Shown here piece after piece: positions 1-35,675 of a DNA stretch of 35,675 bases. A program made the position numbers and the translations under genes. The stretch lies in the NCBI GenBank assembly GCA_025354825.1, contig JANXMC010000425.1:1-35675 (forward strand). Reading direction: 5' to 3'. Within the stretch, counting starts at the first letter, position 1. The number at the start of each line of letters is the position of its first letter. Source of the stretch: Myxococcales bacterium. Lineage in GTDB: Bacteria; Myxococcota_A; Polyangia; Polyangiales; Polyangiaceae. The notes under the pieces were generated by a model. It made no database searches. It had not been told where the DNA came from and saw only the letters and a program-made list of their open reading frames with translations.

Positions 1-1618
1 CACGCGTGTCGGCGTCGTCGTCATTCGCGTAATGGGCAATCGCCGCGACGTTTTCGCGTAATGCTGTATTGCCCAATGCGAGCACGAGCCCCGGGCGATC
101 CTCGGGTTTCGCCTTCTCGAGATCGGCGGCAATCCGCAGGCTAATGCGGGCCGCTCCCGCTTTGTCGCCGGTCCGGTAGGCGTGGGCTGCGGACGCGCCC
201 AAGGTGAGCGCGGCGGCGTGGTGGAGATCGTGGCTGCCATCCGTTGCGTAGAGCCCTTCAATGTAAGCGAGGGTTTCGGCATCGGGCTTCGCGACGAAGC
301 CGAGGCGCTTCACGAGCTCTCCGAACGCACGCGGATCTGCGCGGAGCCCGGGTAAATCGAGCGCCGCACGCATCGCCTTCTGCGCCGCGACGCTCCCCGT
401 CGACGCCAGGAGATCCATCAAGAGCTCACGCCCTCGCACGCCGAGGCGGTCGTCCAAAAAGCGCGCGCCGAGCGTGGTGCAGGCGTCGGGGTGCAGGCGC
501 AAGAAGGCGGCGCTCGCCACGAGAGCCCCTTTTTCGAACGGAACACCTTGGAGATAAGCGGTAATCATTCCGTCGATCTCTTCGAACGACGTTCGCGACG
601 CGAACTTCTCGTCCATGCGTGCCCGCATGTCGGCGGCGCTCGGCCTCTCGCCCGGCGCCACCGCGATGAGCGATTCGGGCGCGAAGACGAAGTCGCGGGG
701 AATCTCGAACGCTGTGATGTTCGCGAGCGTCATCTGAAAGGTCGCGTGGTGGGCGAACGGCGGCGTGGCGCTGGCGGTACCGGCACTGCCGGCCAGGGGC
801 GCGACGACGACGTCCTCGTGGGAGGTGAGGGAGATCACATGCCCCTCACGGGCGATCGCGAAGGTCGCCTTTGCATCGAAAGAGACATCACCGCCGCCGG
901 AGAGGGCCTGGGGGACGACTGTGAGGTTGAGAGGCTTCGCCGTGCGGGATACTCGAAGCGCGTCGTTCGCGTCCGCGGTGTACGTCATCGAGAGCTTGCC
1001 GAGGTTCGAGGTCTCGACCGCCTCCCAAGTTGCAGACTCGGACGAAACGCCGGGCGCGCCCGGAAGAACCACCTGGGACTCGCCGACGATGCTCTGCATC
1101 ACCTGTTTGAAAACCGGCGAGGTATTGGGCGCAAAATAGAGCTTTTGTACCGTGCCGTCCCGCGCGACGACGACCCACGCTTCGGCGCCACCAAACACCG
1201 TTTCGACTGTGCTCTCGGACCCGAGAAGGTTCGCGCCTAGGGCCGTGAGCGCGTGGCGCGACGTGGGGTGAAACGTGGCGGCGAAGATGAAGGCGTCTTC
1301 CTTCTGGCCATAGGATCGGAACGTAAGCTCGCCTGCGAGATCGCTGCTTCCGTCGATCGTCTGCGTGCGTGCGGGGCCAGTCGCTCGCGAATCTTGCATC
1401 TCGAGGCGCGCCGACGAGCCCATGGTCCAGCTCACATCATAAATGTAGGATGCACCTTTTTTCCATTCGAAGAACGCCGGGCGTCTGGGCGTTGTGAACG
1501 CGTCGAATGGTGAGAAGGAGAGTGCGCCGTAGATCGCTTTCGAGCGTAAGAAAGTGCCCGTTCCGAGCGCGCCGAGCGAGACTGCGAGGATACTTGCGAT
1601 AACCAACTTCGTTTTCAT
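1..1618 (-). CDS. Exported protein resembling the vitellogenin/lipid-transfer N-terminal module (3' end outside window)
   Basis: The reading frame is open from an ATG at 1618 to the window edge (539 codons seen, no stop). An AGGAG Shine-Dalgarno at 1625-1629 lies 6 bases upstream of the ATG. The N-terminus MKTKLVIASILAVSLGALG is a signal peptide or membrane anchor. Residues from about 50 (FEWKKGASYIYDVSW) through about 330 are beta-rich. From about 335 the protein becomes alpha-helical with repeated hydrophobic helices, including FLDDRLGVRGRELLMDLLAS followed by TGSVAAQKAMRAAL. This order, a 'W.pG..Y.Y' opening strand, a beta-barrel and then a helical superhelix with 'LlD.L...Gt..A...i', is the layout of the Vitellogenin_N/large lipid transfer module. 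The match is architectural and by eye; a generic HEAT-like exported protein is the alternative. It lies 54 bases downstream of the 1673-4804 gene on the same strand, so the two are probably co-transcribed. Confidence 0.8.
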   Translation of the reverse strand, partial: MKTKLVIASILAVSLGALGTGTFLRSKAIYGALSFSPFDAFTTPRRPAFFEWKKGASYIYDVSWTMGSSARLEMQDSRATGPARTQTIDGSSDLAGELTFRSYGQKEDAFIFAATFHPTSRHALTALGANLLGSESTVETVFGGAEAWVVVARDGTVQKLYFAPNTSPVFKQVMQSIVGESQVVLPGAPGVSSESATWEAVETSNLGKLSMTYTADANDALRVSRTAKPLNLTVVPQALSGGGDVSFDAKATFAIAREGHVISLTSHEDVVVAPLAGSAGTASATPPFAHHATFQMTLANITAFEIPRDFVFAPESLIAVAPGERPSAADMRARMDEKFASRTSFEEIDGMITAYLQGVPFEKGALVASAAFLRLHPDACTTLGARFLDDRLGVRGRELLMDLLASTGSVAAQKAMRAALDLPGLRADPRAFGELVKRLGFVAKPDAETLAYIEGLYATDGSHDLHHAAALTLGASAAHAYRTGDKAGAARISLRIAADLEKAKPEDRPGLVLALGNTALRENVAAIAHYANDDDADTR

Positions 1619-1672
1619 GGGAGACTCCTCGCGGCAACGCCCTCGCGCGCCGGAACGTGGCGATATTTAGGA

Positions 1673-4600
1673 TTAGTACTTGCCGGACGATGCGAGCTTG
1701 TAGAGCTCGAGGGACGTCTCGACGGGCTTGATGAGGGGCCAGGTGTGGTGGATCCCCTTCCAACTGAAGAGCGTCACGCAGCCCCCGATGCCGATGATCT
1801 TCGCGCAGGCGTCGACCTCACCGTCCAGCGAGCCGATGCTCACATCGACGCCTTCTTTGATGTACAGCTCGAGAACGTCGGCGTCGGTCGCCTTGGCCTT
1901 GTGTTGGGCACGCACGCCGGCCTCACCGTAAATGGGCAGTCCGACTTCGATGAGAAGGAGCTTCGCTTCGAGGCCGACCTCCGCGATGAACCCCCAGCCT
2001 CCGTAGGCGTAGAGGTCGCCGCGCACGCCCGCTTTCGGAGTGAACGAGAGGCGTGCGCCGATGAGCGAGCCGCTCGATATGGAGCTGTTCGCCGAAGGCA
2101 TCGCGAAGGTCGCCTCGAGGGGCGCCTCGTAGAAGAACTCGACGTCGATCCCAACGTGCACGTAAACCGGGCCCACCCAGAAGCCGGCGTCGAAGACGTT
2201 TTCGCTGAAGTCGTCGCTGGGGTTGGCGAGGGGCCACGACTGGTTGTACGAGCCCGTAACGGGCGCATAGTTTTTCTGCTTGAGGCCAGCGAGCTCGCCG
2301 AAGCCTACGATGTAGAGGTACTTCTTTGCATCGACGCGTCCGTTGTCGCCGTCGTTCACGCGGGCGCCGGCATGGGCTTCGACGAGGGAGATATCGTTCC
2401 CGAAGGCGCTCGCGTGGGCCTCGAAGTCCGTATTCACGCCCATGGCCATGCGCTGAATCGTCTGGCTCGAATCGCGCTTCAGCACCGTCGCGTCCCACCC
2501 AATGTCGTAGGAGCAGCCCGCGCCGAACGTGTCGTTCCCCCACTGCTGTTTGTCGGCCTTGTGCTGGCCGTAGACGTTCTCCTGCGTGTCCCCCGCGGGG
2601 AGGTGAAGCGCCTGCAAATAGGCCGGATCGCTGCTCGATGTGTCGGCCATATCGACGAGGACGGGGGTCTCTTTTTGGAATTTGCCCAGGTCGAGTTTTC
2701 GCTGCGCGATGAGCGATTGCACACCTTGCCACGACGACTCGTTGGCGAAGGGGACCGACGCGATGTCGTCGACGTTGAAGATCATTTGAAAATTGTTGTG
2801 CGTGAAGCGCTTGCACTCGAGGTAATCGAGCTCCCGCTGGCGCTGCCACTTCTGCGTCGACAGGTGCTCCTCGGTGAAGGTCAGGCGGTTCCAATCGCAC
2901 CCATAGCCGGTACCGAGGCAGCTCTCGGCGTTGTCGAATTTGCGCGCCCACTCGTCGATGACAATGTTGGCAAGCTTGCAGGCCGCCACGCGCGAGCCGT
3001 CGACGGCGTTCTCTGGATCGGCATTCGAGCAGTCGACGCGAGGGTATTTTGCGGTGTTACGAAGTATGGCCCCCGAGGCCGCGCCGCGCCCCGTCGCCGC
3101 GTACGGCGGGAGAATCTTTGGCGGCTTCGATGCATACATGTCCTGTATGTATTTGCTCGCCGTCTGAATCTGAGACCACTGCCCAGGTGGGAGTCCCGTC
3201 CACGTCCCGGCGGTCGCGGCCGTGTACCCGGTGAAGAGGCCCGTGCCTATCGTCGTCCCCGACCCCGGCGTCGGCGTCGTGCCGGTGGTGCCGCCGCCCG
3301 CGGCCGAAGGCGCGATGAGCGCGCTGCGGGCGTAGAGGGTCTTTTGCTGCTGCTGCTGCTGCTGCTGCTGCGGGGGAGCGGCAATCGTGCCGATCGTCCC
3401 AATGCTGCCGATCGTACCGATCGTTCCAACGGTACCGATCGTACCGATCGTACCGATCGTACCGATTTGGCCAATTCCCCCGATGGGCGTGAGCCCACCG
3501 ATGGTCGTGAATCCGCCCGCGTTGATGCCCGATGCGAGCGGCGCGCCGGTGAAGTTGAGCGCCACGGGGAGCTGCATCACATTGGTAATGACCGACGAGA
3601 AGCGGCCTGGATCTCCCAATATGGCCGCGATGCGGAACGGATCACCCCCTAGCCCCATCTGTGCGGCCCCGGGCGCAACGCGCGCGACTTCGAGGGGGTA
3701 CGGGCGGCAGTCGAAGATGTCGAGGTGCTGGGCTTGGCAGCCGATGGCCGTTCCCAAATCCCAAATAGCGCTCTGCGCCTTCTCGTTGCGGTCGAGAAAC
3801 TCTTGCTCTTGCGCCGGGGCGTAGCCGCTCGGCTTCACGCGATTCATCATCGCGTACTCCCAGTCCCATCCGTCCTTGTAGACTTCGATGGCCTTCGCGT
3901 CGCCCGTGCCGACGCTGTAGTACCTCATGCCGAGGCCTAGATCCGACTGGAGCTTGGTGAGGTCTTGCACCAACTGCACGCCGCTCGCAGAGGTCGTGGG
4001 CACCGCCGCGCGGAGCGCATCCCAGAGCGCCGGCGGAAGGTACGACGCTGCCGCGTAGAACGAGTTTTTCGGAATCACGTCGCCCGACGCGTCGTCCGTC
4101 GCGTCCGAGCCGACCCCGATCGGCTGCCCTTCGCGATCGAGAAGCGTGCGCTTTGCAATTTGCGGGGCGACGTTATGAGAGAGCTGGCTCGCCCCAAAGG
4201 CGACGTCGAGCACGCACTGGCTGTCCTGCTTGCACGCGTAGACGGCGTCGAGGAAGCGTTCGTAGTCGTAGTACTTTGCGTAGGTGTAGTCCTCGCACGA
4301 CTCTATGTTGTGCGTCTTGTCGGGGTAGTTGATGCTGCGTGTGTACGATGTGACGTTGGCCGGCGCGACGTTCGCCGCCCACGCGTTGCGCATCGCGCGC
4401 TGCTCCTGCGCCGCCCAGTCGGTTCCGGGGTTCACCTTGAGCGCGCCGGCGTGGGCGCGGTTTCGCGAATTGACGCAGGTGTTGCCCGCCGCATCCATGT
4501 AACACTTCTGAGGCGACGCCTGAAAATACGTGTCCGCTTGGGGCTGGAGGAGCGTCTTGCACGCGGGCCCTTTCGCCGCGCACTGCGTTCCGAACGCTTG

Positions 4601-4804
4601 GCTGTTACATAGCGTTTGTGTGAGCGGCTCGTTGCACGTGAAAGGGCCGTAGACGACGTCGGGATTCGACTCGTTGCTATAGTGGTAAACAGGCACGGGT
4701 CCCGTCGGCTGCACGATGCGCGGCGTTGCGTTCGCGGCGTGCGCGGCACCTCCGGCGACTGCACCCGAAATGCCAAGAGCCGCAATGATGATGTGAGATC
4801 TCAC
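1673..4804 (-). CDS. Large secreted Cys-containing protein with Ile-Gly-Thr repeats and a polyglutamine tract; function unknown
   Basis: This gene encodes 1043 residues from a GTG at 4804. I chose that start because a GGAGG (complement of 4810-4814) lies 5 bases upstream and the first 24 residues then form a clean signal peptide (VRSHIIIAALGISGAVAGGA, with cleavage near AHA-AN). The frame is open further upstream to 5113, but that part has no signal peptide and no ribosome site. The mature N-terminal third has many cysteines (C57, C66, C75, C82, C101, C110), consistent with extracytoplasmic disulfides. Residues about 435-474 are a low-complexity IGT/IGG repeat, followed by nine glutamines (479-487). 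The C-terminal region has amphipathic beta-strand character (YGGWGFIAEVGLEAKLLL). I recognise no enzyme family. It is the first gene of a probable two-gene operon with the vitellogenin-like gene. Confidence 0.85.
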   Translation of the reverse strand: MRSHIIIAALGISGAVAGGAAHAANATPRIVQPTGPVPVYHYSNESNPDVVYGPFTCNEPLTQTLCNSQAFGTQCAAKGPACKTLLQPQADTYFQASPQKCYMDAAGNTCVNSRNRAHAGALKVNPGTDWAAQEQRAMRNAWAANVAPANVTSYTRSINYPDKTHNIESCEDYTYAKYYDYERFLDAVYACKQDSQCVLDVAFGASQLSHNVAPQIAKRTLLDREGQPIGVGSDATDDASGDVIPKNSFYAAASYLPPALWDALRAAVPTTSASGVQLVQDLTKLQSDLGLGMRYYSVGTGDAKAIEVYKDGWDWEYAMMNRVKPSGYAPAQEQEFLDRNEKAQSAIWDLGTAIGCQAQHLDIFDCRPYPLEVARVAPGAAQMGLGGDPFRIAAILGDPGRFSSVITNVMQLPVALNFTGAPLASGINAGGFTTIGGLTPIGGIGQIGTIGTIGTIGTVGTIGTIGSIGTIGTIAAPPQQQQQQQQQKTLYARSALIAPSAAGGGTTGTTPTPGSGTTIGTGLFTGYTAATAGTWTGLPPGQWSQIQTASKYIQDMYASKPPKILPPYAATGRGAASGAILRNTAKYPRVDCSNADPENAVDGSRVAACKLANIVIDEWARKFDNAESCLGTGYGCDWNRLTFTEEHLSTQKWQRQRELDYLECKRFTHNNFQMIFNVDDIASVPFANESSWQGVQSLIAQRKLDLGKFQKETPVLVDMADTSSSDPAYLQALHLPAGDTQENVYGQHKADKQQWGNDTFGAGCSYDIGWDATVLKRDSSQTIQRMAMGVNTDFEAHASAFGNDISLVEAHAGARVNDGDNGRVDAKKYLYIVGFGELAGLKQKNYAPVTGSYNQSWPLANPSDDFSENVFDAGFWVGPVYVHVGIDVEFFYEAPLEATFAMPSANSSISSGSLIGARLSFTPKAGVRGDLYAYGGWGFIAEVGLEAKLLLIEVGLPIYGEAGVRAQHKAKATDADVLELYIKEGVDVSIGSLDGEVDACAKIIGIGGCVTLFSWKGIHHTWPLIKPVETSLELYKLASSGKY
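3344..3370 (-). repeat. CAG/CAA microsatellite encoding Gln9
   Basis: On the coding (minus) strand there are eight CAG codons followed by one CAA, giving nine consecutive glutamines at residues 479-487 of the secreted protein. The tract is pure trinucleotide, so slippage would change length without breaking the frame. It lies directly after the IGT repeat, at the junction between the repeat and the rest of the protein. Confidence 0.95.
3382..3504 (-). repeat. 9-bp tandem repeat encoding Ile-Gly-Thr units
   Basis: A 9-base unit (GTACCGATC on the plus strand) occurs in tandem at 3432-3440, 3441-3449, 3450-3458 and 3459-3467; the last copy ends in T. Degenerate copies lie on both sides. On the coding strand it encodes IGTIGT with occasional Val, Ser, Gln or Gly substitutions (residues about 435-474). 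The 9-base period keeps the frame whatever the copy number. Confidence 0.93.
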
Positions 4805-5124
4805 GGATACCTCCAAAGAGGGCGACGTCGCACGCACGCGTTTCGCAACGCCCGCGCGGCACCATCGCCTTTGCCGCAGGCGCCCCGCTGCGCGTGAGGC
4901 GCGTGCCCCGCAAAGGCCTTCGCGGGCACGCCGCGCGACCTGACATTCCGTCGCGACGATTTCCCCGCAGCGTCGGGCGGCGGCACGCGCGTTGCGAAGG
5001 CGCACGGGGGAGGTCACCCCCACGGGAAGGGGGCGCGTGGACCCCGACATGAGCGCTTTGGGCCGTGAAACCGTGGAAATTGCCGTGTTTGGTGATTGGC
5101 CCGACGGCTGCATAGTCCTACGTC
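4805..5124. other. Divergent intergenic region between two secreted-protein genes
   Basis: These 320 bases have no gene I can support. They must hold the promoters for the minus-strand secreted-protein pair and for the plus-strand HzsA-related operon. I see no convincing -35/-10 pair. The only clear structure is the inverted repeat at 4901-4931. The plus-strand gene at 5125 has no obvious Shine-Dalgarno, whereas the minus-strand gene has GGAGG at 4810-4814. Confidence 0.6.
4901..4931. repeat. Imperfect inverted repeat (hairpin) in the divergent promoter region
   Basis: The arms GCGTGCCC (4901-4908) and GGGCACGC (4924-4931) are perfect complements. After one unpaired C at 4909 the pairing continues with GC/GC. 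The loop contains the 8-base palindrome AAGGCCTT (4913-4920). No T-run follows on either strand, so a terminator is unlikely. It could be an operator or a dispersed palindromic element. Confidence 0.55.
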
Positions 5125-7455
5125 ATGAACCGAGTCCTTCGCTCCCGCGCCGCTCTCCTATCGGTCGCCGTGGCTGCAGCCATCGGCGCTGCATGCACGA
5201 AGACGACTGACGAGCCTCTCGCTGCGGGCGTGTCGTCGATCGTCTTCATCAAGCGCGCTCACACCCTCGTTGCCGCCGACGGCACCGTGAGCGTCGACGT
5301 CGCGGGCGGGAACGGGCAGGTGCTCGACTACGAACGCTACGTTCCGGGCGGGAGCCTGAATGTTCTCAAGCCCGCGCGCCCCGATGGGAAGCTGTCGAAC
5401 GTGACGTCGGACTTTCCGACGGCCGACTTCAACGGTGCGGACGTTTCGTTCGATGCGTCGGAGGTCGTCTTCTCGATGAAGCGCGACAACAACGACCACT
5501 ATCACATTTACACAGCCAGCTTGAACCAGGGCTCGGACGGCAAGTTCGAGATTCACCAGAAGACGGCCGGCGATTACGACGACATCAATCCCATTTACAT
5601 CCCCGGCTCGAAGATCGCCTTCGTGACCAACCAGATGTACACGGAGATGGGTACCCGCGCCGACGAGTACGAGCACGGCCGCGTCGTCACGCAGCTCGCG
5701 TCGATCTCCGTCGACGGCGGCGATGCGGATCGCCGGCTGTTCTCGCAGAATCTGTCTCACACGGTGGCGCCGTTCCTCCGCTCGGATGGCAAAATTGGCT
5801 ATTCGCGGTGGGAGCACTTGGGCCCCGTCAACGACGTGAAGCTCCTCGTGGCGAACCCCGACGGCACCAACATGTTGGCGATTGGCGGGCAGCACGGAAA
5901 GCCGTCGAACGCGCTCTTTTCGATTCGTGAGATGGCTCCCAACGTGATGATCGGAATCGCGACGTCGCGTAACCGAACGATTCACGCCGGGGCCCTCGTG
6001 AAGATCGACGCGCGCAACCAGCAGGACCCTGCCTGTCTCTCCGCGACGGCCGACACGACGGGGCATGCGTGCCTCGATGAAGAGAACGTCGTCTTCACGA
6101 ACCTCACACCCGACGTTCCCACGGGGAACGCGCCGTCGCCGGTGGGTCGCTACCGCGAGCCGTCGATGCTACCCGATGGGCGGATTCTCGTCTCATGGGC
6201 TGACGGCGTGGTGAACGACCAGGCCGAGCAGTCGGTGACACCGCCTGACTTCGGCGTTTATTTGTACGACCCGGCGACGAAGAAGAATCAGCTTTTGTAC
6301 AACGATCGCAACACGTGGGAGCTCAATGCGCTCCCCGTCGTGGCACGGACGGAGCCGCCGGTGATCGGCGATTCGGCACGGAGCGGCGACGCGACGGAGC
6401 CGGTGCGAATCGGCTCCATCGACGTGACGCAGACGAGCCTCACAGATTCGGTCTCGGGCGCGCAGTTCGACAACACGCCCCTCGCGACGGCGCTCAAAGA
6501 CGCTGTGAAGGTTCGTGTCATCGAAGGGTTCTCGAGCGAGGCCGCCAAGGGCGTGACGATGTTCGGCCTGACGATGCACGAAGGCGCGGCCGTTCTCGGC
6601 GAGGCGACGGTTTACAAGGACGGCAGCTGGCTCGCCAATGTGCCGCCCTATCTCCCCGTGCACCTCCAGCCGCTCGACAAGTTCGGTATGGCGATTCGTA
6701 ACCAGATGCTCTGGATTCAGGGCATGCCGGGCGAGGATCGCCGCTGCGTCGGCTGCCACGAAAGCCGCACGGGGCAGGGCGTTCCGCGCAACGGCGCGAA
6801 CCCGACGGTGGCCGAGCAGCGCACCGCGGAGAGCTTCATCCAGGCCGTCGCCGATCGCGTCGAGTACCCGTGGATCATGCCGGCAACGGCCCCCGTACCG
6901 ACGACGCCCGTCGCGGTCGTGCAGCAGCTGTTCAACGACAAATGCGTGTCGTGCCACTCAGGCGGTGCGGGCGACCCGTTCGCGGGGAAGACCTACAAGC
7001 TCACGTCGACCGACCCGGTTTCGGGCGTTGCGACGAGCTACACAATCCCGTACCTCGATCTGTCGGACAAGCCGATTACGGTGACCTACGATCGCAAGGT
7101 GGAGACCTACGCGTCTTCGTATGTCTCGATCTTCTACCCGGCCTCGATGGAAATGGGCATGGGGCAGACGAAGGTCGAAGGCGACATGCCGCCGAAGTGG
7201 GGCATCCCCGGCAACGCGCGCGGCTCGGCGCTCATCGCGGCCGTGAACATCAAAGCGGCGGACGGCACTACGGCATGGCCCGAGGCGACGAAGCCGATGC
7301 ACCCTGAAAACAAGGGTATCGCGCTCACAGATGCCGAACGCCAGACGCTCGTTCGCGTGATGGACCTGGGAGGCCAGTACTACTCCCGCAAGAACACCGG
7401 CTTCGCCCCGTACACGAGCGGCGACCCTGTCGCGGCCGGCCAAAAGTACCCGTGA
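5125..7455 (+). CDS. HzsA-related lipoprotein: TolB-like propeller plus cytochrome-type domain with two CXXCH sites
   Basis: The product has 776 residues. The N-terminus is a lipoprotein signal (MNRVLRSRAALLSVAVAAAI, then lipobox IGAAC), placing it in the envelope. Residues about 35-430 carry beta-propeller-like strands such as SFDASEVVFSMKRDNNDHYH and PSMLPDGRILVSWADG. The C-terminal half has two standard c-type haem sites, CVGCH (541-545) and CVSCH (607-611). This layout, a propeller opening with 'VFIKRAH' and a C-terminal dihaem region, is that of proteins annotated as HzsA-related (hydrazine synthase alpha-subunit-like), which are widespread outside anammox bacteria and mostly uncharacterised. 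Hydrazine synthesis is not implied. The gene overlaps the next one by 4 bases (GTGA), so they are co-translated. No strong Shine-Dalgarno precedes the ATG. The family call is by eye. Confidence 0.85.
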   Translation: MNRVLRSRAALLSVAVAAAIGAACTKTTDEPLAAGVSSIVFIKRAHTLVAADGTVSVDVAGGNGQVLDYERYVPGGSLNVLKPARPDGKLSNVTSDFPTADFNGADVSFDASEVVFSMKRDNNDHYHIYTASLNQGSDGKFEIHQKTAGDYDDINPIYIPGSKIAFVTNQMYTEMGTRADEYEHGRVVTQLASISVDGGDADRRLFSQNLSHTVAPFLRSDGKIGYSRWEHLGPVNDVKLLVANPDGTNMLAIGGQHGKPSNALFSIREMAPNVMIGIATSRNRTIHAGALVKIDARNQQDPACLSATADTTGHACLDEENVVFTNLTPDVPTGNAPSPVGRYREPSMLPDGRILVSWADGVVNDQAEQSVTPPDFGVYLYDPATKKNQLLYNDRNTWELNALPVVARTEPPVIGDSARSGDATEPVRIGSIDVTQTSLTDSVSGAQFDNTPLATALKDAVKVRVIEGFSSEAAKGVTMFGLTMHEGAAVLGEATVYKDGSWLANVPPYLPVHLQPLDKFGMAIRNQMLWIQGMPGEDRRCVGCHESRTGQGVPRNGANPTVAEQRTAESFIQAVADRVEYPWIMPATAPVPTTPVAVVQQLFNDKCVSCHSGGAGDPFAGKTYKLTSTDPVSGVATSYTIPYLDLSDKPITVTYDRKVETYASSYVSIFYPASMEMGMGQTKVEGDMPPKWGIPGNARGSALIAAVNIKAADGTTAWPEATKPMHPENKGIALTDAERQTLVRVMDLGGQYYSRKNTGFAPYTSGDPVAAGQKYP

Positions 7456-8399
7456 ACGCGCACCCTCGAAAAAGAGAAATCACCCTGAAAATCTCCCACA
7501 TGTTTGCGGGTCGCGTTCTCGGCGCCTTGGTTGTCACGGCCACCCTCGCCGCCGCTCCGACGGCGAGGAGCCAAGACAAGTCGCCGGTCGTTCCCACGGT
7601 TCTCCAAGGGATCCCGAAGGATCAGGCCGAGACCGTGGTTACGGGAGACAAGATTCTCGCCGCCGCGTCGTCCGGGTCGATGACGGCGATTTGGGAGACT
7701 CTCGAGTTTGGAGAGAAGGTCGAATGCCTCAACTGCATTCCGGCGGTCGAGCCTCTCCTCTATGATTCGAACCCGCGCACGCGGGAAATCGCAGCCTGGT
7801 GGCTCCGTCGGCGCCTCCTCGGCGTCTTCGGCCCAGGCCAGGCGTACGAACGCACGGCGACGGCTCTCAAGAGCGATGCGAGCCCTGCGAAGCGTGCACG
7901 CGCGGCCGATGCGCTCGGCGAGTTCTTGAGCGCGGCGGGCGTGCCCCTCGTTGCCGATGCCCTCACGACGGACGCCGACGCGGGCGTGCGCGCATCGGCG
8001 GCGAAGGCGCTCGGTCGCTTGAACAGCGACGGCGGCGGAGCGCTCGGTAAGGCGCTCGCCGACAAAGACCCCACCGTGAAGGTCGCCGTCCTCGGTGCGG
8101 CGTCGCGCATCAACGCCTTCGCAGACGTTGCACAGGTCGCCACGCTCCTAAGCGACAGCGCCGCCAATGTGCGCCGTCGGGCGGTCGAGCTCCTCGGCAG
8201 CATGCGCGCGAAGGACACCGTCGCGGGCGTAATGAACATCGCGCGCAACGATCCCGACGAAGGGGTGAGGCTCTCCGCGTGTCACGCGCTCGGGCTGTTT
8301 GGCGACGCGTCGGCGAAGAGCACCTTGTCCGCCATCGCCGACAGCGACACCAGTGGTCTCGTGCGCGATCAAGCGAAGATCGCGCTCCGTCGCCTATAA
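7452..8399 (+). CDS. Exported HEAT-repeat protein
   Basis: This gene encodes 315 residues from a GTG at 7452 that overlaps the TGA of the preceding gene (GTGA). An in-frame ATG at 7500 would also give a good signal peptide (MFAGRVLGALVVTATLAAAP, cleaved near ARS-QD), so the exact start is open. The mature protein is a series of helical HEAT/PBS-lyase-like repeats of about 30 residues, for example 'PLVADALTTDADAGVRASAA' followed by KALGRL, then DPTVKVAVLGAASRI, AANVRRRAVELLGSM and GVRLSACHALGLFGD. Such repeats are protein-binding scaffolds. Its position between two cytochrome-type lipoproteins, coupled to the first and 21 bases from the second, suggests a periplasmic assembly or docking factor for them. 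That role is inferred from context only. Confidence 0.88.
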   Translation: MNAHPRKREITLKISHMFAGRVLGALVVTATLAAAPTARSQDKSPVVPTVLQGIPKDQAETVVTGDKILAAASSGSMTAIWETLEFGEKVECLNCIPAVEPLLYDSNPRTREIAAWWLRRRLLGVFGPGQAYERTATALKSDASPAKRARAADALGEFLSAAGVPLVADALTTDADAGVRASAAKALGRLNSDGGGALGKALADKDPTVKVAVLGAASRINAFADVAQVATLLSDSAANVRRRAVELLGSMRAKDTVAGVMNIARNDPDEGVRLSACHALGLFGDASAKSTLSAIADSDTSGLVRDQAKIALRRL

Positions 8400-8420
8400 C
8401 GAATGTAGACTTCGAGACGT

Positions 8421-11400
8421 ATGCCCACGAAAAACAAGCCTCGCGGAGTAACGCTCGGCGCTGCGGCATTCGTTGCCGTCGCGTCGAGCCTCGCCTTCAC
8501 ACCCGCCGGCTGCTCCAAACGCGAGCCTGAAGAGAGCACGTATTTCAATCGTTCGGTGTCGCCCATCCTGGTGTCGTCGTGCGTCCGTACGAACACAGGC
8601 GCGGGGTGCCACGTCGAGTCGGTTAAGGGGAACGCCTTCGGCAACCTCGACGTGGCGACCTTCGCCGGCCTCAACAAGCGCCGCGATCTCCTCGTCGACT
8701 ACGGCCCCTACGGCCAGCCGGCATTCCTTATTAAGACGGTCGACAACTTCCAAGTTCAGGTCGAATCGTTCGATGGCGTGAAGACGACCATCACCACCGA
8801 TATCAAGCATACGGGCGGGAGTATTTTTCAGCAGACAGGGGGCGCCTACAGCACGCTCCGCCGCTGGATCGAGAACGGCGCGACGGAGAACAACACCGGC
8901 GAGAAGCCGAGCAACGTCGTTCGGCTCCCGTGCGCGACGACGATCCCCGCCAACGCCGAGGCCCTCGGCGCCGATCTCACGAAAGACCCGACGCGCCCTG
9001 ATTTCGACACGTTTCGAAACCGCGTGAATCCCGTCTTCAAACAGACGTGCGCGGCGAGCAACTGCCACGGCGTCGCGTCGAACGAGCTTTATCTCACCTG
9101 CGGCGATACGCCCGAGCAGATTCGCTGGAACTACCACGCGGCAAGCGAGTACCTCTCCCAGGTCCCCGAGCAGAGTGAGATTGTGAGGCGCCCCCTCGCG
9201 CCGGCCCAAGGCGGCAGCTTTCACGAAGGCGGCGTCCTCTTCACCTCCCAAGGCGACTCGGGGTACATCGCCCTGTCCGATTGGGCAAAAGAGCACGGCC
9301 CCGCCGAGCTCCCGGCTCAAGATCCGGCGTTCCTCTTTTTCGCCCACCGCGTTCAGCCGGTGCTCGTGAAAAAGGGGTGCATGATGCTCCAGTGCCACTC
9401 GGCCGCGCTTTTTCACGACTACCGACTTCGCGGCGGCTCGGGCGGCTCGTTCTCCCTTTCGGCGACGCGCCGCAACCACGAGCTGTCGCTCCATCAGGTT
9501 TCCCTGGAGAGCGACGACCCGGCCGCGAGCCGAATGATTCGTAAAAACCTCTTTCGCGCCGAAGTGTTCGACGGCGCAAAAGGGATCACCCATCGCGGCG
9601 GCTCGCTCCTCGAAGACTTCGCCGGTAAGCCCGCGAGCGGCGATCAGTGCGACGCCGCTGCGTACGATTACGACAATGGCAGCCTCGATACGACCCCTGC
9701 ATACTGCATCATTCGTGAGTGGATCAAACGCGAGAAGTCGACCCTCGGCCTCGCGCCGCTCTCGGCGATCGCGTACGTGCGCCGGGGCCTCGACGGCAAA
9801 GGGGCGCGCCCGCAAGACTTCGACGTGTACAGCCCGGGGGCCGATCTCCGAATCATCGGCGCCACCCTGGGGGCAGACGGCGCCGTCACGGTCGGCGCCG
9901 ATTCTTCGGTGACGGCAGGCTGTGGTCTCACAGTCGCAACCGCCGACATTCGAAGGCCTGCGGTTTCGTGGGACGGAAAGACGATCGCCTTCGCCGCCCG
10001 CGGCAGCGAAGCCGAGCCTCTCCAGATTTATACGATGAGCGCCGACGGCAGCGCCTGCGCGAAGCACGCAGCGATCAACGCGGGCGGCCCTTCGGCGAAC
10101 GGCCTTTTGATTCACAACTTCGACCCTGCCTTCGGGCCGACCGAAGCGGGCGGCGTGTCGCGCCTCGTCTTCGCGTCGACGCGCGGCAACGCGGCGGGCG
10201 GCACGTCCGACTACTCGGGCCCGCAGCGCACGCCGGCCGATCCGACGAAGCCGAACGCCAATTTGTACTCCCTCGAGCCGAGCGGCGGTGCCACCAAGAT
10301 TCGCCAGCTCACGTTCCTCCTCAACATGGAACGGCAGCCGAGCTTCATGGCGGACGGCCGCATCATCATGACGGCCGAGAAGCGCGCGCCCGGCTTCTAC
10401 CAACTCGCGGGGCGGCGTATCAACTCCGACGGCGGCGACTACCACCCGCTCTACGCCCAGCGCAGCTCGATCGCCTACCACCAGTTTACAGACGTGGTCG
10501 AGCTCGCCGACAAGAACTTCGCCGCGATCTTCAGCGACGCGGGCGGCCCCCACGGCGGTGGAACGCTTGGAATCGTGAACCGCTCCCTCGGGATCGACTT
10601 TCAAAGCAACGACCCGAAGGACTACCTCGTCGATCCGACTGTCATCGACCCCGCGGCGCCGGCCTCCATCGACCCGAAGTTTTTTCTACGATCTCTCCGG
10701 TTTCCCGACGGGAGCGCCTCGGGGCACGTCACGGGCACCACCACCGGCGTGTACCGAAGCCCCTCGGCGTTGCCGTCGCCCAACCTTCTCGTGAGCTACG
10801 GCGCCGCGTCGTCTCTCATGTCTTTTGGGGGCGATTACGATGTTTACGTCTTCGACCCCGAGACAGGCGTAAAGAGGAAGCTGTTCGGTGAGGCAGGGTC
10901 GGCCGACGTCGAAGCGGTCGCCGTTTACGGGCGCGCGAGCCGTGGGGTGTTTACGTCGGCCCTCGACGAGCCCAACGGACATACGACTGTGATCGACGGA
11001 AAGAGCGAGGCGGACATCACCTACCTCGACGTCCCCGTCCTCGCGTCGCTCCTCTTCCAAAACACGCCCACGGGTCGCCTCTTGGAAGATGGGATTACCA
11101 ATTTCCAACTCTACGAAGATTTGCCGCCTCCGGCCGATGTGACGTCGTTCTCTCAAGGCGGAGCGAATGTCGCGCAGGACGAGTTCGGCCAAGTCTACGT
11201 ACGGCGCCGGCTCCTCGGAAGCGTCCCCGTGGCGGGCGACGGGTCGGCCCACGTCCAGATTCCCGGCGGCCTTCCCGTGCTGTTCAAGCTGCCCACGACG
11301 CAGGTCGCTCGCGACAAAGGGCTGCCGCGCATTCAGCGGGAGGCGATGTCGTTCGCGCCCGGTGAGTACGTTCATCAGTCGTTCCGAAAAGACTTCTTCA

Positions 11401-11576
11401 ACGGCCTGTGTGGTCAGTGCCACGGCGCGATCAGCGGCCGCACGACCGACGTCGCGGTGCAGCCCGACATCTTGACGCAGGCGTCTCGCGTCGAGTCGCG
11501 CGATGCGGTGCCGAGCAATCTCAACCTTCCGCCGGCGATGCGCGGAACGATTGAAGGGCCGCCCGCGACGCCGTAG
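8421..11576 (+). CDS. HzsA-related/PD40 lipoprotein with non-standard CX4CH haem-type motifs
   Basis: The product has 1051 residues and a lipoprotein signal with lipobox TPAGC (Cys31). Three N-terminal segments share the cytochrome-like pattern 'V.P[IVF]....C...CH': SVSPILVSSC with CH at 63-64 (CX8CH), VNPVFKQTCAASNCH (C210, CX4CH) and VQPVLVKKGCMMLQCH (C320, CX4CH). A normal CXXCH (CGQCH, 997-1001) lies near the C-terminus. Between them are TolB/PD40-type propeller strands (VSWDGKTIAFAARG, RQPSFMADGRIIMTAEKR). The overall order, cytochrome-like modules, propeller, then a C-terminal haem site, links it to the HzsA-related gene upstream. It lies 21 bases after the HEAT gene and is probably in the same operon. 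Whether the CX4CH and CX8CH sites bind haem cannot be told from sequence. Confidence 0.83.
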   Translation: MPTKNKPRGVTLGAAAFVAVASSLAFTPAGCSKREPEESTYFNRSVSPILVSSCVRTNTGAGCHVESVKGNAFGNLDVATFAGLNKRRDLLVDYGPYGQPAFLIKTVDNFQVQVESFDGVKTTITTDIKHTGGSIFQQTGGAYSTLRRWIENGATENNTGEKPSNVVRLPCATTIPANAEALGADLTKDPTRPDFDTFRNRVNPVFKQTCAASNCHGVASNELYLTCGDTPEQIRWNYHAASEYLSQVPEQSEIVRRPLAPAQGGSFHEGGVLFTSQGDSGYIALSDWAKEHGPAELPAQDPAFLFFAHRVQPVLVKKGCMMLQCHSAALFHDYRLRGGSGGSFSLSATRRNHELSLHQVSLESDDPAASRMIRKNLFRAEVFDGAKGITHRGGSLLEDFAGKPASGDQCDAAAYDYDNGSLDTTPAYCIIREWIKREKSTLGLAPLSAIAYVRRGLDGKGARPQDFDVYSPGADLRIIGATLGADGAVTVGADSSVTAGCGLTVATADIRRPAVSWDGKTIAFAARGSEAEPLQIYTMSADGSACAKHAAINAGGPSANGLLIHNFDPAFGPTEAGGVSRLVFASTRGNAAGGTSDYSGPQRTPADPTKPNANLYSLEPSGGATKIRQLTFLLNMERQPSFMADGRIIMTAEKRAPGFYQLAGRRINSDGGDYHPLYAQRSSIAYHQFTDVVELADKNFAAIFSDAGGPHGGGTLGIVNRSLGIDFQSNDPKDYLVDPTVIDPAAPASIDPKFFLRSLRFPDGSASGHVTGTTTGVYRSPSALPSPNLLVSYGAASSLMSFGGDYDVYVFDPETGVKRKLFGEAGSADVEAVAVYGRASRGVFTSALDEPNGHTTVIDGKSEADITYLDVPVLASLLFQNTPTGRLLEDGITNFQLYEDLPPPADVTSFSQGGANVAQDEFGQVYVRRRLLGSVPVAGDGSAHVQIPGGLPVLFKLPTTQVARDKGLPRIQREAMSFAPGEYVHQSFRKDFFNGLCGQCHGAISGRTTDVAVQPDILTQASRVESRDAVPSNLNLPPAMRGTIEGPPATP

Positions 11577-11658
11577 TCGAGCCGCTCGCCGTACCGAATC
11601 TCCCATCTCGAGCGCGCGGGCGCTTGTCAGAGCGGGCTGCGCGCGCGAAAAGAGCGCC

Positions 11659-13800
11659 ATGCGAATCGCCCGCCCGCAGCGCCAACGTCTCCTCGGCCTC
11701 CTCACGATGGCCGTCGCCCCCATCGTCGCCTTCGCCTGTCAGGACGCGAGAGACCCTTCCTCCCAAGTCGTCCTCCCGGCAATCTCCGACCCGGCCCCCG
11801 TCGCCACCACGGCGCCCGTCCCCCCCGCGGCCACGGCGATTGTTGCGAACGTGAGTGTCGACGACGCAGCCCTCGACAAAGGTGTGAAGCCCTGTGACGA
11901 CTTCTACCAATTCGCCTGTGGCGGTTGGAAGAAGGCGACGCCTATCCCCGACGACGAAGCCTCTTGGTACCGCTCGTTCAACGTGATCAGCGAACGGAAC
12001 GAGGCGACGCTGAAATCGATCCTCGAAGCGTTCGCGAAGGGAGAGCGGGCGAGCGAGCCGTCGGCGAAGGCCCTCGGCGACTTCTATTCGGCGTGCATGG
12101 ACGAAGAGGGGATCGAAAAGGCCGGTCTCGAGCCGCTGCGCGCGGAGCTTGCGAAAGTCGACGCCGTGAAAGACGCGGCATCGCTCACCGTCGCCCTGGC
12201 GCAGCTTCAAAAGGCCGGGGTTGATGCGCTTTTCGCCTTCAGCTCGGGGCAAGACTTCAAAGACGCGACCCTCGTCGTGGGGCAGATCGAGCAGGGCGGG
12301 CTTGGGATGCCCGACCGCGACTACTATTTGAAGGACGACGCGAAGAAGAAAGAGCTTCGTATGAAATACGAAGAGTATGTGACCCATCTCTTCGTGCTCA
12401 CGGGCGACAAGCCGGAGGACGCCACCAAGTCCGCGAAGGCGGTTCTCAAGATCGAGCGCGCCCTCGCGGTGGCGTCGATGTCGAAGGAAGACCGCCGCGA
12501 GCCGAAGAAGGTCTACCACCGGCTTGATCGCGCGGGCCTCAAGGCCCAGGCCCCCAACATTGGGTGGGATGCGTACTTGACCGAGCTCGGCGTCCCCAGC
12601 GTGACGGCGATCAACGTGGCCCAGCCTGCGTTCGTCAAGGCCGTGAGCGGTCTCGTGAAGAGCGTGTCCGTGGCCGACTGGCGCACCTATTTGCGCTTCC
12701 ACACGATCCAGGGGTTCAATCGGCAGCTCCCGTCGAAGCTGGTCGACGAGCAGATGAAGTTCCGCGCGGCGATGACCGGGCAGGCGAAGCTCCCCCCGCG
12801 GTGGAAGCGGTGTGTGCGCGCGACGGACGAGGCGATGGGCGAGGCGCTTGGCCAAGCCTTCGTGAAGGCGACCCTCGGCGCCGAAGGGAAGGCGACCGTC
12901 GAAACGATGATTCGCGCCATCGAACGCGCGATGAACGGCAACCTCAACAAGCTGTCCTGGATGGACGACGCGACGCGCGCGCGGGCGCTCGAGAAGCTCG
13001 CGCTCATCTCGAACATGGTGGCCTACCCGGACAAGTGGCGGAGCTACGACGCGCTCAAGATCGATCGTGGCGGCTTTCTCGCGAACACGTCACGGGCCGA
13101 CGCCTTCGAGCAGAATCGCCAGCTCGCGAAAATCGGCAAACCGGTCGATCGACTCGAGTGGCTCATGTCGCCTCCCACGGTGAATGCCTATTACGAGCCG
13201 ACGCTTAATCAAATGGTCTTCCCCGCGGGCATTTTGCAGCCGCCGTTCTATTCGAACGATCGCGGAATGCCGGCGAACTTCGGCTCGATCGGCATGGTGA
13301 TGGGGCACGAGCTCACCCACGGCTTCGACGACGGCGGCCGCCAGTTCGACGCCAAGGGCAATCTCGCCGACTGGTGGTCCCCCGCGATTAATACCGAATT
13401 CGAGAAGCGCGCGAGCTGCGTCGAGAAGCAGTTTGGGACCTATGAGGTTCCCGGTGGCGACAAGGTCAATGGCAAGCTGACGTTGGGCGAGAACATCGCC
13501 GACCTCGGCGGACTGAAGCTCGCGTACGCCGCCTTCAAGAGCGACAGTGAAAAGACGAAAAGCGAATCTGCGTCGGGCTTCTCACCGGAGCAGCAGTTCT
13601 TCTTGGGGTTTGCCCAAGGGTGGTGTGCCAACGAGCGCGACGAGTACCAGAGGTTGATGGTTTCGACGAACCCCCACTCGCCGCCGCAGTACCGCGTCAT
13701 CGGCCCGCTGTCGAACATGCCGGAGTTTGCAAAAGCGTTCACGTGCAAGACCGGCGACAAGATGGTTCGCGAAGGCGCGAGTAAGTGTGAAGTATGGTGA
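11659..13800 (+). CDS. M13 family zinc metallopeptidase (neprilysin/PepO type), lipoprotein
   Basis: The product has 713 residues from the ATG at 11659. That start gives a lipoprotein signal peptide with lipobox AFAC. The frame extends upstream into the previous gene, but that part has no signal. The mature protein starts with a Pro/Ala/Thr-rich linker, then the M13 N-terminal domain (KPCDDFYQFACGGWKK). The zinc site is HELTH (H550, E551, H554) with the third ligand Glu in ENIADLGG (E611; D615 is the supporting Asp). The substrate-backbone motif NAYY is at 509-512, and the protein ends in the family's CEVW. All catalytic residues are present and the length is typical, so it should be an active oligopeptidase anchored in the envelope. 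It starts 82 bases after the cytochrome gene; a shared transcript is possible. Confidence 0.95.
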   Translation: MRIARPQRQRLLGLLTMAVAPIVAFACQDARDPSSQVVLPAISDPAPVATTAPVPPAATAIVANVSVDDAALDKGVKPCDDFYQFACGGWKKATPIPDDEASWYRSFNVISERNEATLKSILEAFAKGERASEPSAKALGDFYSACMDEEGIEKAGLEPLRAELAKVDAVKDAASLTVALAQLQKAGVDALFAFSSGQDFKDATLVVGQIEQGGLGMPDRDYYLKDDAKKKELRMKYEEYVTHLFVLTGDKPEDATKSAKAVLKIERALAVASMSKEDRREPKKVYHRLDRAGLKAQAPNIGWDAYLTELGVPSVTAINVAQPAFVKAVSGLVKSVSVADWRTYLRFHTIQGFNRQLPSKLVDEQMKFRAAMTGQAKLPPRWKRCVRATDEAMGEALGQAFVKATLGAEGKATVETMIRAIERAMNGNLNKLSWMDDATRARALEKLALISNMVAYPDKWRSYDALKIDRGGFLANTSRADAFEQNRQLAKIGKPVDRLEWLMSPPTVNAYYEPTLNQMVFPAGILQPPFYSNDRGMPANFGSIGMVMGHELTHGFDDGGRQFDAKGNLADWWSPAINTEFEKRASCVEKQFGTYEVPGGDKVNGKLTLGENIADLGGLKLAYAAFKSDSEKTKSESASGFSPEQQFFLGFAQGWCANERDEYQRLMVSTNPHSPPQYRVIGPLSNMPEFAKAFTCKTGDKMVREGASKCEVW

Positions 13801-13843
13801 GCGCACCGCTCATCTAGATCATTTGTAGGAGATCCCAACGCCC

Positions 13844-14758
13844 ATGCCCGAGCTTCCCGATGTCGATGTGTATGTCGAGGCCATCGCCTCGCGCGTCGTC
13901 GGAGAGACGCTCTTGGGCGTGCGCGTGGGGAATCCGTTTCTGGTTCGCACCTACGATCCGCCGCTTTTCGCGGTGAGTGGGAAGAAGGTCGTCGGCGTTC
14001 GGCGGCTTGGCAAACGTGTCGTTTTCGAGCTCGAAGGGGCGCTCTTCGTCGTCGTCCATTTGATGATCGCGGGGCGCTTCCGCTGGCGCGACGTGAACGC
14101 CAAGCTGCCGGGAAAAATGGGGCTCGCGGCGTTCGACTTCGCGAAGGGGACATTGCTGCTCACCGAGGCGGGGACGAAGCGGCGGGCGTCGCTTCATGTG
14201 GTTCGAGGCGAAGAGGCGCTCGCCGCCCTCGACCCCGGCGGCCTCGAGGTGATGACGGCGACCTTCGACGCATTTCGCGCGGCGGTTCTGCGCGAGAACC
14301 ACACGTTGAAGCGCTCGCTCACCGATCCGCACCTGTTCAGCGGAATCGGCAATGCCTATGCCGACGAGATTCTCCATACCGCGAGGATGTCGCCCGTTCG
14401 CCTCACCCAGCGGATGGACGACGCGTCGATTGCGACGCTGCTCGACGCCATCAAGACGACACTCGCGCTCTTTCGGGACCGCCTGCGCGCGGAGGCCGCG
14501 GGCGCCTTTCCCGAAACGGTGACGGCGTTTCGCGACGACATGGCCGTTCACGGAAAGTACGGAAAACCGTGCCCCGTTTGCGGCTCCCCCGTGCAGCGCA
14601 TCGTCCATGCACAGAACGAAGCGAACTACTGCGCGACCTGCCAAACCGGGGGGAAGCTTTTGGCCGATCGAGCGCTGTCGAAGCTCCTCCGAGGGGACTG
14701 GCCCAAGAGCTTGGACGAGCTCGAAGAGCGAAGGGAGCGGCTCTCGAAGCTCGTGTGA
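13844..14758 (+). CDS. Fpg/Nei family DNA glycosylase
   Basis: This gene encodes 304 residues starting MPELPDVD, the catalytic N-terminus of the formamidopyrimidine-DNA glycosylase family (Pro2 as nucleophile after Met removal, Glu3). The helix-two-turn-helix region carries LFSGIGNAYADEIL, with the conserved Asn. The C-terminal zinc finger is CPVC (243-246) and CATC (263-266). It would remove oxidised bases and nick abasic DNA in base-excision repair. The zinc-finger loop reads HAQNEANYC where E. coli Fpg has HAQRATFYC, so the phosphate-binding Arg is replaced. This marks a subfamily distinct from classical MutM. The gene lies 43 bases after the peptidase, with GTAGGAG upstream of the ATG as a ribosome site. 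Its stop lies only 26 bases from the convergent kinase gene. Confidence 0.95.
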   Translation: MPELPDVDVYVEAIASRVVGETLLGVRVGNPFLVRTYDPPLFAVSGKKVVGVRRLGKRVVFELEGALFVVVHLMIAGRFRWRDVNAKLPGKMGLAAFDFAKGTLLLTEAGTKRRASLHVVRGEEALAALDPGGLEVMTATFDAFRAAVLRENHTLKRSLTDPHLFSGIGNAYADEILHTARMSPVRLTQRMDDASIATLLDAIKTTLALFRDRLRAEAAGAFPETVTAFRDDMAVHGKYGKPCPVCGSPVQRIVHAQNEANYCATCQTGGKLLADRALSKLLRGDWPKSLDELEERRERLSKLV

Positions 14759-14784
14759 GACTTGGCGAAGTTGCGGGCCGGCCA

Positions 14785-17700
14785 CTATTTCGTAGTCACG
14801 CCGGCGCTCGGCAGCGTCGCGCAAATACGAGCACCCGCGGTCGCGTCGCGCATCTCGGGCTCGACCACATTGCGGTTCACGGACGGGTTCGTCCGTCGTC
14901 CGAAATAGTAGCTCCCACCCCGCACGACGCGTTCGTCGGGGGCGAGGGACGAATCGACCCACTCCCAAACGTTGCCGACGAGATCGTCGACCCCAAAGGG
15001 GCTTTGCGACGTTGGGTGGCTGCCCACTTCGTCGGGGCCGAAGGCCATCGGCTTTCGGCCGTAGGTCTCGTCGTAGTTCGCGTCGTCGGGCTCGAGCCTA
15101 TCGCCGTGGGCCCAAATGCGGTCGTCGGCGCCGCGGGCCGCGCGTTCCCATTCATATTCGGTACAGAGGCGCGCGCCGGGTACGCGGCCGCTCGTAGCCA
15201 GCCATGCGGCGTAGCCCACGGCGTCGTCCCAGGTGATGCCGGAGACGGGGAACCTCGCCCACTCTTGTGTGGCGCGGAGGGCGCGGCCGGCGTAGCGCAT
15301 CGGTTCGCCCTCGTGGGCCTCGTACGCCTGCGCATTGGGTTGCATCACGAGGGTGAAGAGGCCGCTCTTCTCTTCACGCAGCGCGAGGGATCCGTTGAGC
15401 CCAGCGGTCGACGCACGGGGCGTGCGTCGCGCTCGCTCGGAAGCGGGGAGCGTGCGCAAATAGGCTATCCATTCGCCGAACGTCGTTTCGTATTTGGCAA
15501 TCGCGTAGGCCGACGTCGTGACCTCGCGGAGGGGCGTCGTGTCGAAGAACGAGCGGCGTAGATCTTCGTCCCCGCCGCTGCCAAAGAGGAAGCGCCCCGG
15601 TGGAACGTAGGCGAAGCCCGCGGGAATCGAGCCGCTCGTCGGGAGCGCAATCGTCAACGTGCGCTCGTCGCCCGCGGCGAGGACGAGGGGGTACTTCACC
15701 TCGACGAAGCCCGCGTGTGAAACGACGAGGCGGTACGAACCAGGCGCGAGGGGCTTTGCGGCGAAAGGCGATCTGCCGAGGCGAACCGCGGGGCCGCGGG
15801 CACGGCGATCGGCGTTCTCGTAGCGCTCGATCGCGACGTCGGCGTCGGCGGGGAGCGTCACGACGCCGAGCCGCGCGGGCGCGTGGAGGCGTGAGGTACG
15901 AGCTCCTCCGTCGTCGACTTGAGAGAGGCGCGCGAGGAGCGCGTCGCGCCGCTCGAACTTCCGCTGCGCATCGGCGAGCGTGCTCGCTTCGAAGATGGTG
16001 TCGGCCAGCGCCGCGCGCGTCTCGGGTCGGCGATCGTCGATCGAGAGCGCGGCCTCGAAGCTCCGTAGTGAGCGCGCGAAGGCGTCTTGAGCGTCGTTCG
16101 CGTCTCGCGTGGCGGTGTCCCATGCGTTTTCGCCGCGCGTGCGCTCGCGGGCATCGAACCGCGCGAAGGCCTCGTTTCGAGCCTCGGCGAAGGCGCGTGT
16201 CATCGCGCGAGCTTCGTCGAGCGCCGTCGCGGCCTCGGTCGTGCGTGCGGCGATCTGGCGATCTTGCTCATGCCGCGCCGACGACCGCGTCGCGAAGGTG
16301 ACGGCCGCAATCAGCGTGGGCACGGCGACGATCGCGAGGGTCACGCCGATGCGCTTTCGCAGCACCGCCGCCCGCGAGCGCGTGAGGAACGACGCTTCGC
16401 GAAGGCTCAACGTCCCTGGGCCGGCGTGCGAAAGCGCGCGCGCTTCGGCCAGCTGCCGCGCCGCCCATAACGCTTCGACGGGCTCGCCGAGGCGTTCCCA
16501 TTCCGCCGCTGCGCGCGCGAGCCGCTCGCGAAGCGCCCGCTCCTCGGCGTCGCTCGCGAGCCACGCCCGCAGCGTGTTCCAGCCACGAAGCAGCGCCTCG
16601 TGGGCCACCTCGACGACGGTCTCCTCGCCATCGGCCGACGCGCGCGCGACGACGAGGCGCCCGCGCACGAGGGCGTCGAGGGCCGACGCCGACGCGCCGC
16701 TCTCGGCGCCGAGCTCGCGCACGGTGCGCTCTGCGCGCGTTCCGTCGGGCGTGACGAGCTGGCCGAACAGCCTTCGAACGATCGCCCGTTCTTCGGGGAG
16801 AAGCGCCGCGACCACACCGTCCGCGTGCCGCGTGAGGGCGCCCGACACGCCGCCCATCGCGTCGAGCGCCGTGCGCGTGAGCAAGCGGGCTTCGGCGTTT
16901 CGAGCCTCCCACAGCTCGGCGAGGGCGAACTGCAAAAGCGGCAATCCGCCTTCGGCACGCTCGACCCACGCTGCGAGCTCTTCGACCGTCGCCTGGCTGT
17001 CGAAGCCGTGGGCCATCGCCCTCGCGGGGCCTTCGATCGCTTCGCGCAGACCGCTCGCGCGGAGCGGCCCCAAGATGTGCACGGCGCGCGTGATCTCGCT
17101 CCCCAGCCCCGTGCGACCAACGACGCGACCCAGGAAATCTTCGCGCGTGACCAGGACGAAGCGGAGGCCGTCGACGTCTTCCGCGAGGCGCAAAATGGCG
17201 CTCCCAAAGGCGCGTGCGTCTTCCGGCGTGGCGAGGGTGACGAGCTCTTCGAGCGGATCGATGACGACGATGAGCCCCGTGTCGTGGCCGAGGGCGCGAA
17301 CGAGGGTGCGCGACGCATCTCCCGGGCGCGTTCGAAGCTCGTCTTCGAAGAGCAACGTGGCGCGCGCATCGAGGCCCACGGCGCGGGCGAGGACGCGCGC
17401 GAGGACGCCGTCGGGGGCGCGCCCGGGCGAGAGCGACACGCTTCGATACGTGCGCTCTGCACCAAGTGCTCCGCCGACGACGGCGGGGACGACGCCCGCG
17501 TGGCAGAGGGACGATTTACCGACGCCGGAGCTCCCCGCCACGGTGACGATGGGCGCCCGTCGAAGCAGCTCGACGACGTCGCGCACCTCGGCGCCGCGCC
17601 CAAAAAACACCGCCGCGTGGGCGGCGTCGAAGGCGTGGAGACCACGGTATGGGTTTCCCTCGGGCAGAGACCCCGCACCGGCCGGGCGCGCGGCCAAGTC

Positions 17701-18726
17701 GTCGAGGGCACGGCGAAGCTCTTCGCCCGAGGCGAAGCGTGCGAGCGGATCGCGGCGCAGGCAGCGGTCGACGACCTGCGCGAGGCCGGCATCGACCTCG
17801 GGGGCGACCGATGCGAGGGGCGGAACGATGGCCGTCCGGACCTTCTGTCCAAGCTCCTGCGGCGTCGCCGCCTGGTGGGGCGCGGCGCCCGAGGCGAGCT
17901 CGTACAGCAGCGCGCCCGCCGAATAGATGTCGGCCCGCGCCGTCCCCGGCTGGCCGTCCCAGACCTCGGGCGCCATGTAGCGCGGCGTCCCGAGCACCGT
18001 GCCGACGGCCGTGAGATGGGCGGCATCGGACGGCGTGACGACGTCGGATCGCGGTAGAAAAAGCGGCTCCGGCGTGCGCGACACCGTCATATCGAGAAGG
18101 TCGAGGGCGTCGAGACCGCCGGCCGCGACCGTATCGGCGAAGGGGGTCGAGTCGTCGACCGACGCGGTGACCGCGAGGGCCGAGAGCGACGAGACGCGCG
18201 GCGGAGAGTCGCTCAGGCTCGGACCGGCGGCGAGAGACGCAGACGCTTCGGCGTCGACGAGCTTCGCGAGGCCGAAGTCGACGAGCTTCACGTCGCCGTC
18301 GTCCGACAGAAGAACGTTGGCTGGCTTCACGTCGCGGTGGACGATGCCGTGGCGATGCACCTCGGCGAGGCCCCGCGCAACGCCGAGCGCGACGTTGATC
18401 AGCAGCTCGCGCGAGAGAGGACGCGGGACCAGATCGAGGCTCGCGCCGCGGATGTATTCCGATACGAGATACGGCCGGTCGCCCATCATCCCGACGCGGT
18501 GAATCGCGACGACGTTGGGGTGCGTGAGGCGCGCGACGGCCCGTGCCTCGATGAGGAATCGGTCGCGCGCGCTCGGCGTAGGCGCGAGGGCGGCGAGGAA
18601 CTTGATTGCGACCAGGCGATCGAGAAGCGTGTCGCGGGCGAGGTAGACGCTCCCCATCGCGCCCGACCCGAGGAGCCGAAGCAGGCGGTACTCTTCGAAC
18701 TGATCGGGCGGGTAAAAGCTCGGCAC
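14785..18726 (-). CDS. Ser/Thr protein kinase fused to STAND-type NTPase, PEGA-like and SUMF1 domains
   Basis: The product has 1313 residues. The Hanks-type kinase (about 13-345) has the P-loop GSGAMGSVYLA, Lys42, HRDVKPANVLL (130-140), DFG (150-152) and APE (252-254), so it looks active. An nSTAND1-like NTPase follows, with Walker A GSSGVGKS (398-405), Walker B-like LIVVIDPLEEL (about 485-495) and the typical HEALLRGW near 709-716. A single transmembrane helix (about 793-813), a coiled region, a PEGA-like beta domain (about 953-1030) and a SUMF1/FGE-fold domain (about 1036-1305; LCTEYEWERAARG, VGNVWEWVDS, VVRGGSYYFG) complete it. The kinase should be cytoplasmic and the SUMF1 domain on the other side of the membrane. 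The SUMF1 domain lacks the catalytic Cys pair of true formylglycine-generating enzymes. About 99 residues separate DFG from APE. The gene follows the sigma-54 activator by 60 bases on the same strand. Confidence 0.95.
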   Translation of the reverse strand: MPSFYPPDQFEEYRLLRLLGSGAMGSVYLARDTLLDRLVAIKFLAALAPTPSARDRFLIEARAVARLTHPNVVAIHRVGMMGDRPYLVSEYIRGASLDLVPRPLSRELLINVALGVARGLAEVHRHGIVHRDVKPANVLLSDDGDVKLVDFGLAKLVDAEASASLAAGPSLSDSPPRVSSLSALAVTASVDDSTPFADTVAAGGLDALDLLDMTVSRTPEPLFLPRSDVVTPSDAAHLTAVGTVLGTPRYMAPEVWDGQPGTARADIYSAGALLYELASGAAPHQAATPQELGQKVRTAIVPPLASVAPEVDAGLAQVVDRCLRRDPLARFASGEELRRALDDLAARPAGAGSLPEGNPYRGLHAFDAAHAAVFFGRGAEVRDVVELLRRAPIVTVAGSSGVGKSSLCHAGVVPAVVGGALGAERTYRSVSLSPGRAPDGVLARVLARAVGLDARATLLFEDELRTRPGDASRTLVRALGHDTGLIVVIDPLEELVTLATPEDARAFGSAILRLAEDVDGLRFVLVTREDFLGRVVGRTGLGSEITRAVHILGPLRASGLREAIEGPARAMAHGFDSQATVEELAAWVERAEGGLPLLQFALAELWEARNAEARLLTRTALDAMGGVSGALTRHADGVVAALLPEERAIVRRLFGQLVTPDGTRAERTVRELGAESGASASALDALVRGRLVVARASADGEETVVEVAHEALLRGWNTLRAWLASDAEERALRERLARAAAEWERLGEPVEALWAARQLAEARALSHAGPGTLSLREASFLTRSRAAVLRKRIGVTLAIVAVPTLIAAVTFATRSSARHEQDRQIAARTTEAATALDEARAMTRAFAEARNEAFARFDARERTRGENAWDTATRDANDAQDAFARSLRSFEAALSIDDRRPETRAALADTIFEASTLADAQRKFERRDALLARLSQVDDGGARTSRLHAPARLGVVTLPADADVAIERYENADRRARGPAVRLGRSPFAAKPLAPGSYRLVVSHAGFVEVKYPLVLAAGDERTLTIALPTSGSIPAGFAYVPPGRFLFGSGGDEDLRRSFFDTTPLREVTTSAYAIAKYETTFGEWIAYLRTLPASERARRTPRASTAGLNGSLALREEKSGLFTLVMQPNAQAYEAHEGEPMRYAGRALRATQEWARFPVSGITWDDAVGYAAWLATSGRVPGARLCTEYEWERAARGADDRIWAHGDRLEPDDANYDETYGRKPMAFGPDEVGSHPTSQSPFGVDDLVGNVWEWVDSSLAPDERVVRGGSYYFGRRTNPSVNRNVVEPEMRDATAGARICATLPSAGVTTK

Positions 18727-18786
18727 GCGGTGCGGAAGCGAGGTTACGCCCTTCGGCCGCGCGCCTGATTTACAATCGGCAGTCGC

Positions 18787-20673
18787 TCAGGAGCTTCGTG
18801 CTTCGGCGCCGCCTCGCGACGAAATCCCATAGAGCTTCATTTTGCCGAAGAGCGTGCGAATGGGCATTCCAATGAGCTCGGCGGCGCGGGCCTGAACGCC
18901 CCCCGACGCGGCGAGCGCTTCGACGATTCGCTTTTTCTCGAGCTCGCGAATCTCGTCGGCCAAGGGGCGAAAGGGCCCGCTCGCTTCGGCCGCGACAACG
19001 CGGCTCGCCGACGGCGCGCCCGGCGCAGGGGGCAGAACAGACTCGATGGGCGAGGCGGTCATCGCGGGCGCGAGCGAGAGCCGCTCCTCGAGAACGGGAA
19101 GCTCCCACGGCTCGACGACCGGACCTTCGGCCGTCGCCGCCACGTATTCCATCGCGTTTTTCAGCTCGCGCACGTTGCCGGGGAAGGCGTGGGCCAAGAG
19201 CTTCTGCATCGTCAACGGCGCGAGCACCAGTGGGGCGCGGCGCGCGCGCGTGCACGCCGATCCGAGAAGCGTGCGGGCGAGGACCGGAAGCTCGCGGCGT
19301 CGATCGCGCAGCGGCGGCAGAACGATCGTCGCCGCGCCGAGGCGGAAGAGAACGTCTTGCCGAAAGCGCCCCTCGCGCACTTCGTCGACGAGGTCGCGGT
19401 TGGTCGCCGCCACGAAGCGCACATCGACGGCGCGCTCGCTGAGGCCGCCGACGCGCATCAAGCGCTGCGTCTCGAGGACGCGCAGAAGCTTCGCCTGCGT
19501 CGCGAGGGGCAGCTCGCCCACTTCGTCGAGGAACACCGTGCCGCCGGTGGCCGCTTCGAGGAGCCCTGTTTTCGTCGTCGTGGCCCCTGAAAACGACCCC
19601 TTTTCGTGCCCGAATAGCTCGCTCTCCACAAGGCTCTCGGGCAAGGCCGCGCAGTTGATGATGACGAACGGCCCGCGCGCGCGGTCGCTCCCGTGGTGAA
19701 TGGCCGCTGCCGCGTTCTCTTTGCCTGTGCCGGTCTCGCCCGTGATGAGCACCGGCAGTCCGCTCTTCGCGAGCCGCTCGAGGAGGGCGTAAATGCGCAG
19801 CATCGTCGGCTCGACGACGACGAACGTGCGATCGCCGAAGGTGCGCGTGACCTGCGTATCGCCCGCGACGTTCACCGTGCCCGCGCGATCGGTTCCGGGC
19901 GAGCCCGACGGCGTCGAATCGGCGGCGGTGCGTGCCGCCGACAGGAGCGTGTCGAAGTCGACGCCGTCGCTGGGATACTGCGCGACGCCCGCGTGGGCCT
20001 GCGCCGACGGCGTGAGCGCCGCGATGAGCCTACGCGCGGTCTCTTCGGGCTCCTCGTCGAGATCGGGGACGAGCACGATGAGCTCGTTGCTCACGCCCCA
20101 GGCGGCGACGTCGATGGCGCGAAGCTCGCGACCAAGGGCCGCCTCGATGCGCCCACGTTTCGCGTCGGCCCCTTTGATACGGAGCGCGATCACAGCCAAA
20201 ATTTGCGGGTTCCGTGTTAGGCGCGCGATCTCTTCGTCGGCCCTTCGGCGAAGCTGCGGCTCGTCGAGCATCACGCGCGACGTCGTCGCCGCCCCGTCGC
20301 GATGCACGACGATCGACGTGCTGCCAATCGCGATGACGTCGCCACGACGGAGCGGACGCGCGCCGATGATTCGCTCGCCATTGAGGTGCGTCCCGTTTCG
20401 GCTGCCGAGATCGACCAGCATCATCTCGGCTTCGTCGAGGACGATCTTGGCGTGGCTTCGCGACGCGCCGGCATCGTGCACATGCACGCCGGCTTCGGGC
20501 GAGCGACCGAGGATGATCTCGCCGCGCGGCGGGAGCGGCACGGGGAGCGAGCTGTCCCCCTCGAACACGAGGAGATACCGCCGCTCAGAGGCGTGGACGA
20601 AGGTCGCGCGCTCTTCGTGGGCGAGGGTCGCGGTCGCAAGGTCGAACGGGGTCGGTCGGCTACGGTTTGGCAT
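18787..20673 (-). CDS. Sigma-54 activator: FHA, degenerate GGDEF-like domain, AAA+ and Fis-type HTH
   Basis: The product has 628 residues from the ATG at 20673; the frame is open 60 codons further, but that part looks non-coding. The FHA domain (about 48-125) has LGRSPE, SRSHA and GSRNGTHLNG and should bind phosphothreonine. Residues about 140-252 resemble a GGDEF fold: FSNEL-type signature position reading GVSNELIVLVP (193-203) and a late motif HAGVAQYPSDGVDFDTLL. The active residues are gone. The AAA+ domain has Walker A GETGTGKE (312-319), Walker B TVFLDE (379-384) and GSFSGA (359-364) in place of the sigma-54-contacting GAFTGA. A Fis-type HTH closes the protein (IVEALAASGGVQARAAELIG). It activates sigma-54 promoters in response to phosphorylation signals. 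The kinase gene downstream is its likely input. No Shine-Dalgarno is visible before the ATG. Confidence 0.93.
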   Translation of the reverse strand: MPNRSRPTPFDLATATLAHEERATFVHASERRYLLVFEGDSSLPVPLPPRGEIILGRSPEAGVHVHDAGASRSHAKIVLDEAEMMLVDLGSRNGTHLNGERIIGARPLRRGDVIAIGSTSIVVHRDGAATTSRVMLDEPQLRRRADEEIARLTRNPQILAVIALRIKGADAKRGRIEAALGRELRAIDVAAWGVSNELIVLVPDLDEEPEETARRLIAALTPSAQAHAGVAQYPSDGVDFDTLLSAARTAADSTPSGSPGTDRAGTVNVAGDTQVTRTFGDRTFVVVEPTMLRIYALLERLAKSGLPVLITGETGTGKENAAAAIHHGSDRARGPFVIINCAALPESLVESELFGHEKGSFSGATTTKTGLLEAATGGTVFLDEVGELPLATQAKLLRVLETQRLMRVGGLSERAVDVRFVAATNRDLVDEVREGRFRQDVLFRLGAATIVLPPLRDRRRELPVLARTLLGSACTRARRAPLVLAPLTMQKLLAHAFPGNVRELKNAMEYVAATAEGPVVEPWELPVLEERLSLAPAMTASPIESVLPPAPGAPSASRVVAAEASGPFRPLADEIRELEKKRIVEALAASGGVQARAAELIGMPIRTLFGKMKLYGISSRGGAEARSS

Positions 20674-20756
20674 TGCGAGGAGGTCTCGAGGGTAGCGTCG
20701 GGGCTCGATCGGGGCGGTCGCCCAGACTGGCGACCTTGGCGGGGCGAATCGGCATG

Positions 20757-20774
20757 TTTTGCCGATCGGCAAAA
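20757..20774. promoter_or_regulatory. 18-bp perfect palindrome, candidate operator or activator site
   Basis: TTTTGCCGATCGGCAAAA is identical to its reverse complement. It has no loop and no flanking T-run outside it, which favours a protein-binding dyad over a terminator. It lies 84 bases upstream of the activator start and about 95-110 bases upstream of the candidate -24/-12 element, a usual distance for an enhancer site of a sigma-54 activator. The same half-site core recurs at 20834-20846. Confidence 0.5.
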
Positions 20775-20867
20775 TCTGCAAGCGGCACCTGCCGCCGTGG
20801 CGCGCAGCGAGAGTGGAAAACGGGCGAAAAACTGCCGAAAATCGGCTATGCACCGGCGAGACGGGGC

Positions 20868-20882
20868 TGGCGCGTTCTCTGC
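20868..20882 (+). promoter_or_regulatory. Candidate sigma-54 (-24/-12) promoter
   Basis: TGGCGCGTTCTCTGC matches the consensus TGGCACG-N4-TTGC at all but two of the fixed positions, with the essential GG and GC at the right spacing. It points towards the ADYC lipoprotein gene, about 170 bases upstream of its ATG, and lies next to the gene for a sigma-54 activator. Chance matches are common in GC-rich DNA, so this is a candidate only. Confidence 0.4.
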
Positions 20883-21051
20883 TCTACGACGTCTGTGGCC
20901 GGGACCTGACCGGCGTCATCCAAAAGGTGACAACAGCGAGGTTGTTCCATCCGGCGAGGCGCGACATACCTCGTAGCTCGTTCCGGGTGACCTCGCGTCG
21001 CGGGTAGACCACCGTCGTTCTTTTTGGCCGCTCGCCCTTGGAGGCATCTCA

Positions 21052-22716
21052 ATGATCCGAAGCCCGTTTCACGCCGCGCTCTTCGCCGCCCTTCCGCTTG
21101 TCGCGATCGCCTGTAGCGCCGCCGCGCCGGACACGATTGGCGTCACCGAGAGCGCCGTGCAGGAGAGCAACGGCCGCGAGATGAACGGCCGCGAAATGAA
21201 CGGTCGTGAGATGAACGGGCGTGAGATGAACGGCAAGTCCGCCGGCGTCTGGTACGCGCGCCGCGCCGGGGCGACGATCATGGACCCTCTCGTTCTCTCG
21301 CCGCGCACCAAGACCTTGGGAGTCGTGGCGGGGCCGATTCTCACGGGCCCCCTTGGCGGCACGATCAGCAGCCCGCTCTCGACGATCACGCTCTCCCACG
21401 GCCAGCTCACGGGCGTTCGCCCCAACGGCGGGAAGATCTCCGGAACTGCGTTCAAAGACATCTACCTCGTGGGCCGCGGGCCGACGCCGCCGCCGGTCTC
21501 GGTGGTCGTCGGGGGTGGCGTCCTTACGGGTGGCACCGCGGCGCAGGTGAATGCCGTGTCGACGACCGGAGCGGTCGCCGTGGGGACGGCGGCACCCGTC
21601 GTGGTCGCAACGACGACGGCGAGCGTCGCGCAGACGACGGCCGATAAGATCCGCGCCTACGTCGCCGCGCGCCTCGCCGCGACGAACCTCCCGGAGCGCG
21701 ACGTGCCGCTCCACGTGAGCGCCGCGTTTGCGACGTCGGCGGTCAACGCGTTTCACAACTACTCGGCCATGCCGCGATGGCACTACCGCGTTGAAGTCAA
21801 GGACGACGACGGCGTTTACCGGTCGTTCTGCGGCACCAACCAGGACGGCTCCGAGCGCCTCGCCATCGCGATCCCCGACCGCTTCAACTACGCGCAAGGG
21901 CTCAATCGCACGGTCGTCTCGCGCGACCACCGCGCGGGCGCCGACCCCACGCCCGTCACCACGATTCAGCGCGGCGGCGCGCTCATCACGGACGCGTCCT
22001 CGTTCACCTTCGCGTGCGACAACGCCGCCGTCGCGAAGTGCGTCGAGCACCTGCACTACGACCCCGAGATGACGATCGGCCAGGTGAGCCCGTCGTCGCC
22101 CTACTTCGCCCAAGCCGCTCCCGCGGGCGCGCTGCTCGAGAGCTGCGTGCGCATGTTCCGCGCCGACTTCTGCGGCAACGGCCTCTCGATGACCCTCGAC
22201 GGCACCGCCATCGACGTCGCCGATTCGTCGCAGGTAAACCTCGCCTCGCAGCTCTCGTCGACGGAAGACGGCGGGTGGTCGCTCGAGGCGAGCTGGCGCC
22301 CGGACGGCGCGAGCTGCGCGAAGAAAGAGCGCCAGGTTTGTGTCTCGACGGACAACAACGGCGGCCTCGCCCGCATGCTCGTGAGCGACTACATCGACAC
22401 GATTTGCCCGGGCGCGGTCTTCTCGGCGTCCGAGTCGGACGATTTCCTTTGCGGCGCCTCGCACTACCTCCCCGGGGTGCCCGGCGGCTTGAACGGCGGC
22501 GGCGTCACCGGCGGCGGCTTCACCACGGGCGGCCCCGTGCACCTGTCTTACGGCGCGGACCTTAAGCCCGCGGCAATCAATACAGGCGGTGGCGGCGGGA
22601 CGAGCTTCACCGAGACCGACGTGATCTGGACGACGACCAAGTCGCAGAACGCCTGCGCCGTCGCCATTCCGATTGGCCAATTGCCGGCAACGACCGTCTC
22701 GCAAATGGCCCGCTGA
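21052..22716 (+). CDS. ADYC-domain lipoprotein with NGREM repeats
   Basis: The product has 554 residues preceded by a strong GGAGG ribosome site. The N-terminus is a lipoprotein signal with lipobox AIAC, so the protein is envelope-anchored. Right after it come four NGREM pentapeptides and a final NGK (residues 40-62). The central domain has WHYRVEV, FCGTNQDGSERLAIAIP and the diagnostic ESCVRMFRADFCGNG (ADFC at 371-374), which match the ADYC domain of myxobacterial secreted proteins. Many cysteines (for example C365, C374) suggest disulfides. A Gly/Thr-rich tail (about 475-505) precedes the C-terminus. The function of the ADYC family is not known. The gene stands alone and faces away from the sigma-54 activator, with a candidate sigma-54 promoter upstream. 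Confidence 0.88.
   Translation: MIRSPFHAALFAALPLVAIACSAAAPDTIGVTESAVQESNGREMNGREMNGREMNGREMNGKSAGVWYARRAGATIMDPLVLSPRTKTLGVVAGPILTGPLGGTISSPLSTITLSHGQLTGVRPNGGKISGTAFKDIYLVGRGPTPPPVSVVVGGGVLTGGTAAQVNAVSTTGAVAVGTAAPVVVATTTASVAQTTADKIRAYVAARLAATNLPERDVPLHVSAAFATSAVNAFHNYSAMPRWHYRVEVKDDDGVYRSFCGTNQDGSERLAIAIPDRFNYAQGLNRTVVSRDHRAGADPTPVTTIQRGGALITDASSFTFACDNAAVAKCVEHLHYDPEMTIGQVSPSSPYFAQAAPAGALLESCVRMFRADFCGNGLSMTLDGTAIDVADSSQVNLASQLSSTEDGGWSLEASWRPDGASCAKKERQVCVSTDNNGGLARMLVSDYIDTICPGAVFSASESDDFLCGASHYLPGVPGGLNGGGVTGGGFTTGGPVHLSYGADLKPAAINTGGGGGTSFTETDVIWTTTKSQNACAVAIPIGQLPATTVSQMAR
21169..21237 (+). repeat. 15-bp repeats encoding NGREM pentapeptides
   Basis: There are four tandem copies of a 15-base unit (Asn-Gly-Arg-Glu-Met), followed by Asn-Gly-Lys. 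Synonymous differences between copies (ggc/ggt/ggg, cgc/cgt, gag/gaa) show the peptide is conserved over the DNA, so it is under protein-level selection rather than a fresh duplication. Confidence 0.93.
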
Positions 22717-22801
22717 GAGGCGCGCGCCGATTCGCCGTGCCGGAAACCCGCGCGGCGGTCTTCCTTCGAGAGCAGGCATAGAGGCGCGGTAAGCTGCGCC
22801 T

Positions 22802-23551
22802 ATGGCAGAACGCGTTCTCATTCTGGGTGCAACGTCGGCAATCGCAGCAGAGGTCGCGGTTCTCCACGCGCACAGGGGCGACCGCCTGCACCTCGTCGGG
22901 CGCAATGCCGACAAGCTGCGTGACGTCGCGAAACGGTGTGGGGCGAGATCGGGCGCCGTCACTACATCGATTGCCGACTTCGACGCCCTCGAGACGAACA
23001 GCAAAATCGTGGCCGACGCGATTGGCATGTTGGGCGGCGTCGACACCGCGCTGATTGCCTATGGGGACCTAGGCGATCAGCTGGCGAGCGAGCGATCGTT
23101 CACCGATGCCGAGAGGATCCTGAGGACGAACTTCACGAGCGTCGTCGCGCTTCTCGTCCCCCTCGTAAACCACTTCGAAGCGACGCGCAGCGGGCGCCTC
23201 GGCGTCATCACATCGGTGGCGGGCGATCGTGGGCGGCCGCGCAATTATACGTACGGCGCCGCAAAAGGGGCTCTCAACATTTACCTTCAAGGTGTTCGCA
23301 CGCGCCTCTTCACCGCGGGCGTAAAGGTGACGACGCTCAAGCTTGGCCCCGTCGACACGCCGATGACGAAGGATCACAAGAAGCACGCCCTCTTCGGCAA
23401 ACCCGAGAAGGTCGCCCGCGACATCGTGAGCGCGATGGATGCCGGCACCCCCGAGGCCTACGTGCCGTCGTTTTGGGGTGCCATCATGCCTGTCGTGAAG
23501 AATACCCCCGAGCGGCTATTTCAAATATTGCCGTTTCTCTCTGGGCGTTGA
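22802..23551 (+). CDS. Short-chain dehydrogenase/reductase, DprE2-like
   Basis: The product has 249 residues. The Rossmann motif is GATSAIAAEVA (9-19), and the catalytic set is Ser138 in ITSVAGDRGR, Tyr151 and Lys155 (YGAAK). The size and the SVAGDRGR-x5-YGxAK block are typical of DprE2, the NADH-dependent reductase that completes epimerisation of polyprenyl-phosphoryl ribose to arabinose, and of similar SDRs. The substrate cannot be read from the sequence. It faces a second SDR with the same block across a 33-base gap (tail to tail). The two share a motif pattern, suggesting duplication and inversion. It lies 85 bases after the ADYC gene, with no clear terminator between. Confidence 0.9.
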   Translation: MAERVLILGATSAIAAEVAVLHAHRGDRLHLVGRNADKLRDVAKRCGARSGAVTTSIADFDALETNSKIVADAIGMLGGVDTALIAYGDLGDQLASERSFTDAERILRTNFTSVVALLVPLVNHFEATRSGRLGVITSVAGDRGRPRNYTYGAAKGALNIYLQGVRTRLFTAGVKVTTLKLGPVDTPMTKDHKKHALFGKPEKVARDIVSAMDAGTPEAYVPSFWGAIMPVVKNTPERLFQILPFLSGR

Positions 23552-23584
23552 GGCGCGCGGCGTGGAGAGCCTTGGCGGCGACGA

Positions 23585-24325
23585 TCAGAAGTTGATCTTC
23601 CGCATCACGAAGCGCGGCAGCCACCGAATGACGAGCATCACGAGGGCCCACATTCCCGGCGTGTAGAGTACAGGCTTTCGCGTGTCCATCGCGCGGACGA
23701 CATCGCGTGCAACCTGCACGGGCTCGCCCGCAAAGGGCGGCGGCTTGAGGCCGGCCGTCATTCCGGTTTTCACGAACCCCGGCTTCACGCAAAGGACCGA
23801 GAGCCCCGCGGCGTTGTACTTGTGGTCCATCGCCTCGAGGTAACAGGAGAGGCCTGCTTTGGCCGATCCGTAGATGGCGACGGGCTTGCGACCGCGATCG
23901 CCCGCGACCGACGAGAAGACCGTGAGGCGCCCCCCGCCGCGTGAAAGAAGGCGCTTTCGCACGTGCTCGCAGAACACGACGGTGTTGGCGTAGTTCACCG
24001 TGACGAGGCGGCGTGTGAGCTCGATGTCGGCCTCGAGGGCGTCTTGCGACGCGAAGAGCGCCGCGGTGACGACGACGGTATCGAAGCCGCCGAGTGCCGA
24101 GTCGGCGGCGTCCAGGGCCGAGGAGAACCCCTCGGGTTTCTCAAGATCGAGCTCGGCGTGGCCGACGCTCGCCTGCGTCGGGTGGCGCGCTGTGAGATCG
24201 GCCGCGCTCCGCGTGAGATCGGTCTCGCCAATACCAAGTAAGAATACCGAGTCGCCGCGTTCCGCGAGGCGCTGCGCGATGGCGCGCCCCATACCGCTGG
24301 TGCCGCCGAGAATGACCGCCTTCAT
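23585..24325 (-). CDS. Short-chain dehydrogenase/reductase, probable DprE2 partner of the DprE1-like oxidase
   Basis: The product has 246 residues from the ATG at 24325, which overlaps the stop of the oxidase gene (ATGA) and so fixes the start. The Rossmann motif is GGTSGMGRAIA (7-17), the active site Ser138/139 in FSSVAGDRGR, Tyr152 and Lys156 (YGSAK). A C-terminal hydrophobic stretch (MWALVMLVIRWLPRFVM) could associate with membrane, as expected for an enzyme on polyprenyl-linked sugars. Translational coupling to a DprE1-like FAD oxidase makes the pair a good candidate for a two-step 2'-epimerase: oxidation of the C2 hydroxyl, then reduction with inversion. The lipid and sugar are inferred from the mycobacterial system, not seen here. 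Confidence 0.92.
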   Translation of the reverse strand: MKAVILGGTSGMGRAIAQRLAERGDSVFLLGIGETDLTRSAADLTARHPTQASVGHAELDLEKPEGFSSALDAADSALGGFDTVVVTAALFASQDALEADIELTRRLVTVNYANTVVFCEHVRKRLLSRGGGRLTVFSSVAGDRGRKPVAIYGSAKAGLSCYLEAMDHKYNAAGLSVLCVKPGFVKTGMTAGLKPPPFAGEPVQVARDVVRAMDTRKPVLYTPGMWALVMLVIRWLPRFVMRKINF

Positions 24326-25659
24326 GCCTTGTCTCCAAAGAGCCGAACCGACTGTGCGCTTCGTAGACGCCGCTGAGGGTCCCACGTTTCGCGCAGCGCG
24401 AGGAACGAGTCCACGCGCGGATCCATCGCGCGGTAATGATCTGCGCGCGTGAAGCGATCCTTCGTCAGGTAAATACGCCCGCCGGCCGCAATGACGAATT
24501 CATTGAGGCTATCGACGATACGTTGGATTTCGGGCGATACGGCCATATCGACGGCGATCGACGTCCCTTCGAGGGGGAACGAGAGAACACCTTTCCCTTC
24601 GGGGCCGCAGTCTTTGATGACACATAGGGGCGAGGCGCCGCCCAGCTGCACCAAGAGCTTCATGAACGCGCGCACGGCCTCGGGGCCGGCCTGTCGCGGC
24701 AATACGCACTGGTATTGCGTGAAGCCCCGCGAGCCGTACCCCCGGTTCCACTCGAGAATCGCGTCGAGCGGGTAGAAGAACGGCTCGGGCGAAACCACCG
24801 CTTTTGCGTGGAGCGAGACGTGTTGCCAATAGTAGAGGCTATTGAAGATCTTCGCCGTCAGCGGGTTCAATGCCCAATTGGGCAGCTCGAACGGCAGCGT
24901 TTTCTGAATTGCCGGGCGCGGAGGCTCGGCCTTCGCCTCTTCGGGCTTCGCCCAGCGGCCCGCCATCAGAATGCCGCGCCCCATCGAGCTGCCGCGGCTC
25001 AAGCAGTCGATCCACCCCATCGTCATGGGCCAGGCGGGGGCCGCCTTGCCGAGCGCCGCGAGGAACTCGTCGATGTTGTGAACGCGCTCGCTCTCCATAT
25101 AGACCCAAGGGCTCGATATGGTGTGGAGTCGAAACTCGACCTCGAGAATGTGCCCCAAAAGGCCCATTCCGCCGATGGTTCCGTAGAAGAGATCACCGTG
25201 CTCGGTGGGCGTGCACTCGATGAGGCTGTCGTCCGCGAGGCGCATTTTCAGCCACCGAACGTGGGCGCCGAAGGTCCCCTCGCAGTGGTGGTTCTTGCCG
25301 TGGACGTCGCAGGCGACCATGCCGCCGATGGTGACGAACTTGGTCCCGGGCGTGACGGGCGAGAAGAAGCCTTGGGGCATGAAGAGGCGATTGAGCTCGG
25401 CGAGGGCGATGCCCGCCTCGACGCGAATGACGCCCGTCTTCGGATCGAAGGCGAGAATGCGGTTCGCGAGGCGGGTTGCGACCACCCTGTCGCTCGCCTG
25501 GGCGGGGAGCGACGAGTCGCCGTAAGAGCGGCCGAGCCCGCGGCTCAAGACCGCGCCACGCGTGATCGACTCGAGGTTCTCGGCGAGAATCTCGCGCCCG
25601 GGCATGGGCAAGCGGCCCCAGCCGGTCAGCATCGATTCAGGAGGGGGGAGCTTTTGCAT
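24322..25659 (-). CDS. FAD-dependent oxidoreductase, DprE1-like (polyprenyl-phosphoryl ribose 2'-oxidase type)
   Basis: The product has 445 residues from the ATG at 25659; in-frame ATGs at 25710 and 25632 are alternatives and none has a clear Shine-Dalgarno. The family start LTGWGRLP is at 11-18. The FAD-binding PP-loop region has SRGLGRSYGDSS, and CDVHGKNHHCEGTFGAHV (118-135) matches the DprE1 active-site block. The C-terminal end has the usual WDPQRRLRSAQSVRL. The Cys of Mycobacterium DprE1 that reacts with benzothiazinones lies in GWNxCVDF; here the segment reads GTSIAVDM, so it is Ala. The enzyme would oxidise the 2'-OH of a polyprenyl-phospho-pentose near the membrane. It overlaps the SDR gene by 4 bases and follows the deoxyhypusine-synthase-like gene on the same strand. 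Confidence 0.92.
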   Translation of the reverse strand: MQKLPPPESMLTGWGRLPMPGREILAENLESITRGAVLSRGLGRSYGDSSLPAQASDRVVATRLANRILAFDPKTGVIRVEAGIALAELNRLFMPQGFFSPVTPGTKFVTIGGMVACDVHGKNHHCEGTFGAHVRWLKMRLADDSLIECTPTEHGDLFYGTIGGMGLLGHILEVEFRLHTISSPWVYMESERVHNIDEFLAALGKAAPAWPMTMGWIDCLSRGSSMGRGILMAGRWAKPEEAKAEPPRPAIQKTLPFELPNWALNPLTAKIFNSLYYWQHVSLHAKAVVSPEPFFYPLDAILEWNRGYGSRGFTQYQCVLPRQAGPEAVRAFMKLLVQLGGASPLCVIKDCGPEGKGVLSFPLEGTSIAVDMAVSPEIQRIVDSLNEFVIAAGGRIYLTKDRFTRADHYRAMDPRVDSFLALRETWDPQRRLRSAQSVRLFGDKA

Positions 25660-25729
25660 GGGGCGTAGATCGGAGGCGTATCTATGAACGTGGCCTCGAG
25701 GCGGGGCCATCGGCTCAACTAAAAAGGGG

Positions 25730-26755
25730 CTACGGGGTCGTATATTTCGCGATGAGCGCGTCGGCCTCGGCCGGGTGCGCTTTGCACTCGAGGAGCGCGT
25801 TGAGAAGCAACGGCGCCACGATGGTCGCGTCCGACTCGATAACGAACATCGGCGTCGTCTCGGTGAGCTTGTCCCAGGTGATTTTCTCGTTGGGCGTCGC
25901 CCCCGAGTACGAGCCGTAGGAGGTCGTCGAATCCGAGATTTGGCAGAAGTAGGCCCACGGTTTCACGTCTTCGGCCAAATCGTATTTGATCGACGGAACG
26001 ACGCAGATGGGGAAGTCGCCCGCGATGCCGCCGCCTATTTGGAAGAAGCCGACGCCCGCGCCCTCGGACAGCACTTTGTACTGGTCGTAGAGCGCGCCCA
26101 TGTATTCCACACCCGACTTTGCGACGCTGGCGCTGCACTCGCCGAGCTTCACGTGGGAGGCGAAGATATTGCCGAACGTCGAGTCTTCATACCCGGGGAC
26201 GACGATGGGGAGGTTTGCTTTGGCCGCGGCGAGAAGCCAGCACTCGTCGGCATTCCCCTCGTGGAGATCGGGGCCGATCGTCTGAATCAATTCGTAGAAG
26301 TATTCGTGCCAAAAACGGCGATTCCCCGTTTCGGTCGCGTTCTTCCACATCGGTACGATGTACTTCTCGACGGCGCGGAACGCTTCGTCCTCGGGGATGC
26401 TCGTGTCGGTGACTCGGCGCATCCGTTCGGCCAAGATTTTCGTATCGTCGGCTTTCGTGAAATACCGATAATCGGGAAAGTCTTTGTAGCTGTCGTGGGC
26501 GACGAGGCGAAAGAGCGACTCTTCGAGGTTGGCCCCCGTGACCGAGAGGCCGTGAATCAGGCCGGCGCGAATGGCGGGCGCGAGCGTGATGCCGAGCTGC
26601 GCCGACGACATCGCGCCCGCAACCGCCCAGAACATCTTCCCTCCGGCCTTGATGTGCTGGTGGTAGGCGATGAGCGCGTCGCGCGTCGCGCGGGCGTTGA
26701 AGTTCTTGTAGTTCTTGAGAACGAGCTCGAGGATCGGAAGAGCGGGCGCGGCCAT
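25730..26755 (-). CDS. Deoxyhypusine synthase-like protein (polyamine-type aminobutyl transferase)
   Basis: The product has 341 residues from the ATG at 26755; the frame extends 18 codons further with no signal or conservation visible. The length and whole-chain order fit the deoxyhypusine synthase fold: a glycine-rich block FFQIGGGIAGDF (238-248) and, near the C-terminus, GSYSGATPNEKITWDKL. The human enzyme has GSDSGARPDEAVSWGKI there, so Lys296 aligns with its catalytic Lys329. Bacteria have no eIF5A, so the acceptor must differ; a small amine (homospermidine-type chemistry) or an unknown protein are possibilities. It should be a soluble NAD-dependent tetramer. It ends 70 bases (or 19, with the longer start) before the DprE1-like gene, so one transcript is plausible. 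The 268 bases upstream hold no gene. Confidence 0.9.
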   Translation of the reverse strand: MAAPALPILELVLKNYKNFNARATRDALIAYHQHIKAGGKMFWAVAGAMSSAQLGITLAPAIRAGLIHGLSVTGANLEESLFRLVAHDSYKDFPDYRYFTKADDTKILAERMRRVTDTSIPEDEAFRAVEKYIVPMWKNATETGNRRFWHEYFYELIQTIGPDLHEGNADECWLLAAAKANLPIVVPGYEDSTFGNIFASHVKLGECSASVAKSGVEYMGALYDQYKVLSEGAGVGFFQIGGGIAGDFPICVVPSIKYDLAEDVKPWAYFCQISDSTTSYGSYSGATPNEKITWDKLTETTPMFVIESDATIVAPLLLNALLECKAHPAEADALIAKYTTP

Positions 26756-27023
26756 GGGGCGGCTCTTTATCACGAGGCGCGCCGCGTCGCACGGCGGGGG
26801 CGGGCGCAAGCTCTAGCGAGCCGTGCGGACCTCGGTCGGGTTCGTACGCAAGGGCGTGCAAACTTCGCGTAGACACGCTCCCAGGCTTCGTTCCGTCGCT
26901 GTCCCTCTGGTTGTCACCTTGGGCCTTCCCCGGCTCGTCTGGGCTCTCGGCTCCGCGTTTCGCGTGCCCGTGCCGAGCGTGTTCACGCTGCCGACGGACG
27001 AAGGGGCGCACTTCCTCTGACGC

Positions 27024-28142
27024 TCACTCCCAAACGACCAGCTCGTCTCGATGGATGACCACCGCGTGGTCGTCCCCCGCGTCGCCGTCTTTCTCTTTCT
27101 TCTCGTTCCGCGCGGTCGCCTTGCCCAAGCCGGCGAGGGCGTCGACCGCCGCGACGCGCGCCAGTCCGCGGCCTATCTCCGCGCCGTCGGCGTCGAGCAC
27201 GCGCACGCAGTCGCCGGCGCCGAAGAGGCCGCGAATGCCAAGTACACCGACGGCCAATACGCTCTTTCCGCGGCTCTTCACGGCCGCCGCCGCGCCGCGA
27301 TCGAGCACCACGTCGCCCCGTGGTCGTAGCGTAAATGCGATCCAGTATTTTCGCGCCGTGAGCCTTTTCTCGCTGGGGACGAAGAGCGTTCCCACGTCGT
27401 CGCCTTCGAGGACGGCGCTTACGATCCCATCCACGCGCGCATCGGCGACGACGACGCTGGCGCCCGCCAAGGTCGCTCGCCGCGCGGCTTCGACCTTGCT
27501 GCCCATGCCTCCCGTGCCGACGCTGCTCTTCGTCGTGCGAATGTGAGGCAGCGCGTCCTTCGCGACGTCGCGCACCACCGGGATGCGTACCCCGTCGCTG
27601 TCCAAGAGGCCGTCGACATCGGACAAGAGCACCAATAGATCGGCGTCGATGAGCGGCGCTACCATCGCCGCGAGTTGATCGTTGTCTCCGAATTTGATCT
27701 CTTCGACGGCGACCGAATCATTCTCGTTGAGAATCGGCACGGCGCCGGCGTCGAGCAGGGCCGCGAGGGCTGCGCGCGCGTTGTTGGCGCGCGTGCGGTT
27801 GGCGAGATCGGCATGGGTGAGAAGCACCTGAGCGACCGGAATCGACACCGTCACGAAGGCCTCTTCGTAAGCCTGCATCAAGAGGCTCTGCCCCGCCGCC
27901 GCGGCCGCCTGGAGCTTCGCCATCTCTTTTGGACGGCTCGGGAACCCGAGCTTTTTGGTGCCCAGCGCGATGGCGCCGCTCGAGACGATGACGACGTGTC
28001 GCCCCTTGCCGTGGGCCTTTTTCACCGCCTCGGCGAGGCGCGTGTAGACGCCGCGATCCGACGCCAACGTGCGCGAGCCTATTTTGATGACGATGCGTTT
28101 CGCTTTGGCGACGACGCTGCGGGGGTCTTTCGATTGCGCCAT
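27024..28142 (-). CDS. proB: Glutamate 5-kinase with PUA domain
   Basis: The product has 372 residues and catalyses the ATP-dependent first step of proline synthesis. The amino-acid-kinase domain (about 14-260) has RIVIKIGSRTL, VSSGAIALG, PILNENDSV, FGDNDQLAA, LLSDVDGL and the GTGGMGSKVEAA motif that closes over the substrate. The C-terminal PUA domain spans about 285-360 (GVLGIRGLFGAGDCVRVLD). Length and motifs are those of the full-length E. coli-type enzyme. The expected partner proA is not adjacent; instead an unrecognised gene ends 6 bases upstream on the same strand, which suggests a joint transcript. The call is firm. Confidence 0.97.
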   Translation of the reverse strand: MAQSKDPRSVVAKAKRIVIKIGSRTLASDRGVYTRLAEAVKKAHGKGRHVVIVSSGAIALGTKKLGFPSRPKEMAKLQAAAAAGQSLLMQAYEEAFVTVSIPVAQVLLTHADLANRTRANNARAALAALLDAGAVPILNENDSVAVEEIKFGDNDQLAAMVAPLIDADLLVLLSDVDGLLDSDGVRIPVVRDVAKDALPHIRTTKSSVGTGGMGSKVEAARRATLAGASVVVADARVDGIVSAVLEGDDVGTLFVPSEKRLTARKYWIAFTLRPRGDVVLDRGAAAAVKSRGKSVLAVGVLGIRGLFGAGDCVRVLDADGAEIGRGLARVAAVDALAGLGKATARNEKKEKDGDAGDDHAVVIHRDELVVWE

Positions 28143-28148
28143 GACGCG

Positions 28149-28859
28149 TCAGCTATCTACGTGTTGGAGGCGCTCTTCGAAGGCGCATTCGAGGCGCGTG
28201 ACGAGCCAGGAAGGGACGCCGGCGGTGCGGCTCAAGAAGCCGTCGATCATCGACGTGACTGTGTCGCGGTCGTCGGTTGACGTGTCACCCTCGAGGGCGC
28301 GGACCTCGGTGACGTCGACGGTGACGGCCGCGAGAAGGGCTTGATCGATGGCGCGCCGTACGCGTCGCGCTTCGACGACGTCGATGCGGCGACCATGGGC
28401 CGTCCGTACCGACTCGAGGTAACGGTGGAAAAGGTGGCCGAGGACGAAGGTCTCCAGGCTCGCGCGCACCGGCGCGAGAAGGGCCATGGGGCCGAGGCGC
28501 GACAGGAGCTTCTTGGTCACGAAGCCGCGGGCCTGTTTGAGAAATCCTCGCGGCCCGTCGGTGCCGAACGGCTCGGCGAGCACCTCGCGCGCGTCGCGGG
28601 GCAACGTCACCGAATGGCGTCGCGCGATGTCGTGAACGAGGCCGCCGCGAATCCGACGTGCAAGTAAATCGGGCAGCCACGGAAGCGGCACCACGCCCGC
28701 TGCGCCGCCAAGCATCGTGTAGACGCCGAGGCGCCCCGGCTCGAGGGAACGTCGCGGGAGCGGCGAACGGCGCGCGAGGGCATCGTCGGCCAAATCAGGA
28801 ACGATGGTCACGGCATCGAGAGGAGCGGGCTTGGCGTCGAGCGCGTTCGCGTCGGACAT
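28149..28859 (-). CDS. Uncharacterised protein
   Basis: This gene encodes 236 residues and I do not recognise the family. It has no signal peptide. A hydrophobic segment, MLGGAAGVVPLPWLPDLLAR (about 49-68), with its PLPWLPDLL motif could be a membrane-associated hairpin; this recalls EcsC- or DUF697-like proteins but is too weak for a name. The rest is mostly helical and Arg/Leu-rich with no catalytic motif. It ends 6 bases before proB and starts 49 bases after the stop of the ABC-like gene, so the three could form one operon. The codon use and GC-rich third positions match neighbouring real genes, which supports it as coding. Confidence 0.75.
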   Translation of the reverse strand: MSDANALDAKPAPLDAVTIVPDLADDALARRSPLPRRSLEPGRLGVYTMLGGAAGVVPLPWLPDLLARRIRGGLVHDIARRHSVTLPRDAREVLAEPFGTDGPRGFLKQARGFVTKKLLSRLGPMALLAPVRASLETFVLGHLFHRYLESVRTAHGRRIDVVEARRVRRAIDQALLAAVTVDVTEVRALEGDTSTDDRDTVTSMIDGFLSRTAGVPSWLVTRLECAFEERLQHVDS

Positions 28860-28908
28860 GCCGCGACTCTAGCAGTGCCGCGGCGTGCGCCAATCTCCTA
28901 CGAAAGCG

Positions 28909-29841
28909 TCACGCAAAGCCCGGAGCGAGCGGGCGGAGCTCGATGATGACGGCGCGGCTGTCCAGGGCGAGGTTCATGAGATCGGTCGTGGAGACGCCGT
29001 CGGGAAGCGTTGCGACGACGCGCGCGCCGTCCGCTTCGAAGGCGATTCCTTTCAACGTGGCACGATCGCGGAACGTCGCGAAGGCGTCGAGATCGCCCGT
29101 GAGGCGCACCGCGAAGGAGCGCGTTCGTGCGGCGATTTCAGCGGGCGCGCCTTGCGCCACCACGTCGGGGCCGGCGAGCACGAGCGCTTCGTCGACCTCC
29201 GCGGCGAGGGGCGACGTGAGTGAGGTGCGCCCCGCGAAGAACACGACCCGCGAGCCGGCGAACGCATCCAAAACGACACGCGCGAAGGGGCGCGCGACCT
29301 CCTCGGGCAGGTTCGCGAGCGGGTCTTCGACGAGAAACGTCGTCGCGCCGGTCGCGAACATCGCGGCGAGCACCGTCGCGCGCCGGACGTGGGGGAGTGC
29401 CTTTTCGAGACGCGCCGTCTCGAGAACCTCGAGACGCATTCGCGCCATCGCCTGCGTCGCGCGAGCCGTCGCATCGCTCTTCGAATGGCCGGCGAGACGC
29501 GCGCTCCACGTGACGTAGTCGCGCACGCTCCATGTGGGCGGCATTTGTGGATCGAGCGGAGCGCCGGCGGAGACTCGTCGCGCGACCGCGTCGTGGGCGG
29601 CGATGCCGTTCACGAGCAGCGTTCCGTGGGCAATGGGGAGAACACCGCTCGCCGCCTCGAAGAGCGCACGCGGCGCGCCGACGATGAGCACGCGCGCGGA
29701 CGCGGCTGTGCTGGTCGTCGCAAAAGTTAATCCTTCCAACGTAGGAGCGCCCCCCACGTCGACGCGGGCGGCGCGTGCTTCGAGCAGAACGGGCATACCC
29801 GCGTTTGTGCCCGGGTCGGCGCTGGTGGAGGGAACTGTCAT
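28909..29841 (-). CDS. Degenerate ABC-transporter ATPase-like protein (probable pseudo-ATPase)
   Basis: The product has 310 residues from the ATG at 29841, chosen because GAGAG precedes it and the ABC fold begins soon after; the frame extends 79 codons upstream without support. It aligns along its length with an ABC2-type ATPase: LEGLTFATTS, then VLIVGAPRALFEAASGVLPI where Walker A should be, GTLLVNGI, a Q-loop-like GAPLDPQMPPTWSVRDYVTW, and TTFLVEDPLANLP as Walker B/D-loop. The Walker A Gly-Lys-Ser/Thr is absent and the LSGGQ signature is replaced by ALPHVRRA. It probably cannot hydrolyse ATP in the normal way and may act as a regulatory or structural subunit. No permease gene is next to it. 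The gene is intact, not broken. Confidence 0.82.
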   Translation of the reverse strand: MTVPSTSADPGTNAGMPVLLEARAARVDVGGAPTLEGLTFATTSTAASARVLIVGAPRALFEAASGVLPIAHGTLLVNGIAAHDAVARRVSAGAPLDPQMPPTWSVRDYVTWSARLAGHSKSDATARATQAMARMRLEVLETARLEKALPHVRRATVLAAMFATGATTFLVEDPLANLPEEVARPFARVVLDAFAGSRVVFFAGRTSLTSPLAAEVDEALVLAGPDVVAQGAPAEIAARTRSFAVRLTGDLDAFATFRDRATLKGIAFEADGARVVATLPDGVSTTDLMNLALDSRAVIIELRPLAPGFA

Positions 29842-29971
29842 CGCTCTCGCAACGCTATCACCCGCCCTCTCGCTCCGCTTGTAGGACGAAACGCGGTCGG
29901 GCATCCTGAGGCATCCCAAGATTGAGTCGAAGCGCGCGGCACAAAGGCGCTTGGCAACGCGGAGGGGCTCC

Positions 29972-30340
29972 ATGCGGCGCGTCCTGATTGTCGATGACTC
30001 GAATATATTGCGACACCTCATCAAGGTGTTCTTGAGCACCTCGAAGGACCTCGAGGTCACCGCCGTGAACAACGGCAAGGAGGGGCTCGATCACATCGTC
30101 GACAAAGGCGCGCCGGCGCTGGTGCTGCTCGACGTGAACATGCCTGTGATGAACGGCATCGAGTTTTTGGGAGAGCTCGCGCACCTCGGCCTCAAAGACA
30201 AGGTGCCGGTGGTCATCATCAGCACGGAGGGGAAGGAGGACGACGTTCTCCGCGGCCTCCAGGCGGGCGCAAAAGCCTATTTGCGTAAACCGTTTACGCA
30301 AAAAGAGCTTCAACAGATTATCGAGCGGGTGATCGGCTAA
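29972..30340 (+). CDS. CheY-like single-domain response regulator
   Basis: The product has 122 residues from the ATG at 29972, preceded by GGAGG at 29961-29965. It consists of one receiver domain with the acidic pair Asp8/Asp9, the phospho-acceptor Asp54 in LLDVNMP, Ser84/Thr85 in the switch region and Lys106 in RKPF. There is no output domain. It heads a tight chemosensory operon: the CheA gene starts 3 bases after its stop. It is the likely phosphate receiver of that CheA, and would pass the signal to a target protein, motility machinery or a transcription system not encoded here. Confidence 0.96.
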   Translation: MRRVLIVDDSNILRHLIKVFLSTSKDLEVTAVNNGKEGLDHIVDKGAPALVLLDVNMPVMNGIEFLGELAHLGLKDKVPVVIISTEGKEDDVLRGLQAGAKAYLRKPFTQKELQQIIERVIG

Positions 30341-30343
30341 CCG

Positions 30344-32020
30344 ATGGAGATGGACGCGCTCCGAGCCGAGTTCGTCCGCGAAGCGCAGGAGCTTCTCGCC
30401 CGCGTCGAGCAGATGATCTTGGCCCTCGAGGCGAGCCTTCGCGAGCGAGATGCGCCGCCCGATACGTGGGACGAGATTCTCGGTATTTTCCACACGCTCA
30501 AAGGCAATTGCGGAATGATGGGGTACGTGCGGGGCGAGACCATCGCTCACGCGATGGAAGAGCACGTGACCATCGCGCGAATGCAGCCACGCGACGTGGC
30601 GCAGCCGATCGTCGCGGGGCTCTTCGAGTCGCTCGATGCGCTGCGCGCCCAGGTCACGGCTCCCATGGGTGGGAGCGAGGGGCCCGCGTTCGATGGGCGA
30701 GGGGCGCCATCCCACGCGCCGCCGTCGCGGCCTGCCGGCCGTGCGAAGCGCGACTCGGCGATCTGGGAGGAGCAGTTTCGCGCTGCGAACGCGCAGCCTC
30801 TGGCCGACGTGCGCATTGCCGCCCAGGAGCTCGATCGCCTTCTCGAGCTCGTGGGTGAGCTGTCGGCGCATCACAATCGATTGGGCAACATCATCGGCGC
30901 CCTCGCCGAGCGGTTGCCGTCGAGCGATACGAGCGGCACCGAAGCGCGCGACGTCATCGACTACGTCGCGAAGACGATTGGCGAATTGCGTCTGCGCGTG
31001 ACGCAGGCGCGTCTCCTGCCGCTTTCACTCGCCTTCGAGCGCACGAGCCGTGTTGTTCGCGACGTGTGTCTGCGCGCCGGAAAAGAGGCCGAGTTGCGCG
31101 TCACGGGCGGCGGCCTCGTCGTCGACAAAGCCATCGTCGACGTCCTTCGCGAGCCGCTCCTTCACATCATTCGAAATGCCATCGACCACGGCCTCGAGGC
31201 GCCCGATGCGCGTATCGCCGTTGGCAAGCCGCGCTCGGGGACGATTCACATCGATGCCGCCACCAACGGGCCCGATCTCGTGATTCTCGTTCGCGACGAC
31301 GGGCGCGGCATCGCGCGCCATAAGCTCGCAGCGAAGGCGCGCGAGCGCGGCATCGACATCGACGGCTGGACGGAAGACGAGCTGCTCGAATTGGTCTTCG
31401 AGCCGACGTTGAGCACGGCCGACGCCGTCACCGATCTCTCCGGGCGAGGGATCGGAATGGACGCCGCACGACGGAGCATCGAGCGCTTCGGCGGCACCGT
31501 CGATGTGGCGAGCATCGACGGCGTGGGGACTGCGTTTCAGCTCCGCGTCCCTCTTGTCGTCACGGTGCATCGCACCTTGGTTGTCTCGTGCGGCGACGAG
31601 CGGTTCGCCATCCCGGTGACCTCCGTCGCGGCGACGTTTCGCATTCACCCGTCGAGCGTTCACACCGCGGATGGGCAGCCGTTCACCCGTTTTCGAGATC
31701 GCATGTTGCCGGTGGACCATTTGAGCACGCGCCTCGGTATTTCTCGGGTCGCGCTCCCGGCGGGGCGATCGCCTCAGTGCATCGTGCTCGAGGACGGGAC
31801 GCGTTGGCGCGGCGTCATCGTCGACGCCGTCGTCGGCCAGGAAGACGTGGTGGTGAAAGATTTGGATCCGTTGTGTGGGCGGCCGTCCGGCATCGCGGGG
31901 GCGAGCGTCTTGAGCGATGGAAGCGTTGTCATGGTGCTCGATCCGCGCGCCATCGCGGGAGTGCGTAGCGGGCGCGCGAAGCGGCCCCACGTGAGACCCG
32001 ACGGGGCGGTGCGGGCATGA
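30344..32020 (+). CDS. CheA-type chemosensory histidine kinase
   Basis: The product has 558 residues. The Hpt domain carries the phosphorylated His50 in FHTLKGNCGMMGY. A linker without a recognisable CheY-binding P2 domain (about 108-150) follows, then the dimerisation helices (LDRLLELVGELSAHHNRLG), the HATPase domain with N-box HIIRNAIDHGLE (about 274-285), RDDGRGIA and GRGIGMDAA, and a CheW-like regulatory domain from about 405. All kinase motifs are present. It is shorter than E. coli CheA because P2 is missing, as is common in myxobacterial systems. It starts 3 bases after the CheY-like gene and overlaps the CheW gene by 4 bases (ATGA). Confidence 0.96.
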   Translation: MEMDALRAEFVREAQELLARVEQMILALEASLRERDAPPDTWDEILGIFHTLKGNCGMMGYVRGETIAHAMEEHVTIARMQPRDVAQPIVAGLFESLDALRAQVTAPMGGSEGPAFDGRGAPSHAPPSRPAGRAKRDSAIWEEQFRAANAQPLADVRIAAQELDRLLELVGELSAHHNRLGNIIGALAERLPSSDTSGTEARDVIDYVAKTIGELRLRVTQARLLPLSLAFERTSRVVRDVCLRAGKEAELRVTGGGLVVDKAIVDVLREPLLHIIRNAIDHGLEAPDARIAVGKPRSGTIHIDAATNGPDLVILVRDDGRGIARHKLAAKARERGIDIDGWTEDELLELVFEPTLSTADAVTDLSGRGIGMDAARRSIERFGGTVDVASIDGVGTAFQLRVPLVVTVHRTLVVSCGDERFAIPVTSVAATFRIHPSSVHTADGQPFTRFRDRMLPVDHLSTRLGISRVALPAGRSPQCIVLEDGTRWRGVIVDAVVGQEDVVVKDLDPLCGRPSGIAGASVLSDGSVVMVLDPRAIAGVRSGRAKRPHVRPDGAVRA

Positions 32021-32670
32021 CGGACGACCGTTCGCCGACCCACACGCAGGCGCGCGGCGGTCTCGATTTGCCGACATCGGGCCTCGCCGAGGAGATGATT
32101 CCGCTTTTGCAAAAGCGGCTCGGAATGGCCCCCAGTGGCAATCGCGCGCCTCGCGATGCCTCGCCTGAAAACGCGCTTTTGGCCTTTGCGGGGCGCATCT
32201 CCCAGGGCGGCGACGACGCCGTCGTGGAGGTGCCGCAGCTGCAGCTCGTCACGTTCCAAGTGGCGGACGAGGAGTACGCGGTGCCCATCGAGCGCGTTCA
32301 GGAGATCTTGCGTGTGGGCGAGATCACCCGCGTTCCCGGCGCGCCCGCCGTCGTGCGCGGCGTCGTCAACGTGCGTGGCCGCTTGCTCGCCGTGGCCGAT
32401 CTCGCGAGCCGACTCGGCGTGCCACCGGTGATCGTCGGCCACGATGCCCGAATTGTGATGCTCGACTTTGGAGGCCGCTTCGTAGGCCTTTTGGTCGACC
32501 GAGTTTCCTACGTCATCAAAGTACCGCGCCCGTCCCTCGAGCCTTCCCCCGGCGCAGGCCGAGGCGAGCGCGCCGAGCTCGTGTCCGGCGTCGTCGTGCA
32601 CGAAGGGAGGACGATCCTCGTCCTCGATCTCGATCGCGCGCTGCTCTCGTCGGGGGAAGAATCCTTATGA
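32017..32670 (+). CDS. CheW-type coupling protein with N-terminal extension
   Basis: The product has 217 residues. The CheW domain begins near residue 73 ([20 protein letters not shown]) and includes [21 protein letters not shown] and [12 protein letters not shown]. The first about 70 residues are an extension with a predicted helix ([14 protein letters not shown]) of unknown role. It links the MCP to CheA. It starts 4 bases inside the CheA gene and ends 4 bases inside the MCP gene, so all three are translationally coupled. Confidence 0.95.
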
Positions 32671-34388
32671 AGCTTCGAATCAAGCTCGCGCTCGTGAGCG
32701 GATTGCCCACCGTCGCGCTGCTCATCATCGTGTTCTGTCTCACACGTGCGCTGCCCGCGTCGGAGGGCACGACGACCACGTGGGCCCTCGTAGTTTCCCT
32801 TGGAATCACGGTGCTCGGCGCGTGGGCGGTGTATGGAGTCTCCCAGTCGATCTCGGATCGTGCGGCCGGTCTCACAGAAGCCGCGCGCTTTGCCGCCGCC
32901 GGATCTGTGAGGTCGATCGCCGTGCGCGACATCTCCACCGACGAGCTCGGCGAGGTCGCTCGCGCGATGAACGACATGCGCACGGCCCTCGAGCAGACGG
33001 CCACGATGGCCGAGCGGTTCTCGGGCGGCGAGATCACCGTCGAGCTGAAAACCCACGGTCCAGACGACGTGCTTGGCCTCGCCTTCGTGGGGATGATCAC
33101 GAGCTTGCGGCAGATGATTTTCGCGATTCGCGATGCATCGAAGCTCGTCGCGTCGGCGGCGGAGCAGATCTCGTCGGCGAGCGCCGAGGTCGCGCGCGGC
33201 GCGGAGACACAGACCACGGCGACTGAGGAGACATCGGTCACGATTGAAGAGATGGCGGCCCAAGTCGGCAACATCGCGAAGAGCGCCGAGTCGATCATGG
33301 AGCACGTGCGGCAGACGTCGCAGGCCATGGAGCGAATGGTCGATACGACCGAAGAGGCGCAGCGAAGCGGCGAAACGCTCGCGGCATCGGTGCACGACGC
33401 GTCGGCCACGATCGAGGAGATGACGAACTCGGCCGAAGGGATCGCAAGGACGGCATCGAGCTTGAGCGAGGTCGCGCAGCAGATGGCGCAAGACGCCGCG
33501 GCGGGCGGACGCCTCTTGGACGACACGGTCCAAAAGCTCGTGAGCGTGTCGGAGCAGTCGCAGCGATCCTCCCAAGTCGTCGAGAGCCTCGGCGCGCGGT
33601 CCCGTGAGATCGGAACGATTGTTAAGGTGATCGAGGACATTGCCGATCAGACGAATCTCCTCGCGCTGAACGCGGCCATCGAAGCCGCGCGCGCGGGCGA
33701 AGCGGGGCGCGGCTTCGCGGTCGTCGCCGACGAGGTTCGAAAGCTCGCCGAACGGTCGATGAAGGCGACCAAGGAGATTGGCGCGGTGATCGATGCGGCG
33801 CAGAAAGACAGCTCCGCGGCGGTCGAAGTGTCTCGCACGAACATTGTAGAAATTCGTGAGGGCGCGGCCCTCGTGTTGCGCACGGGCGAAGCCGTTCGGA
33901 AGATCATCACGTCGATCGAGAAGGTCACGATGCAGGTGCGCGACGTTCACATTTCGACGCAGCAGCAGTCGCTCGCATCACGCCAGGTGATGAACGGCGT
34001 GACGATCATGAACGACACGGCGCGAAGGCTCGTCGAGGGGACGCGCGCCCAGGCAAGCTCGTCGCGCGAGGTGTTCAAGTCGGCCCAAATGATGGCCCAC
34101 ATGACGCAGCTCGTGGCCGAAGCGTCGATGCAGCAGAAGGATGCGGGAGAGCAGGTGCTCTCGTCGGTCGAGCACATCAGCGCCGTCTCGGTGCTTCAGC
34201 TCGAGGCCGTGAAGAAGCTCAGTCAGCAAGCACAACGCCTGGCGACGCAGGCCTCCGACCTGCAAGATCTCGTCGAGTCGTTCCGGCAAGACGGCGTCGG
34301 CGCCCACTCCCGGCAGTTCCGCTCGTCGGGTCCTGCATCTGTGATGGTGGGGCGTGGCCTCGGAAGAGGAGGGTCCAATGGATCGTGA
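32667..34388 (+). CDS. Methyl-accepting chemotaxis protein without periplasmic sensor, with tandem HAMP
   Basis: The product has 573 residues. Two transmembrane helices (about 7-28 and 39-58) are joined by only about 10 residues, so no periplasmic ligand domain exists. A HAMP domain (about 58-110) is followed by a second HAMP-like unit (about 112-155; [22 protein letters not shown]). A long coiled-coil signalling domain follows, with the conserved tip [20 protein letters not shown] and [18 protein letters not shown]. The C-terminus is basic/Gly-rich and has no pentapeptide methylation tether. It presumably senses a membrane or cytoplasmic state, or a protein partner. It overlaps the CheW gene by 4 bases and the next HEAT gene by 11. 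Confidence 0.95.
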
Positions 34389-35675
34389 CCGTGAGCGTAG
34401 TTCGAGAGGAGCATTCGGCCTCACACCCATGCCCGCGTCCTTCGGGTCGATCGAAGAGTCGCTTTTAGCGGCCCTCTCGTCGGTTGATGTCGGCGCGCGT
34501 CGGGAGGCGATCGGCGAAGCCGCGAAGACGGCCGATCCGGTCGACCTCATCGAGATGGTGTCGGACCATACCAATGCGAGCCGCCGCAACGCCGCCATCG
34601 AAGCGCTCACGCAGGCCGGCCCGCGCGGCGTCGCGACGGTGGTGCGTGCGCTTCACCACGAAGACCCGGAAGTCATCATGTTCGCGGCCGGCATCCTCGG
34701 TCGGAGCCGCGATCCCAGCGTGGTGCCGCACTTGGTAGGTCTCTTGAGCCACGCCGACGTGAACATCGTCCAGTCGTCCATCGAGAGCCTCTCGGCGTTG
34801 CGGTCGCCGCTTGCCGTGATGCCGCTCATCGACCTCCTCGGGGCCGATCTTTGGATCGCGTTCTCGGCCATTCACGCCCTCGGTGAAATCGGCGACGCGC
34901 GGGCTGCGCTTCCGCTGGCGACGCTCCTTGAGCGCGAAGAGTACGAGCAAGCCGTGATGGAGGCCTTAGGCCGTATTGGAACTCCCGAATCGACGGCGTA
35001 TTTAGCGGGGAAGCTGCGCGAGGCGACGAGCTTCGAGACGTTCGCGAACTGCCTATTGGCCCTGGGCTACGCCCTCGAGCAGCTGTCGGGCGAAGATCCG
35101 ATGGCGGGCGTGCCGACCTGGGCGCGCCTCCGCACGGCCGAATCGGCGCCGCTGCACGAGAGGCTCTACCGAATTCTCGCAAGCGAGAACCCGGAGGATA
35201 GCAACGTGGCCAATCCGCAGCTGCGCATTGCCGCGGCCGAATTGGTATGTGCGGCGCGCCTCGAAACGCTCTACAGCGCGCTTTTGCAAGCGGGTCGCGA
35301 CCCGTCGATGGAAGACCTTCTCCTGTTCTGCGCAACGACTGTGGGGCCGGCGATGGCCGCGGCGATCGCCGAAGGGCTCCGCGCACCGAATACCAGTGTG
35401 AGGCTCCTTGCGTGCAGAGCGGCAGGCGTGTTGGCGCTCAAGGGCGTGTCGAACCAGGTGCAGCGCCTGTTGGACGACGCCGACGAGCTGGTTCGCGCAT
35501 CGGCCGTGCGCACGCTCGCGCGCCTGCGCGACGACTGGTCTGCCCCTGCGATCGTGGATCTCTTGGGAGACCCGACCGACGTGGTGCGCGAGGCGGCCAC
35601 CGAGGCGCTCGCGCGAATGGACCCCGGTTCGGTGACGTCGGCGCTCATTACGCGTCGGGCGATGGACTCGAGCCA
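34378..35675 (+). CDS. HEAT-repeat protein of the chemosensory operon (3' end outside window)
   Basis: An ATG at 34378 with a strong AGGAGGG 4 bases upstream opens a frame that stays open to the window end (432 codons). There is no signal peptide, so it is cytoplasmic. From about residue 35 it is a chain of HEAT/PBS-lyase-like repeats of about 30 residues, for example [54 protein letters not shown] and [17 protein letters not shown]. It overlaps the MCP gene by 11 bases in another frame, so it belongs to the operon. A HEAT protein next to an MCP is also reported in the Myxococcus xanthus che7 cluster (Cpc7), where it works with the receptor. The missing 3' part could carry a further domain such as CheR. 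Confidence 0.88.

Follow-up and report, generated by a model that had tools for sequence, protein, structure and literature searches.

The locus described here raises the question as to what two lipoproteins related to HzsA, the alpha subunit of hydrazine synthase (HZS), might be doing on either side of a HEAT-repeat protein in a bacterium belonging to the class Polyangia. To our knowledge, hydrazine synthase was until recently believed to have no relatives. HzsA relatives are known outside the anammox bacteria, where they occur in alpha/beta-gamma clusters (PMC10732223, PMC12758564), and these homologues have been proposed to form a broader family with other substrates (PMC12758564, PMC10732223). 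The three genes studied here, called A, B, and C, were identified in a window of 35,675 nucleotides (the whole stretch of DNA analyzed). No description of an A-HEAT-C module was found in the open-access literature, which excludes most subscription journals.

The features of the locus are listed in Table 1, along with those of other loci (L numbers) and genomes (G numbers) mentioned below. Genes A and B overlap by the four bases GTGA (7452-7455), which hold the end of A and the GTG start of B, and gene C begins after a gap of 21 bases, as stated in the preliminary description of this DNA. The translational coupling of the first pair proposed there is in line with the overlap seen in the window, but the start of B is not certain, ATG 7500 being an alternative to GTG, and the spacing between A and B ranges from -4 to +143 among relatives (from 8 to 316 between B and C). 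Since the A-B spacing is variable, it is the order of the genes that is conserved, and not the tight coupling. The probable divergent control region upstream of A showed no sigma-70 consensus in a promoter scan.

Table 1. Positions of the genes, motifs, and neighboring features in the window and of HzsA-like or propeller-dihaem genes at other loci.
Sequence	Feature	Positions	Strand	Description and conservation
Window	Divergent neighbor of gene A	1673-5113	-	Large exported-looking protein; likely start ~4804, not 5113
Window	Probable divergent control region	4805-5124	.	Separates gene A from its minus-strand neighbor, the likely start of which (~4804) is placed by codon usage only
Window	Gene A	5125-7455	+	776 aa, predicted HzsA-fold lipoprotein; lipobox Cys24, six-bladed-type propeller (~34-408), HZS_alpha middle domain (~474-546), C-terminal cytochrome domain
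Window	A haem-c motif 1, CVGCH, residues 541-545	6745-6759	+	41/41 orthologues; aligned to HZS CSGCH, counterpart of the HZS haem alphaI site; His+4 is T549, not Tyr
Window	A haem-c motif 2, CVSCH, residues 607-611	6943-6957	+	41/41 orthologues; aligned to HZS CAMCH, counterpart of the HZS haem alphaII site
Window	A His726	7300-7302	+	41/41 orthologues; candidate distal ligand of the second haem
Window	Gene B	7452-8399	+	315 aa from GTG; exported HEAT-repeat protein
Window	B CxxC (C92, C95)	7725-7736	+	38/38 orthologues
Window	Gene C	8421-11576	+	1051 aa, predicted HzsA-fold lipoprotein; lipobox Cys31, N-terminal haem region (~40-440), propeller (~446-838), C-terminal part with HzsA-like middle domain and CXXCH
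Window	C haem-like motif 1 (C54, C63, H64)	8580-8612	+	Cys 38/38, His 37/38 orthologues
Window	C haem-like motif 2, CX4CH (C210-H216)	9048-9068	+	38/38 orthologues
Window	C haem-like motif 3, CX4CH (C320-H326)	9378-9398	+	38/38 orthologues
Window	C haem-c motif 4, CGQCH, residues 997-1001	11409-11423	+	38/38 orthologues; in the HzsA-like domain
Window	Kinase-domain protein	14785-18726	-	1313 aa
L050 (genome G118)	Propeller-dihaem-HzsA-like polypeptide	5352-9659	+	1435 aa
L053	ApbE-like gene	5193-6200	+	335 aa
L058	Lone C-type paralogue	6474-9599	-	
L061	Lone C-type paralogue	6387-9488	-	
L145 (G000:C850, window's genome)	Propeller-plus-dihaem protein	3-1985		YVTN/MauG-like; at a contig edge

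The HzsA middle domain (PF18582) was detected in A with a score of 58.7 bits (cut-off 26.6), followed by cytochrome c signals, and it was matched by all 41 A orthologues at E<=0.001. When the profile of these 41 sequences was compared with the PDB, the HzsA of Kuenenia stuttgartiensis was the sole match at E<=0.01 (6.2e-25), the aligned segments being colinear from the propeller through the C-terminal cytochrome domain. The AlphaFold model of A (mean pLDDT 82.6) also gave HzsA (PDB 5c2v) as its top match among solved structures (Z 32.6, 577 residues), and this was its only full-length match. In the case of C, a PD40 propeller signal was present and PF18582 scored 19.0 bits, which is below the cut-off; this domain was matched at E<=0.01 by 20 of the 38 C orthologues (best 3.8e-7), and the profile of the 38 sequences had HzsA as its best PDB match (1.2e-11). 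The AlphaFold model of C (mean pLDDT 83.1) again matched 5c2v first (Z 33.3 over 494 residues), in a comparison covering mostly residues 370-948. The next structural matches of both models are TolB propellers (Z ~25-27), which align with the propeller part only: TolB, which belongs to the Tol-Pal system, has just the propeller fold in common with A and C, and contains no haem domain. Since the predicted folds match 5c2v first for both models, A and C are both HzsA-fold proteins as far as modeling can tell, C despite its weak Pfam score; the likeness extends over nearly the whole chain in the case of A, and over the propeller and the middle domain in that of C. The HzsA relationship of the flanking lipoproteins, which had been proposed from the DNA at the outset, is thus borne out by the middle-domain HMM in A and by the top match of the two models.

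As in HzsA, the propeller of A is followed by a middle domain containing CXXCH and then by a cytochrome domain, and A likewise has two haem motifs; in the profile alignment its His726 lies a few residues from His772, which in HZS is the distal ligand of the bis-His haem alphaII. Three of the four motifs of C are non-canonical (CX6-8CH, CX4CH, and CX4CH): the first is CX8CH in the window and CX6CH in many orthologues, with a single replacement of its His by Q. Not all of these CX4CH and CX6-8CH motifs may necessarily carry haem. The N-terminal haem region of C is given no name by Pfam; in the C profile, its first haem domain aligns weakly to the HzsA alphaII domain, a hint that C may have its cytochrome part at the N terminus. 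The preliminary description had assigned a propeller and a haem site to each lipoprotein; these are indeed present, but C was undercounted, as it carries three further haem motifs at the N terminus. The lipobox cysteine is conserved in all the orthologues of A (41/41) and C (38/38), and lipobox-like residues occur in 37/41 and 34/38 of them, respectively, the sequences in the window (IGAAC and TPAGC) being atypical at -3. As expected of c-type cytochromes, the two motifs of A and the four of C are conserved and occur in exported proteins, so that covalent haem attachment is predicted. A and C differ from HzsA in that both are lipoproteins and in the three additional N-terminal haem motifs of C.

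The protein encoded between them had been described as an exported HEAT protein, and this reading holds: HEAT_2 scored 99 bits against 27.7 (1.9e-28) and HEAT scored 60.2 against 23.5. The residues E85, E88, C92, C95, R111, W116, and W117, which are kept in 38/38 orthologues, form the main invariant block of B (ExxExxxCxxC ... R ... WW). B is taken here to be a scaffold, but a role in haem loading is also conceivable in view of its invariant CxxC. A reading in which B is a maturation factor and not a scaffold, its redox-active or haem-handling CxxC assisting haem loading at the non-canonical sites in C and A, finds support in the invariance of this CxxC, in the weak similarity of B to HEAT-type bilin lyases and NblB, and in the fact that B always accompanies proteins with CX4CH and CX6-8CH motifs. 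We nevertheless consider it unlikely, since the HEAT-family matches of B are generic, and CX4CH motifs are also present in paralogues at loci having no B-type gene, such as L058 and L059.

The three genes occur in the order A-B-C in 65 of the 80 loci fetched from named genomes, and since 12 of the other 15 loci end before C is visible, they are contiguous in 65 of the 68 loci in which this could be tested; the conserved linkage with the HEAT gene suggested at the outset is therefore present. In the other three loci (L071, L073, and L096), C does not adjoin B, and it is located on another contig in the genomes of L071 and L096, which means that the role of C as a partner is not absolute. In G289, which consists of a single 10.3-Mb contig, A, B, and C are found in order. 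The genes around the trio differ between families (MutS, SPOR protein, sigma factor, HisI-like, DsbD-like, and kinases, named from reading the sequences), and general synteny is ruled out as the cause of the linkage by these variable flanking genes. In a class sample of 138 Polyangia genomes, B (at E<=1e-25) and C (at E<=1e-30) are present in the same 46 genomes, and strong matches to A were obtained in those 46 plus two genomes of an earlier, slightly larger sample (Fisher test of co-occurrence, which ignores shared descent, 1e-37). No second copy of A or C was found in the window's genome. The presence of the module is patchy within families, so that the unit appears to have been gained or lost as a block. 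When 84,980 species were scanned, 80 of 89 relatives were retained, all of which are titled as Myxococcota lineages, Deltaproteobacteria, or unspecified Proteobacteria MAGs; versions more distant than these may exist in other groups. From the contiguity, the identical phyletic profile, and the lipoprotein signals, we infer the "defined envelope complex" proposed in the preliminary description, the interaction itself being a prediction. The module, which is a fixed three-gene unit in a third of the Polyangia sampled, provides a defined object for probing the HzsA relatives outside anammox, through which roles of the HzsA fold apart from hydrazine chemistry may come to light.

As to whether this unit might make hydrazine, it differs from HZS in several features. 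The ligand of the alphaI haem in HZS is Tyr591, which stands at +4 from His587, the histidine of the CXXCH of this haem. A has no equivalent of this Tyr: HZS Tyr591 falls in an insertion in the A profile alignment, and the His+4 position of the first motif is occupied by T (22 sequences), A (5), G (4), V (4), S (2), or D (2), the pattern having left two unread. The alpha-subunit equivalog NF052339 scored 48.5 bits with A and 20 bits with C, the cut-off being 800. In place of beta and gamma, the A-type protein is accompanied by a HEAT protein and by another protein of the HzsA fold; no propeller-dihaem (MauG-type) gene was found among the window neighbors or recurrently beside A-B-C. Lastly, PF13447 (HAO/HDH-type) had no match in the window's genome, while the same search matched 22/138 class genomes. 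In view of the missing His+4 Tyr, the equivalog score of A, the lack of a linked beta-gamma gene, and the lack of an HAO/HDH-type match, the module is not a hydrazine synthase. The contrary reading, in which hydrazine would be formed from NO or hydroxylamine and ammonium with the help of a partner in trans, can draw on the HzsA fold and on the propeller-plus-dihaem protein of the window's genome (C850), which is unlinked, resembles the beta-gamma architecture, and is a possible partner in trans. We regard it as extremely improbable on the above grounds, to which can be added that PF13447 is present in 5/46 of the genomes carrying A-B-C (17/92 of the others; Fisher p 0.33) and that NirK exceeds its cut-off in only 8/46 of them (6/92 of the others; Fisher p 0.07), and not in the window's genome. 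Neither NirK nor HAO/HDH-type co-occurrence explains the module, and no genomic context pointing to a substrate was found. Caution is called for in metagenome surveys, as PF18582 alone would mark these bacteria as anammox-like.

The clade I-IV HzsA homologues found outside anammox (PMC12758564) and the hzs-like genes of Phycisphaerae/KSB1 (PMC10732223) are located beside fused beta-gamma, FG-GAP, or transporter genes. Their hosts are Planctomycetota, Desulfobacterota, and others, and Myxococcota are not named in the main text of PMC12758564. All the clade I-III homologues show a gap at the Tyr591 position, and a canonical haem-c pocket is predicted for homologues without this Tyr (PMC12758564). 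The zinc ligand Cys303, a position lying outside the segments aligned in the A profile, is missing from some anammox bacteria (PMC12758564). The present module is similar to the clade I-IV homologues and the hzs-like genes as regards the HzsA fold, the haem binding (predicted here), and the unconserved Tyr591 position, but differs from them in that it includes a HEAT gene and a second HzsA-fold gene and occurs in Myxococcota.

Further HzsA-like genes are carried by the Polyangia themselves. At L051, L052, L053, L059, and L060, they adjoin or lie near propeller-dihaem (YVTN/MauG) genes, and HZS-like alpha and beta-gamma pairs thus exist in this class alongside the A-HEAT-C module. The L050 polypeptide, which combines a YVTN propeller, a MauG-like dihaem part, and an HzsA-like part (PF18582, 61 bits), reads as a beta-gamma-alpha fusion; its alphaI-type motif CQGCHERRYR has a Tyr at His+4, which is the spacing of HZS Tyr591 (a putative equivalence), as does CQGCHEPRYR at L052, while L051 has a His there. 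The L053 gene, identified as ApbE-like (flavin transferase) by reading, is located between the propeller-dihaem and HzsA-like genes. The lone C-type paralogues at L058 and L061 have no adjoining A or B, and their genomes also carry the module. Unlike the HzsA-like proteins at L050-L053, L059, and L060, which are beside or fused to propeller-dihaem proteins, A-B-C has none linked to it.

In a phylogeny built on the region common to these proteins, the root of which is not settled, A and C fall into separate clades (support 100/99), and since these are well supported, A and C would seem to have two fixed roles and not to result from a recent duplication. The nearest relatives in the tree are L050-L052 in the case of A and L053, L059, and L060 in that of C; as these have YVTN/MauG (beta-gamma-like) partners, the sequences suggest that A and C both descended from alpha-type proteins with beta-gamma partners. 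It is possible, though we put this forward tentatively, that an HZS-derived enzyme complex of the Polyangia envelope is made up of two lipid-anchored haem proteins of the HzsA fold, paired as alpha and alpha' and joined by a CxxC-HEAT protein, and that it catalyzes a different small-molecule reaction (with a nitrogen oxide or hydroxylamine, for example), the additional haems of C replacing beta-gamma.

The explanation we prefer is that A-B-C is a conserved Polyangia module encoding a multihaem redox complex that is anchored in the envelope and distinct from hydrazine synthase. With catalysis included, we give it an even chance of being correct, whereas its fold and co-inheritance parts can be held with high confidence. 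In such a complex, A and C would bind haem and be held together by B. A small redox substrate, which at a guess might be a reactive nitrogen or oxygen species, would bind at a canonical His-ligated c-haem, namely the alphaI-type haem in A and perhaps also in C, and electrons would pass to or from this haem through the cytochrome domain of A and the haems at the N terminus of C. The preliminary reading as an oxidoreductase or electron sink is plausible.

The second of these terms corresponds to a reading in which A and C are an electron-transfer conduit or sink, that is, envelope wiring with no catalytic haem, in which the haems would be six-coordinate and the propellers would serve as docking platforms. 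Between them, the two lipoproteins have as many as six haem motifs, of which C carries four, and the alphaI-specific Tyr of HZS is missing from A as it is from other homologues (PMC12758564), both of which would suit a conduit. This seems to us to be possible but rather doubtful: the conserved neighbors of the trio include neither an outer-membrane porin nor any other conduit gene, and the whole HzsA body is kept in A and C, including the middle domain which houses a catalytic haem in HZS.

Two other genes of the window deserve mention. The large protein divergent from gene A, for which no Pfam match was obtained, contains a GTIGTIG-type repeat and a run of nine Q. Further downstream, on the minus strand, a single protein combines a protein kinase domain with an nSTAND1 NTPase and an FGE-sulfatase domain.
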